Assembly: GCA_029212845.1 (NCBI GenBank)
Contig: JARGPD010000012.1
Coordinates: 1 to 43,831, forward strand
Reading direction: 5' to 3'
DNA from: Planctomycetota bacterium
GTDB lineage: Bacteria; Planctomycetota; UBA1135; GCA-002686595
DNA: 43,831 bases
Shown: positions 1 through 43,831 of the stretch, in pieces
Layout: each line of letters begins with the position of its first letter
Position numbering within the stretch: position 1 is the stretch's first letter
Translations under genes and position numbers: made by a program
The notes under the pieces: model-generated
The model's input: only the letters and a program-made list of their open reading frames with translations
Databases searched by the model: none
Told to the model about the DNA's origin: nothing

Positions 1-340
1 GGGGGGGGGGGGGGGGGGGGGCGGGCGGGCGCGTGGGGGTCGGCGGCGCGCCCCCGTGGGAGCGTAGGGCGGCTGGGGGCGTCGGGGGGGAGGGGGGGGG
101 CTTGGGAGGGGGGACGGCTCGGGGGGGCTTTTTAGCGCCGCTGACCCCCTCGGGGTGGCGCGACTCCGCGCTTGGCGGGTGCCTTGTGCTTGGCTCTCGC
201 TGGGGGGAGGGGCGTTCTGCCGTAGTTGGTGGTCGGCCGTCGATTGCGTTCTGCCGCAGTGCGTGGCCGATCATCGGTCGCGTTCTGCCGCGGTTGGTGG
301 TCGGCCTTTCGCGGCGGTGGCTTGGGGGGTGGATATGCAA
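1..340. other. G-rich gene-free window edge
   Basis: No credible gene is present. The first 21 bases are pure G, and G homopolymers continue to about 125. Open frames crossing this stretch translate to Gly/Arg/Ala-rich low-complexity sequence without any recognisable domain. The left part is probably a sequencing or assembly artefact at a contig end. From about 130 onward the composition becomes more normal and the segment contains a short tandem repeat, annotated separately. Confidence 0.6.
212..313. repeat. 34-bp imperfect tandem repeat, three units
   Basis: The 10-mer GCGTTCTGCC recurs at 212, 246 and 280, exactly 34 bp apart. Units 1 and 3 also share GTTGGTGGTCGGCC; unit 2 is more diverged. 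There is no unique spacer between repeats, so this is a tandem repeat, not a CRISPR array. It lies downstream of rpsU, in gene-free sequence. Confidence 0.7.
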
Positions 341-383
341 GAACCCCGCGCCGGACCGGGTGGCGGTCCTGGCAGCGGGGTTC
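341..383 (-). terminator. Hairpin downstream of rpsU, probable terminator
   Basis: A perfect 9-bp stem pairs GAACCCCGC (341-349) with GCGGGGTTC (375-383). A second perfect 5-bp stem, GGACC/GGTCC, is nested inside the loop. It lies 46 bases past the rpsU stop. The following T tract on the minus strand is weak (TTGCATATCC), so classical rho-independent termination is plausible but not certain. Confidence 0.45.
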
Positions 384-428
384 GCGCGAGCTGCTAGGGG
401 CGGCTCGGCGGCTCGGCGGGCGCGGGGC

Positions 429-644
429 TTAGCCCCGGCGGACGCGCGCTTGGTGCTTGCGCTGGGCGCGCAAGATGGTGCGCATGCGCTCGCGGCGCTC
501 GCGGCGGCGCTCGTCGGAGCGCTTCTCGTGCCACGTGCTCGCCTTGGCGAGACGGAAGACACCACTGGAGTTGCAGGAGCGCTTGAAGCGACGCAGAGCA
601 GCCTCGAGGGACTCGTTGCTACGGACCTGGACCTTGATCGGCAT
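429..644 (-). CDS. rpsU: 30S ribosomal protein bS21
   Basis: This gene encodes a 71-residue, strongly basic protein matching bS21, the small-subunit protein near the anti-Shine-Dalgarno end of 16S rRNA, which helps translation initiation. The start MPIKVQVRSNESLEAALRRF and the following KRSCNSSGVF are typical of the family; the C-terminal half is an Arg/Lys/Glu-rich helix (RRRERRERMR). The frame stays open further upstream to 872, but that extension has no family similarity, so the ATG at 644 is chosen. The length is normal for bS21. The gene is transcribed away from recD2, with a 145-bp divergent spacer holding a candidate promoter and a hairpin beyond the stop. No strong Shine-Dalgarno sequence precedes the start. 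Confidence 0.95.
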   Translation of the reverse strand: MPIKVQVRSNESLEAALRRFKRSCNSSGVFRLAKASTWHEKRSDERRRERRERMRTILRAQRKHQARVRRG

Positions 645-709
645 GGACTTGACTTGTCTCTGTTCTTGACGGGGGTCTCGGGGGCGGAGGGCTCCCGAAA
701 GGGCGGAAC

Positions 710-738
710 AGTCTAGGGGAATCGCCCGGAAAAGCCAA
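710..738 (-). promoter_or_regulatory. Candidate sigma-70 type promoter for rpsU
   Basis: On the minus strand, TTGGCT (738-733) and TAGACT (715-710) are separated by exactly 17 bases. Each box matches the housekeeping consensus at four of six positions. The predicted transcript would have a leader of about 60 bases before the rpsU ATG. This is a visual match only. Confidence 0.35.
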
Positions 739-789
739 GACCCCGGGCGGCAACTGGATTTCGAGGCGAGCGCCTGCGATCCTCTTCCG

Positions 790-3054
790 ATGGATCGGGG
801 CAATCGGACGACAGGCTCACCGACCGGCGCCCCGGGCACGGACGTGCTGCAGGGCGTCGTGGAGATCGTCACGTTCCACGCCGAGGACAGTGGCTACACG
901 GTCCTAAGGCTCTACCCGGACGACGGTTATGGCGACCCGGACGACATGATCGTGGGCCGCGTGACCGCCGTGGGTGAGATGGGCGCGCCGGCCGAGGGGC
1001 TGCACCTCAAGCTCAGCGGCGAGTGGACCAGCCACAAGAGCCATGGGCGCCAGTTCCGCTTCGTCACGGCCGAGGTGCTCGAGCCGTCGGACAAGCGCGG
1101 CCTGGTGAAGTACCTGGCCTCGAAGTCCTTCCGTGGCATCGGCGAGAAGACGGCCGAGCGCATCGTCGACGCGCTCGGGCTCGAGGCCCTCGACGTGATC
1201 CGCGCCGCGCCCGAGAAGCTGGTCGGGATCCCGGGACTCAAGGGCGCCATCCGCGAGGAGCTGGTCGAGACGCTCAAGACCCACCACGCCGACCACAAGC
1301 TGCGCGCCTTCCTGACCGGGCTCGAGCTCAACCGCTGGCAGATCGACGCGGTCACCAAGAAGTTCGGGCCAGACTGCGAGGAGGCCCTGCGCGCGAACCC
1401 CTACATGCTGGCGCGCGGCATCAGCGGCATCGCCTTCCGCACCGCCGACCGCGCCGCCAAGAGCCTCGGCATGGAGCCCGACGCGCCCGAGCGCATCGAG
1501 GCGGCCCTCGTGTGGCTGCTGCGCCAAGCCGCCGACGACGGCCACTGCATGCTGACCGAGACGGCCCTCTTCGAGCGCGGCACCGGCCTGCTCGGTGACA
1601 ACCTCGACCGCAGCAGCTTCGACGACGCCCTCGCGGTCCTGGCCGCGCGGGACGAGGTCCTGCTCGACGACGACACGCGCCACAACGCCGCCGGCGACGG
1701 CGTGCCGCTGGTGTACCTGCCGATGTACCACGCCTGCGAGCGGCTGCTCAGCGCAAACCTGGCCGCCCTGTGCAGCGGCGAGGTGCCCGGACTGGCCGAC
1801 GAGGAGTCGCTGAAGGCGATCGAGGCCGGCGCCGGCTTCGAGCTGCACCCCGACCAGCGCGCCGCCGTCCAGGGCCTGCTCTCGACGCCCGTCGGCCTGC
1901 TCACCGGCGGCCCTGGCGTCGGCAAGACGACCGTGCTCAAGCTGGTCGTCGAGCTGGCCGAGCGCGCCGGGCTCAAGGTCATCTGCGCCTCCCCCACCGG
2001 CCGCGCCGCCAAGCGCATGAGCGAGGCCACGGGCCACGAAGCTGGCACCGTGCACCGCACCCTCGGCTACGACCCCGTCGAGCGCGCCTTCAGCCACAAC
2101 GCCGACAAGCCCCTGGTCGCCGGGCTCGTGATCATCGACGAGGTCTCGATGCTGGACCTCGTGATCGCCCACGCCCTGGTCAAGGCGATCGCGCGGCCGA
2201 CGCGCCTGATCTTCGTCGGCGACCCCAACCAGCTGCCCTCGGTCGCGGCGGGCAACGTGCTCAGCGACCTGCTGGACTCGACCCGCATCCCGACCTGGCG
2301 CCTGACGCGCATCTTTCGCCAGGACGAGTCCAGCCGCATCGTCACCAACGCCCACCGGCTGCTCGACGGCGAGCGCCCCGAGCTGCCGCCGCCCGTGCGC
2401 GGCGGTGCCTCCAAGAGCGACTTCTACTTCTTCCCGGCCGAGGGCGAGGACCAGGCCGCCGCGCGACTCGTCGACGTGGTCACCGAGCGCATCCCCCAGA
2501 CCTTCGGCCTCGACTGGACCACCGACGTGCAGGTGCTCAGCCCGATGTACGCCGGCGCCTGCGGGGTCGACGAGCTCAACGAGCGCCTGCGCGAGCGCCT
2601 GCCGAAGAAGGGCCACGAGCTCGTGCACCGCGAGCGCACCTGGCGCGTCGGCGACCGCGTGATCCACACCAAGAACGACTACGAGCGCGAGGTCTTCAAC
2701 GGCGACATGGGCTTCGTCGAGGCCGTGTACTCGGACGGCACGGGCCTCGTCGTGCGCTACCCCGAGCAGGACCTCCTGTACACCCTGGACGACCTCTCGG
2801 ACCTGCGCTGTGCCTTCGCGATCACCGTGCACCGCAGCCAGGGCAGCGAGTACCCGTGCGTGGTGATCCCGCTCGTGACGCGCCACTACGTGATGCTGCA
2901 GCGGCACCTCTTGTACACGGCCATCACCCGCGCGCGCTCGCTCCTGGTGCTGGTCGGCTCCGAGCGCGCGCTCGACATGGCGATCGAGAACGCGGACCAG
3001 GCCGAGCGCTCCAGCGGGCTCGCCGACCGCCTGCGCGCCCTGCTGCCGGGCTGA
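790..3054 (+). CDS. recD2: RecD2-type ATP-dependent 5'-3' DNA helicase
   Basis: A 754-residue superfamily 1B helicase of the RecD2 type, the form found without RecBC and linked to DNA repair and replication-fork processing. The N-terminal region is followed by helix-hairpin-helix sequence at about residues 110-155 (FRGIGEKTAERI, LVGIPGLKGAI), diagnostic for RecD2 rather than RecBCD RecD. The helicase core shows Walker A GGPGVGKTT (373-381, Lys379), Walker B VIIDEVSM, motif III VGDPNQLPSVAAGN, motif V AITVHRSQGSEYPCVV and motif VI LLYTAITRARSLL. The length is normal for the family. The ATG at 790 is the first start after the divergent spacer. No recB or recC homologue is nearby, and an inverted repeat lies just past the stop. 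Confidence 0.94.
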   Translation: MDRGNRTTGSPTGAPGTDVLQGVVEIVTFHAEDSGYTVLRLYPDDGYGDPDDMIVGRVTAVGEMGAPAEGLHLKLSGEWTSHKSHGRQFRFVTAEVLEPSDKRGLVKYLASKSFRGIGEKTAERIVDALGLEALDVIRAAPEKLVGIPGLKGAIREELVETLKTHHADHKLRAFLTGLELNRWQIDAVTKKFGPDCEEALRANPYMLARGISGIAFRTADRAAKSLGMEPDAPERIEAALVWLLRQAADDGHCMLTETALFERGTGLLGDNLDRSSFDDALAVLAARDEVLLDDDTRHNAAGDGVPLVYLPMYHACERLLSANLAALCSGEVPGLADEESLKAIEAGAGFELHPDQRAAVQGLLSTPVGLLTGGPGVGKTTVLKLVVELAERAGLKVICASPTGRAAKRMSEATGHEAGTVHRTLGYDPVERAFSHNADKPLVAGLVIIDEVSMLDLVIAHALVKAIARPTRLIFVGDPNQLPSVAAGNVLSDLLDSTRIPTWRLTRIFRQDESSRIVTNAHRLLDGERPELPPPVRGGASKSDFYFFPAEGEDQAAARLVDVVTERIPQTFGLDWTTDVQVLSPMYAGACGVDELNERLRERLPKKGHELVHRERTWRVGDRVIHTKNDYEREVFNGDMGFVEAVYSDGTGLVVRYPEQDLLYTLDDLSDLRCAFAITVHRSQGSEYPCVVIPLVTRHYVMLQRHLLYTAITRARSLLVLVGSERALDMAIENADQAERSSGLADRLRALLPG

Positions 3055-3070
3055 CCCCGAGCCCTTGGAA

Positions 3071-3089
3071 GTGATCACTTTTTGATCAC
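3071..3089. promoter_or_regulatory. GTGATCA inverted repeat after recD2
   Basis: GTGATCA (3071-3077) and TGATCAC (3083-3089) form a perfect 7-bp stem around a CTTTT loop, 17 bases after the recD2 stop and about 190 bases before the next gene. It is strikingly AT-rich for this genome. It could be a short terminator for recD2 or a repressor site; no T tract follows the stem. Confidence 0.35.
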
Positions 3090-3276
3090 GGCGCAACTTT
3101 CCGAGCGCAGTCCCGCGGCTTGCTCCGTAGCTGCTCGCCAGCGCCGAAATCAGCCGCCTGGCCCCACCGAGGCCCGGCTGCGACCTTCGCAGATCGCGCT
3201 CGCTCGACCTCCGAGCCGCCCCTCGACCCGACGGCCTTCGCCCCGCACCACGGGCGCACCGTCCCGCCCCGACGCT

Positions 3277-4059
3277 ATGCTGCGCACTTCGTTCCCGACT
3301 TCCATGGCCCTGCGAACCACCACCCCCACCCTGGACCTCGACCAGGGCCCGTACCGCCTGCGCTTCGCAAGGACCGAGGCCGACGTCGATGCGGTCGCCA
3401 AGCTCCGCCACCGCGTGTTCCAGGTCGAGCTCGCCGGCGGCGAGCCCAACGCCGACGGCGCCGACCGCGACCGCTTCGACGAGCAGTTCGATCACCTCAT
3501 GATCGAGGACCGCGACGAGGGCGTGGTCGGCACCTACCGGCTGCAGGTGGCGGCCAACGCGCGCGAGGCCGAGGGCTTCTACACCGCCAGCGAGTTCGAC
3601 CTCGCCCCGCTCGAGCCGATCCTCGAGGAGGCCATCGAAGCCGGTCGTGCGTGCGTCGCCTCGACCCACCGCAAGGGCCTCGCCCTGTCGCTCCTGTGGC
3701 GTGGCCTGGCCGAATACCAGCGCCACAACGGCAAGCGCTACTTCTTCGGCTGCTCGTCGATCACCAGCCGCGTGCCCGCCGAGGGCCTCGCCACCTACGC
3801 GTGGCTCGAGGACCAGGGCCACCTGCACCAGCACTTCCAGCTGAGCCCGCGCCCCGAGCTGGCCTGCCACGCCAACGGGCAGGCCTTCCAGGGGGTCGTC
3901 ACCGGCGTGGCGCCGCTCTTCCGCATCTACCTGCGCTACGGCGCCAAGGTCTGCAGCCTGCCCGCGGTCGACAGCGAGCTGGGCACGATCGACTTCGTCA
4001 CCATGCTCGACCTCGAGGACCTCGCGCCGGGCACGGTGGAGAGCTTCGGAGTCCGCTGA
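3277..4059 (+). CDS. OlsB-like GNAT-fold N-acyltransferase (putative ornithine/amino-acid lipid synthesis)
   Basis: A protein of about 260 residues resembling the COG3176/OlsB family, which transfers a 3-hydroxyacyl chain from acyl-ACP to the alpha-amino group of ornithine, giving a lyso-lipid. Family-like segments are LRHRVFQVE near the N terminus, DRFDEQFDHL, GTYRLQVA, the acyl-CoA/ACP-site-like GRACVASTHRKGLALSLLW, YFFGCSSIT, and the C-terminal YLRYGAKVCSLPAVDSELG followed by TIDFVTMLD. The frame stays open upstream to 3082, but that stretch looks non-coding; the ATG at 3277 is chosen, with 3304 as alternative. Its stop overlaps the start of the next gene (TGATG), an acyltransferase of the type that completes ornithine lipid. 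The substrate amino acid cannot be read from sequence. Confidence 0.8.
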   Translation: MLRTSFPTSMALRTTTPTLDLDQGPYRLRFARTEADVDAVAKLRHRVFQVELAGGEPNADGADRDRFDEQFDHLMIEDRDEGVVGTYRLQVAANAREAEGFYTASEFDLAPLEPILEEAIEAGRACVASTHRKGLALSLLWRGLAEYQRHNGKRYFFGCSSITSRVPAEGLATYAWLEDQGHLHQHFQLSPRPELACHANGQAFQGVVTGVAPLFRIYLRYGAKVCSLPAVDSELGTIDFVTMLDLEDLAPGTVESFGVR

Positions 4060-4847
4060 TGGCGCGCGCCCTCGCCGCACCCCTGGCGATCCTGCGGGGC
4101 GCCGCCATCGTCCTCTGGACCCTCGCCGCCTGGTCGGTCTGGATCGGCGTGCTGGCCCTCGGTAGCCAGCGCTCGGCGCGCCTGCGGCCGCGCATCATGG
4201 GGCGCTGGAGCCGCGGCTGCCTGTGGGTCTTCGGCGGACGGATCGAGGTGGTCGGCACGCCACCCGAGGCGCCCTTCCTGCTGGTCTCGAACCACCTGTC
4301 GTACGTGGACGTGATCGTGATCGCCTCGGCCGCTCCGGCGCGCTTCCTGTCGCGCGCGGACGTGGCCGACTGGCCCGGCATCGGACCGATCGCGCGCTCG
4401 GCCGGCACCCTGTTCATCGACCGCGCCGCCAAGCGCGACCTGCCGCGGGTGATCGCCCAGGTGCAAGGCGCCTTCGAGGCCGGCCACGGGGTCATCTTCT
4501 TCCCCGAGGGCACCTCCAGCGGCGGCGCCGAGGTGCTGCCCTTCAAGCCCTCGCTCTTCCAGTTCGCCGCCGCGACGGGCACGCCCGTGCACTGCGCCAG
4601 CCTCAGCTACGAGCGTCCGCCCGGTCGCGAGTCGGCGGCCAAGAGCTTGTGCTGGTGGGCCGACATGGCCTTCGGCAGCCACGCCTTCGGCCTGCTCGCG
4701 CGACCCGGCTTCACCGCCCGGCTGGAGTTCGCGCCCGAGCCCGTCGCCGCCGCCGATCGCAAGGACCTCGCCGCCCTCGCCCAGGCCCAGGTCGAGGCGC
4801 TCTTCGTCCCGACCGACGCCACGCGCGGAGCGGGGACGAGCGCGTGA
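4059..4847 (+). CDS. PlsC/OlsA-like 1-acyl-glycerol-3-phosphate or lyso-ornithine-lipid O-acyltransferase
   Basis: A 262-residue membrane-bound acyltransferase of the PlsC/LPLAT family. A hydrophobic segment spans about residues 5-35. The catalytic H-x4-D motif is visible in SNHLSYVDVIV, and the second conserved block is FFPEGTSSGG. In this family the enzyme O-acylates a lyso-lipid using acyl-ACP or acyl-CoA at the inner membrane face. The ATG overlaps the stop of the OlsB-like gene by one base, implying translational coupling. The pairing strongly recalls olsB-olsA, so O-acylation of a lyso-aminolipid is favoured over ordinary phosphatidate synthesis; that is inference from context. The downstream fusion gene starts with a GTG overlapping this stop. 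Confidence 0.88.
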   Translation: MARALAAPLAILRGAAIVLWTLAAWSVWIGVLALGSQRSARLRPRIMGRWSRGCLWVFGGRIEVVGTPPEAPFLLVSNHLSYVDVIVIASAAPARFLSRADVADWPGIGPIARSAGTLFIDRAAKRDLPRVIAQVQGAFEAGHGVIFFPEGTSSGGAEVLPFKPSLFQFAAATGTPVHCASLSYERPPGRESAAKSLCWWADMAFGSHAFGLLARPGFTARLEFAPEPVAAADRKDLAALAQAQVEALFVPTDATRGAGTSA

Positions 4848-7561
4848 CGCCCGCGCGCAGCACGCTCGCCAAGAAGCGCTGGTGGCTGCTCGGCTACCTG
4901 CTGCTGCTGGCGGCGAGCAGTCTGTATCAGGTCGCGCACGAGGACCCCGCGCGCCCCGGCGACAGCGACCTGGTCGCCGTCGAGCTCAGGCCCGAGCTCC
5001 CCACCGGGGGTCGCTTGGAAGGCAGCGAGCACGGCGTCCGGGTGATGCACCTCGACCTCGGCGCGGGCGACGGGACGCCGGTGCTGTTGCTGCACGGCAG
5101 CCCCGCCAGCGGGACCGAGCTGCGCGCCCTCGGCGAAGCGCTCGCCACCGCTCCGGGCGGCCAGACCCGGCGCGTGATCGTGCCCCAGCTGCCCGGCTTC
5201 GGCGACTCGGAGCGCGACGTCCCGGACTACTCGGCCAGGGCCGAGGCGGGCTACTGCCTGCAGCTGCTCGACCAGCTCGGCATCGAGCGCGTGCACGTCG
5301 TCGGCCACAGCATGGGCGCGGCCGTGGCCCTCTGCATGGTCGAGCGCGATGCCCTGCGCGTCGAGTCCCTCTCGCTCGTCGCCGGCCTCGGCGTGGTCGA
5401 GCTCGAGCTGTTCGGCACGCACCTGCTCAACCATCTCGTGCACGGCGCCCAGCTGAACCTGCTGCGCCTCGCGCACCATGGGCTGCCGCACTTCGGGGCA
5501 CTCGACGACTCGCTCCTGAGCGTCGAGTACGCGCGCAGCTTCTACGACACCGACCAGCGGCCCCTGCGCGAAGTGCTGGAGACCTGGGCCGGGCCGAGCC
5601 TCATCCTGCACGGCCAGGGCGACTTCCTCGTGCCGCCGGCCGCCGCCAAGGAGCACGCCCGGCTGCTGCCCCAGGCCGAGCTGCTGCTGCTCGAGAGCGA
5701 CCACTTCCTGGTGTTCACCGACCCGACCGGGACCGCCGACTACCTCGGGCGCTTCCTCGAACGGGTCGAGGCTGGCCAGGCGCCGACGCGCGGCCAGGCC
5801 CTCGCCGCCGACCCGAGCCTCCTAGCGACCAGCACCGCGCCCTTCGACCCGTCCTCGATCCCGCCCGCCACCGGTCCTGCCCTGCTGCTGTTGATGCTCT
5901 TGTTCGCCGTCGGCACGCTGGTCTCCGAGGACCTCGCCTGCATCGCCGCGGGCATGCTCGTCGCCCAGGGTCGCGTCGAGTTCTGGCCGGCGGCCCTGGC
6001 CTGCTTCCTGGGCATCTACATCGGCGACATGCTGCTGTACCTGGCCGGGCGCTTCTTCGGCGCGGCCGCCATCAACCGCGCGCCGATCAACTGGGTGCTG
6101 AGCGAGAAGAGCGTCACGCGCGCCTCGGCCTGGTTCGACAAGAACGGCGCGCGCGCGGTCTTCCTCTCGCGCCTGATGCCGGGCCTACGCCTGCCGACCT
6201 ACTTCGCCGCCGGCGTGCTGCGCGCGGGCTTCTGGCGCTTCACGCTCCTGTTCTTCCTCGCCTCCTTGCTGTGGACGCCGCTGCTCGTCGGCTTCGCCGC
6301 CTGGCTCGCGACCCACGTCACCGACTCGATGGCCTGGTTCGAGGAGTACTCGCTGCTCGCCTTCCTCGCGCTGCTCGCCGCCGTGCTGCTGGTCGAGCGC
6401 GTCCTGATCCCGCTCTGCACTTGGCGCGGCCGGCGGCTCTTCGTCGGCCGGGTGCGCCGCTGGACGCGCTGGGAGTTCTGGCCGCGCTGGCTCTTCTACC
6501 CGCCGGTCATCCTGCACATCGCGCGCCTCGCCCTGCGCCATCGCAGCCTGGCCCTGGTCGGCGCCGTCAACCCCGGCATCCCCGGCGGCGGCTTCGTCGG
6601 CGAGTCCAAGGCCCAGATCCTCAGCGCCTTCGGCCCAACATCCGAGGCGATCGCCGACTGGATCCTGCTCGAGCCAACCAGCGCCAAGAGCGAGCAGCCC
6701 GCGGGCCGCCGAAGCGACCTTCAGGATCGGGGGACGACCGCCGAGGCCGCCAGCTCCACCTTGGACCCGGGTGACGCTGGCGTGCCCCGCTCGAACCGCG
6801 AGCGCGCGCGCGCCTTCGTCGCCGAGCATGGCCTACCCGTGGCCTTCAAGCCCGACGTCGGCGAGCGCGGCGCGGGGGTGCGCATCCTGCGCACCGAAGC
6901 CGAGCTCGACGACGCGCTCGCCCGCCTCGATCGGCCCTGCCACCTGCAACGCTTCGCGCCGGGTCCAGAGTACGGCGTCTTCGTCGTGCGGCGCCCCAAG
7001 GCCGATGGCAGCGCCGGCCCGATCGAGCTCTACTCGATCACCGCCAAGCGACCCTACGCCGTCACGGGGGACGGCAGCAGCAGCCTCGAGCGCCTGATCC
7101 TCGCGGACCGGCGCGCGGTGGTGCAGGCCAAGCAGCACTTCGAGACCCACGCCGAGCGCCTGCAGGAGGTGCCCGCCGCCGGGGAAGAGGTCGTGCTCTG
7201 CGACCTCGGCACCCACTCGCTCGGCGCGCTCTTCCTGGACGCGAACGACGAGGGCACCGAGGAGCTGCGCGCGGCCCTCGCCCAGGTGTGCGAGCCCTTC
7301 CGTGGCCTGCACTTCGGCCGCTTCGACCTGCGCGTCGCACCACCCCACGAGCTCGGCTCGGGCCGCGGGATCGCGGTCATCGAGCTCAACGGCATGACCG
7401 CCGAGGCGGCCCACATCTACGACCCGCGCCATGGCGTGGGCTACGCCTGGCGCACCCTGTGCGACCAGTGGACCCTGGCCTTCGAGATCGCCGCGGCCAA
7501 CCACGCCCGCGGTGCCAGCTACCCCAGCCTCGGCACGCAGCTGCGCGCGCTCTTCCGCTAG
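4844..7561 (+). CDS. Alpha/beta-hydrolase :: DedA/VTT membrane :: ATP-grasp-like three-domain fusion
   Basis: A 905-residue fusion protein. Residues 13-31 form a membrane anchor. An alpha/beta-hydrolase follows, with oxyanion HGSP (84-87), nucleophile elbow GHSMG (Ser156), Asp260 in GQGDFLVPP and His287 in ESDHF. Residues 340-535 are a DedA/SNARE-associated (VTT) domain with several membrane helices and the family motif FLSRLMPGLRLPTYFAAG (440-457). Residues 576-905 resemble an ATP-grasp ligase: NPGIPGGGFVGESK (576-589), VAFKPDVGERGAGVRI, and the metal-site-like ELNGMTAEA (from 847). A low-complexity stretch of about 35 residues interrupts this domain near 620-650. The GTG start overlaps the PlsC stop (GTGA). 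DedA proteins are linked to lipid translocation, so the gene probably belongs to lipid modification; substrates are unknown. Confidence 0.85.
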   Translation: MTPARSTLAKKRWWLLGYLLLLAASSLYQVAHEDPARPGDSDLVAVELRPELPTGGRLEGSEHGVRVMHLDLGAGDGTPVLLLHGSPASGTELRALGEALATAPGGQTRRVIVPQLPGFGDSERDVPDYSARAEAGYCLQLLDQLGIERVHVVGHSMGAAVALCMVERDALRVESLSLVAGLGVVELELFGTHLLNHLVHGAQLNLLRLAHHGLPHFGALDDSLLSVEYARSFYDTDQRPLREVLETWAGPSLILHGQGDFLVPPAAAKEHARLLPQAELLLLESDHFLVFTDPTGTADYLGRFLERVEAGQAPTRGQALAADPSLLATSTAPFDPSSIPPATGPALLLLMLLFAVGTLVSEDLACIAAGMLVAQGRVEFWPAALACFLGIYIGDMLLYLAGRFFGAAAINRAPINWVLSEKSVTRASAWFDKNGARAVFLSRLMPGLRLPTYFAAGVLRAGFWRFTLLFFLASLLWTPLLVGFAAWLATHVTDSMAWFEEYSLLAFLALLAAVLLVERVLIPLCTWRGRRLFVGRVRRWTRWEFWPRWLFYPPVILHIARLALRHRSLALVGAVNPGIPGGGFVGESKAQILSAFGPTSEAIADWILLEPTSAKSEQPAGRRSDLQDRGTTAEAASSTLDPGDAGVPRSNRERARAFVAEHGLPVAFKPDVGERGAGVRILRTEAELDDALARLDRPCHLQRFAPGPEYGVFVVRRPKADGSAGPIELYSITAKRPYAVTGDGSSSLERLILADRRAVVQAKQHFETHAERLQEVPAAGEEVVLCDLGTHSLGALFLDANDEGTEELRAALAQVCEPFRGLHFGRFDLRVAPPHELGSGRGIAVIELNGMTAEAAHIYDPRHGVGYAWRTLCDQWTLAFEIAAANHARGASYPSLGTQLRALFR

Positions 7562-7645
7562 CGACCCACGCGACGGGTCGCGCCCGTCGGCGCCAGGCCG
7601 CCCCAGCGCGGTGGATCGAGCCGGTGGAGCGGCGTGGGCACGAGA

Positions 7646-7689
7646 GCGCCGGGCGACTCCTCGGGGGTGGCTGAGGAGGCGCCCGGCGC
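7646..7689. terminator. Bidirectional hairpin terminator between convergent genes
   Basis: A 10-bp stem (7646-7655 with 7680-7689) and a 6-bp stem (CTCCTC with GAGGAG) are separated by one mismatch and close a 10-base loop. It sits between the end of the fusion gene at 7561 and the end of the M56 gene at 7759. The symmetrical hairpin can serve both strands. No clear T tract follows. Confidence 0.6.
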
Positions 7690-7694
7690 GGGGT

Positions 7695-7712
7695 CTGTCG
7701 AGGTCTCGACAG
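7695..7712. repeat. Perfect 8-bp inverted repeat CTGTCGAG-GT-CTCGACAG
   Basis: Two 8-base arms are separated by only two bases, directly after the larger hairpin in the same convergent spacer. It may reinforce termination for the minus-strand gene or be a protein-binding palindrome. Nothing further supports either role. Confidence 0.4.
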
Positions 7713-7758
7713 CTGGGGCTAGCTGGCGCGCGCGAGGCAGCGCTCGCAGCCGCTCGGG

Positions 7759-10700
7759 TTAGTGGCTGTCGAAGAGTCCCGAGGTGAAGGTCGCCTTGGA
7801 CTTGGGCGCGCTGGCGTCTGCCTTGCCGTGCTTGGCCTTGTCCTTGGCCTTGTCGAGCTCGCGCTCGAGGCGATCGATCTCGCGCTTGAGGGCTTCGATC
7901 TCGGCCTGGCGCTGCTTCTCCTTGCGGATGGCCTCGGCCTTCAGGGCAGCCTTCTCGATCTCCCTCGACTCGAGGCGGATGCGGTCGGCCTGGTGGCGGA
8001 TCTCTTCAGCCTCCTCGCGCACGCGGTCAGCCTCCTCACGCTCGCGCTCGACGCCACGGCGGGCGACGTCCGCGAGGCGGCGCGCGTCGATGGCCAAGGC
8101 GCGCTGGGCCTCGGCGTCACGGGCATGGACGCGAGCGGTCTCGCGCGCATCGGCCGCTTCGAGGTGGGCCTGTTCGGCGGCACGCAGCGCCGTTTCGGCT
8201 CCGACCCGAGCGACGTCGGCACGGACGCGGATCACGTCGTCGACCTCGACCGGGGTGCCGGTACTGGTCAGGACACGGACCCGGACCTCGCCGACGTCGG
8301 CGCCGATGCGCTCGCTGAGAACGCGCTGCACCTCGGCGCCGTGCGCCTTGCGTGCGTCGAAGGTGACACGCGCTTCGTGGGCGTCGTGGGCTTCGTGGAG
8401 CTCATGAACCTCGTGGGCGTCACCGCCGTAGCCGAGGTCGCCGAGGTAGCCCAGCTCGCCCAGCTCGCCCAGCTGCTCGAGGACCACGGCTTCGATCTCG
8501 AGGTCACCGAGGGGGTCGCCCTCGTGCAGCCGGAACTGCCCGATGAGCCCCGGGATGGGCTCGTCGCACTCGACCTCGCACTCCTCACCGGGCTCGCCCT
8601 CGCCCTCGATCAAGAGCTCGACCCACTGGGCCTCGGTGGGCAGCTTCAGCTCGCCCTTGGCGTCGGCGCGCTGGAAGAAGTTGTGCACCTCGCCCTTGGC
8701 CTGGCTGGCGTCGCCTTCGATGCGGAGCCCGCCCTCGCTCGAGTGCAGGCGGATGCGGTGGGCCTCCTTGGCCTTGCCCTCGGGGAGCCGCAGGGTGTCG
8801 AGCTTGGGCCCGTCCACGAGGGCGGTCAGGTAGCGCTCCTCAGCCTCCGAGTGCGCCCCTTCGCGCTTGAGCAGGTAGTCCCGGGCGTCGTCGCCCTGCA
8901 GCACCAGGAGGGCTCGCTCGAGGTCGCCGCTCCCGGCCTGGGCACGGTTAGCGGCTTCGAGCTGGGCCAGGACGGTGGAGAGCTCGGTCGCTTCGACCTC
9001 CTCGTCCGTCAGGTGCTCGCGCAGGTCAGCCATCTGCTCCAAGTAGGCCTGCTCCTGGACGAGCAGCTGGGCCTGCCTCTCGTAGTCCGCGGCCTCGAGC
9101 GCGTAGCGCTTCAGCGTGTTGTCGGTCGTCTCCACGCCGTCGAAGTCCCACTGCACGGCGGTCGGCAGGCGCTCTCCAGAGCTGGCCGGCTTGGCCTTCG
9201 GGTCGCCCTTGGGTGCCACGCTGAGCGCGTGGGTGAGCTTCGCGAAGCGCTTGTCGCCGTGCAGCCCAGCAAGGTCCGGGTCGTCGACCACGGCCGGGTA
9301 GTGGAAGCCCTTCTTGACCGAGGCGAACAGGCTCTCGAAGGCGGCGTCGGTCTTGCCCTGGCGCGCGAGGGCGCAGCCGACGTTGTAGTCGGCGACCTCG
9401 GGGGCCTCGCCCAGCTCGGCCTGACGGCGGAAGAGCTGTTCGGACGCGGCGTAGTCGCCGTCGTTGTGCACGGCCATGGCGTACTCGCGGATCACAGCGC
9501 CGTCTTCCGAGACGATGCGGGCCAGGGTGGCGTAGGCCTCGCGGCGCTCGGCCGGGCTGCCGCCGCGGCTGAGCTCTTCACGCAGCTCGCCAGCGCGCTT
9601 GGTCAGCTTGACGATCGCGTCGAAGCCGCGCGAGCTGCGCAGGTTGTCCAGGTCTCCGTCGGACTTGAGCAGGTCCACCTGGTCGAAGCCCATGCGCATG
9701 GCCTTCGCGAGGTGGCCGAGGCCGCCCTGCACGTCGCCCATCAGCGCATCGCAGCAGGCCAGGTTGTAGGTCGCCGTCGCGACCCCATGGCCCAGCTCGA
9801 GCTCACGCTCGAAGTGGCGCTTGGCCTCGGCGTGCTGGCCCATGCCGATCTTCATGAAGCCGAGGCGCGCCTGGGCCATGGCGTGGTCGGGCGCGACCTC
9901 GGCGAGCTCCTCGAACACCGCGATGGAGCTGGCGTAGTCGCCCGAGCGGAACAGCGCTTCGCCCTCGTCGTGCAGCTCCGCGATGAAGGCCTCGCGGTCG
10001 TCGTCGGCGGTCGGCAGGGTGAAGCTCACGAGACCCGGCGTGGACTCGTCGTTGGTCGAGCCGATGCCCGGCGCGAGCAGCACCGAGCCGGCTAGGGCGA
10101 GGGCAGCAACGCCCTTCGACATGCCTGGGGATACCTTGTTCTTCATGATCATCGTGAGCCTCCGCTCGAAGTCCTTGGAATCGGGAGTGGTCGCGCACAG
10201 GCCTTGCATGGCGAGCTGCGCGGAAGTGGTCCTGCCGTGGGCCTCGATCAGCGCTTCGGCGAAGCGGCGTCGGTCCCCGGGGTAGGTCGAGAGGGCGAGC
10301 GCGTCGCAGGCCATCTCGGCATGGGTGTGCAGCTCGCGGCGGATCAGCCAGAAGAGCGGGTTCCACCAGAGGGCGGCGACGGCCAGCACGTCGAAGCGCG
10401 CGACCCAGTGGTCCTTGCGCGCGATGTGGGCCAGCTCGTGGGCGATCAGGCTGCGCGTGCCGAGATCGCTAACGACCGCGCCGAGCTGGCCGGCGGGCCA
10501 TAGGAGCTGGGGGCGGCCGAGGCACCAGACCGCCGGCGAGCCAACACCCTGGAGCACGCGCGTCCGCGGCGCGCGAACGTCTAGCCGCCCGGCCACGTCG
10601 GCGACCGCGAGGTCGAGCTCGAGCGGTCCCGCGGGCGAGCGCTTCACCATACGGTGGAAGCCGTGCACGCGGCTCTGGGCCCAGGCGAAGCAGGCCAGGC

Positions 10701-11190
10701 TGCCGACGCCCCAGAGGGCCAGCAGCCAGGTGCTCCAGGTCCAGTCGGGCAAGAGGTCGGCGAGGCGTCCGAGCAGCGTCGTCTCGGCGGCCGCGTGCTC
10801 GACCTCGGCCAGGTCGGCCAGGTAGAGCTCGAGCTCGAGCGGGGTCAGCTCGTTGGAAGCCGCCGCCGGACCTGTGGTCACCAAGGAGCCCTTGCCAGAA
10901 GCAAGGGCCCAGGAGTCCGACGTGGACGCCTGGTCGTTGTACGACCCATCCCCCCAGACGGGAGTCACGATCTTGGTAGCCACCGGCTCGGCGGACGGTT
11001 GGGTGAGGGAGCGCAGCCCGGCGCCGACCTGGCCTGCCATCGGCAGGGGCGGCATCACGAGCAGCGCGAAGCAGGCCAGCCACAGGGTGTGGTTGACCGC
11101 GGGGCGCGAGGGGTTGAAGCGCGCCACGATGGCCACGCCGACGGCCGCGCAGGCCGCCACGAGGGTGTTGCCCAGGATCCAGCTCAGCAT
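7759..11190 (-). CDS. Giant BlaR1/MecR1-like M56 metallopeptidase receptor with TPR and coiled-coil tail
   Basis: A 1143-residue protein. The N-terminal ~375 residues form an M56 (BlaR1/MecR1) peptidase: membrane helices near 1-25, 33-53 and 150-175, zinc motif HELAH (251-255), the probable third ligand Glu292 in HTHAEMACDAL, and a last helix near 355-375. In BlaR1 this domain cleaves the BlaI repressor after sensing. The usual penicillin-binding sensor domain is absent. Instead there are TPR-like repeats at about 390-650, an acidic linker, a His/Glu-rich segment near 922-950, and a charged coiled coil at about 1000-1120. The ATG overlaps the BlaI-type repressor's stop (ATGCTGA), preceded by a good ribosome site (AAGGAGG, 7-base spacing). 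The ligand is unknown; beta-lactam sensing is not supported. Confidence 0.88.
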   Translation of the reverse strand: MLSWILGNTLVAACAAVGVAIVARFNPSRPAVNHTLWLACFALLVMPPLPMAGQVGAGLRSLTQPSAEPVATKIVTPVWGDGSYNDQASTSDSWALASGKGSLVTTGPAAASNELTPLELELYLADLAEVEHAAAETTLLGRLADLLPDWTWSTWLLALWGVGSLACFAWAQSRVHGFHRMVKRSPAGPLELDLAVADVAGRLDVRAPRTRVLQGVGSPAVWCLGRPQLLWPAGQLGAVVSDLGTRSLIAHELAHIARKDHWVARFDVLAVAALWWNPLFWLIRRELHTHAEMACDALALSTYPGDRRRFAEALIEAHGRTTSAQLAMQGLCATTPDSKDFERRLTMIMKNKVSPGMSKGVAALALAGSVLLAPGIGSTNDESTPGLVSFTLPTADDDREAFIAELHDEGEALFRSGDYASSIAVFEELAEVAPDHAMAQARLGFMKIGMGQHAEAKRHFERELELGHGVATATYNLACCDALMGDVQGGLGHLAKAMRMGFDQVDLLKSDGDLDNLRSSRGFDAIVKLTKRAGELREELSRGGSPAERREAYATLARIVSEDGAVIREYAMAVHNDGDYAASEQLFRRQAELGEAPEVADYNVGCALARQGKTDAAFESLFASVKKGFHYPAVVDDPDLAGLHGDKRFAKLTHALSVAPKGDPKAKPASSGERLPTAVQWDFDGVETTDNTLKRYALEAADYERQAQLLVQEQAYLEQMADLREHLTDEEVEATELSTVLAQLEAANRAQAGSGDLERALLVLQGDDARDYLLKREGAHSEAEERYLTALVDGPKLDTLRLPEGKAKEAHRIRLHSSEGGLRIEGDASQAKGEVHNFFQRADAKGELKLPTEAQWVELLIEGEGEPGEECEVECDEPIPGLIGQFRLHEGDPLGDLEIEAVVLEQLGELGELGYLGDLGYGGDAHEVHELHEAHDAHEARVTFDARKAHGAEVQRVLSERIGADVGEVRVRVLTSTGTPVEVDDVIRVRADVARVGAETALRAAEQAHLEAADARETARVHARDAEAQRALAIDARRLADVARRGVEREREEADRVREEAEEIRHQADRIRLESREIEKAALKAEAIRKEKQRQAEIEALKREIDRLERELDKAKDKAKHGKADASAPKSKATFTSGLFDSH

Positions 11191-11599
11191 GGCTCGTCCT
11201 CCTTGGGCTCGGCGGTGGCAGCATCCGGCTGGTCGAGCTCGTCGAGCAGCGTGCGGAAGCGGTCGATCTCGGCGGGCGAGAAGCTGGCCGAGTGGACCAG
11301 GTTCAACAGCAGCGGCATCGAGCGTCCGTCGCAGACGCGAGTCGCGAGGTCATCGAGGCGCGCGCCGACGAGCTCGTCGCGGCTGACCGTCGGGCGGAAG
11401 CGGAAGGCTCGGCCGTCCTTCTCGCGGCTCACGAAGCCCTTCTCGATGAGGCGCGCCAGCAGGGTCTGGGCGGTGGTGTAGGCCCAGTCGCGGCCGCCGG
11501 CGAGCGGGTGGTCGAGCACGTCGCGCACGGTGCCGGCGCCGAGGTCCCAGAGGACCTTGCGCAGGCGGTCGTGGGTGACGCTCTGTTTCTGGGGGGGGG
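11184..11599 (-). CDS. BlaI/MecI-family transcriptional repressor (start codon lost in a C homopolymer)
   Basis: A winged-helix repressor of the BlaI/MecI/CopY family. The conserved core reads RLRKVLWDLGAGTVRDVL, then WAYTTAQTLLARLIEKGFV and RFRPTVSRDELV, followed by the dimerisation tail ending KEDEPC. The first available start in frame is GTG at 11528, but it would remove the first DNA-binding helix, which is clearly encoded upstream. Reading further up gives QKQSVTHDR and then a Pro-rich stretch from a C homopolymer, with an in-frame TAG near 11653 and no ATG, GTG or TTG between. The true start is probably corrupted there, so the upstream boundary given is approximate. The gene is coupled to the M56 receptor, its expected antirepressor, and a tandem operator-like site lies just upstream. 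Confidence 0.8.
11198..11204 (-). promoter_or_regulatory. Strong Shine-Dalgarno sequence for the M56 receptor
   Basis: AAGGAGG lies seven bases before the receptor ATG, inside the 3' end of the BlaI-type gene. Most other genes in this window lack such a clear site, so it fixes this start and suggests coupled translation of repressor and receptor. Confidence 0.7.
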
Positions 11600-11632
11600 T
11601 CTTGGGGGTTGGGGGGAGCCGGGGGGGGGGGG
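11591..11632. other. G homopolymer cluster, suspected sequence error
   Basis: Runs of 9, 5, 6 and 12 G residues occur within 42 bases. They coincide with the region where the minus-strand BlaI-type gene should have its start codon, which is missing. This favours a base-calling or assembly error over a natural feature, although a G-quadruplex cannot be excluded. Confidence 0.55.
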
Positions 11633-11650
11633 AAGGGAGTTGGGGCTCGT

Positions 11651-11680
11651 CCTACGCTCTGTAGTACTACGCGCCGTAGG
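11651..11680. promoter_or_regulatory. Tandem BlaI/MecI-type operator
   Basis: Two sites of the form CTAC-N5-GTAG lie at 11652-11664 and 11667-11679, 15 bp apart. Together they form a 30-bp near-perfect palindrome: CCTACG arms, a central GTAGTACTAC, and only the two N4 spacers asymmetric. Known BlaI/MecI operators are palindromes built from similar TAC/GTA half-sites. The position, just upstream of the BlaI-type gene, fits autoregulation. The divergent Asp-box protein gene begins about 200 bp away on the other strand and might be co-regulated. Confidence 0.65.
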
Positions 11681-11756
11681 ACTTGGATAGCAGCGGCGGC
11701 CGGCTTTTTTGGGCACCTGCGCCAGCCCCATGTCACAAGTTCATCATGGCAAACAG

Positions 11757-11772
11757 GTTATGGATCCGTAAC
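11757..11772. promoter_or_regulatory. 16-bp near-perfect palindrome upstream of the Asp-box protein gene
   Basis: GTTATGGATCCGTAAC is palindromic except for one symmetric pair. It lies about 107 bp before the ATG at 11879 in a locally AT-richer stretch between two divergent genes. It differs from the CTAC/GTAG sites nearby, so if it is an operator it would bind another regulator. Confidence 0.35.
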
Positions 11773-11878
11773 GGAGTCGCTAGAGGCCGTTCGGTCTGGC
11801 GCAAGGGACCTCCCCGAGATCCCGGGACCGGTGCTACAGTCGGGCTCCTCCCCTGTCCCATTCCTCGCAATCCCCGCC

Positions 11879-14437
11879 ATGATCCGCCCCATCCTGACCC
11901 CCAGTCTGCTGCTCCTGGCCGCCGCACCGGCCTTCGCCACCACCTCCGGGACCCAGTCCTGGCTTACCGAGCACGGCGACAAGCTGGTGCGCACCGATGC
12001 CGATGGCCGCCGCGCCGCCGTCGCACGCCCGGGCGTGGCCGACCGCACCGCCGGCCTGACCGGCGGAGCCCAGGGCGCCCTCGTGGCCCAGGGCTGGACC
12101 CCGCTCGGCCCCTTCGGCGGTGACGCCGACGACGTGGCCGCCTCCCCCACCAACCCCAACGTGGTGCTGTGCGGCCTGGCCCCGGCGACCAGCAACGGCA
12201 CCCTGTTCCGCTCGGCCGACGGCGGCCTGAACTGGGGCGAGGTGTCCGACCTCGCCGGCCTCGACGTGCACGACCTCGAGTTCACCGCAGCTGGCGTGGC
12301 CTACGCCGGCACCATCGACGGGCTCTGGCGCAGCACCGACGACGGCGCGAGCTGGACCAACCTGCCACTCGGCATCGGGCTCAACGACCAGGTCTTCGAG
12401 GTCACCCTGAACCCGGCCGACCCGAACGAGCTCTGGGTCGGCGTGGCCGACGCCCTCGGCAGCCAGACCCAGAACGTGCTGCGCTCGACCGATGCGGGCG
12501 CCACCTGGACCAACCGCACGCCCGCGGGCGCCGCCGGCCTCGGTGGGCGCGGCATCGCCCTCGATCCGGCCACGCCGGGCAAGGTCGTGGCCGTCTTCGG
12601 CGGCGGCTTCGGCGGCGGCGCGGCCTGGCGCTCGCTCGACTCCGGTGCGACCTGGACCGACATCTCGGCCGGCCTACCCGGCAACCCGCTCAACGACGTC
12701 GTCTTCAGCGGCGGGCACCTGCTCGTCTGCGGCGGCAAGCTGTTCGGCAGCCAGGACGTCGGCCTGTTCGACTCGACCAATGACGGCACGACCTGGACCG
12801 CGGTGCACGACGGCACCTGGCCGAACCTGGTGGTCAACGACATCGAGGTCGACCCTGCCAGCGCCAGCATCATCTACCTCGGCACGGCCGGCGCGGGCGT
12901 CTACCGCTCGCTCGATGGCGGCGCCACCTGGACCTTCGGCCTGGGCGGCACGGGCTCGCTCTCGGTCAACGAGGTGCACGTCTCCGGCGGCCTGCCGGTG
13001 TACACCGCCAGCTCGTCGGCGGCGATCTGGAAGAGCACCGACGGCCTGACCTTCGGTGCCTCCTCCGGCGGCATCGGCGCGCTCAACGTCGAGGGCGTGG
13101 CGGTCAACCCGCTGGACGCCTCCGAGATCGCGGGCGCCTTCCAGGGCCTCAACGACGGCGGCGTCTACACGACCACCGACGGCGGCCAGACCTGGAGCCT
13201 CGAGGCCCTGCCCGGCACGCGCTTCAACGACGCGGGCTTCGCCCCCGACGGCAAGCTGTTCGCCATCTCGGACGGGCCGACGACGATCGCGACCGAGGGC
13301 CTGTGGAAGCGCAACGGCGCCAGCTGGTCCTCGATCGGTCCCGACCAGGGCACCAAGTTCGAGAGCGAGCTGTTCTGCCTCGACTTCGGAGTCGGCGATG
13401 CGGACCACATCCTGGCTGGCGGCAGCGACTTCGGCGTCGCCGGCGCCGAGGTCACCCTCTGGACGACCACCGACGGCGGCGCGAACTGGACCAAGACCTT
13501 CGAGGGGACCGACAACCGCGACGTTCGCGACGTGCGCTTCTTGAACGACGGCTCGAACACGACGGCGCTCGGCGCGTTCAGCGACCTCGGCAGCCTGCAG
13601 GTCGGCGGCGTGCTGCGCAGCACCGACGGCGGCGCGAGCTGGAGCCCGTCGAGCGCTGGCCTGGATGCGGGCGTGCAGGGCTACGGGCTCGGGCTCGTCG
13701 GGCACGACCCGCAGACCGTGTACCTGGCCGACAACGACTTCGGTGCCGGGGGCGTCTTCAAGTCCACCGACGGCGGCGCTAGCTGGAGCGCGGCAGGCCT
13801 GGTCGGCATGACGCTCGAGGTCGCAGCCGACCCGCTGCACCCCGGACGCCTGTACCTGGGTGGGAGCCAGGCGCCACGCGTCCAGCGCTCGCTCGACGAT
13901 GGCGCCACGGCAGCGGTCTTCGACACCGGCCTGCCCGCGAGCTACTTCGTGCGCGACATGGAGGTGCTCGAGGGCGCCTGCACGACGCTGCTGCTGGCGA
14001 CCTCGGTCGGCATCTATGTGGAAGAGCCCAGCTGCCGCCTCGAGGTGGACGCGCTCGAGGTCTCCCTCTCGGCCGGCGGCAGCCAGGCCATGAGCGTCAG
14101 CGCCGGTCCGGCCTTCGCCGGGCAGTTCTTCTGGGTGGTCGGCTCGAGCAGCGGCACTAGCCCGGGACTCGTGCTCGACGGTCAGGTGCTGCCGCTCAAC
14201 CCGGACAGCTGGATGGTCAGCACCCTGAACCTGGCGAACGGTCCGCTGATGCCGGGCACCGTCGGACCGCTGGACGGCAACGGTCAGTCCTTCGCGCCTG
14301 CGCTCGTCGTGCCACCGGGCTCGATCCCCGCGCTCGCGGGCACCACCCTGCACCACGCGGCCGCGATCTTCGACATCTTCAGCGGTGGCCTCGTCACGCG
14401 CACGACCAACGCCCAGCCGTTGACCCTGGTGCCGTAG
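11879..14437 (+). CDS. Secreted Asp-box (BNR) repeat beta-propeller protein
   Basis: An 852-residue exported protein. The start MIRPILTPSLLLLAAAPAFA is a typical signal peptide with cleavage after AFA; the upstream part of the open frame looks non-coding. At least ten Asp-box motifs (S-x-D-x-G-x-T/S-W) are spread through the protein: SADGGLNW, STDDGASW, STDAGATW, SLDSGATW, STNDGTTW, SLDGGATW, TTDGGQTW, TTDGGANW and STDGGASW. This is the sialidase/Vps10-like propeller signature, but no sialidase catalytic residues are evident. The last ~140 residues form a separate beta-rich region (GLVLDGQVLPLNPDSW). Role unknown; an extracellular or periplasmic binding protein is likely. It is divergent from the BlaI/M56 operon and might be its target. 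Confidence 0.82.
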   Translation: MIRPILTPSLLLLAAAPAFATTSGTQSWLTEHGDKLVRTDADGRRAAVARPGVADRTAGLTGGAQGALVAQGWTPLGPFGGDADDVAASPTNPNVVLCGLAPATSNGTLFRSADGGLNWGEVSDLAGLDVHDLEFTAAGVAYAGTIDGLWRSTDDGASWTNLPLGIGLNDQVFEVTLNPADPNELWVGVADALGSQTQNVLRSTDAGATWTNRTPAGAAGLGGRGIALDPATPGKVVAVFGGGFGGGAAWRSLDSGATWTDISAGLPGNPLNDVVFSGGHLLVCGGKLFGSQDVGLFDSTNDGTTWTAVHDGTWPNLVVNDIEVDPASASIIYLGTAGAGVYRSLDGGATWTFGLGGTGSLSVNEVHVSGGLPVYTASSSAAIWKSTDGLTFGASSGGIGALNVEGVAVNPLDASEIAGAFQGLNDGGVYTTTDGGQTWSLEALPGTRFNDAGFAPDGKLFAISDGPTTIATEGLWKRNGASWSSIGPDQGTKFESELFCLDFGVGDADHILAGGSDFGVAGAEVTLWTTTDGGANWTKTFEGTDNRDVRDVRFLNDGSNTTALGAFSDLGSLQVGGVLRSTDGGASWSPSSAGLDAGVQGYGLGLVGHDPQTVYLADNDFGAGGVFKSTDGGASWSAAGLVGMTLEVAADPLHPGRLYLGGSQAPRVQRSLDDGATAAVFDTGLPASYFVRDMEVLEGACTTLLLATSVGIYVEEPSCRLEVDALEVSLSAGGSQAMSVSAGPAFAGQFFWVVGSSSGTSPGLVLDGQVLPLNPDSWMVSTLNLANGPLMPGTVGPLDGNGQSFAPALVVPPGSIPALAGTTLHHAAAIFDIFSGGLVTRTTNAQPLTLVP

Positions 14438-14479
14438 GCTCGTTGGCCGGGCGCACGACGCCAACTGCCCCCCTGTGAA

Positions 14480-14515
14480 GCGGCGCGCGCTCCCGACCAA
14501 GGGAGGGCGCGCCGC
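14480..14515. terminator. Bidirectional hairpin terminator between convergent genes
   Basis: GCGGCGCGC (14480-14488) pairs with GCGCGCCGC (14507-14515), then a G-G mismatch, then CTCCC pairs with GGGAG around a GACCAA loop. It lies between the ends of the Asp-box gene (14437) and rarA (14539), and has the same stem-mismatch-stem design as the hairpin at 7646-7689. Confidence 0.65.
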
Positions 14516-14538
14516 GTTCGTCGAGCTGCACCTAGCGA

Positions 14539-15939
14539 CTACTCGCCGTCGAAGTAGTCGCGCCCGATCAGCTCGTCGGGCATGCAGGTCATCTCGTCCT
14601 TGGCGGCCGGGTCGTCGTGGGCGTAGCGATAGCCCTTGCCGTAGCCGGCCTCCTTCATGAGGTTGGTCGAGGCGTTGCGCAGGTGCAGCGGGACCGGGCC
14701 GGCGCCCTCCTTCTCGACGTCCGCGCGCGCTAGCGAGTAGGCCACGTAGGCCGAGTTGTCCTTGGGCGCGCGGGCGAGGTAGACCGCGGCTTGGACCAGG
14801 GCCAGCTCGCCCTCGGGGCTCCCGAGCCGGTGGAAGGTCTCGTCCGCATCGAGGCAGACGCGCAGGGCGTTCGTGTCCGCCAGGCCGATGTCCTCGACCG
14901 CCATGCGAATCAGACGCCGGGCGAGGAAGCGTCGGTCCTCGCCGGACTCGAGCATGCGCGTCAGCCAGTAGACCGCAGCGGTCGCGTCCGAGTTGCGCAC
15001 GCTCTTGTGCATCGCCGAGGTGAGGTTGTAGTGCTCCTCGCCAGCCTTGTCGTAGTGCAGCTGCTTGTGCTGCACCGCCTCCATCAGCAGCGCCGGGGTG
15101 AGCTCCGGCGCAGGTCTTACAGGCTTTCCCTGCAACCGTTCGTCACCCCGAGCGTCTTCAGGACACCTATCCCCATCGGGTGGGTGGGGGTTAGGGATGG
15201 GTGAGACGGGCACCTCGCCGCCTCCTCCCGACTCCGAAGACACACCCGCCAGACCAGCCGCCGTCTCGAGCAAGGTCAGCGCCCGCCGCGCGTCCCCGTC
15301 CGAGGCCCGCGCGATCGCCTCCAGCGCGCGGTCGCTCGCCACCAGTCCACCCGCCAGCCCGTGCTCGTCGTCGACCGCGCGCCGCAGGATCGCCACGACG
15401 TCCTCGATCCGCAGCGGCTCCAGGATCAAGGTGCGCGAGCGCGACAGCAGCGCCGGGATCACCTCGAAGCTGGGGTTCTCGGTCGTCGCCCCGATCAGCA
15501 GGATGTCGCCGCGCTCGACGTAGGGCAGGAAGGCGTCCTGCTGGGCCTTGTTGAAGCGATGGATCTCATCGACGAACAAGAGCGTGCGCAGGCCGTTGCG
15601 CCTGCGCATCTCCTCGCTCTCGGCCATCACCCGGCGGATCTCCTTGATGCCCGACATGACCGCCGAGAAGGGCACGAAGCGCATGCCGCTCGAGCGCGCG
15701 ACCAGCCGCGCGACCGTCGTCTTGCCGGTCCCCGGAGGTCCCCAAAAGATCAAGCTCTGGCCGATGCCCTCCTCGATCACGCGCCGCAGCAGCTTGCCGT
15801 CGCCGACGAGGTGCTGCTGGCCCACGTAGTCCTCGAGCGTGCGCGGGCGCATGCGCTCGGCCAGCGGTGCGTCGGCCGGGACCTCGAGGTCGAGCTCGTC
15901 GGTCGCCGAGGGCTCCTCACCGAACAGCGAGCCGCTCAT
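14539..15939 (-). CDS. rarA: Replication-associated recombination protein A (RarA/MgsA AAA+ ATPase)
   Basis: A 466-residue AAA+ ATPase of the RarA/MgsA/WRNIP1 family, related to the clamp loader and acting at stalled replication forks. Features: MRPRTLEDYVGQQHLVG, Walker A GPPGTGKTT (67-75), Walker B LLFVDEIHRF, sensor 1 GATTENPSFEV, arginine-finger region LLSRSRTL, and the C-terminal tetramerisation part (AGEEHYNLTSAMHKSVR, LHLRNASTNLMKEAGYG). Between the lid and C-terminal domains (about 234-278) lies an extra Pro/Gly-rich segment not expected in the family, encoded by DNA with a palindromic core. The ATG overlaps the stop of the upstream RNA methyltransferase gene (ATGA). A longer open frame upstream is only the shadow of that gene. 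Confidence 0.95.
   Translation of the reverse strand: MSGSLFGEEPSATDELDLEVPADAPLAERMRPRTLEDYVGQQHLVGDGKLLRRVIEEGIGQSLIFWGPPGTGKTTVARLVARSSGMRFVPFSAVMSGIKEIRRVMAESEEMRRRNGLRTLLFVDEIHRFNKAQQDAFLPYVERGDILLIGATTENPSFEVIPALLSRSRTLILEPLRIEDVVAILRRAVDDEHGLAGGLVASDRALEAIARASDGDARRALTLLETAAGLAGVSSESGGGGEVPVSPIPNPHPPDGDRCPEDARGDERLQGKPVRPAPELTPALLMEAVQHKQLHYDKAGEEHYNLTSAMHKSVRNSDATAAVYWLTRMLESGEDRRFLARRLIRMAVEDIGLADTNALRVCLDADETFHRLGSPEGELALVQAAVYLARAPKDNSAYVAYSLARADVEKEGAGPVPLHLRNASTNLMKEAGYGKGYRYAHDDPAAKDEMTCMPDELIGRDYFDGE
15164..15203. repeat. Palindromic element inserted in frame in rarA
   Basis: CACCTATCCC (15164-15173) pairs with GGGATGGGTG (15194-15203) with one mismatch around a G-rich 20-base loop. 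It is the core of the extra segment of RarA, which reads SPIPNPHPPDGDR on the coding strand. A palindromic core within an in-frame Pro-rich insertion is typical of REP- or MITE-like elements inserted into genes. No second copy was seen in this window. Confidence 0.45.
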
Positions 15940-16760
15940 GGACGCGCCTCGCCCGAGCCCGACACGCGGTCGGCCGCAAACAGGAGCAGCGAGGCTGCGA
16001 CCGTCACGTTGAGCGACTCGACCCCACCCGCCATCGGGATCGTCACGCCCTCGAAGGACCCCGCACCGTCGAGGGCGCTTCCGTCCCCCGACTCGGGTCC
16101 GATCCAGAGCGCCACGGGCCGGCGCCAGTCGAAGCGCTTGGGATCCGCGCCGCCGCGCGTGTCCGCGCGCACCTGCACGAGCCCCGCCGCCAGCAGCGCG
16201 GCCGCGGCCTCGGCCGCCGAGCCCGCCGCGAACACCGGCAGCCGCAAGAGGCTCCCCATCGACCCCCGCAGGGCCCGCGGGTTGTGCGGCGACACGCCGC
16301 CGGAGACCCACACCAGGGCGCTCGCCCCGGCGGCCTCGGCGCTGCGTGCGAGGGCCCCGAGGTTGACCGGGTCCGCGATGCCACAGACGACCAGCACCAA
16401 GGGCAGCCCGTCGCCGAGCAGCTCGGCCAGCTCCCCCACCGGGACCTCCCGCGGCGCCCGCGCCAGCCCCACGATCCCGGGGCCACTCTTCAAGGTCCCG
16501 ATGCGCGCTAGGAGCCCCGCCTCCACCGGCGTCGCGCCCGCACCAGCCAGCTCCGCCAAGCGCTCCGTGCGCTCCTCGGAGACCAGCAGCAGCTCGAACT
16601 CCAAGCCCTCAGCCAGTGCCTCGTCGACCAGCCGGTCACCCTCGAGCAAGAGCAGCTGCGGCAGCTTGCCCGCCACCGCAGCGCGCACGCGCTTGATCCC
16701 GGCATTGCTCGCGGACCGGATCACCGCGCGCTCGTCCTCGTGCCTCTCCTTGCTACCCAT
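15936..16760 (-). CDS. TrmH/SpoU family RNA 2'-O-methyltransferase
   Basis: A 274-residue SPOUT-class methyltransferase that would transfer a methyl group from S-adenosylmethionine to a ribose 2'-OH in rRNA or tRNA. An N-terminal substrate-binding region (RSASNAGIKRVRA, LLLLEGDRLVDEAL) precedes the catalytic fold with family motifs ADPVNLGALARSAEAAGAS, LWIGPESGDG and the knot motif IPMAGGVESLNVTVAASLLL. This resembles RlmB/TrmH-type enzymes; the target nucleotide cannot be assigned. The ATG at 16760 (MGSKERHED) is chosen; ATG 16769 is equally possible. The stop overlaps the rarA start, so the two genes are probably co-transcribed. The promoter is shared divergently with rsgA. Confidence 0.88.
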   Translation of the reverse strand: MGSKERHEDERAVIRSASNAGIKRVRAAVAGKLPQLLLLEGDRLVDEALAEGLEFELLLVSEERTERLAELAGAGATPVEAGLLARIGTLKSGPGIVGLARAPREVPVGELAELLGDGLPLVLVVCGIADPVNLGALARSAEAAGASALVWVSGGVSPHNPRALRGSMGSLLRLPVFAAGSAAEAAAALLAAGLVQVRADTRGGADPKRFDWRRPVALWIGPESGDGSALDGAGSFEGVTIPMAGGVESLNVTVAASLLLFAADRVSGSGEARP

Positions 16761-16811
16761 GCCGACCATTATGCCGACGCCAGCGCCGCTCCCGCCCACC
16801 TCCATCGATCC

Positions 16812-16858
16812 CTTGGAAGCGCCTCCCCAAAGCCTTCCAGGCCCCCGCGCTTTCCAAG
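16812..16858. promoter_or_regulatory. Inverted repeat in the trmH-like/rsgA divergent spacer
   Basis: CTTGGAAGCGC (16812-16822) is the reverse complement of GCGCTTTCCAAG (16847-16858) apart from one extra T. It lies in the 125-bp spacer between the divergent methyltransferase and rsgA genes, 28 bases before the rsgA ATG. It could be a shared operator or a leader hairpin. Confidence 0.35.
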
Positions 16859-16885
16859 ACCGAGGCTGGCGGCGATGATCCTCCC

Positions 16886-17896
16886 ATGATCGAGCCCTCC
16901 CCCGAACGCCCCAAGCCGTCCGATCCCTCTGGCTTCGTGACCGGCCGCGTGCTGCGTGTCGACGCCAAGGTCGTACACGTCGACGTGGGCGGCGAGGTGC
17001 GCCACTGCGCCATCCGCGGCAAGCTCTTCGAGAACCTCGGCCGGTCCAAGAACCCGGTCACCGTCGGCGACCTCGTCCAGGTCGATCCCCAGGGCGACCC
17101 CCAGTCGATCGAGTCGGTGCACCCGCGCCGCAACAAGCTCAGCCGCATCGCCTCGGCCCACGACCCGCGCGAGCAGGTGCTCTTCGCCAACGTCGACCAG
17201 ATGTTCGTGGTCGCTTCGGTCGCCAAGCCCGGCTTCTCCAGCAACCGCACCGACCGCATCCTCGCGGCCTGCCTGCACAACGAGATCCCGGTCACGCTGA
17301 TCCTCAACAAGGTCGACCTCGACAAGCAAGGCGTGGTCGAGGACCTGGTCGCGACCTACGAGGCCGCCGGCATCCCGCTGCTGCAGACCTGCGCGGTCGA
17401 GGGTCCTGACGCGCCCGGCATCGCCGACCTGCGCGCCGCCCTCGACGGCCGTGTCTCGGCCTTCTATGGCGCGTCCGGGGTGGGCAAGTCGACCCTGCTC
17501 AACACCCTCGACGAGACGCTCAAGATCAAGGTCGGCAAGATCAGCAAGTACTGGACGGCCGGCAAGCACACCACCAGCTACTCCCAGATGCACCGCCTCG
17601 CGATCGGCGAGGACAGCTGGGTCATCGACACGCCGGGCATCCGCGTCTTCCGCCTGTTCGACGTCAAGGCCGGCCGCCTGCGCGACCTGTTCCCCGAGTT
17701 CGCCAAGCACCAGCGCAGCTGCCACTTCCCCAACTGCTCCCACGACCACGAGCCCGACTGCGCCGTCTACGACGCGGTCGAGTCCGGCGAGATCGCGCCC
17801 ACACGCTTCGCCAGCTACCTCGAGCTGCTCGACGAGGAGCAAGGCGCGCCTGAGGGCGACGGCGAGGGCCCCTCCGAAGACGGGCCGACCGCCTGA
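16886..17896 (+). CDS. rsgA: Ribosome small-subunit biogenesis GTPase RsgA
   Basis: A 336-residue circularly permuted GTPase that checks late maturation of the 30S subunit. The N-terminal OB-fold (GRVLRVDAKVVHVDVGGEVR) is followed by the permuted G motifs: G4 LILNKVDL, then G1 GASGVGKSTLLN, G2-region KHTTSYSQMH and G3 DTPGIRVF. The C-terminal zinc finger is visible as CHFPNCSHDHEPDC. Length and motif order are normal for RsgA. The acidic tail after the zinc domain is short. The ATG at 16886 follows a small divergent spacer. A VOC-family gene begins seven bases after the stop and is probably in the same transcript. Confidence 0.96.
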   Translation: MIEPSPERPKPSDPSGFVTGRVLRVDAKVVHVDVGGEVRHCAIRGKLFENLGRSKNPVTVGDLVQVDPQGDPQSIESVHPRRNKLSRIASAHDPREQVLFANVDQMFVVASVAKPGFSSNRTDRILAACLHNEIPVTLILNKVDLDKQGVVEDLVATYEAAGIPLLQTCAVEGPDAPGIADLRAALDGRVSAFYGASGVGKSTLLNTLDETLKIKVGKISKYWTAGKHTTSYSQMHRLAIGEDSWVIDTPGIRVFRLFDVKAGRLRDLFPEFAKHQRSCHFPNCSHDHEPDCAVYDAVESGEIAPTRFASYLELLDEEQGAPEGDGEGPSEDGPTA

Positions 17897-17903
17897 GCTC
17901 GCC

Positions 17904-18254
17904 ATGGCACCCGCGCGACTGAGCCACGTCTTCCTGCTCGCCCGGGACTTCGGCGCGCTGGTCGACTTCTACCACCGCACCCTGGGGCTCGCGCTCTTGC
18001 ACCACGCCGAGGGTGAGTTCGCGTTCCTGGACCTCGGCGGCCCGCGCCTCGCGATCTACCCCGGCCGGAGTGACGCCGACACCAGCGCTCCGCACTGGTT
18101 CCTGGTGCTCGATGTCGACGACGTCGAGGCTGCTGCCGCGGACCTGCGCGAGCGCGGGGTCGAGGTCGAGCCCGTGCGCAGCGTGCCCTTCGGCCGCGCC
18201 GCCGACCTGGCCGATCCCGAGGGCAACCGCATCGAGCTGCACCAGGCCGACTAG
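17904..18254 (+). CDS. VOC (glyoxalase/bleomycin-resistance fold) family protein
   Basis: A single-domain 116-residue protein of the vicinal-oxygen-chelate superfamily. Typical segments are LSHVFLLARDFGALVDFYHRTLGL at the N terminus, FAFLDLGGPRLAIYPG in the middle, LVLDVDDVEAAAADLRERGVEV, and the C-terminal metal-site strand DLADPEGNRIELHQ. Likely metal ligands are His8 and the C-terminal Glu. Members include glyoxalases, dioxygenases and resistance proteins, so the reaction is unknown. The ATG lies seven bases after the rsgA stop. It ends before a hairpin that separates it from the convergent peptidase gene. Confidence 0.85.
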   Translation: MAPARLSHVFLLARDFGALVDFYHRTLGLALLHHAEGEFAFLDLGGPRLAIYPGRSDADTSAPHWFLVLDVDDVEAAAADLRERGVEVEPVRSVPFGRAADLADPEGNRIELHQAD

Positions 18255-18262
18255 CTCGCCCA

Positions 18263-18292
18263 GCGCGGCCTCGAGTCGACGCGAGGCCACGC
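18263..18292. terminator. Hairpin between convergent VOC and isoaspartyl peptidase genes
   Basis: GGCCTCG (18267-18273) pairs with CGAGGCC (18282-18288) around an 8-base loop, extended past one mismatch by GCG/CGC. It lies nine bases after the VOC stop in the 92-bp convergent spacer. No clear T tract is seen. Confidence 0.5.
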
Positions 18293-18346
18293 GACGCGCC
18301 GAGCTCCCCCCGCCGCAACGACCACGCCCGAGCCCGACCGCGCGTC

Positions 18347-19432
18347 TCAGTCGAGGTCCTCGACCTCCTCCCAGATGCGCACCTCGAAGCGACCGCCCGC
18401 GTCGGCCGCCGCGCGCAGCATGCCGGTCGTGTTGTAGTTCATCGTGATGTTGCCGGCGTGGTCCACGCACACGACCCCGCCGACGCCCTCGTCGAGCAAG
18501 GCCATCGTCTCGGCCGCAGCCCGGTCCAGGTCGAGCCCGAGGTAGTCCATGCGCGCCGAGATGTCGCGGGCGATGCCATGGCGGATGAACTCCTCGCCGA
18601 CTCCCGTGGCCGACACGGCGCAGGTCGCGTCGTTCGCGTAGGTGCCGGCGCCAACGATCGGCGAGTCCCCGATGCGGCCGAAGCTCTTGGCCGTCAGGCC
18701 GCCGGTGCTGGTGCCGGCAGCTAGGTGGCCGCTGCCATCGAGCACCGCGCAGCCGACGGTGCCGAAGGTCGAGGCCGGCGCGTCCTCCTCGGCCAGCCGC
18801 GCCATCGCGCGGGCATCGAGGGCCGAGCGCTCCGCCGGGGTGACGTCCAGCAGACCGGCGCTCCGACGCTCCTCGAGCACGCGGTGCAGGTACGCGCGGT
18901 TCGGCTCGGTGTCGAACCAGCTGTTGTCGACACGCTCGACCGGCTGCGTGTCCGCGAAGGCCTCGGCGCCTTCCGCGACGAACAGCACGTGCCGCGTCTC
19001 GGTCATCACCAGGCGCGCCAGGGTGATCGGGTGGCGCACGGTGGTCACGCCGCCGACCGCGCCGCACGCCAAGGTCGCGCCGTCCATGATCGACGCGTCC
19101 AGCTCGTGGCGCTCCTCGGCCGTGTAGACCGCGCCACGCCCCGAATTGAAGTTCGGGTCATCCTCGAGGCTGCGGATCACGAGCTCGACCACCTCGAGGG
19201 CCCCAGCTCCCGATTCGAGCGCGTCGCGGCCGAGGGTCAGCGCGTGCTCGAGGCCACCGACGATCGCCGCGCGCTCGGCCGCGGACATGCTGCGCGACGG
19301 CGAGCCCGCCCCGCCGTGGATCACGATCGCAAAGCCCGGCGCCGGGTGCGGAGCGTCGCTGTCGTTCGCGACCAGGGGGCTGGCACAGGCGGCCAAGGAC
19401 AGGAGCAGCAGGCTGGGGAGGGTCTTCATCAC
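18347..19432 (-). CDS. Isoaspartyl peptidase/L-asparaginase (Ntn-hydrolase), lipoprotein
   Basis: A 361-residue plant-type asparaginase/isoaspartyl aminopeptidase (family T2). It would hydrolyse asparagine or beta-aspartyl dipeptides from damaged proteins. The N terminus MMKTLPSLLLLSLAACAS is a lipoprotein signal with lipobox LAAC, so the enzyme is probably membrane-anchored outside the cytoplasm. Then come FAIVIHGGAG, NSGRGAVYTA and HELDASIMDG, all family blocks. The autocatalytic nucleophile is the Thr of FGTVGCAV (Thr225), which becomes the N terminus of the small subunit; downstream blocks are GRIGDSPIVGAGTYA and NYNTTGM. The length suits the family plus export signal. It stands alone between a convergent VOC gene and a co-directional DUF2752 gene. 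Confidence 0.93.
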   Translation of the reverse strand: MMKTLPSLLLLSLAACASPLVANDSDAPHPAPGFAIVIHGGAGSPSRSMSAAERAAIVGGLEHALTLGRDALESGAGALEVVELVIRSLEDDPNFNSGRGAVYTAEERHELDASIMDGATLACGAVGGVTTVRHPITLARLVMTETRHVLFVAEGAEAFADTQPVERVDNSWFDTEPNRAYLHRVLEERRSAGLLDVTPAERSALDARAMARLAEEDAPASTFGTVGCAVLDGSGHLAAGTSTGGLTAKSFGRIGDSPIVGAGTYANDATCAVSATGVGEEFIRHGIARDISARMDYLGLDLDRAAAETMALLDEGVGGVVCVDHAGNITMNYNTTGMLRAAADAGGRFEVRIWEEVEDLD

Positions 19433-19523
19433 CCCAGCATTCCAAGGCCGCGCCGAAAGGCAAGCGCCGAGGCCGGGACAGCGCGCCCTCGTCGGGCTGC
19501 CGCTCGCCGCTAGCGCGTCCCGC

Positions 19524-19958
19524 TCAGTGGATCGCGAGCTTGTAGACCCACGAGCCCAGCACCACAGCCGCCGAGCCCGCCAGGATCCAGCGCCAGGGCG
19601 CCTGCACGCGGTCGCGCTCCAGGTCAGCGCCCTGGAGGTGCCGCGCGAGCACGAACAGGGGCGCGGCGAGGGCCAGCAGCCCGAGCAGGGTCCCGAGCGG
19701 CTGGGTGGCGAGGGAGGCCAAGGGCGCGCCGTCGGCGAAGTGCGCCACCGACGTGGTCACGCCGCAGCCGGGGCAGGGCACGTCGAGGTACGCCTCGAAG
19801 CTGCACGGCTCGAGCCCCAGCTGCTGGTGCGTGCCGAGCCCGCCCGACTCCGGATCCGTCCAGCGCCCCATGGCCCACAGGCCCGCGGGCCCGAGCAGGC
19901 CGAAGCCCAGCAGCGCGTAGTGCGGCGCGCCACGGCGAGGGCTGGGGGTCGACTCCAT
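19524..19958 (-). CDS. DUF2752 family membrane protein
   Basis: A small membrane protein of 144 residues. The family signature is the Cys-rich block CSFEAYLDVPCPGCGVTTS, with the hallmark CPGCG-x-TTS. Hydrophobic segments precede it (YALLGFGLLGPAGLWAMG) and follow it (two, near residues 82-102 and 122-140). DUF2752 proteins have no established function. The ATG at 19958 is chosen because the upstream extension of the frame looks non-coding. The gene is divergent from the lipoprotein gene at 20127 and lies 91 bases upstream of the peptidase gene on the same strand. Confidence 0.82.
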   Translation of the reverse strand: MESTPSPRRGAPHYALLGFGLLGPAGLWAMGRWTDPESGGLGTHQQLGLEPCSFEAYLDVPCPGCGVTTSVAHFADGAPLASLATQPLGTLLGLLALAAPLFVLARHLQGADLERDRVQAPWRWILAGSAAVVLGSWVYKLAIH

Positions 19959-20088
19959 GGGAAGGAGTCTAGCGCCGCCCGGCACGCACCGGTCCGCCGG
20001 CGTCCCCGGCTCGGCTTGTCCTGCAGCGAGCGGGGACGGAGCTCCAACGCAATTCTTGCGGCGGGTGGCGGACATGCGTCCGCCTCTC

Positions 20089-20106
20089 GTTCCTTGCGAT
20101 AGGAAC
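20089..20106. promoter_or_regulatory. GTTCCT/AGGAAC inverted repeat before the lipoprotein gene
   Basis: GTTCCT (20089-20094) and AGGAAC (20101-20106) form a perfect 6-bp inverted repeat around TGCGAT, 20 bases before the ATG at 20127. It may be an operator or a leader hairpin in the divergent promoter region. Evidence is limited to the symmetry. Confidence 0.3.
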
Positions 20107-20126
20107 CCCGTGACCCCAAGCCAACC

Positions 20127-21512
20127 ATGAAGAAGCTGACCCTTGTCCTAGGCCTCGCCCTCACCTCCCTGGCGTGCATCACCGAGCCAGCATTCATCTC
20201 CCAGGATGCCCAGGCCTACAACAAGACGCTGGATCAGGTCGCCAACGAGCAGGTGCTGCTCAACGTGGTGCGAGCCATGGAGCGTCGGCCCATGCGCATC
20301 ACCGAGATCGGCTCGATCGGCATGACCCGCAAGCAGGATGCCTCGGTCAGCCTGCCCTTCCCGTTCCACGACTGGAGGGGCAACACCGGCAAGGGCTCCT
20401 TGGGGTCCAGCGGCTCGCTCACACCGAGCTACGACGTCACCAACATGACCAGCCAGGAGTTCATGAACGGCTTCATGTCGCCGATCGACAAGGACACCTT
20501 CTGGAACTTCTGGGACGGTGGCTGGTCCCGGGAGATGCTGCTCTTCCTGCTCGTGGACGGCATCCGCTTGACCTGGGGCGGCGACGGCATCGACGACGCG
20601 ACGAAGAAAGAGCACCGCGTCGGCAACTCCCCCATGTCCCCGAGCCGCTTCGAGGCCTTCCAGCTCCTGGTCGCCTGGGCGGACGACTGGGAGGTCGAGG
20701 TGCAGCCCGGCAAGGCGAGCGCGGTCGGACCAGAGCTCGTCGGGTTGAGCGCGCAGCAGCTCGCTGGGACCACCCTCGCGGCGAACGAACAAGGCCTCGA
20801 GCTGGTCGCGCTCTGCGCCACGTGCAAGCATCCCAAGGGGCAGCAGAAGGCCCTCGCGCTTGAGCCCTGCGTGACCTCGAAGGCTGCTCCAAAACCGGCG
20901 AACGGTGCGAAGGGTACCGACAGCACCACGAAGGCCGGCGCCGCCGCGCCTGCCTGCGACCCGAAGCTGGCCTCGATCCACCAGCTCTACCGCAAGGGTT
21001 CGAAGGAGCGCAAGGTCCGGATCAACGTCCGGGAGGAGGACGACTCCGCCCAGATCAACCAGCTCATTGCGTTGACCAACGTCGACACACGCGGGGGTGA
21101 GCCTAACCTGGTCCGAAGGGAGCTCACCAACCTCACCCTTGAGTTCGATCTGCGCTCGCCGGAGGGCGCGATCTACTACCTCGGCGAGCTGATGCGGGCC
21201 GAGCCCCTATGGGGCAGCGGCTTCGACCGTCCGATCGTCGACACGAGCGAGGTCGCGCAGCTGACGACCTCCGTCGGAAGCCGCAGGCAGGTCGTGCGAA
21301 GCGACTGGAACCTCTTCCGTGCCATCGCGCTCGGAGACAAGCAGTCCGCCCTGCTCGAGGTGGAGTTCGAAGGCGTCCGCTACGGGATCCCGGCCGACGG
21401 GACCGCCGGCCGCTCGATGGCCTGCATCGACATGATCAACCAGATCGTCGCCCTGCAGCGCAAGGCCAAGGAGCTCAGCTCGACCCAGCGCATCCGGCTG
21501 ATCGGGAACTGA
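20127..21512 (+). CDS. Predicted lipoprotein of unknown function
   Basis: A 461-residue exported protein. The N terminus MKKLTLVLGLALTSLACITE is a lipoprotein signal with lipobox SLAC. The mature N-terminal region (NEQVLLNVVRAMERRPMRITEIGSI) resembles a group of hypothetical bacterial outer-membrane-associated proteins in which a similar LLNIVRA-type segment opens the domain; this is a loose recollection, not a family assignment. The middle is rich in Trp and aromatic residues (DTFWNFWDGGWSREM), and a Lys/Ala/Thr-rich linker with paired Cys residues (ALCATCKHPK) lies near 230-280. The C-terminal third looks globular. The polyferredoxin gene begins 64 bases downstream on the same strand; a functional link is unproven. 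Confidence 0.75.
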   Translation: MKKLTLVLGLALTSLACITEPAFISQDAQAYNKTLDQVANEQVLLNVVRAMERRPMRITEIGSIGMTRKQDASVSLPFPFHDWRGNTGKGSLGSSGSLTPSYDVTNMTSQEFMNGFMSPIDKDTFWNFWDGGWSREMLLFLLVDGIRLTWGGDGIDDATKKEHRVGNSPMSPSRFEAFQLLVAWADDWEVEVQPGKASAVGPELVGLSAQQLAGTTLAANEQGLELVALCATCKHPKGQQKALALEPCVTSKAAPKPANGAKGTDSTTKAGAAAPACDPKLASIHQLYRKGSKERKVRINVREEDDSAQINQLIALTNVDTRGGEPNLVRRELTNLTLEFDLRSPEGAIYYLGELMRAEPLWGSGFDRPIVDTSEVAQLTTSVGSRRQVVRSDWNLFRAIALGDKQSALLEVEFEGVRYGIPADGTAGRSMACIDMINQIVALQRKAKELSSTQRIRLIGN

Positions 21513-21576
21513 GCATGGGCGCAGGCGCGCGGCGGCGGCTCGGGCTAACCTCTGGGGCCGCCGTGGCCCCGCCCAG

Positions 21577-23415
21577 ATGCCCTCGACCCAGACCAAGTCC
21601 TCCCTGCCTAGCGCCAAGGCCCACGAACCCCGTGGGACGCCGAAGCCCTCCACGCGCACGCGCTGGCGCGCGCTGGTGCTGGTGCTCGTGCATGTGGCCG
21701 TCGCCCTGCACGTCCTGCACTGGTGGAAGACCGGCTCGTCGCTCTCGCCCGTCGAGCCCTCCGAGGCGGCCGAGACCCTGGCCCATGGCGTGGTCAACGC
21801 CGGCTTCGTGCTGCTGGTCCTGTCGATCTTGGCGACGCTCGTCGTGGGGCGCTTCTTCTGTGGCTGGGCTTGCCACGTCGTCGCCTACCAGGACCTCTGT
21901 GCCTCGCTCTTGGCGAAGGTCGGCCTGCGTCCCAAGCCGATCCGCTCGCGCCTGCTGGCCCTCGTGCCGGTCTTCGCCGCCGTCGACATCTTCGTGCTGC
22001 CCGCACTCGCCACCTGGCGCGGCGTCGACCCCGGCGCCTGGAGCCTGACCTGGGGCACGACGACCGAGTCCCTGTGGGAGACCTTCCCCGGCCCAACCAT
22101 GGCGCTCCTGACCTTCGCCGTCGACGGCTTCCTGATCGTCTGGTTCTTCGGCTCCAAGGGCTTCTGCACCTACGGCTGCCCCTACGGCGCCCTGTTCGGC
22201 CTGGCCGACCGCGCGGCGCCCGGGCGCATCCGCGTGAGCGACGCCTGCGAGGGCTGCGGTCACTGCACCGCGACCTGCACCAGCAACGTCGCCGTGCACC
22301 TCGAGGTCGCCCGGCATGGCATGGTCGTCGACCCCGGCTGCATGCGCTGCATGGACTGCGTGAGCGTGTGCCCCAAGGGCGCCCTGTCCTTCGGCTTCGG
22401 CGCGATCCCGGCCGCTCTGCCCGCGCCCAAGCGCAAGCGCGCCGCGCGCTCCTTCGACTTCACCTGGCCCGAGGAGCTGCTGCTCGCGGGCGTCTTCGCC
22501 GGGTCGGTGTTCGCCTTCCGCAACCTCTACGGCGCCGTGCCCTTCCTGCTGGCGGTCGGCCTGGCCGTGATCACCGCGCTCTGTGCGGTCGTGTCCCTGC
22601 GGCTCTTGCGCGGGCAGCAGCTCAGCTTCCAGCACCTGACCCTGCGCCGCGAGTCCGGCGTCACGCGCGCGGGCTTCGCCTGCTTGGCGCTGATGCCGTT
22701 GGTGTTGGCCCTCGCCGGCCACTCGGCCGCCGTCCAGTTCGAGCAGCGCCAGGGCGTGCGCTGGAACCAGGCCGCCGCCAGCCTCGAGCCCGGCTCGGAC
22801 GACTTCAAGGCCGCAGCCAGCCAGGCCCTCGTGCACCTCGGCCGCGTCGAGCGCTGGAGCCTGGTCCCGACCGCCGAGGTCCACAACCGCATCGGCCAGC
22901 TGCTCGCCCGCACCGGCGACCAGGCCGGCGCCGAGGCGCAGCTGCAGCGCGCCATCCAGCTGGCCCCCGAGACCGTCTCGGCTCACACCGCCCTCGGCGA
23001 GGTGCAGCTCCTGGGCGGCCAACACGAGGCGGCTGCCCAGAGCTTCCTGGCCGCGCTCGAGCTACGGCCCGGCGAGCCGCGCGCCGCCACCGGGATGGTC
23101 ATGCTGCTGCTGCGGCACCCCGAGTCCCGCGGCACCGTGATCGCGCGCCTCGCCGCCCACGAGGAGCAGCTCGCCGCCACCGAAAGCGAGCGGAGCACGG
23201 GCGACCTGCGCGAGACCCGCGTGCGCCTGGCCGAAGCACTGCTGACCAACCTCGAGCTGGACGAGGCGACACGCCTGCTCGGCCTGGCCCTGGACGGCGC
23301 CCCCGACCACCACGCGGCGCGGCGCTGCCTCTCGGCGCTCTTGCAGCGCGAACCGCGCCACGCCGCTGCCGTCGCCCTCGCCACCAAGCTGCAGGTCCAC
23401 GACGCCGGCCGCTGA
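21577..23415 (+). CDS. Polyferredoxin-like membrane protein with two 4Fe-4S clusters and a C-terminal TPR region
   Basis: A 612-residue membrane protein. The N-terminal half resembles NapH/CcoG/RdxA-type ferredoxin membrane proteins: helices near 30-50, 67-92, 125-145 and 170-190, an FFCGWAC motif, then FCTYGCPYG (Cys197, Cys201). Two 4Fe-4S motifs follow: C224-x2-C227-x2-C230-x3-C234 and C255-x2-C258-x2-C261-x3-C265. More membrane helices lie between about 305 and 390. The C-terminal ~200 residues are TPR-like (AEVHNRIGQLLARTGDQAGAE). Electron transfer across or along the membrane is likely; the partner is unknown. A TPR tail on this kind of protein is unusual to me and suggests docking of another protein. 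The gene ends just before the low-complexity G/C tract. Confidence 0.83.
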   Translation: MPSTQTKSSLPSAKAHEPRGTPKPSTRTRWRALVLVLVHVAVALHVLHWWKTGSSLSPVEPSEAAETLAHGVVNAGFVLLVLSILATLVVGRFFCGWACHVVAYQDLCASLLAKVGLRPKPIRSRLLALVPVFAAVDIFVLPALATWRGVDPGAWSLTWGTTTESLWETFPGPTMALLTFAVDGFLIVWFFGSKGFCTYGCPYGALFGLADRAAPGRIRVSDACEGCGHCTATCTSNVAVHLEVARHGMVVDPGCMRCMDCVSVCPKGALSFGFGAIPAALPAPKRKRAARSFDFTWPEELLLAGVFAGSVFAFRNLYGAVPFLLAVGLAVITALCAVVSLRLLRGQQLSFQHLTLRRESGVTRAGFACLALMPLVLALAGHSAAVQFEQRQGVRWNQAAASLEPGSDDFKAAASQALVHLGRVERWSLVPTAEVHNRIGQLLARTGDQAGAEAQLQRAIQLAPETVSAHTALGEVQLLGGQHEAAAQSFLAALELRPGEPRAATGMVMLLLRHPESRGTVIARLAAHEEQLAATESERSTGDLRETRVRLAEALLTNLELDEATRLLGLALDGAPDHHAARRCLSALLQREPRHAAAVALATKLQVHDAGR

Positions 23416-23444
23416 CCCCGCGCGCGAGGCCGACGCCACCCAAG

Positions 23445-23628
23445 CAGCGAGGGGGGGGGGGGGGGGCCGCCCCCCCCCCCCCCCCCCGGGGGAGCACCAA
23501 GCCGCCGGGGGGGCCGGGGGGGCGCGGGCCGGCCCCCCCCCCCCCCGCGCCCCGCCCCCCCCCCGGCGTCGCCCCCCCCCCCCCCCCCCGGGGGGGCCCG
23601 GGCCAACGCGCCCCCGCCCCCCTCGCTG
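23445..23628. terminator. Convergent terminator with a corrupted G/C homopolymer interior
   Basis: CAGCGAGGGGGG (23445-23456) and CCCCCCTCGCTG (23617-23628) are perfect 12-bp inverted arms, placed between the convergent ends at 23415 and 23647. Between them are ~160 bases of almost pure G and C runs with no coding signal. The arms look like a normal terminator stem; the interior is probably collapsed or miscalled sequence. Confidence 0.5.
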
Positions 23629-23646
23629 GCGGAATCCACTAGCTGC

Positions 23647-25308
23647 CTAGGGGCAGGCGGGGAGCGCGTCGCCGACCCGCACGCGCAGGCCGTTCGACAG
23701 CTCGAACAGGCCCAGCAGCGGCGCACCGGCGGGGTTCGCACCCACGGCCTGGAAGTTCACCGTCAGGCCCTCGAAGGCCGGGTCGGCGGGCACCGGCAGG
23801 GGGAAGCTGGCCGTGCCGCTAGCATCGCTCAGGGTCGAGCCCACCAGGATCACCTGGCTGCCGAGCAGGCCGCCGAAGTACTGGACGCAGCCGCCGCCGT
23901 AGTCGACGGTCCCGTTCAGCAGGCTCATGTAGAGCAGCTGGATCTCGGTCGGCTGGTTGCCCGTCGAGCGCAGGCCGAAGCCCGCGTTGCCGATGGTCGC
24001 CTGGGGCGGGGTGCCGGTGGCGAACAGGGTCGGCGGGGTGCCGACGGCGCAGCCATCGCCGAGGTAGACGTTGTAGAGCGCGCCGGGCGTGTCGATGGTG
24101 ACCGGCAGGGTGGCCAGGCCAGGACCCGCGAGGGCCGCGTCCATCAGCGCGACGCCAGCGACCGGGGCCGCATCGCTCTCGAACCAGAAGTTGTAGATGC
24201 TGTTCCACTTCAGGGCGTTGCCCGGGCCGGACCAGGTGATGTCCGTCGCGCCGACGGTCGAGCTCCACTGGTTGCCGCCGTCGAGGTCGACGTCCTTGAA
24301 GCCGACGTTGAACACCCGCGCGCCGCTGCACAGCGGGACCTGGAAGGAGTCCACGCCGCGGGCGTTGTCGCGGTTGTGCACGGCGTACTCGTAGCGGTAC
24401 ACCCCGTCGACGGGGCCGGTCACCTTGGTGGCCACGTACAGGAGGCCGTCGTCCAAGCCGTTCTGCACCGAGCTCACGCTCGCGCCAGTCCAGCGGTTGA
24501 GCACGGTCCCGTTGGTGAAGTCACCCTGGCCGATGCCGCCGACGGCAGGCATGGTCCACTGGGTGCCGGTCCAGCTCGGCAGGAACTCGCGGTGGCCGAG
24601 GTTGTTGCCGCGGTTGGCCGAGGGCTCACCGCGCACGATGTAGTGGCCTTGGAAGTAGTAGCTGGCGCCGGCCACGTCGAGGTCGGCGTCGGCCACGTTG
24701 ACCCGGTTCTTCAGGGGGCCGAAGGTGTCGACCTGGCCCTGGGTCAGGCTGCGGATGCCGTCGCAGTCCTGGGGCGCGGGGGCCGGCCCGTTGCCCTTGT
24801 CGAAGTACGAGCAGTTCGCGTCCCACAGGCCGAGCCACGGGTTGATCTCGTCCGCCGGCCCGAGGAAGAACTGGTCCGCGTTGTTGGACGCCTTGTAGGT
24901 GTCCGAGCAGCCGAGGCCCAGGACGTCGCCGCCGCCGAACGGGCCCTCCTGGCACGTGTCGCAGTAGTTGCTGGTCAGGGCGTAGAAGCCGTGCTTGATG
25001 TGGCTGTAGGCCGAGATCTGCTCGAGGCGACCGTTGGACTCCCGCGCCAGCAGGGTCGCGATCATCGGGTGGTTCTCGTCCATCGGACCCTGCCATGGGA
25101 CCTTGACCGTGCCCTTGTTGCAGGCGGTGGTCGAGATGGCGATGGCGTTGAAGCCGGTCGGGAAGGCGCCGACGTGGCCATAGGAGACGATCTGCTCCAT
25201 CTTGGCCAGGAGCACGTCCGTGCCGGGGACTTCGTTGACTTGGGCGCTGGCCAAGGGTGCGACGAGGGCGCACGCGGCGAGCAGCAGGGAGCCGGGGAGG
25301 CGGACCAT
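23647..25308 (-). CDS. Secreted protein of unknown function with C-terminal beta domain
   Basis: A 553-residue exported protein. MVRLPGSLLLAACALVAPLASA is a signal peptide, with cleavage likely after ASA; the ATG at 25308 is chosen because sequence upstream in the frame is not protein-like. The mature part is aromatic- and Gly/Asn-rich with many Cys residues (NYCDTCQEGPFGGG, LGLGCSDTY, DANCSYF), suggesting disulfides, and ends in a beta-rich module (GSTLSDASGTASFPLPVPADP, then FEGLTVNFQAVG). A similar ending appears in many secreted Planctomycetota proteins, by my recollection. No catalytic motif is recognised. It reads towards the homopolymer-containing terminator and has a ~280-bp upstream spacer. 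Confidence 0.75.
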   Translation of the reverse strand: MVRLPGSLLLAACALVAPLASAQVNEVPGTDVLLAKMEQIVSYGHVGAFPTGFNAIAISTTACNKGTVKVPWQGPMDENHPMIATLLARESNGRLEQISAYSHIKHGFYALTSNYCDTCQEGPFGGGDVLGLGCSDTYKASNNADQFFLGPADEINPWLGLWDANCSYFDKGNGPAPAPQDCDGIRSLTQGQVDTFGPLKNRVNVADADLDVAGASYYFQGHYIVRGEPSANRGNNLGHREFLPSWTGTQWTMPAVGGIGQGDFTNGTVLNRWTGASVSSVQNGLDDGLLYVATKVTGPVDGVYRYEYAVHNRDNARGVDSFQVPLCSGARVFNVGFKDVDLDGGNQWSSTVGATDITWSGPGNALKWNSIYNFWFESDAAPVAGVALMDAALAGPGLATLPVTIDTPGALYNVYLGDGCAVGTPPTLFATGTPPQATIGNAGFGLRSTGNQPTEIQLLYMSLLNGTVDYGGGCVQYFGGLLGSQVILVGSTLSDASGTASFPLPVPADPAFEGLTVNFQAVGANPAGAPLLGLFELSNGLRVRVGDALPACP

Positions 25309-25586
25309 GCGACGGGGGGGCAGGGGATGGAGTCCGAGAGCACTGGGGAGGCGCCCGGGCGGATGCGGGGGATCGGAAGTCCACAGGGACTGGAGCCTTG
25401 GGACCGCAGCAGCGGGCCCTGGGTTCCGTCCCCGGACCTTCAATCCTAGGCCCTGGGGCAGGATCCCGCTCGCCTCCAAATGAAAGGGACCCCCCTGGCG
25501 GCCCCCTGGGAGGCAGCTCGAACCCAGGCCGAACAGGGATCTAGGACCCTGGGCGCTCGCGCAGGGGGCTCGCGGCATGCCTCGCC
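25309..25586. other. Intergenic leader of the secreted-protein gene
   Basis: 278 bases separate the start of the secreted-protein gene from the stop of the upstream conserved small gene. The segment is rich in short GGGACC/CCCTGG-type words and has no protein-like frame with a good start. It presumably contains the promoter; no box stands out. Confidence 0.4.
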
Positions 25587-26096
25587 CTAGTTGTTGAAGT
25601 CGTAGATGTAGGCCAGACGCTCGCGGTTCAGGATCGCGTAGTCCAGGCTGGAGAGCAGCTTCAGGTCGTCGTCGCCGTCCCACTCGACCCCGCGCAGCTG
25701 GGGGTTGCGGATGACGAAGAAGCGGCCGCGGCGGTGGTCGGTGACCTCGTAGCAGCCGGGGCGGATGTCGCCGGAGACCTCGAGGTTCAAGGCGCCGGTG
25801 TAGAAGGCGCGCACGCGGTGGTTCCACTCGGCGTGGCGCGCGAGCTGGGCCATCGACGCGTCGCTGGAGTTGTCGAGGAACTCGTGGGCCAGGATGACCT
25901 CGTCCAGGTTGATGTGCAGAAGCGGCGTCTGGATGCGATCGCGCGACTTCAGGTCGACCAGGGTCGCGTCCTGGATCTTCAGGAAGCGCTTGCGGTGCCC
26001 GTCGAGCAGCTGGCTCAGGCGCGTGTACTTGTTCTCCACCGTTCCTTTAATTAGGAAGTGAGGAGTCAGGAAGACGTCGGAGACGAGGGTCAGCAT
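25587..26096 (-). CDS. Conserved hypothetical protein, folC-coupled
   Basis: A 169-residue protein without signal peptide or membrane segment. It starts MLTLVSDVFLTPHFLIKGTV and continues with VENKYTRLSQLLDGHRKRFL, DATLVDLKSRDRIQTPLLHIN and a C-terminal RRGRFFVIRNPQLRGVEW. I do not recognise a catalytic motif; the mix of beta-strand-like segments and charged loops suggests a small soluble globular protein. The ATG at 26096 overlaps the folC stop (ATGCTGA), so it is probably translated in coupling with folC. The longer open frame begins in folC sequence and is rejected. The DNA near its start is unusually AT-rich (TTTAATTA at about 26046). Confidence 0.75.
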   Translation of the reverse strand: MLTLVSDVFLTPHFLIKGTVENKYTRLSQLLDGHRKRFLKIQDATLVDLKSRDRIQTPLLHINLDEVILAHEFLDNSSDASMAQLARHAEWNHRVRAFYTGALNLEVSGDIRPGCYEVTDHRRGRFFVIRNPQLRGVEWDGDDDLKLLSSLDYAILNRERLAYIYDFNN

Positions 26097-27430
26097 GGTT
26101 GGGGCAGGTCGCGCGGGCGGCCCATGACGCACAGCAGCGGGCGCAGGGCGCCAGCCAGGTGCAGGGAGCCGGTGATCAGGATCCAGCCGCCCCCCGGAGC
26201 GAGCTCCAGGGCCCGATCGAGGGCCGATCGCGGCGACTCCACGACCTCGATGTTGGTGTCCCCCGCAGCGCGTGCGAGGTCCTCGGGCGTCGCGGCGGTG
26301 GAGCTGCCGACGGTGGTACAGAGGAGGCTATCGGTCCGCCCTGCCAGGATCTTGAGCAGCCCGGCCAGGTCCTTGTCCCTGCCGGCGCCAAAGATGCAGG
26401 TGGGCGGCGCCTCCAGCCCGGGGCGGCGCCCGAGGTCGTCCAAGAGGGCCGTGACGCTGCTGGCCACGTGGGCGCCGTCGAGGACGACCCAGCGGCCGGC
26501 CAGCTCGAAGGCTTCGAGCCGGCCCGGCAGGCGCGCCGCGCGAACCACAGCCGGCTCGAGCAGGCCCGCCGAGATCGGCCGGGTGGCCACGCCCCCGCCC
26601 CAGCCACGGCTGCCGAGCTCGTCGAGGACTAGGCCGGCCAGGTCGAGGTTGCGGCGCTCGAGGTCAGCCGGCGGATTCGCGACCCAGTCGGGCCGCAGGA
26701 CCTTCGCTTCCTGCATGGCGACGTGCTTGTCGATCACGTCGCCGGCCTCGTCCGGCCCAGGCGGGACCCCGGTCACGAGGGTCGCGGACTTGCCCAGGAT
26801 CGAGACCTTCTCGAAGGCGATCTCGGCCCGCGTCGCGCCCAGGATCTCGGTGTGCTCCAGCTCGATGTTGGTCACGACGCAGACCTCGCCCACCAGCAGG
26901 TTGGTCGAGTCCAGCCGCCCGCCGAGGCCGCACTCGAAGACCGCATGGCGGATTCCGGCGTCGCGCAGGACCAGCATCGCGGCCAGGGTCAGGACGTCGA
27001 ACCAGGTCGCCTCGGCGCCCGCGCTGCCGGTCGAGAGGGCCACCTCCCGGGCGTCTAGGGCCGCCCCGAGGCCCTCGGCCAGGAGCGCGTCCGCCACCGG
27101 CCGGCCCTCGAGCTCGATGCGCTCGGACAGGTGCTCCACATGGGGCGAGCCGTAGCGCCCGACCCGCAGGCCGGCCGCGCGCAGGCCGGCCGCCACCAGG
27201 CTCGCCACCGAGCCCTTGCCCTTGCTGCCCGCCACGTGCACCACCACCAGGTTGCGGTCGGGGCGCCCCACCAGGCTGGCCAGGTCGGTGATCGGGCCCA
27301 GGTCGACCCGCATGGCCTGGCCGCGCGCGCCGGGCGCCCGCTCGCGCCGCTCCCAGTCGATCAGCCCCTCGAGGCGCGCGAGCACGTCGCCGAGTCCCGG
27401 GCCTCCGACCTTGCTTTCCTCGGTGTCCAT
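26090..27430 (-). CDS. folC: Folylpolyglutamate synthase/dihydrofolate synthase (FolC, Mur-ligase fold)
   Basis: A 446-residue cytoplasmic ligase that adds glutamate to folates or dihydropteroate using ATP. The family P-loop is clear: HVAGSKGKGSVASLVA (Lys70/Lys72). Further blocks are YGSPHVEHLSERIEL, FECGLGGRLDSTN, VVTNIELEHTEILG and VVLDGAHVASS, the last opening the C-terminal glutamate-binding domain (FGAGRDKDLAGLL). The ATG at 27430 (MDTEESKVG) is chosen over an upstream ATG at 27469. The C-terminal domain ends with a short tail, and the stop overlaps the next gene. It shares a 107-bp divergent spacer with the Nudix gene; a CCTATCC/GGATAGG pair (27441, 27495) flanks that spacer. Confidence 0.94.
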   Translation of the reverse strand: MDTEESKVGGPGLGDVLARLEGLIDWERRERAPGARGQAMRVDLGPITDLASLVGRPDRNLVVVHVAGSKGKGSVASLVAAGLRAAGLRVGRYGSPHVEHLSERIELEGRPVADALLAEGLGAALDAREVALSTGSAGAEATWFDVLTLAAMLVLRDAGIRHAVFECGLGGRLDSTNLLVGEVCVVTNIELEHTEILGATRAEIAFEKVSILGKSATLVTGVPPGPDEAGDVIDKHVAMQEAKVLRPDWVANPPADLERRNLDLAGLVLDELGSRGWGGGVATRPISAGLLEPAVVRAARLPGRLEAFELAGRWVVLDGAHVASSVTALLDDLGRRPGLEAPPTCIFGAGRDKDLAGLLKILAGRTDSLLCTTVGSSTAATPEDLARAAGDTNIEVVESPRSALDRALELAPGGGWILITGSLHLAGALRPLLCVMGRPRDLPQPC

Positions 27431-27537
27431 CAGACCCCATCCTATCCCGGGAAGAAGCTTCCGCCTCATGCGTCACGGGACCCCGACCGATAACGGATAG
27501 GGCCGGGATTCAGCCCGCCCCGAGCCTAGGATCCTCC

Positions 27538-27960
27538 ATGCAAGTCCTGCACCGCGTCCGCGTCTTCGTCTACCAGCTCGAGCTTGGTGTGCCCGAGTAC
27601 CTCTTGCTGCACTCGGCCCAGGGAGCCGATAGCCTCTGGCGTCCGGTGCACGGCAACATCGAGTTCAGCGAGCAGTTCGAGACGGCCGTGCGGCGCGAGG
27701 TGCTCCAGGAGACGGGGCTGATCAACCGCAGCGGGCTCGTCGATCTCGAGATGCCCCTGCGCCAGATCCTCGGCGACGAGGAGATCATCCACTGGAACTA
27801 CGGGTTCCGGGTCGAGGAGGCGCCCGAGGTCCTGCAGCTCGACCGCGAGCGCTGGGACCAGTACCGCTGGAGCCGCTTCGAGAAGGCCTTCACCCGCTTC
27901 GGCCTGGAAGGCGACCGCACGGCGGTCACGCGCCTGCACTCGCTCCTGCACGCGGCCTGA
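27538..27960 (+). CDS. Nudix hydrolase
   Basis: A 140-residue single-domain Nudix protein. The Nudix box is intact: GNIEFSEQFETAVRR followed by EVLQETGLI, matching G-x5-E-x7-R-E-U-x-E-x2-G-U. Members hydrolyse nucleoside diphosphates linked to another group. The order of segments (VLHRVRVFVYQ, box, HWNYGFRVE) resembles the dihydroneopterin-triphosphate pyrophosphatase/ADP-ribose group; given the divergent folC neighbour, a folate role is possible but unproven. Its stop is only three bases from the stop of the convergent DUF1501 gene, leaving no room for a separate terminator. Confidence 0.9.
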   Translation: MQVLHRVRVFVYQLELGVPEYLLLHSAQGADSLWRPVHGNIEFSEQFETAVRREVLQETGLINRSGLVDLEMPLRQILGDEEIIHWNYGFRVEEAPEVLQLDRERWDQYRWSRFEKAFTRFGLEGDRTAVTRLHSLLHAA

Positions 27961-27963
27961 CGG

Positions 27964-29202
27964 CTAGCGCAAGAGGCCCAGCTTCTTGTAGCCCTTGCCC
28001 AGGTAGTCCTTCGTCTTGACGTCGAAGAGGCTGCCCGCGACGTCGGCATAGACGCGCCGGAAGTCGGTCGTGTGCTTGAGGTCGCCCTTGTCCAGGTCGG
28101 TCAAGGAGGGGTGCTCGCCGTACAAGCCACCGCGGACGCGCGGGCCCATGACGAACATCGGACCAGCCACGCCGTGGTCGGCACCACGCGAGCCGTTCTC
28201 GGCCAGGCGCCGGCCGAACTCGCTGAAAGCCAGCAGCGTGGTCGCGTCGCCGCGCTCGGTGCCGGCGAGGTCCCGGCGGAAGGCCGAGAGCGCACCGCCG
28301 AGCTCGGCCATGCACAGGTCGTGGCGCCGGCGCAGGTCGTTGTGGTGGTCGAAGCCGCCGAGGCGCACGGACAGGATGCGGCTCTGGGTCGCGCCCTGCA
28401 GCAGTGCGGCGGAGGTCAAGAGCGCGCGCCCGAGGTCGGTCTGCGGGTACTCCACGCGCGGGCGGTAGGCGGCCACGGCCGCGCGCACCTCGGTCGAGGA
28501 CTCGGCCGCGTCGCCGTAGGCCCGGCGCAGGGCGTCGAGGGTCGAGCCGGCCTCTTCCTCGCCCTGGTCGGCGGGCTCGTCGGCGTGGGCGACCTTGCCC
28601 ATCGGGCCTTCGTTGTCGATCCAGCGGTAGCCCGCGGGCAGCACGAAGGACGCCGCGTTGTGCACGTCGGAGTTCAGCGAGAAGGGCTTGTCCGAGCCGA
28701 CGTGGACCATGCGGTTGGGATCGAGCTCCTCCTTCCACACGGCCTCGGCCAGACGGCCGACCCAGCCCTGGCCCGCGTCACGACCGCGCAGGTCGGCGGT
28801 GTGCCAGATCTCCATCGACTTGAAATGCGAGCGGTTCGGCTCGGGGTAGCCGCAGCCCTCGACGATGGCCAGCTCGCCGGCCTCCCAGGCCTCGTGCAGG
28901 CCGGTCGCCTTGGCGTTGAGGCCGCGGTAGTCGTCGAGCACGACGACCTCGTCCTTGCCGAAGGCCAGCTTCGGGCGCGCCTTCTGGTAGGCGTCGTCGG
29001 CGAAGGGCGCGACGGTCGAGAGGCCGTCGTTGCCGCCGGCCAGCTCGAGCAGCACCAGGTTGCCGCTGCCCTGGGGCAGGGGCGCGGAGAAGGTCAACGC
29101 GGCGGCCGAGCCGAGGCGCGTGCCGACCGCGAGGGCGCCGAGGGTGCCGAAGCCGCGCAGCAGACTGCGTCGACCGAGGATCGGATCGAAGGGGGTCTGC
29201 AT
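27964..29202 (-). CDS. DUF1501 family secreted protein (Tat signal)
   Basis: A 412-residue exported protein. The N terminus contains RRSLLRGFGTLGALAVG, a twin-arginine-type signal. Family blocks are LLELAGGNDGLSTV, HTADLRGRDAGQGWVGR, GGFDHHNDL and FSEFGRRLAENGSRGADHG, together typical of DUF1501, which adopts an alkaline-phosphatase/sulfatase-like fold in predictions; biochemical function is not established. It follows the DUF1800 gene with a five-base gap, the arrangement seen repeatedly in Planctomycetota and some other phyla, so both products probably act together outside the cytoplasm. The stop faces the Nudix stop at three bases. Confidence 0.92.
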   Translation of the reverse strand: MQTPFDPILGRRSLLRGFGTLGALAVGTRLGSAAALTFSAPLPQGSGNLVLLELAGGNDGLSTVAPFADDAYQKARPKLAFGKDEVVVLDDYRGLNAKATGLHEAWEAGELAIVEGCGYPEPNRSHFKSMEIWHTADLRGRDAGQGWVGRLAEAVWKEELDPNRMVHVGSDKPFSLNSDVHNAASFVLPAGYRWIDNEGPMGKVAHADEPADQGEEEAGSTLDALRRAYGDAAESSTEVRAAVAAYRPRVEYPQTDLGRALLTSAALLQGATQSRILSVRLGGFDHHNDLRRRHDLCMAELGGALSAFRRDLAGTERGDATTLLAFSEFGRRLAENGSRGADHGVAGPMFVMGPRVRGGLYGEHPSLTDLDKGDLKHTTDFRRVYADVAGSLFDVKTKDYLGKGYKKLGLLR

Positions 29203-29207
29203 GGTCG

Positions 29208-30902
29208 CTAGTTGAGTTGGGCTTCGGGAAGGCTCAGGACCAGATGGGCGAAGCCACGCAGGTGGTCCTCTTGGGCACGCTGGAAGCCGCCGCGCTCGCG
29301 GAAGCGGGCGCGACCGGTGGCTTCGTCGCGGCCCTGGGTCGGGCGCGAAGCCTCGAACTCCTGGAGCAGGAAGGCGCGCGTCTTGGGACTCAGCTCGACG
29401 GCGAGCAGCAGGTCGGCCAGGAAGTCGACCCTCTCTTCGGAAGTGGTCGCGCCGGAGCGACGCAGGAGGCCGCGCAGGTCGAGGTCGGGCTCCCACTTGC
29501 CGCTCATCGCCTTGAGGCCGCTGAGCGCCCCGAACTTGACGCCCTTGGTCGGCCGCGCCGGCAGCTCGTCCATGGAGCCCATGGCCTCCATGTCGTCCAT
29601 CATCTCCTCGCCGGAGAACATCTCGTCCTGGTCCGACAGCACCTCGCCAGCGTCCACGGTACCGACCAGGATCCCCGCCAGGTTGCCGCGCTGCATCAGG
29701 CTGGCGGTCGTGATCCAGGCCATGCCGCCGTCCCAGCCCTTGACCGTCGGCGGGTGGAAGAGCCGCTGGCCCAGCAGCCGACTGCCGGACAGGTACCAGG
29801 CCTGGGGCGGCGTGAGGTCGAGGCGCACCGACATGCCGACCAGGTAGTCGATCGGGCCCGCGACGCGCTGGCCGACGACGCGGTCGCCGTAGAACTCGGG
29901 GTCCGCGAACAGGCGTCGCAGGAGCGGCTCGAGCTCGTAGTCGCTGGCGCGCAGGTCCGCGGCGTAGCTCGCCAGACGCTCCGGCGCGGGCGAGCGGCCC
30001 TCGAAGTAGCTGAGCAGCTTCCCGGCCACGTGCAGGGCGCAGGCCTCTTGGTCCAACAGGATCTCGAGCACGTCGTCGCCGTCGTGCTTGCCGGTCACGC
30101 CCAGCACGGTCTTCTTGCCGGTGTCGTGGGCCGCGGCGCGGTTGTCGAACGCACCCTTGCGCGAGCGCCAGCCGGTGAAGGCGCGCGCGGCCTCCTTGAT
30201 GTCGTCCTCGGTGTAGTTGCCCTCGCCGAGGGTGAAGAGCTCCATCACTTCGCGCGCGAAGTTCTCGTTGGGCTCCTGCTTCTTGTTCTCGTCGTTGTCG
30301 AGGTACTCGAGCATGGCCGGGTCCTTGGCCGCTCCATGCAAGAGGTCGCGGAAGGACCCGAGGGCTTCCGCGCGCAGGAACTGGTTCTGTTCGATCATCT
30401 GGTAGGAGCTCTTCACGTCGTCCATCGAGCTCGTGAAGTAGCCGTGCCAGAAGAGCGTCATGCGGTCGCGCAGCGGGTCGGCTCCCGACGCCATCGTGTC
30501 GAACCACCAGATGGTGTAGTCCTCGAGCTGCCGCCGGTCCTCGCGGCGCATCTTGCGGCCGGCGGAGTCCGCGGCGTCGACCATGTCCTGGGGGGCTTCG
30601 TCCTTGCCGCCGGCGAGGCGCAGGGCTTCGAGGGCGTCCGACTTGGCGCCGTCCTTGCGCGTCAGTCGCTCGGGCCGCTCGCGGGGCAGCCGCTGCTCGA
30701 CCGGCAGGAAGAGCCCGTCGATCGTCGCCTCGAGTCCCTGGGCCACGGCCAGCTCCAGGTCCAGCGCGCGGGCCCCGAAGCCGGCGCGGTTGAACAGGTG
30801 CTCGGCGGCACGCAGGTCGAAGGTCAGCTCGGCGGGAGCGGGCTCCTGGGCGAGGACCGGCGTGGTCACGAGCAGGGCGAGGGCCAGGGCGGGATTCAGC
30901 AT
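29208..30902 (-). CDS. DUF1800 family secreted protein
   Basis: A 564-residue exported protein. MLNPALALALLVTTPVLAQE is a signal peptide. The family opening is present: AAEHLFNRAGFGARALDLE, followed by MTLFWHGYFTSSMDDVK, EPNENFAREVMELFTLGEG and YTEDDIKEAARAFTGW, the classic DUF1800 core. An acidic Met-rich insertion (SGEEMMDDMEAMGSMDELPA) lies near residues 425-445. The function of the family is unknown. The gene is the first of a two-gene operon with DUF1501. The ATG at 30902 is chosen because it begins a proper signal peptide; sequence upstream in the frame does not look translated. Confidence 0.92.
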   Translation of the reverse strand: MLNPALALALLVTTPVLAQEPAPAELTFDLRAAEHLFNRAGFGARALDLELAVAQGLEATIDGLFLPVEQRLPRERPERLTRKDGAKSDALEALRLAGGKDEAPQDMVDAADSAGRKMRREDRRQLEDYTIWWFDTMASGADPLRDRMTLFWHGYFTSSMDDVKSSYQMIEQNQFLRAEALGSFRDLLHGAAKDPAMLEYLDNDENKKQEPNENFAREVMELFTLGEGNYTEDDIKEAARAFTGWRSRKGAFDNRAAAHDTGKKTVLGVTGKHDGDDVLEILLDQEACALHVAGKLLSYFEGRSPAPERLASYAADLRASDYELEPLLRRLFADPEFYGDRVVGQRVAGPIDYLVGMSVRLDLTPPQAWYLSGSRLLGQRLFHPPTVKGWDGGMAWITTASLMQRGNLAGILVGTVDAGEVLSDQDEMFSGEEMMDDMEAMGSMDELPARPTKGVKFGALSGLKAMSGKWEPDLDLRGLLRRSGATTSEERVDFLADLLLAVELSPKTRAFLLQEFEASRPTQGRDEATGRARFRERGGFQRAQEDHLRGFAHLVLSLPEAQLN

Positions 30903-31061
30903 GGCGGTTGGACCGTGGGCAGGGGGGCGGCCGGGCGAGTCTAGGTGGCCTCGATGGAGGCTGGACCTGCGGAGTGGCTCCGGGGCCCGCGCCGTACACA
31001 AGGATCACCGAACCGCGCGCGCCTGTCCAGGTTCCGGCCCAACGCCGCTACACTCCCCCCC

Positions 31062-32888
31062 ATGGCTACCCCCGCACGCGCTCCCAGGGACCTGCCCGAG
31101 CTGCTCCGCCGGCTGTCCGCCGCCGGCCAGCTGATCGAGGTCGACGCCCAGGTCGACGCCGACCTCGAGGCCGCCGAGGTCCACCGTCGCGTGATCGCCG
31201 CCGGTGGTCCCGCGGTGCTGTTCCGCAACGTGAGGGACCGTGACTTCCCGCTGGTGACGAACCTCTTCGGCACGCCCGAGCGGGTCGCGATGGCCTTCGG
31301 GGACGAGCCTGGCCGCCTGATCGCCGCGGCCGCGCGCCTGCCCGAGGAGCTGATGCCGCCCACGCCGGGCAAGCTGTGGGAGCAGCGCGGCCTGTTCGCC
31401 AAGCTGGCGCGCGTGGGCCTGCGCCGCACGGGTGAGCGCCGCCGCATGTCGATCACCCAGCGCCCGCCGAAGCTGACACGCCTGCCGGCCCTACGCACCT
31501 GGTCCCGGGACGGCGGGCCCTTCCTGACCCTGCCCCTGGTGTACACCCAGCACCCGGTGACCGGCGGCTCGAACCTGGGCATGTACCGCGTCCAGATCTT
31601 CGACGACACGACCACCGGCCTGCACATGCAGATCGGCAAGGGCGGCGGGTTCCACCTTGCTGAGGCCGCGCGCCTCGGCCAGGAACTGCCGGTCAACATC
31701 CACCTCGGTGGCCCGCCGGCCTCGATCCTGGGCGCCATCGCGCCGCTGCCCGAGAACGTGCCCGAGCTCCTGCTCTCGAGCCTCGCGCTCGGCACGCGCC
31801 TCGACATGGCCAACAACCCGGCCGGCCCGCTGCCCGTGATCGGTCGCTCGGAGTTCTGCCTCGTCGGCCGCGTGAGGCCCGGTGAGGTGCGGCCCGAGGG
31901 CCCCTTCGGCGACCACTACGGCTACTACTCCGAGACCCACGACTACCCGGTCTTCCACTGCGACGCCCTGCTCGCCGCGCCCGACGCGATCTTCCCCGCG
32001 ACCGTCGTCGGCAAGCCGCGCCAGGAGGACTTCTACCTCGGCGACTTCCTACAGGACCTGCTCGCGCCCCTGTTCCCGGTGGTCATGCCCGGCGTGCGCG
32101 ACCTGTGGAGCTTTGGCGAGACCGGCTACCACTCGCTGTCCGCCGCCGTCGTGCAGGAGCGCTACCGGCGCGAGGCCATGGCCAGCGCCTTCCGGATCCT
32201 GGGCGAGGGCCAGCTGTCCCTGACCAAGTTCCTGCTGGTGCTCGACCAGCCGCCGGGCTCGACGGGCCGCTTGACCGACTTCTCGGCGGTGCTGACCCAC
32301 GTGCTGGAGCGCGCCGACTTCCGCACCGACCTCTTCCTGATGCCGAACCTGTCGATGGACACACTCGACTACGCAGGCCCCCAGGTGAACGAGGGCTCGA
32401 AGGGGGTGCTGCTCGGCCTCGGCGAGAAGCGCCGCGAGCTGCCGCGCGAGTTCTCGGGCACGCCCTCACGCGCGGTCACCGACGTGCGCGTCTTCTGCCC
32501 CGGCTGCCTCGTGGTCCAAGGGGCTGGCCACGGCGCCGAGCCCGACCTACCTGGGCGCATCGCCGCCGACCCGGCCTTCGCCGACTGGCCCTTCGTCGTG
32601 CTGACCGACGACGCCCAGCGCGCGGCCAAGAGCGACATGAACTTCCTCTGGACGACCTTCACGCGCTTCGACCCCGCCAGCGACCTGACCGCGGCTAGCG
32701 TCGACCTCGTAAAGAACCACGCCGCCTTCACCCCGCCCGTCGTGCTCGACGCCCGCATGAAGGCCTGGTACCCCGAGGAGCTCTACTGCGACGAGCGCAC
32801 GGCCGAGCTCGTCGACCGCCGCTGGAACGAGTACTTCCCCGCCGGCACCGTCGCCATGGGCGACTCCGACCGCGGCCACCTCGACTGA
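31062..32888 (+). CDS. UbiD family (prenylated-FMN) decarboxylase
   Basis: A 608-residue UbiD-type (de)carboxylase. These enzymes use prenylated FMN made by a UbiX partner to decarboxylate aromatic or unsaturated acids, often in ubiquinone or menaquinone synthesis. Family blocks include LPELLRRLSAAGQLIEVDA at the N terminus, LVTNLFGTPERVAMAFG, TQHPVTGGSNLGMYRVQIFD, TGLHMQIGKGGG, EGPFGDHYGYYS and SLTKFLLVLD. In a menaquinone-using bacterium the MqnL-type step of the futalosine route is one possibility, but no other quinone gene is in the window, so the substrate is open. No ubiX is adjacent. The ATG at 31062 is taken; the frame upstream of it lacks similarity. A 294-bp spacer with an inverted repeat follows. 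Confidence 0.92.
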   Translation: MATPARAPRDLPELLRRLSAAGQLIEVDAQVDADLEAAEVHRRVIAAGGPAVLFRNVRDRDFPLVTNLFGTPERVAMAFGDEPGRLIAAAARLPEELMPPTPGKLWEQRGLFAKLARVGLRRTGERRRMSITQRPPKLTRLPALRTWSRDGGPFLTLPLVYTQHPVTGGSNLGMYRVQIFDDTTTGLHMQIGKGGGFHLAEAARLGQELPVNIHLGGPPASILGAIAPLPENVPELLLSSLALGTRLDMANNPAGPLPVIGRSEFCLVGRVRPGEVRPEGPFGDHYGYYSETHDYPVFHCDALLAAPDAIFPATVVGKPRQEDFYLGDFLQDLLAPLFPVVMPGVRDLWSFGETGYHSLSAAVVQERYRREAMASAFRILGEGQLSLTKFLLVLDQPPGSTGRLTDFSAVLTHVLERADFRTDLFLMPNLSMDTLDYAGPQVNEGSKGVLLGLGEKRRELPREFSGTPSRAVTDVRVFCPGCLVVQGAGHGAEPDLPGRIAADPAFADWPFVVLTDDAQRAAKSDMNFLWTTFTRFDPASDLTAASVDLVKNHAAFTPPVVLDARMKAWYPEELYCDERTAELVDRRWNEYFPAGTVAMGDSDRGHLD

Positions 32889-33049
32889 GCCCGAGGGACC
32901 AGGGCGTTGGGCGCCATGCCCCCCCGACCGAGGGTCAGCCGAGGGGCACTCGAGAGTCACCCGTACGGCGGCCGAATCCCACCCAGGAGCCGGCCGAGGG
33001 CCGTCTTGGTGCGAGGTCCTGGCGATCGATCCCAGCCGCTGCGACAGCG

Positions 33050-33099
33050 CCAGACCGACGGTCAGCAGCATGGTGTGCGACTCCGTACCGTCGGTCTGG
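33050..33099. promoter_or_regulatory. Perfect 13-bp inverted repeat upstream of the DUF547 gene
   Basis: CCAGACCGACGGT (33050-33062) and ACCGTCGGTCTGG (33087-33099) match perfectly around a 24-base loop. It lies in the 294-bp spacer, 162 bases after the UbiD-like gene's stop and 84 bases before the DUF547 ATG. It could be a terminator stem, a small structured RNA, or a two-site operator. No T tract follows. Confidence 0.5.
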
Positions 33100-33182
33100 G
33101 CCGAGTAACGAATGGGAAAGCGCGCTGCGGCTGGTCAACCGGGCCCCGTAGAGCCAGCCTCCACCTCCACCCACTTGCGCCC

Positions 33183-34064
33183 ATGAAGCCTCTGATCCTC
33201 TTCTCCAGCCTCCTGCTCGCCTGCCTCGGGGCCACCTTCGCCGTTGCCAGCGCCCAGGACTCGCGTCCGACCGAAGCTCCGGCCGTCCGAGCCGCCTTCG
33301 ACCACAGCCCCTTGACCGCCTTGCTCACGCGCCACGTCCAGGACGAGCGCGTCGACTACGCCGGCCTCGAGCGTGATCGAGCCCAGCTGGACGCATACAT
33401 CCTGCGCCTCGAAGCCGTGACCCCGAAGGCGATGCAGGCCTGGAGCGAGGACGAGCGCTTCGCCTTCTGGGCCAACACCTACAACGCGGTCACCCTGCAG
33501 CTGATCGTCGACCACTACCGCCAGCCGGGCGGCAAGACCCTCGGCTCGATCACCGACATCAGCTTCGAGGCCAAGGACGGCGAGCGGCTCAACGCCTGGC
33601 AGCAGCCGCTGGTCGCCCTCGGCGCCTTCCACCCGGACGGGACCGGGAAGGACCTGACCCTCGACGCGATCGAGAACCGCATCCTGCGACCGACCTTCGG
33701 GGACGAGCGCGTGCACGCCGCGGTCAACTGCGCGTCGATCGGGTGCCCGCCCCTGCGCGCCGAGGCCTTCCTGGGCAAGGGCCTCGATGCCCAGCTCGAC
33801 GACCAGATGGCCGCCTTCCTGTCGGGACCGCGCAACGCCTTCGACAAGGCCGCCAAGACCGTGCGCTTGTCCCGAGTCTTTGACTGGTACGGCAGCGATT
33901 TCGTGGACGCCGAGGCCGGCACCGACCTCGCCGACTGGCTGGTCGAGAACGGCCCCGCGAGCGCCGGCGCCACGGCCGAGGACCGCGCCTGGATCGCCAC
34001 CGCGAAGCTCGACTACCTCGAGTACGACTGGGCCCTCAACGACGTGGTCCGCGACGAGCGCTGA
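33183..34064 (+). CDS. DUF547 family exported protein
   Basis: A 293-residue exported protein. MKPLILFSSLLLACLGATFA is a signal peptide, probably cleaved after VASA. The DUF547 core follows: YAGLERDRAQLDAYI, RFAFWANTYNAVTLQLIVDH, LTLDAIENRILRPTF, ERVHAAVNCASIGCPPLRAEAF and VRLSRVFDWYGSDF. The conserved Cys pair in NCASIGCPPL is intact. DUF547 is common in bacteria and plants, but the reaction is unknown; a papain-like or transglutaminase-like fold is sometimes suggested. The ATG at 33183 is the only start giving a signal peptide. The gene converges on the EF-hand gene, with a hairpin between. Confidence 0.88.
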   Translation: MKPLILFSSLLLACLGATFAVASAQDSRPTEAPAVRAAFDHSPLTALLTRHVQDERVDYAGLERDRAQLDAYILRLEAVTPKAMQAWSEDERFAFWANTYNAVTLQLIVDHYRQPGGKTLGSITDISFEAKDGERLNAWQQPLVALGAFHPDGTGKDLTLDAIENRILRPTFGDERVHAAVNCASIGCPPLRAEAFLGKGLDAQLDDQMAAFLSGPRNAFDKAAKTVRLSRVFDWYGSDFVDAEAGTDLADWLVENGPASAGATAEDRAWIATAKLDYLEYDWALNDVVRDER

Positions 34065-34100
34065 GGGACCGGGCGGCGGCCGGTGCGGCGATGAGCTCGC

Positions 34101-34123
34101 CGAGCCCCCAGGGGGCGGGCTCG
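34101..34123. terminator. Hairpin between convergent DUF547 and EF-hand genes
   Basis: CGAGCCC (34101-34107) pairs with GGGCTCG (34117-34123), with C and G runs in the loop that could extend pairing. It lies 37 bases after the DUF547 stop and is followed by TTC on the plus strand. It may act on both strands. Confidence 0.5.
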
Positions 34124-34180
34124 TTCAAGGCCGGTGGAGACCTGGGCGAGGTGGTGCGGGCGGGGGCGAGGCCGGACCGG

Positions 34181-34930
34181 TCAGCGGAGCTCGAGCTCGA
34201 GCCAGCCGAGGTGGTCGTCGTCGTCGCGGTCGAGCAGGGCCAGCACCGCGCCGAAGGGGTCGCGGCCGGTTGGGGGGCGCGGGGCGCCGGCCTCGAACTC
34301 GGCGCGCGAGAGGCGCTGGTCTCGATCCCGGTCCAGCTCGGCGAAGCGCGCGTGCCAGGTCTCGGCCAGGGGCGCCCCGGGCGCGGCAGGGTCCGCGAGC
34401 GCGCGCAGCAATGCCCGCTGGGCCAGGCTGCGGACCAGCACCGCCTCGGCGCGAGCGGACACGTCGGACGACTCCACCGGGAAGTCCTCGATGGTCACGG
34501 TCCCGCTGCGATCGTGGTCGTGGCGCAGCAGGTCCCGGCCGCCGAGCTCGTCCTCGGTGACCCGGTTGTCGCCGTTCAGGTCGTAGCGCTCGCGCAGCAG
34601 GCTCCAGCCGAGCTGGGGCGGGGCCTCGACCGCGGGCCGCTCCCCCACCGCTCCCTCGGGGCCGCGTCCTTCGACCAGGCCCGCCAGGATTGCACGACCA
34701 CCGAGGGGATCCGCGGGGGGGGGCTCGACGACGCGCTCGGTGACGCAGGCGAGGCCTATGCAGGCCAGCAAGAGGGTAGCTTGGACCGTGCGACAAGGGT
34801 CCGGGCCGCGCCAGAGCCTGCCAGGACGCAGCGGCGGCTCCGCGCGTGGGTCGCGGCGACCGGCGGGACCAACCGGGGGCGCCTGGCCCCAGGGGCCGCG
34901 CACGGTCCGCCGCAAGTGCCGCTCGCCCAT
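34181..34930 (-). CDS. EF-hand calcium-binding protein, probably exported
   Basis: A 249-residue frame whose C-terminal ~130 residues carry four EF-hand-like loops: DLNGDNRVTEDE, DHDRSGTVTIED, DRDRDQRLSRAE and DRDDDDHLGWLE. The first three follow the D-x-[DN]-x-[DGQ] pattern; the last is looser. A hydrophobic stretch (VQATLLLACIGLACV) near residues 50-64 looks like a lipoprotein or export signal, yet the sequence before it is Pro/Arg-rich and not signal-like. The ATG at 34930 is eight bases beyond the tryptophan dioxygenase stop, which favours coupling, but an internal GTG (34903) is possible. No enzyme domain is recognised; a calcium-dependent structural role is inference. Confidence 0.72.
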   Translation of the reverse strand: MGERHLRRTVRGPWGQAPPVGPAGRRDPRAEPPLRPGRLWRGPDPCRTVQATLLLACIGLACVTERVVEPPPADPLGGRAILAGLVEGRGPEGAVGERPAVEAPPQLGWSLLRERYDLNGDNRVTEDELGGRDLLRHDHDRSGTVTIEDFPVESSDVSARAEAVLVRSLAQRALLRALADPAAPGAPLAETWHARFAELDRDRDQRLSRAEFEAGAPRPPTGRDPFGAVLALLDRDDDDHLGWLELELR

Positions 34931-34937
34931 CCGATCC

Positions 34938-36053
34938 TCAGGACCCCTCGGCGACGAAGCCGTAGAAGTCGGGGCGCTCGAGGGGCGGGGCCGCCTTGAT
35001 CTGGATCTGGCAGGTGCGGCAGGCCCAGACGTCCTTGAAGATGCGGTACTTGAGCGCGGTCGCGTCGAGGTAGTCGACGCCGGCGCTGCCGCCGGTGCCG
35101 GTGCGGCGGCCGATGACGCGCTCGACCATGCGCGCGTGGCGCTGTCGGAAGATCACGAACAGCTGCTCGAACTCGACGATCGCGTCGAGCAGCTCGCGCG
35201 GCCAGGACAACAGCGGCAGCTCGCGGTAGGTCGTGATGAACAGGATCGCGGCGCGGATGCGGCGGGTGCGCGCGTCGTCGACCTCGCCGGTCGGGTTGAG
35301 GAAGGCGGCCTGGCCGGCGCTCTCCTTGGCGTAGCGCTGGCGCAGGGTCTCCTGGTCCTCGGCGGTGTGGGAGCGCGACAGGGCGACCTCGAGCGAGCCG
35401 GCGATCTCGGCGTCGACGGCACCGAGGTAGCGCTCGATGAAGCGGTCGAGGGAGCCGGCCGCGCCCTCGTCGTCCGGGCCGTAGCCGTCGATCGGGGTCC
35501 GGTACAGCCACTCGGCGATCACCGACCGCAGGCTCGGCCCGCTCGCGCGGGTCCCCTCGACCTTGTCGTAGGCGCTCGAGCGCGTGCCGTCGTGGGCGCG
35601 CAGGGCCTGCATGTAGTCGCCCTCGACCCCCAGGGACAGGCGGTCCTTGTCCTCCAGCCCCAGGAGGATCTCGATCTGGCGCAGCTGGGCGCTCTGGAAG
35701 CCCGAGGCCGGCATCAGCTTGTCGCGGAAGGACAGGTAGTCGCGGGTCGAGAGGGTCTCCATGATCTGGAAGTGGTCGACGCAGCGCTCGATGATCGTGC
35801 AGACCCGGCGCAGGGCGTGGACCGCGCCCGAGAGGGCCTGCTCGGCCACGGGACCGCCGCTGAAGAGCTCCCGGGCGGCCCCCAGCTCGCGCAGGATCAG
35901 CTTGAACCAGAGCTCGTAGACCTGGTGGACGACGATGAACATGACCTCGTCGTTGCCAAGGGAAGCCTCGTCCCCCTCGACACCGCCCTGCAAGCTCAGC
36001 AGGTCGTCGACGCGGATGTACTCCCAATAATTGACGCGCTTCTCGGTACCCAT
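34938..36053 (-). CDS. kynA: Tryptophan 2,3-dioxygenase
   Basis: A 371-residue heme dioxygenase that opens the indole ring of L-tryptophan to N-formylkynurenine, the first step of the kynurenine route. Key blocks are HQVYELWFKLILREL (distal His43), STRDYLSFRDKLMPASGFQS (substrate-side Arg and Phe) and FRQRHARMVERVIG (proximal heme ligand His306), followed by GTGGSAGVDYLD. The length is somewhat longer than most bacterial forms. A CRTC motif lies in the C-terminal extension, of unknown purpose. ATG 36053 is preferred over 36065. No kynurenine formamidase or kynureninase is adjacent. It is divergent from bioB, and an EF-hand gene follows on the same strand. Confidence 0.95.
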   Translation of the reverse strand: MGTEKRVNYWEYIRVDDLLSLQGGVEGDEASLGNDEVMFIVVHQVYELWFKLILRELGAARELFSGGPVAEQALSGAVHALRRVCTIIERCVDHFQIMETLSTRDYLSFRDKLMPASGFQSAQLRQIEILLGLEDKDRLSLGVEGDYMQALRAHDGTRSSAYDKVEGTRASGPSLRSVIAEWLYRTPIDGYGPDDEGAAGSLDRFIERYLGAVDAEIAGSLEVALSRSHTAEDQETLRQRYAKESAGQAAFLNPTGEVDDARTRRIRAAILFITTYRELPLLSWPRELLDAIVEFEQLFVIFRQRHARMVERVIGRRTGTGGSAGVDYLDATALKYRIFKDVWACRTCQIQIKAAPPLERPDFYGFVAEGS

Positions 36054-36110
36054 GGGGGGCAGCATACGCCCTCCCGGGGCAGCTCTGACGGCACTCCGAG
36101 CTCAAAAACC

Positions 36111-36138
36111 CCGGGGGTCCTGCGCGGGACGGCCCCGG
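36111..36138 (+). promoter_or_regulatory. Stable hairpin in the bioB leader
   Basis: CCGGGG-GTCC pairs with GGAC and CCCCGG around TGCGCG, with a two-base GG bulge. The last stem base is 21 bases before the bioB ATG, so it would lie in the 5' leader and could hide or expose the start region. No BirA operator-like sequence (TTGTAAAC and its inverse) is seen in this divergent spacer. Confidence 0.4.
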
Positions 36139-36158
36139 AGCCTTAACCTCTCCGCGCC

Positions 36159-37145
36159 ATGTCGATCCCCGTCCAGAGTCCGCCGGCTACGCCGGAGACC
36201 CCCCCTTCCACGTCCCAGGTCGAGATCCTTGCGCTGTTCGAGCGCCCGCTGCTCGAGCTGGTCTTCGAGGCCGCCCAGGTCCACCGCGCGCACCACGACC
36301 CGCGCGAGGTCCAGCGCTCCCAGCTGCTGTCGATCAAGACCGGCGGCTGCTCGGAGGACTGCGGCTACTGCAGCCAGTCGGCCCACTTCAAGACGCCGGT
36401 CGAGCGCGAGAAGCTGCTGGGCGTTGACGAGGTGCTGGCCGCCGCCGCGGCCGCCAAGGAAGGCGGCTCGGGTCGCTTCTGCATGGGCGCCGCCTGGCGC
36501 GAGGTCAAGGACGGCCCCGAGTTCGAGCGCGTGCTGGACATGGTGCGCGGCGTGCGCGAGCTCGGCATGGAGACCTGCGTGACCCTCGGCATGCTCAACG
36601 AGAGCCAGGCCGAGCGCCTGCGCGAGGCGGGCCTCGACTACTACAACCACAACCTCGACACCGGCCGCAGCCACTACGACGAGGTCGTCACCACCCACTC
36701 CTACGACGAGCGCCTGAACACCCTGGCCAACGTCCGCGGTGCCGGCCTGGCCGTCTGCGCCGGGGGCATCCTGGGCCTCGGCGAGAGCCGCGCCCAGCGC
36801 GCCGAGCTGATCGCCGAGCTGGCCTCGCTCGACCCCCAGCCCGAGAGCGTGCCGATCAACAACCTGGTGCCGATCGAGGGCACGCCGATCGGCGGCGAGC
36901 AGGGCACGGTCGACTGGTCCGAGATGGTCCGCACCGTCGCGGCCGCGCGCATCGCGATGCCCAAGAGCCGCGTGCGCCTGTCGGCCGGCCGCCGCGAGCT
37001 CGGCGAAGAAGCCCAGGCCCTGTGCTTCCTGGCCGGCGCCAACTCGATCTTCACCGGCGACGAGCTGCTGACGACGCCGAACCCGTCCGAGGACGTGGAC
37101 GCGGCCCTGTTCGAGAAGCTCGGCCTGTACGGCACGCGCCGCTAG
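36159..37145 (+). CDS. bioB: Biotin synthase
   Basis: A 328-residue radical SAM enzyme that inserts sulfur into dethiobiotin, the last step of biotin synthesis. The radical SAM motif is [16 protein letters not shown] (Cys64, Cys68, Cys71). Downstream blocks typical of BioB are [51 protein letters not shown] and [13 protein letters not shown], ending with the [2Fe-2S] ligand-bearing region [10 protein letters not shown] and [16 protein letters not shown]. All cluster ligands expected for the family appear present. The gene opens a biotin operon: bioB, the bioF-bioD fusion ten bases later, then bioA. Nothing odd in length or start. Confidence 0.97.
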
Positions 37146-37155
37146 GCGAGTCGCC

Positions 37156-39102
37156 ATGACGCGCCTGGACGACGAGCTCCAGGGTGAGCTGCAGGGCCTC
37201 GCGGCCGCCGGTCGGCTGCGGCGGCTGCCCGAGGCCGGCGCGGGCCTGCTCGACTTCACGAGCAACGACTACCTCGACCTGGCCGGGGATCCGCGGCTGG
37301 TCGAGGCCGCGCGCGCGGCGACCCTGGCCCACGGCGCCGGCGGGCGGGTGGCGCGGCTGCTCGGCGGGACCACCAGCGCGCGGGACCTCGAGCGCGCCGC
37401 GGCGGAGGCGTTCGGCAGCGAGGCGGCGCTGCTCTTCCCGAGCGGCTACCAGGCCAACCTCGGCATCCTGACCAGCCTCGCCGGACCCGACGACGTGCTG
37501 TTCTCGGACCGGCTGAACCACGCCAGTCTGATCGACGGCGCGCGCCTCTCGCGTGCCCGCGTTGCGGTCTTCGCCCACAACGACCCGGCCGACCTCGAGC
37601 GACTGCTCGTGCGTTCCACCGACGCGCGCCGGCGCCTGATCGTCGTCGAGGGCATCTTCTCCATGGACGGCGACCGCGCACCCCTCGCGGCCTACATCGA
37701 GCTGTGCGAGCGCCACGACGCCTACCTGGTCGTCGACGAGGCCCACGCCGTCGGCCTGGTCGGTAGCGACGGTCGCCCGGGCACCGGCACCGCAGCCACC
37801 CTCGCCGGCCGTCCGAAGCAGGCCGCGCGCCTGGCCGCGCGCCTCGTGACCGGCGGCAAGGGCCTCGGCGCCGGCGGCGCCCTCGTGCTGGGCTCCAGCG
37901 CCCTCGTCGGCGTGCTCGCCAACCGCGCCCGCTCGTTCATCTTCACCACCGCCCCGCCCCCCGCCCTGGTCGCCGCCTTCGCCAAGGGCATCGAGCTCGC
38001 GCTCCACGAGCGCGAGCGTGGCGAGCGCACCCTCGCCGGCGCCCGCCGCCTGGCCGCGGCCCTCGACCTCCCCACACCCGACGGCGCCATCGTGCCGATC
38101 CCGGTCGGCGCCGAAGAGGCCGCCGTCGAGGCCGCCACAGCCCTTGCCAGCGCCGGCTTCGACCTGCGCGCCGTGCGCCCGCCGACCGTGCCGGCGGGCA
38201 CCAGCCGCCTGCGCGCGGTCGTTCGCGCGGGCCACACCGACGCCCAGCTCGACGCCCTCGCGGCCGCGGTGCGCGGGCTCGGCCTGCCCACGCGACCCGC
38301 GACTGCTAGGGTCCCGGGATCGATGCCGACGGCCTCCGCGCCTGGGGACGAGCCCAGCCGAAGCTCCGCGGCGTCCCCCACCGACAAGGCTCCGCCCGCC
38401 GCAGCCCCGCGCTCGCCGGTCCTGTTCGTCGCCGGCACCGACACCGACGCGGGCAAGACCGTCGCCGCCGCCGTGCTCGTGCGCGCGATCGCCCTGGCCA
38501 AGAAGGGCGTCCACTACTGGAAGCCCGTGCAGACCGGCAGCGACTCGGACTCCGACACGGTCGAGCGCCTCGCCGGCCTGGAGCCCCACCAGGTCCAGCG
38601 CCCTGCGGTGCAGCTCGAGCTGCCGGCCTCGCCCCACGAGGCCGCGACCGCCGAGGACCGCACGCTCAAGCCCGCCACGATCTTCGCCGCCCTCGGTGGC
38701 CTGCGCCGGGTGCTCAGCCCCACGCCCCTGGTCGTCGAGCTCGCCGGGGGCCTGCAGGTGCCCTACACCGACCCTGCGCCAAACGCCCCGCCGGTGACCC
38801 AGCTCGACTGGCTGGCCGACGAGCGCCCCGCCTTCGTGCTGGTCGCGCGCAGCGGCCTCGGCACGCTCAACCACACGATGCTCAGCCTCGACGCCCTGGC
38901 CACGCGGCACCTCAGGCCGCGCGCCCTGGTGCTCGTCGGCGAGCCGCACCGCTCCAACCGCGAGACCCTCGCCGCCTGGTCCGGCCTGCGCGTGCTCGAG
39001 GTCCCACACCTCGACCCGCTCGACGCCGGCGCCGTCGAGGCCCTCGCGCGCCAGTGGTTCGTGGCCGGTCACATCGACCGGCTGCTCGCCCCACGCACCT
39101 GA
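37156..39102 (+). CDS. BioF-BioD fusion: 8-amino-7-oxononanoate synthase / dethiobiotin synthetase
   Basis: A 648-residue two-enzyme protein of biotin synthesis. Residues 1-385 are BioF, a PLP enzyme condensing pimeloyl thioester with alanine: DFTSNDYLDLAG, AALLFPSGYQANLG, DRLNHASLIDGARLS, VVDEAHAVGLVG and the PLP lysine in VTGGKGLGAGG (Lys235). Residues ~421-648 are BioD, which closes the ureido ring: P-loop GTDTDAGKT (427-435), HYWKPVQTG, LVVELAGGLQVP. They are joined by a Pro/Ala/Ser-rich linker (about 386-420). An internal ATG at 38323 could start BioD separately, and TAG occurs just upstream of it in another frame, so a frameshift artefact must be excluded. Gene order bioB-bioFD-bioA. 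Confidence 0.9.
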   Translation: MTRLDDELQGELQGLAAAGRLRRLPEAGAGLLDFTSNDYLDLAGDPRLVEAARAATLAHGAGGRVARLLGGTTSARDLERAAAEAFGSEAALLFPSGYQANLGILTSLAGPDDVLFSDRLNHASLIDGARLSRARVAVFAHNDPADLERLLVRSTDARRRLIVVEGIFSMDGDRAPLAAYIELCERHDAYLVVDEAHAVGLVGSDGRPGTGTAATLAGRPKQAARLAARLVTGGKGLGAGGALVLGSSALVGVLANRARSFIFTTAPPPALVAAFAKGIELALHERERGERTLAGARRLAAALDLPTPDGAIVPIPVGAEEAAVEAATALASAGFDLRAVRPPTVPAGTSRLRAVVRAGHTDAQLDALAAAVRGLGLPTRPATARVPGSMPTASAPGDEPSRSSAASPTDKAPPAAAPRSPVLFVAGTDTDAGKTVAAAVLVRAIALAKKGVHYWKPVQTGSDSDSDTVERLAGLEPHQVQRPAVQLELPASPHEAATAEDRTLKPATIFAALGGLRRVLSPTPLVVELAGGLQVPYTDPAPNAPPVTQLDWLADERPAFVLVARSGLGTLNHTMLSLDALATRHLRPRALVLVGEPHRSNRETLAAWSGLRVLEVPHLDPLDAGAVEALARQWFVAGHIDRLLAPRT

Positions 39103-39116
39103 CCCCCACCCCGACC

Positions 39117-40412
39117 ATGCCCACCAAGGACCCGGCCCAAGACCTCGTCGCCCGCGACGCCGCCGTCTGCTGGCACCCCTACACCCAGCACGGGCTCGAG
39201 GACGCGCCGCTCGCCGTGACCGGCGCGCGGGGCGCGACCCTGACCCTCGCCGACGGGCGCGAGGTGCTCGACGCGATCTCCTCCTGGTGGGCTGTCTTGC
39301 ACGGCCACGGCGAGCCGCGCGTCGCCGAAGCGATGGCCGCCCAGGCCCTGCGCCTGGACCACGTGCTCTTCGCCGGCGCGACCCACGAGGGCGCCGTGCG
39401 CTTGGCCGAGCGCCTCGTCGAGCTGTCGCCCACCGGCCTCGAGCGCGTCTTCTTCTCCGACGACGGCAGCACGGCCGTCGAGGTCGCGCTCAAGATCGTC
39501 GTGCAGTGGTGGCAGCACAAACAGCAGCCCGGCCGCCGCGTCTTCCTGGCCCTCGAAGGCGCGTACCACGGCGACACCTTCGGCGCGATGTCGATCGGCG
39601 ACCCCGACCCCTTCTTCCTGCCCTTCGCGCCCCTGTGCTTCGAGGCCGCGCGCGCGAAGCCCGACCTCGCTGCGATCACGGCCAAGCTCGACGAGCTCGG
39701 GCAGCGCGCCGCGGGCGTCATCATCGAGCCGCTGGTCCAGGGCGCCGCCGGCATGCTCATGCAGACGCCCGAGTTCCTGCGCGACCTGCGCGCCGTGTGC
39801 ACCGAGCGCGGCCTGCCGCTGATCGCCGACGAGGTCATGACCGGCTTCGGCCGCACCGGCGCGCTCTTCGCCTGCGACGTTGCTGGCATCGCGCCCGACC
39901 TGATGTGCCTCGCCAAGGGCCTGACCGGCGGCGCGACCCCCATGTCGGTGACCCTCGCCCGCGCCGAGCACTTCGACGCCTTCCTCTCCCAAGACCGCGG
40001 CGACGCCTTCTTCCACGGCCACACGTTCACCGCCCACCCGATCGGCTGCGCCGCGGCGCTGGCGTCCTTGGACCTAGTGCTCGAGCGCGACGTGCCCGCG
40101 CGACTCGAAGCGATCGGCGCGCGCATCCACGCGCACCTGGCGGCCGAGCTCGACCCCGCCCACACGACCGACCTGCGCCAGCGCGGCGGCATCGTCGCCT
40201 TCGACCTGGTCGCTCCGGCGACCAAGAACTCGTCGGGCGAGGCCACCGGCTACCTCGCCGGCGACCCCGCCGCCCTGCGCCGCCGGGCGATCGAGCTCGG
40301 GGTGCTCCTGCGCCCCCTCGGCAACGTGCTCTACGCCATGCCGCCGGCCTGCACCACCGACGCCGAGGCCGACCGCATCGCCGCCGCGATGGTCGCCCTA
40401 GCCTCGGGCTGA
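39117..40412 (+). CDS. bioA: Adenosylmethionine-8-amino-7-oxononanoate aminotransferase
   Basis: A 431-residue class III PLP aminotransferase that converts KAPA to DAPA, using S-adenosylmethionine as amino donor in most members. Blocks specific to BioA are CWHPYTQ near the N terminus and ISSWWAVLHGHGEP; generic class III blocks are SDDGSTAVEVALKI, LEGAYHGDTFGAMSIG, VIIEPLVQGAAGM and IADEVMTGFGRTG. The PLP lysine is Lys267 in LAKGLTGGATPMSV, and HGHTFTAHPIGCA follows. The length is normal. The ATG at 39117 is 14 bases after the fusion gene stop. With bioB and bioFD it completes the late biotin pathway; pimeloyl-making genes (bioC/bioH type) are not in the window. Confidence 0.95.
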   Translation: MPTKDPAQDLVARDAAVCWHPYTQHGLEDAPLAVTGARGATLTLADGREVLDAISSWWAVLHGHGEPRVAEAMAAQALRLDHVLFAGATHEGAVRLAERLVELSPTGLERVFFSDDGSTAVEVALKIVVQWWQHKQQPGRRVFLALEGAYHGDTFGAMSIGDPDPFFLPFAPLCFEAARAKPDLAAITAKLDELGQRAAGVIIEPLVQGAAGMLMQTPEFLRDLRAVCTERGLPLIADEVMTGFGRTGALFACDVAGIAPDLMCLAKGLTGGATPMSVTLARAEHFDAFLSQDRGDAFFHGHTFTAHPIGCAAALASLDLVLERDVPARLEAIGARIHAHLAAELDPAHTTDLRQRGGIVAFDLVAPATKNSSGEATGYLAGDPAALRRRAIELGVLLRPLGNVLYAMPPACTTDAEADRIAAAMVALASG

Positions 40413-40421
40413 GGCCTTAGC

Positions 40422-40844
40422 TTGCGGCCCAGGTCGCCACACGGACCACCGAGAAGCGTCCACGCTGGAGCGCGGACCAAGCGCCGCCTGGCTCCTGCAT
40501 GGCCCGGCCAAGGTCCAAGGAAGAGCACCTGCTCGGCAGCCCACGCGTCGCATCCCTGGGACCCAGGTCCGGACCCCACCCCGGCGCCCGCATTCCTGCC
40601 GCTGGATCCGAGTCAGCTAGAGGCCCAGGTCAAGGGCTCGAAGGAGGTCGCCCTGGTCTGGATCCAGGCCACCAACCGCTCGGACCACGCCGCCGAGCCC
40701 ATGGCCTTCCGGCTCACGCCGAAGGAGAGGGGCAGCGAGCCGGTCGAGCCCCTGCGCATGACCGCCCCGGGGCTACGGCCGCGCGGGGGCGGCGCCCTGT
40801 GGCCCGAGCGGCTCGTGCTCGAGGTGTCCGGCTGGGGTGCCTAG
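40422..40844 (+). CDS. Possible small gene or gene remnant, unknown function
   Basis: The frame codes for up to 140 residues. From about 40600 to its stop the codons end almost always in G or C, as in the real genes here, and the peptide looks protein-like (LDPSQLEAQVKGSKEVALVW, LRMTAPGLRPRG, WPERLVLEVSGW). The 5' part is not convincing: the only start is TTG, and a second frame from ATG 40499 has better codon use there. A frameshift near 40580-40600 joining the two frames would give one protein, so this is either a decayed gene or one with a sequence error. No homologue is recognised. Confidence 0.4.
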   Translation: MRPRSPHGPPRSVHAGARTKRRLAPAWPGQGPRKSTCSAAHASHPWDPGPDPTPAPAFLPLDPSQLEAQVKGSKEVALVWIQATNRSDHAAEPMAFRLTPKERGSEPVEPLRMTAPGLRPRGGGALWPERLVLEVSGWGA

Positions 40845-40877
40845 CAAACCAAGGATCGTCGAGCGGCTAGGCCGCAG

Positions 40878-41450
40878 CTACTCGCCGAGACCGAGGCGCT
40901 CGACGTTGGCCTCGAGGATCGGCAGCAGGCTCGGCTTCATGCCGGCGGCCTGGGCGTCGGCGAGGGCCTCGTCGAAGGGGACGCCCTCGGCGCGCATACG
41001 ATGGATCGCGACGAAGACGGCCACGCGATTGCCGCTGCCGCAGTGCATGAGGGTCTGGCCACCGTTCGGCGCGCGCACGCCGACCTGGTCCAGGATCAGG
41101 TCGAAGCTGGCGTCCTCGAGCACGCTGAAGTCGACCGGGATCCCGACGTACTCGAGGCCCAGCTCGGCGCACAGGGCCATTTCGTTGAAGGGCAGGCGCT
41201 CCATCTCGGCCTCGGTGCGCAGGTTGATCACGCGGGTGAAGCCGCGGCGCGCCGCGAGGGCCAGGTCGTCGGCCGAGGGCTGGCCGCCCATGTGCAGGTC
41301 GCCGAGCGAGGTGACGTTGCTCATCGTGCCCAGCTCGCTGCGCGCGAGCGGGCCCGAGGTCTGCGCGGCCGCGCCCCCACCTTCCGTGCTCTGGCAAGCG
41401 GCGACGAGGACGACGAGGGCGAAGGTGAGGCTGGAGAGGACGAGCTTCAT
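40878..41450 (-). CDS. DUF442/beta-lactamase-hydrolase-like phosphatase-like lipoprotein
   Basis: A 190-residue exported lipoprotein. MKLVLSSLTFALVVLVAACQS contains a lipobox (VAAC). The rest resembles the DUF442 group of protein-tyrosine-phosphatase-like proteins: LGDLHMGGQPSADDLALAARRG, VINLRTEAEM and the P-loop MHCGSGNRVAVF (Cys137-x4-Arg142). DUF442 proteins occur alone or beside sulfide-oxidising or thiosulfate enzymes; the reaction is not settled, so the phosphatase label is by fold only. The x4 rather than x5 spacing is shared with the DUF442/rhodanese-like subgroup. The ATG overlaps the DUF423 stop (ATGA), so the two genes form an operon. Confidence 0.82.
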   Translation of the reverse strand: MKLVLSSLTFALVVLVAACQSTEGGGAAAQTSGPLARSELGTMSNVTSLGDLHMGGQPSADDLALAARRGFTRVINLRTEAEMERLPFNEMALCAELGLEYVGIPVDFSVLEDASFDLILDQVGVRAPNGGQTLMHCGSGNRVAVFVAIHRMRAEGVPFDEALADAQAAGMKPSLLPILEANVERLGLGE

Positions 41451-41851
41451 GGGGTCTCTTCGGGCAGGGACAGAGCCAGCTTGGCGAAGCCGAGCCAGCC
41501 GAGGATCAGGAGCAGGCCGCCCAGGGGCGGGATCGGTCCGAGCCAGGTCGCCGAGGGCTCGAGGCTCAACCCATAGAGCGAGCCGCTGAACAGGAGGCTG
41601 CCGGCCAGGAAGGCCCAGCCGATGAGGCCGCCGCGGTCGGTCCAGCCGGCGCGGCTGGTCACGACGCCGAGCAGCACGAGGGCCAGGGCGTGCCAGGCCT
41701 GGTAGCGCACGGCGGTGTGCCAATTGGCGAGGCCCCTCCCGCCCTCGACGGCGTCCAGCTGCTCCTTCAGCCCGTGGGCACCGAAGGCGCCGAGGGCGAC
41801 GGCGAGCGCCATCCAGAGGGCGCCTGTGGCGATGGCTTTCCGCGAGTTCAT
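41447..41851 (-). CDS. DUF423 family membrane protein
   Basis: A 134-residue integral membrane protein of the YwdK/DUF423 family. The N-terminal signature is ALAVALGAFGAHGLKEQLD, followed by NWHTAVRYQAWHALAL and three further hydrophobic helices (WAFLAGSLLFSGSLYGLSL, GPIPPLGGLLLILGW). Function is unknown across the family. The length is normal. The start ATG at 41851 is 38 bases from the divergent aminotransferase start. Its stop overlaps the start of the phosphatase-like lipoprotein gene. The context gives no further clue. Confidence 0.88.
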   Translation of the reverse strand: MNSRKAIATGALWMALAVALGAFGAHGLKEQLDAVEGGRGLANWHTAVRYQAWHALALVLLGVVTSRAGWTDRGGLIGWAFLAGSLLFSGSLYGLSLEPSATWLGPIPPLGGLLLILGWLGFAKLALSLPEETP

Positions 41852-41889
41852 GGGATCTTCCGGGGCAGGGTCGCGGGCATGATACGGCG

Positions 41890-42825
41890 ATGACGACGAG
41901 CACGCACAGCTACACCGACGATCCCCGCAACGCGGGCATCCTGGTGGACATCAACGGCCAGCTCTTTCCGCGCGACGAGGCCAAGGTCTCCGTGCTCGAC
42001 AGCGGCTACATCCTCGGGGACGGCATCTGGGAGGGCCTGCGCCTGCACGACGGGCGCATCGCCTTCCTCGACCGGCACCTCGACCGCCTGTTCGGCGGCG
42101 CGCGCGCGATCGACCTCGACATCGGGCTGACCCGGGACGAGCTCACCGCCCGCATCGCGGCCTGCCTCGAGGCCAACGGCATGTGGGACGGCGTGCACAT
42201 CCGCCTGATGGTCACCCGCGGCTTGAAGGCGACGCCCTACCAGGCTCCGAGCGCCGTCATCGGCCCGCCGACGATCGTGATCCTGCCCGAGTTCAAGGAC
42301 CCGACGCCCGACGTCTACACCCGCGGCATGTCCCTGTTCACCGTGCACGTGCGCCGCGGCCGACCCGACGTCCAGGACCCGTACCTGAACACGCACAGCA
42401 AGCACAACTGCATCCAGGCCTGCATCCAGGCTGCCAAGGCCGGCGCGGACGAGGCGCTGATGCTCGACCCCCACGGCTTCGTCGCGACCTGCAACTCGAC
42501 CCACTTCTTCCTCGTCACCAAGGGCGAGCTGTGGACCTCGAGCGGCAAGTACTGCCTCGACGGCATCACCCGGCGCGTGATCTGCGAGCTCGGCGCCGAG
42601 CTCGGCCTGGTCGTGCGCGAGCACGACTTCAGCCTGTCCTCGGTGTACGCCGCCGAGGAGGCCTTCGTGACCGGCACCTTCGCCGGCGCGGTCAGCGTCG
42701 GCAGCGTCGACGGCCGCGACTTCGACGGCCCCTTCCCCGCCCCGATCACCGCCCGCCTGCAGGCCGCCTACATCGCGCGCTGCGAGGAAGAGCCGCTGCT
42801 GCCTGGCCTGACCGCCCCCGCCTGA
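41890..42825 (+). CDS. Class IV PLP aminotransferase (branched-chain or D-amino-acid type)
   Basis: A 311-residue fold-type IV aminotransferase. Typical segments are VDINGQLFPRDEAKVSVLDS at the N terminus, GYILGDGIWEGLRLHDGRI, HIRLMVTRG, the PLP lysine in LNTHSKHNCIQACIQA (Lys171), GFVATCNSTHFFLV and GITRRVICELGAELG. Family IV includes branched-chain and D-alanine transaminases and aminodeoxychorismate lyase; which one this is cannot be read with confidence. The gene is followed after 21 bases by a sulfotransferase-like gene, a pairing known as a single fused protein in plants (BCAT-like proteins), so the products may act together. It diverges from the DUF423 gene. Confidence 0.9.
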   Translation: MTTSTHSYTDDPRNAGILVDINGQLFPRDEAKVSVLDSGYILGDGIWEGLRLHDGRIAFLDRHLDRLFGGARAIDLDIGLTRDELTARIAACLEANGMWDGVHIRLMVTRGLKATPYQAPSAVIGPPTIVILPEFKDPTPDVYTRGMSLFTVHVRRGRPDVQDPYLNTHSKHNCIQACIQAAKAGADEALMLDPHGFVATCNSTHFFLVTKGELWTSSGKYCLDGITRRVICELGAELGLVVREHDFSLSSVYAAEEAFVTGTFAGAVSVGSVDGRDFDGPFPAPITARLQAAYIARCEEEPLLPGLTAPA

Positions 42826-42846
42826 GCCCCGCCTCCCCCGAGTTCC

Positions 42847-43581
42847 ATGACCGCCACCCGCATCGCCATGTGGTCCGGACCGCGCAACATCTCCACCGCG
42901 ATGATGCGCTCGTTCGAGAACCGCCCCGACACGGTCGTCGTCGACGAGCCGCTGTACGCCCACTACCTGAAGGCGACCGGCCTCGAGCACCCGGTCGCCG
43001 AGCTGGTCATGGACAGCCAGCCCACGGACTGGCGCGAGGTCACGGCCCAGCTGCTCGCGCCCTTGCCGGAGGGCGCGACGATCTTCTACCAGAAGCACAT
43101 GAGCCACCACCTGCTCGAGAACATCGAGCGCGAGTGGATGCGCGGCCTGACCCACGCCTTCCTGATCCGCGACCCGCGCGCGATGCTGGCCAGCTACACC
43201 CAGAAGCGCGAAGAGGTGACGCTCGAGGACCTCGGCCTGCCCCAGCAGGTGGCGCTGTACGACTGGCTCGAGGCCGAGCTCGGGACCGCCGCGCCGATCG
43301 TCGACTCCCGCGATGTGCTGCTGGCGCCCGAGGCCATGCTGCGCGCGCTTTGCCCATTGCTCGGCATCGAGTTCACAGGCGCCATGCTGGCCTGGCCCGC
43401 GGGCCGGCGCGACTCCGACGGGGTCTGGGCCTCGTGGTGGTACAACGCGGTCATGCGCTCGACGGGCTTCCAGCCCTACAAGCCGAAGGACATCCAGCTC
43501 GACGACGAGCTCGAGGCGATCGCGACCGCTGCCCAGCCCCTGTACGACTACCTCTTTGAGCGACGCTTGACCGTGGGCTGA
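42847..43581 (+). CDS. Sulfotransferase-like P-loop protein paired with the aminotransferase
   Basis: A 244-residue P-loop protein. The start MTATRIAMWSGPRNISTAMM followed by RSFENRPD is the PAPS/phosphate-loop region of a sulfotransferase-like family; the second motif is HAFLIRDPRAMLASYTQKRE, matching the 3'-phosphate-binding Arg/Ser block of sulfotransferases. DVVVDEPLYAHYL-like and FYQKHMSHHLL segments also fit. PAPS use has not been shown for this subgroup. The gene directly follows a class IV aminotransferase; in plants the same two domains are fused in one protein. The ATG is 21 bases after the aminotransferase stop. A hairpin lies about 130 bases beyond its end. Confidence 0.85.
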   Translation: MTATRIAMWSGPRNISTAMMRSFENRPDTVVVDEPLYAHYLKATGLEHPVAELVMDSQPTDWREVTAQLLAPLPEGATIFYQKHMSHHLLENIEREWMRGLTHAFLIRDPRAMLASYTQKREEVTLEDLGLPQQVALYDWLEAELGTAAPIVDSRDVLLAPEAMLRALCPLLGIEFTGAMLAWPAGRRDSDGVWASWWYNAVMRSTGFQPYKPKDIQLDDELEAIATAAQPLYDYLFERRLTVG

Positions 43582-43710
43582 TGCGCCCCGGCGCGCGCCC
43601 CGGCGAGGCCGCACCCAAAGCGCATGCGGCACGCACCAGACCTTCGGGCGCCAGGCCTATCCTCCCGCCGCGAGCTCGCCCTGGAGGCTCACTCCTTCGC
43701 ACGTTCGCAC

Positions 43711-43733
43711 CGCCCCCAGGAAAAGCGGGGGCG
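43711..43733 (+). terminator. Hairpin downstream of the sulfotransferase-like gene
   Basis: CGCCCCC (43711-43717) pairs with GGGGGCG (43727-43733) around AGGAAAAGC. It lies 130 bases after the stop at 43581 in gene-free sequence. It may terminate the aminotransferase operon; no T tract follows. Beyond it the window turns G-rich and no gene is seen. Confidence 0.4.
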
Positions 43734-43831
43734 ACCACAGAGAGCGGCGAGCGGGGTGCGGGGGGGCCGCGCTGGCCGCGCGCCCCGTGGGGGTGGGCTT
43801 GGCCAAGCGCAGCCCGTGGGGCGGCCACCCC

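Follow-up and report, generated by a model that had tools for sequence, protein, structure and literature searches.

Ornithine-lipid synthesis of the Sinorhizobium type involves two acyltransferases encoded by overlapping genes, the GNAT N-acyltransferase OlsB and the PlsC O-acyltransferase OlsA. In OlsF, a single chain takes the place of the two genes and the O-acyltransferase belongs to a different family (PF19576). A third ornithine-lipid pathway, described in Planctomycetota, combines ATP-dependent amide formation by OlsH with an O-acyltransferase of the alpha/beta-hydrolase fold, OlsI of Singulisphaera (PMC12493201). Head groups of two parts, namely, serine-glycine and taurine-ornithine, are also known (PMC12493201); our literature search found no named enzyme for the addition of taurine to ornithine lipid. 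Synthesis and flipping of modified lipids are coupled in other systems: MprF couples head-group aminoacylation with flipping, and DedA-MprF synthase fusions have been reported (PMC11980842), while LpiA and the periplasmic AcvB provide a synthase, a flippase and a hydrolase (PMC13135905).

We analyzed a stretch of 43,831 nucleotides from a Planctomycetota bacterium (contig JARGPD010000012.1), referred to as the window, in which three overlapping genes on the forward strand encode an OlsB-like enzyme, an OlsA-like enzyme and a fusion of hydrolase, VTT/DedA and ATP-grasp domains. The first two genes match the OlsBA system in kind and in their overlap, whereas the fusion, and the DinB and TANGO2 genes found with it in relatives, are absent from the descriptions of that pathway that we consulted. 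In its logic the locus is like MprF or LpiA with AcvB, where a cytoplasmic head-group synthase, a flippase and an outer-face alpha/beta hydrolase come from one operon. The fusion differs from these proteins in that its candidate synthase is an ATP-grasp domain rather than tRNA dependent, its candidate flippase is of the DedA/VTT type and its hydrolase is of the Abhydrolase_1 type, all within a single chain whose gene is linked to those for OlsBA or OlsF and not to genes for phosphatidylglycerol (PG). A Pfam scan of gene 3 detected neither a tRNA-dependent aminoacyl-PG synthase domain nor a VirJ-type (AcvB/VirJ) domain, matches being to Abhydrolase_1/6 and relatives instead. The OlsH/OlsI system is set apart by its description: OlsH is GH3-like and not an ATP-grasp enzyme, DedA is unmentioned and OlsBA is absent, whereas OlsBA-like enzymes are present here. 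No GH3 (OlsH-like) match was obtained among the three genes in scans with Pfam and curated models.

Acyltransferase genes

Gene 1 (positions 3277 to 4059, + strand; 260 aa) matched PF13444 in a Pfam scan with 100.5 bits, above the gathering cut-off of 22.4, and its best curated models were the NCBIfam OlsB models NF052554 (121.8 bits) and NF052555 (114.1 bits). Gene 2 (positions 4059 to 4847, + strand; 262 aa) matched PF01553 with 79.5 bits and, among curated models, OlsA model NF052552 with 144.7 bits, a further OlsA score being 110.4 bits. The alignment columns of gene 2 conserve an HX4D motif (H79, D84) and a PEGT motif (P149, E150, T152). These matches bear out the original prediction that the two genes resemble the acyltransferases of ornithine lipid and place gene 1 with the OlsB-type PF13444 enzymes, not with an unrelated GNAT family. 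Assignment of gene 1 as a homoserine-lactone or exosortase-associated acyltransferase was ruled out, the OlsB models being far ahead; a phmmer search against solved structures gave no match for this gene. Both genes scored about a third to half of the equivalog cut-offs, which are 350 and 320 bits for the OlsB models and 300 bits for OlsA; ornithine is, therefore, not established.

The stop codon of gene 1 overlaps the start of gene 2 by one base (TGATG, positions 4057 to 4061, + strand), and that of gene 2 overlaps the start of gene 3 by four bases (GTGA, positions 4844 to 4847, + strand). The predicted overlaps of 1 to 4 bases among three genes could thus be read directly from the sequence.

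Domains of the fusion protein

Gene 3 (positions 4844 to 7561, + strand) encodes a protein of 905 aa. Hydropathy and Lys/Arg counts over the family alignment predicted an N-terminal membrane anchor at residues ∼10 to 31 (positions 4871 to 4936, + strand) with its N terminus inside; a Lys/Arg cluster precedes this anchor, and the structure model of the fusion has a helix at residues 3 to 31. The alpha/beta-hydrolase domain follows at residues ∼60 to 310 (positions 5021 to 5773, + strand; Pfam and Foldseek), with a score of 82.6 bits for Abhydrolase_1 and Foldseek matches to esterases, the phospholipase A PlaF and ABHD6. The triad of Ser156, Asp260 and His287, described earlier as intact, was retained without exception in all 95 homologues.

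A DedA/VTT membrane domain had likewise been proposed, and VTT_dom (PF09335) was detected at residues ∼340 to 530 (positions 5861 to 6433, + strand) with 67 bits, above the gathering cut-off of 33.9. Residues E362, D363, D395, R443, G447 and R449 of this domain were invariant (95/95 sequences); all of these except G447 we take to be the counterparts of essential residues of the DedA transport core. The N-in anchor and the positive-inside C-terminal end together predict a topology with the hydrolase outside and the ATP-grasp domain inside.

Scanned alone, the third domain gave only a weak match of the ATP-grasp type, to CPSase_L_D2 (20.0 bits, just above the cut-off of 19.8). An AF2 model of the domain was obtained with a pLDDT of 89.6 and a pTM of 0.87, and Foldseek matched it to cyanophycin synthetase with an E value of 1.2e-10 and a probability of 1.00; query TM-scores ranged from 0.33 to 0.52 among the matches listed. 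A profile search against PDB sequences returned ATP-grasp proteins at 4.5e-9. The closest solved structures were cyanophycin synthetase, GshAB and the D-Ala-D-Ala ligase Ddl, with which the domain shares its fold and ATP/Mg residues but only 12 to 23% identity, and from which it differs in having an N-terminal part of its own. Residues K669 and E709 were invariant in 95/95 sequences, while D828, E847 and N849 were kept in 90 to 91 of 95, the remainder being mostly gaps in truncated sequences. By analogy with known enzymes, the former pair would bind ATP and the latter three Mg. The structure model and the fold search ruled out a misreading of this region as ATP-grasp. The original assignment of residues 576 to 905 was, therefore, correct in its fold but not in its start; the folded unit extends over residues ∼540 to 905 (positions 6461 to 7558, + strand), so that residue 576 lies inside it, and it opens with a conserved, membrane-proximal helical part.

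Conservation of the linkage

More than 75 loci, from separate genomes of at least eight phyla, encode the fusion architecture, mostly at 37 to 50% identity, a recurrence that excludes chance adjacency. Conservation across phyla, rearranged gene orders and replacement of OlsBA by OlsF lead to the same rejection. The conserved order is OlsB-OlsA-(DinB)-(TANGO2)-fusion, so that the gene order anticipated in relatives was indeed kept across phyla in the neighbourhood survey. Among the 58 testable loci, defined as those with at least 3.5 kb upstream, an OlsB-like gene adjoined the fusion in 48 and an OlsA-like gene in 44. Linkage was also retained where the order was rearranged, the OlsB-like gene being downstream of the fusion in five loci. 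Distances for the OlsB-like enzyme and the fusion were correlated with an r of 0.96, and those for the OlsA-like enzyme and the fusion with an r of 0.95.

Within the window's own order, 57 of the 65 genomes with either the OlsB-like gene or the fusion had both; four had each one alone, and 86 genomes had neither. For two of the four genomes with the OlsB-like gene only, a contig edge fell within or beside the operon. At least nine loci carried the fusion without an adjoining OlsB-like gene, and several such genomes had an OlsB-like or OlsF-sized homologue elsewhere. One genome had the acyltransferases without a fusion nearby, and another had a VTT gene alone beside the acyltransferases.

In lineages of Desulfobacterota, Verrucomicrobiota and Vibrionaceae in which OlsBA is missing, OlsF can adjoin the VTT/ATP-grasp module, filling the place of the acyltransferases. 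OlsF scored 386 to 398 bits in three such loci and 428 bits in the Vibrio/Photobacterium set, which comprises VTT, ATP-grasp, DinB, NRDE, YHS, DoxX and OlsF genes. The finding of OlsF in the position of OlsBA next to this module in other lineages strengthens the case for a functional link with aminolipid synthesis. Split forms were also detected, with separate ATP-grasp, alpha/beta-hydrolase and VTT genes on plasmid 1 of Paracoccus denitrificans PD1222, at ∼426.8 to 429.5 kb, and separate VTT, ATP-grasp, DinB and NRDE genes in Salinivibrio; in Variovorax, an OlsB-like gene adjoins an ATP-grasp gene. Two-domain VTT-ATP-grasp proteins lacking the hydrolase occurred within such operons in four loci.

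The operons of relatives frequently include DinB-like and TANGO2/NRDE genes. These families were exposed by six-frame ORF clustering of all neighbours, although clusters formed by the antisense frames of GC-rich genes made the result noisy. A search of the source genome, which is ∼88% complete, found no TANGO2 gene. A human TANGO2 member has been reported to bind acyl-CoA (PMC11867700), and a Shewanella member of the family has been reported to be a heme carrier (PMC10470608). The source genome also encodes a separate OlsF-like synthase elsewhere, and so the two systems may differ in product or may share one under different conditions.

Candidate pathway and alternatives

Domain identities, intact active sites and a conserved linkage to OlsBA or OlsF can be read from the sequences, and it is very probable that all of the parts work in one aminolipid pathway. 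There is about an even chance that the three genes constitute one such pathway in which the fusion combines the roles of head-group synthase, flippase and hydrolase. The OlsB-like enzyme would use a 3-hydroxy-acyl chain to form an N-acylated amino acid, to which the OlsA-like enzyme would attach a second acyl chain via an ester. The cytoplasmic ATP-grasp domain would then convert a carboxylate to an acyl phosphate and couple the head group to a second amine or amino acid. The VTT domain would carry the product over the inner membrane, where the outer-face hydrolase, anchored N-terminally, would trim or turn over the lipid. Movement of the aminolipid by the VTT domain is fairly probable; alteration of the head group of the operon's aminolipid by the ATP-grasp domain has equal chances of being right or wrong, and the prospects are similarly balanced for action of the hydrolase on this lipid on the outside. 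The proposal of an aminolipid pathway thus gained support for its tie to aminolipid synthesis, from the linkage and the replacement of OlsBA by OlsF, while we infer its steps of acylation, translocation and extension or trimming, as we do all substrates, the transport direction and the sequence of the steps.

The ATP-grasp domain could instead act first, making a dipeptide or amide that is N-acylated by the OlsB-like enzyme, O-acylated by the OlsA-like enzyme and flipped by the VTT domain as a finished lipid. This order is unlikely but not strongly so: the closest matches of solved structure ligate amino acids or peptides, and the serine-glycine lipids provide a precedent (PMC12493201). However, fusion to a membrane domain, seen in most lineages, and a conserved membrane-proximal helical start favour an acceptor bound to the membrane over a soluble dipeptide.

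Somewhat less probable is that the VTT domain provides the main function, flipping an unmodified aminolipid or undecaprenyl phosphate, with the ATP-grasp and hydrolase domains acting on other envelope molecules and the acyltransferases being neighbours in an envelope-stress regulon. The top model for the VTT domain was the undecaprenyl-phosphate transporter UptA, and other DedA proteins are described as undecaprenyl-phosphate flippases (PMC12893004). The UptA score of 60.8 bits was, however, far below the cut-off of 250, and retention of linkage upon replacement of OlsBA by OlsF, together with the co-divergence described above, points to an aminolipid as the shared substrate.

The precedent of OlsI, which is Sinac_1601, raises the improbable alternative of an O-acyltransferase role for the hydrolase domain, which would add or exchange an acyl chain without cutting lipid. 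The operon already has an OlsA-like PlsC enzyme, however, and the domain is predicted to lie outside the membrane, away from acyl-ACP and acyl-CoA, with anchored lipid hydrolases (PlaF and ABHD6) among its near structural matches. An ordinary ornithine-lipid operon with an incidental, functionally unlinked fused neighbour is highly improbable, since, although genes 1 and 2 resemble OlsB and OlsA and ornithine lipids are common, the linkage extends over at least eight phyla and persists through rearranged orders, split forms and exchange of OlsBA for OlsF.

The conserved linkage singles out a specific candidate aminolipid flippase and a candidate head-group ligase, in bacterial groups where aminolipids have received little study. 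It also connects a lipid operon with a bacterial branch of the TANGO2 family. In the literature searched, no flippase was named for acyloxyacyl aminolipids, ornithine lipid included, and "DedA" and "ornithine lipid" did not occur together in any paper. The three-gene set with the fusion was undescribed in the searchable literature, with an earlier mention possible in the amidoligase survey of Iyer et al. (2009). It is conceivable, if rather doubtful, that the fusion unites a lipid head-group ligase, a flippase and a hydrolase as the first protein of its kind and serves as the dedicated exporter of acyloxyacyl aminolipids, that its product is an undescribed peptide-like or amide-headed aminolipid of Planctomycetota, Acidobacteriota, Gemmatimonadota and others, and that bacterial TANGO2/NRDE proteins act in the same pathway. 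Testable versions of the system are carried by Paracoccus denitrificans, Vibrionaceae and the planctomycete isolate Pla163.

Composition of the operon and its fusion protein

Pfam matches assigned the three genes, all on the + strand, to a PF13444 GNAT protein (3277-4059), a PlsC-type acyltransferase (4059-4847) and a 905-amino-acid fusion in which an alpha/beta hydrolase is joined to a VTT domain and to a third domain (4844-7561), the overlaps being 1 base between the first and second genes and 4 bases between the second and third. The best curated NCBI models for the first two were OlsB (122 bits) and OlsA (145 bits), both well below the equivalog cut-off. Judged by sequence, these two genes belong to the OlsBA kind, a kinship that does not fix ornithine as the substrate. 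The operon is flanked upstream by a RecD2-like helicase gene (790-3054) and downstream by a gene pair on the other strand, coding for an M56 peptidase and a penicillinase repressor; the BlaR1-type peptidase has a very long C-terminal part and adjoins the repressor gene (7759-11528, − strand). Elsewhere in the window, a class I/II aminotransferase fused to a BioD-like AAA_26 domain (PF00155 + PF13500; 37156-39102) is perhaps a fused biotin-pathway enzyme.

The third domain of the fusion gave only weak matches, to ATP-grasp models, in a Pfam scan. An AlphaFold2 model built on an alignment of 62 homologues was confident (pLDDT 89.6, pTM 0.87), and a Foldseek search (E from 1e-10, probability 1.00) placed it nearest to the solved structures of cyanophycin synthetase, bifunctional GshAB and D-Ala-D-Ala ligases. 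As query TM-scores of the listed matches were only 0.33 to 0.52, the arrangement of this domain differs from that of the solved ATP-grasp structures. A profile search of PDB sequences concurred on ATP-grasp relatives (4.5e-9). K669 and E709 were invariant (95/95 sequences), and D828, E847 and N849 were present in 90 to 91 of the 95, the remainder being mostly gaps. The model, both searches and the conserved residues bore out the original prediction of an ATP-grasp domain.

Ser156, Asp260 and His287 of the hydrolase and E362, D363, D395, R443, G447 and R449 of the VTT domain were also invariant (95/95). The hydrolase comes after one hydrophobic helix whose N-terminal side carries Lys/Arg, and a strong Lys/Arg cluster follows the last VTT helix; under the positive-inside rule, this placement predicts a hydrolase on the outer side of the membrane and an ATP-grasp domain on the inner side. 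When the full-length model (pLDDT 86, pTM 0.68) was used for a fold search, the matches included esterases, the lipase ABHD6 and PlaF (6i8w), a membrane phospholipase. PlaF and ABHD6 are each membrane anchored via one N-terminal helix.

Gene order and joint inheritance in relatives

A scan of ~85,000 genomes detected fusion relatives at 77 loci, the majority spanning almost the entire chain, with records named as Planctomycetota, Acidobacteriota, Gemmatimonadota, Verrucomicrobiota, Bacteroidota/Rhodothermia, Calditrichia, Deltaproteobacteria/Desulfobacterales and KSB1. Neighbor counts were limited to the 58 loci whose sequence extends 3.5 kb or more upstream of the fusion; an OlsB-like gene was nearby in 48 of these and an OlsA-like gene in 44; a DinB-superfamily gene (30/58) and a TANGO2/NRDE gene (18/58) were part of the operon, placed in between in many relatives. 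All five genes are present at the locus of an isolate with a complete genome, Planctomycetes bacterium Pla163 (L023). An OlsB-like match in G073 (G073:C1:730428), a genome assigned to the window genome's family, shares its coordinates with the one in the genome of L023, so the window most likely derives from a planctomycete in the Pla163 family. Linkage was maintained at loci L029, L092, L097, L099 and L104, where the OlsB-like gene lies downstream. Ten of the 58 loci had no adjacent OlsB-like gene; at one of these, L030, OlsF, a single-chain bifunctional synthase of the same lipid class, adjoins the fusion, and several other such genomes had an OlsB-like gene or a longer, OlsF-sized ORF elsewhere.

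TANGO2/NRDE (PF05742) recurs in the operon and in a split Vibrionaceae version next to OlsF (e.g., L023, L008, L010 and L117; L110, L113, L114 and L136). At least 43 of 45 of these proteins have a Cys directly after the start (MCT...), which could be an N-terminal nucleophile; no TANGO2/NRDE gene was found in the window's own genome. The other recurrent member is the DinB-superfamily protein (PF12867/PF05163; e.g., L002, L005 and L023; L113 and L114).

Pairwise distances among the OlsB-like genes tracked those among the fusions (r=0.96, 47 sets), which shows joint inheritance and is alone no proof of function. Across the window's order (151 genomes), with the two-domain form counted as a fusion, 57 genomes had both genes, 4 the fusion only, 4 the OlsB-like gene only and 86 neither; the formal P value of this co-occurrence is inflated by the relatedness of the genomes. 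Among the OlsB-like-only genomes, two loci (L128 and L129) stop at a contig end, one (L122) has a lone VTT gene beside OlsBA and one (L130) is a true exception.

OlsF replacement and split forms

The case for function is argued by OlsF replacement, by split but adjacent domains and by a two-domain form in the same operon. OlsF-type synthases (386-398 bits with the OlsF model) adjoin the fusion at L003, L014 and L030, all without OlsBA. Vibrio sp. THAF191d and Photobacterium sp. GJ3 have the gene order VTT, ATP-grasp, DinB, NRDE, YHS, DoxX, OlsF (YHS and DoxX labels assigned by eye), and Salinivibrio has a row of VTT, ATP-grasp, DinB and NRDE genes. Paracoccus denitrificans PD1222 carries ATP-grasp, alpha/beta hydrolase and convergent VTT genes as consecutive separate genes, and Azospirillum has a VTT-ATP-grasp fusion. 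At L117-L120, a two-domain VTT-ATP-grasp form lies inside an OlsB-OlsA-DinB-TANGO2 operon and, hence, the hydrolase is an optional part of the fusion.

A candidate aminolipid pathway

The acyltransferases and the ATP-grasp, VTT and hydrolase domains most likely act successively on one candidate aminolipid. The acyltransferases would assemble an acyloxyacyl amino acid. Working from the inner face, the ATP-grasp domain would couple a second amine or amino acid to a carboxylate of this lipid; two-part head groups of this lipid class include serine-glycine and taurine-ornithine (PMC12493201). The VTT domain would then move the product to the outer side, where the anchored hydrolase would trim or recycle it. 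Lysyl-phosphatidylglycerol offers an established precedent, in which LpiA acts as both synthase and flippase and AcvB as the periplasmic hydrolase (PMC13135905). Reported fusions also include DedA domains joined to synthase domains of MprF (PMC11980842). The predicted roles of the fusion divide the labor in the same way, among synthase, flippase and outer hydrolase, but Pfam and NCBI models identify other types of synthase and hydrolase domain in it, which places it outside the MprF/LpiA and AcvB families; it most likely works like MprF/LpiA plus AcvB without belonging to them. Because the window's genome has a separate OlsF-like gene apart from the operon (G000:C195, L138:469-2292; 607 amino acids, 280 bits), the operon's product may be a second kind of aminolipid.

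In Variovorax (L112:5002-8788) and Komagataeibacter (L111:4980-7918), an ATP-grasp relative lies beside a PF14518 iron-containing redox enzyme and a SAM methyltransferase, directly followed in Variovorax by an OlsB-like gene; this gene set looks like a different pathway using the same ligase.

Follow-up and report, generated by a model that had tools for sequence, protein, structure and literature searches.

A single-chain hydrolase, DedA/VTT and ATP-grasp ligase protein encoded beside olsBA-like acyltransferase genes in Planctomycetota and other bacteria

Results

A planctomycete gene lying directly downstream of olsB- and olsA-like acyltransferase genes encodes, in one polypeptide, a transmembrane anchor, an alpha/beta-hydrolase, a VTT/DedA domain and an ATP-grasp ligase. 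The order of the domains, their catalytic residues and the linkage with olsBA are conserved among its relatives. We propose, with confidence evenly divided for and against, that within an aminolipid pathway the protein is the unit for tailoring and translocation, where it would serve ligation, flipping and turnover.

Gene structure and integrity

The gene is located at 4844..7561 on the forward strand of the window (the whole stretch of DNA that was analyzed, 43,831 nucleotides of contig JARGPD010000012.1), and its translation yields 905 residues with no internal stops. The GTG start codon and the TGA stop of the acyltransferase gene upstream overlap (GTGA, 4844–4847). The frame is open further 5′, to position 4223, but within the overlapping acyltransferase gene, and the alignments of relatives begin at approximately residue 1 of the 905-residue chain. 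A whole-chain AlphaFold model was obtained with a pLDDT of 88.8 and a pTM of 0.75 (58 sequences).

A preliminary description, made from the sequence alone, had recognized a single 905-residue chain with hydrolase, DedA/VTT and ATP-grasp-like domains in this order. The open frame, the Pfam matches and the structure model bear out both the domains and their order; the operon (olsB, olsA, DinB, TANGO2) and the wide occurrence of the protein had been missed. The same description had pointed to a frameshift or missed stop as a possible source of a merged gene. This is excluded, as one frame is found in 48 of the best 80 loci, from approximately 12 phyla, and in approximately 26 Bacteroidota genomes. 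The repeated occurrence of this chain, in independent genomes and across phyla, rules out a gene merge or assembly artefact.

The N-terminal anchor and hydrolase domain

The chain starts with a positively charged N-terminus, predicted to be cytoplasmic, and transmembrane helix 1 (residues 1–31, 4844..4936; helix 4–31 in the model). This is followed by the alpha/beta-hydrolase domain (residues 44–309, 4973..5770), predicted to be periplasmic, with the triad S156/D260/H287. Within the 905-residue protein Pfam identified Abhydrolase_1 at residues 79–181 (4.6e-23) and Abhydrolase_6 at residues 80–299 (2e-15), and the assignment to Abhydrolase_1/6 is supported by both the Pfam model (82.6 bits) and the Ser-Asp-His triad. 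Among the 55 of 58 sequences that have the hydrolase domain, S156 is retained in 54, and D260 and H287 in all 55. Fold matches of this domain include PlaF (6i8w) and ABHD6 (7ots). The VirJ family domain was absent among Pfam hits up to E 1, and an AcvB/VirJ identity for the hydrolase is ruled out on this basis. In a quick tree, presence or absence of the hydrolase shows at least four well-supported label changes, so that it was lost or gained several times; it seems dispensable in evolution, as would be expected of a turnover part.

The VTT/DedA domain

The VTT/DedA domain occupies residues 344–524 (5873..6415) and carries E362, D363, R443 and R449. The Pfam VTT model (PF09335) matches residues 366–484 (2.7e-18), with 67.0 bits against a gathering score of 33.9. 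Alignment with E. coli YghB (hhalign) places D363 at D51, R443 at R130 and R449 at R136. E362 and R449 are invariant in 58 of 58 sequences, and D363, D395 and R443 are found in 57 of 58. The YghB residue E39 falls outside the alignment with the fusion and has no clear equivalent; E362, which adjoins D363, may stand in for it. The residues D51, R130 and R136 are described as probable sites of proton and phosphate binding in undecaprenyl-phosphate flippases (PMC10127716). The best DedA model for the domain is the NCBIfam UptA model, with a score of 60.8 bits that is under the equivalog cut-off of 250.

The ATP-grasp ligase domain

Past the last helix lies a strongly basic segment (residues 525–545, 6416..6478), predicted from its charge over 58 relatives to be on the cytoplasmic side, and then a complete ATP-grasp ligase (residues 546–905, 6479..7558) in which an N-subdomain with the signature NPxxxxGG..GESK precedes the core. 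Pfam yields only a sub-threshold ATP-grasp match for the C-terminus (CPSase_L_D2, 0.0018), which is too weak on its own to identify the domain, and its identity was therefore settled by a structure model. For the C-terminal 384 residues (78 sequences), AlphaFold gave a model with a pLDDT of 90.6 and a pTM of 0.88. In VIA-align this model matches cyanophycin synthetase with a Z-score of 16.4 (rmsd 4.2, 267 aligned residues), followed by GshF, LysX/ArgX, Ddl and RimK at Z 12–15. The stretch of residues ~550–600, in appearance a linker after the VTT domain, corresponds in the alignment to the N-terminal subdomain of the ligases.

The residues K669, E709, K735, R826, D828, E847 and N849 are invariant in 58 of 58 sequences. 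The fold (Z 16.4) together with K669, K735, E847 and N849 places the domain in the ATP-grasp superfamily, whereas its scores against the NCBIfam equivalog and subfamily models of cyanophycin synthetase are far under the cut-offs (23.1 bits against 877 and 21.7 against 850). The model thus indicates that the C-terminal domain is a complete ATP-grasp enzyme, and that its fold is nearest to that of the amide and peptide ligases cyanophycin synthetase, GshF, LysX, Ddl and RimK.

Membrane topology

The preliminary description had argued that topology would constrain function, depending on whether hydrolase and ligase face the same or opposite sides. We assessed sidedness by positive-inside charge statistics and the order of the helices. 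Over 58 relatives, the net charge per sequence is +3.5 for residues 1–13, before helix 1, and -1.0 for residues 32–43, after it; it is -0.8 for the loop preceding the last helix and +5.5 for residues 525–545 past this helix. DedA proteins are arranged as two re-entrant hairpins, and in combination with the charge alternation this predicts an outer position for the hydrolase and an inner one, on the side of ATP, for the ligase. The N-terminus and everything past the last helix are thus predicted to be inside and the hydrolase outside, with hydrolase and ligase on opposite sides of the membrane.

Gene neighborhood and co-occurrence with olsB

Upstream of the fusion gene, on the same strand, are an olsB-like amino acid N-acyltransferase gene (3304..4059; PF13444, 9.4e-29) and an olsA-like lyso-aminolipid O-acyltransferase gene (4059..4847; PF01553, 2.5e-22), the latter with NHxxYxD and FPEGT motifs. 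The best NCBIfam model is L-ornithine N(alpha)-acyltransferase for the former (122 bits against a cut-off of 350) and lyso-ornithine lipid O-acyltransferase for the latter (144.7 bits against 300). Both gene products are homologous to ornithine-lipid acyltransferases, but as they score under these curated cut-offs, their amino acid may be different from ornithine.

In planctomycete relatives olsBA is directly upstream of the fusion, with the exception of one in which the contig ends there, and in some Verrucomicrobiota it is downstream. Many relatives have DinB-like and TANGO2 genes between olsA and the fusion. Among 42 wider loci, with flanks of at least 6.5 kb on both sides, DinB is present in 33, olsB in 31, olsA in 28 and TANGO2 in 19. 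No relocated TANGO2 gene was found in the organism's own genome (88% complete), and a search of the same genome for DinB gave a match at chance level only. As the operon in the window lacks both, neither is obligatory. Human TANGO2 binds acyl-CoA (PMC11867700), and by analogy a role for bacterial TANGO2 near acyltransferases would be compatible with this. Most of what can be learned about function comes from this neighborhood (olsB, olsA, DinB, TANGO2).

Of 61 planctomycete genomes searched, 22 carry the fusion gene or a VTT-ligase form. Together with olsB it occurs in 22 genomes, olsB alone occurs in 2 and neither in 37 (Fisher p 1e-14), and a short olsB-like gene is present in 26 of 26 Bacteroidota genomes with the triple fusion as opposed to 13 of 270 others (p 6e-28), with the reservation that Fisher p-values ignore shared descent and are inflated as a result. 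One of the two planctomycete genomes with olsB and no full fusion (G024) has a VTT fragment on its olsB contig. The olsB-like gene is on the contig and strand of the fusion, within ~4.3 kb, in 25 of the 26 Bacteroidota.

Distribution and architecture variants

A pattern scan of approximately 85,000 species genomes recovered at least 570 ligase relatives. Among the best 80 of these, besides the 48 triple fusions, 19 are complete VTT-ligase frames without the hydrolase, 8 are cut by a contig end, 4 have a ligase in whose frame neither VTT nor hydrolase is matched, and 1 has hydrolase and ligase without a VTT match. The triple form is found in Planctomycetota, Acidobacteriota, Verrucomicrobiota, Gemmatimonadota, Bacteroidota, Balneolota, Rhodothermota, Calditrichota, Krumholzibacteriota, KSB1, Myxococcota and a gammaproteobacterial MAG, although many of these hosts are MAGs, of which the taxon labels may err. 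Cultured carriers of the gene include the planctomycete Pla86 and Cerasicoccus (loci L062 and L086). The approximately 26 Bacteroidota genomes with the triple fusion are from a total of 296, and a domain search confirmed the fusion in 12 of them. Variants at single loci include VTT as a separate neighboring gene (L116), the hydrolase in a separate overlapping frame (L105) and TANGO2 fused to the ligase (L155).

It had been suggested in the preliminary description to count how often hydrolase-VTT and VTT-ATP-grasp pairs occur separately. No hydrolase-VTT protein without the ligase was present among the full-length matches in the 61 planctomycete genomes, and the VTT-ligase form is common (19 of 80).

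In one Bacteroidota clade a ligase by itself is the rule (approximately 30 of 296 genomes), and these stand-alone ligases form one clade in a quick tree. They are mostly found in a compact group of DinB, TANGO2 and ligase genes. At loci inspected in detail a small membrane protein often adjoins the ligase; of three tested by Pfam, one is a LysE-type translocator and two have no match. An OlsF-like gene with a long frame is present elsewhere in 18 of the 30 genomes (p 4e-6). The other 12 lack a strong OlsB/OlsF-like gene, and the ligases adjoin DinB and TANGO2, not olsBA. From these contexts it seems that DinB, TANGO2 and the ligase recur as a core, around which the membrane partner and olsBA vary.

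Discussion

Proposed function and alternatives

ATP-grasp enzymes couple a carboxylate to an amine, and after the OlsB and OlsA reactions the carboxyl of the amino-acid head is still free. In the lysyl-phosphatidylglycerol system, LpiA, a synthase and flippase, is genetically linked with the periplasmic alpha/beta-hydrolase AcvB (PMC13135905). The free carboxyl, the ATP-grasp chemistry and a predicted layout like that of LpiA with AcvB (ligase at the inner face, flippase-type domain beside it, hydrolase outside) together led us to propose aminolipid ligation, flipping and turnover, and we infer which substrate and bond are involved, which way the lipid is flipped and what the hydrolase cuts, as follows. 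A diacylated lipid with an amino-acid head would be produced on the inner leaflet by the OlsB- and OlsA-like enzymes. In the cytoplasm, the ATP-grasp domain would use ATP to activate a carboxylate and form an amide or peptide bond; in the simplest case the N-acyl-amino-acid lipid would contribute its free carboxyl, to which an amino acid or amine would be attached. The product would be moved to the outer leaflet by the VTT/DedA domain, and there the periplasmic PlaF-like serine hydrolase could cut acyl or headgroup bonds and so set the steady-state level. In favor of this model are the olsBA operon, the co-distribution with olsB, the amide- and peptide-ligase fold with its invariant ATP and metal residues, the retained YghB residues, the charge alternation, the N-anchored hydrolase with an intact triad, the LpiA/AcvB precedent and the dispensability of the hydrolase.

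Several observations weigh against this model. The VTT domain conserves the residues to which flipping of undecaprenyl phosphate has been attributed, and ornithine lipid, unlike undecaprenyl phosphate, has no phosphate; YghB E39 is without a clear counterpart. In addition, the sequence leaves the bond and the amino acid unfixed, the OlsB- and OlsA-like proteins score under the ornithine-lipid cut-offs, and 12 of the 30 Bacteroidota with a stand-alone ligase are without a strong OlsB/OlsF-like gene, their ligases adjoining DinB and TANGO2 genes and not olsBA.

The PlaF-like hydrolase, the adjoining acyltransferase gene and the acyl-CoA binding of human TANGO2 (PMC11867700) could also be read as aminolipid remodelling without headgroup addition, in which the hydrolase deacylates outer-leaflet aminolipids or phospholipids, VTT returns the products, OlsA re-acylates them and the ATP-grasp domain activates or recycles the released carboxylate. 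We regard this as rather unlikely: many VTT-ligase relatives keep olsBA without the hydrolase, which so cannot be the core of such a cycle, and the closest ATP-grasp folds form amide bonds. The retained equivalents of D51, R130 and R136, the UptA model as best DedA match (60.8 bits) and the presence of Ddl among the structural neighbors of the ligase would fit a VTT domain that recycles undecaprenyl phosphate (UptA type) and a ligase that acts on a cell-wall precursor, so that the link with aminolipids would be incidental. This is improbable, given that the conserved neighbors identified are olsB, olsA, DinB and TANGO2, that the protein is co-distributed with olsB, and that the UptA score is far under the cut-off of 250.

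That the product is an N-acyl-peptide signal or secondary metabolite, made and exported, instead of a structural membrane lipid, would agree with the Bacteroidota stand-alone ligases that are not next to olsBA and with the small LysE-like membrane proteins adjoining some of them. We consider it quite unlikely, as the partner OlsA in the fusion lineages would add a second acyl chain and yield a membrane lipid, and the fusion is near-universal in olsB carriers of this planctomycete order. Finally, the domains are found apart in other proteins, and the chain might join three unrelated activities with no common pathway, but an order conserved over ~12 phyla, together with the conserved catalytic residues and operon, makes this very improbable.

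The proposed aminolipid pathway can be taken one step further, as a tentative suggestion that we think somewhat more likely wrong than right: the protein may be a tRNA-independent counterpart of MprF, in which ATP-driven peptidylation, a DedA/VTT flip and trimming on the outside would produce a class of peptidyl-aminolipids in Planctomycetota, Acidobacteriota, Verrucomicrobiota and Bacteroidota. The DinB-like and TANGO2 proteins would then be further members of the pathway.

Novelty and significance

According to the preliminary description this domain order is not known to be characterized, and our searches agree with it. The DedA survey of Todor et al. (2023) gives fusions with rhodanese, PAP2 and oxidoreductase only (PMC10127716), and the hydrolase-VTT-ligase architecture is absent from them. 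In the open-licence PMC literature, ATP-grasp and VTT domains were not found together, although a description elsewhere is possible; the pairs ornithine lipid with DedA and DinB with an NRDE family protein were likewise not found there, and ornithine lipid with ATP-grasp gave only a citation of an ATP-grasp review. The parts are known, and their combination and conserved aminolipid context appear to be undescribed in the searchable open-licence literature.

If the model is true, a DedA/VTT protein would gain a substrate class through genetic linkage, and aminolipid pathways would gain a modification and flipping step; in a 2024 review of aminolipids (PMC11631085) the words "transport" and "flippase" are both absent. 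Bacterial TANGO2 and DinB-like proteins would also be placed in a lipid pathway. For the glycine lipids of Bacteroides, the ligase that adds serine is still to be identified (PMC12746155). The ATP-grasp family of the fusion is the right kind of enzyme for this step, but 13 Bacteroidota genomes in the sample of 296 have a short OlsB/GlsB-like gene without such a ligase, so the serine-adding enzyme may be a different one.

Comparison with known systems

With OlsB/OlsA (ornithine lipid) and GlsB/GlsA (glycine lipid) synthesis, the locus shares two adjacent upstream genes of these families; for those systems the literature consulted describes no hydrolase, VTT or ATP-grasp partner, and the two genes here score under the curated ornithine cut-offs. 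The COG0586 DedA flippases (UptA, YghB, YqjA) have in common with the fusion the VTT fold and the equivalents of D51, R130 and R136. Their known fusions are with rhodanese and PAP2 (PMC10127716), whereas here a hydrolase and a ligase flank the VTT domain and E39 is unmatched.

The phospholipase A PlaF of the Pseudomonas aeruginosa membrane is anchored by an N-terminal helix, and its catalytic domain is periplasmic (PMC9132575). An N-terminal transmembrane helix with a periplasmic alpha/beta-hydrolase is predicted here as well, but PlaF is without a flippase or ligase part, while in the fusion the hydrolase runs on into both. Cyanophycin synthetase, GshF, LysX/ArgX, Ddl and RimK share the ATP-grasp fold and the ATP and metal residues with the ligase domain, which differs from them in being membrane-tethered, in its identity of 12–20%, in having its own NPxxxxGG..GESK N-subdomain and in its lipid-gene context.

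With MprF/LpiA and AcvB/VirJ the protein would share cytoplasmic synthesis, flipping, and periplasmic turnover by an alpha/beta-hydrolase of a lipid bearing an amino acid, as well as genetic linkage. No MprF synthase or flippase domain was present among the Pfam hits up to E 1, and membership of the MprF/LpiA family is ruled out on these grounds. MprF/LpiA combines a tRNA-dependent transferase with the MprF flippase domain, in contrast to ATP-grasp and DedA/VTT here, which are of unrelated folds. The fusion moreover holds all three parts in one chain, and its gene neighbors are those of an aminolipid and not of a phospholipid.

TANGO2 and DinB-like proteins in the aminolipid operon

Bacterial TANGO2 and DinB-like proteins are encoded within the aminolipid operon, between olsA and the hydrolase-VTT-ATP-grasp fusion gene, at loci L031, L036, L042, L044 and others in related genomes. 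Cys2 and NRDE are invariant in these TANGO2 proteins, as are the His pairs in the DinB-like proteins. Neither protein was found in the window genome. At L155 (4884–6671), TANGO2 and the ATP-grasp ligase are joined in a single frame of 596 aa, and this fusion is a further sign that the two function jointly.

In Bacteroidota (loci L147, L150, L151, L156, L157, and L159), DinB-like, TANGO2 and a stand-alone ATP-grasp ligase, lacking VTT and hydrolase domains, form a compact conserved group, which the olsBA acyltransferase genes do not adjoin. A small membrane protein, LysE-like in appearance, is often encoded 3′ of this group in the Bacteroidota loci read in detail. At one Gemmatimonadota locus (L105:2612–5330), a hydrolase frame overlaps the VTT-ligase frame, reflecting either a true split or a frameshift.

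Other genes of the window and its genome

Downstream of the fusion, a 1143-aa frame (7759–11190, reverse strand), which by eye resembles a membrane peptidase of the M56 type, contains repeats and appears to have a charged stretch at its C-terminus, adjoins a small BlaI-like regulator frame (11184–11528). A 648-aa frame resembling a BioF-BioD fusion by eye (37156–39102) lies between bioB-like (36159–37145) and bioA-like (39054–40412) genes. Elsewhere in the same genome, a second, distant OlsB-like stretch (contig G000:C195, 37044–37442) is present inside a 657-aa frame, which is possibly OlsF-like.
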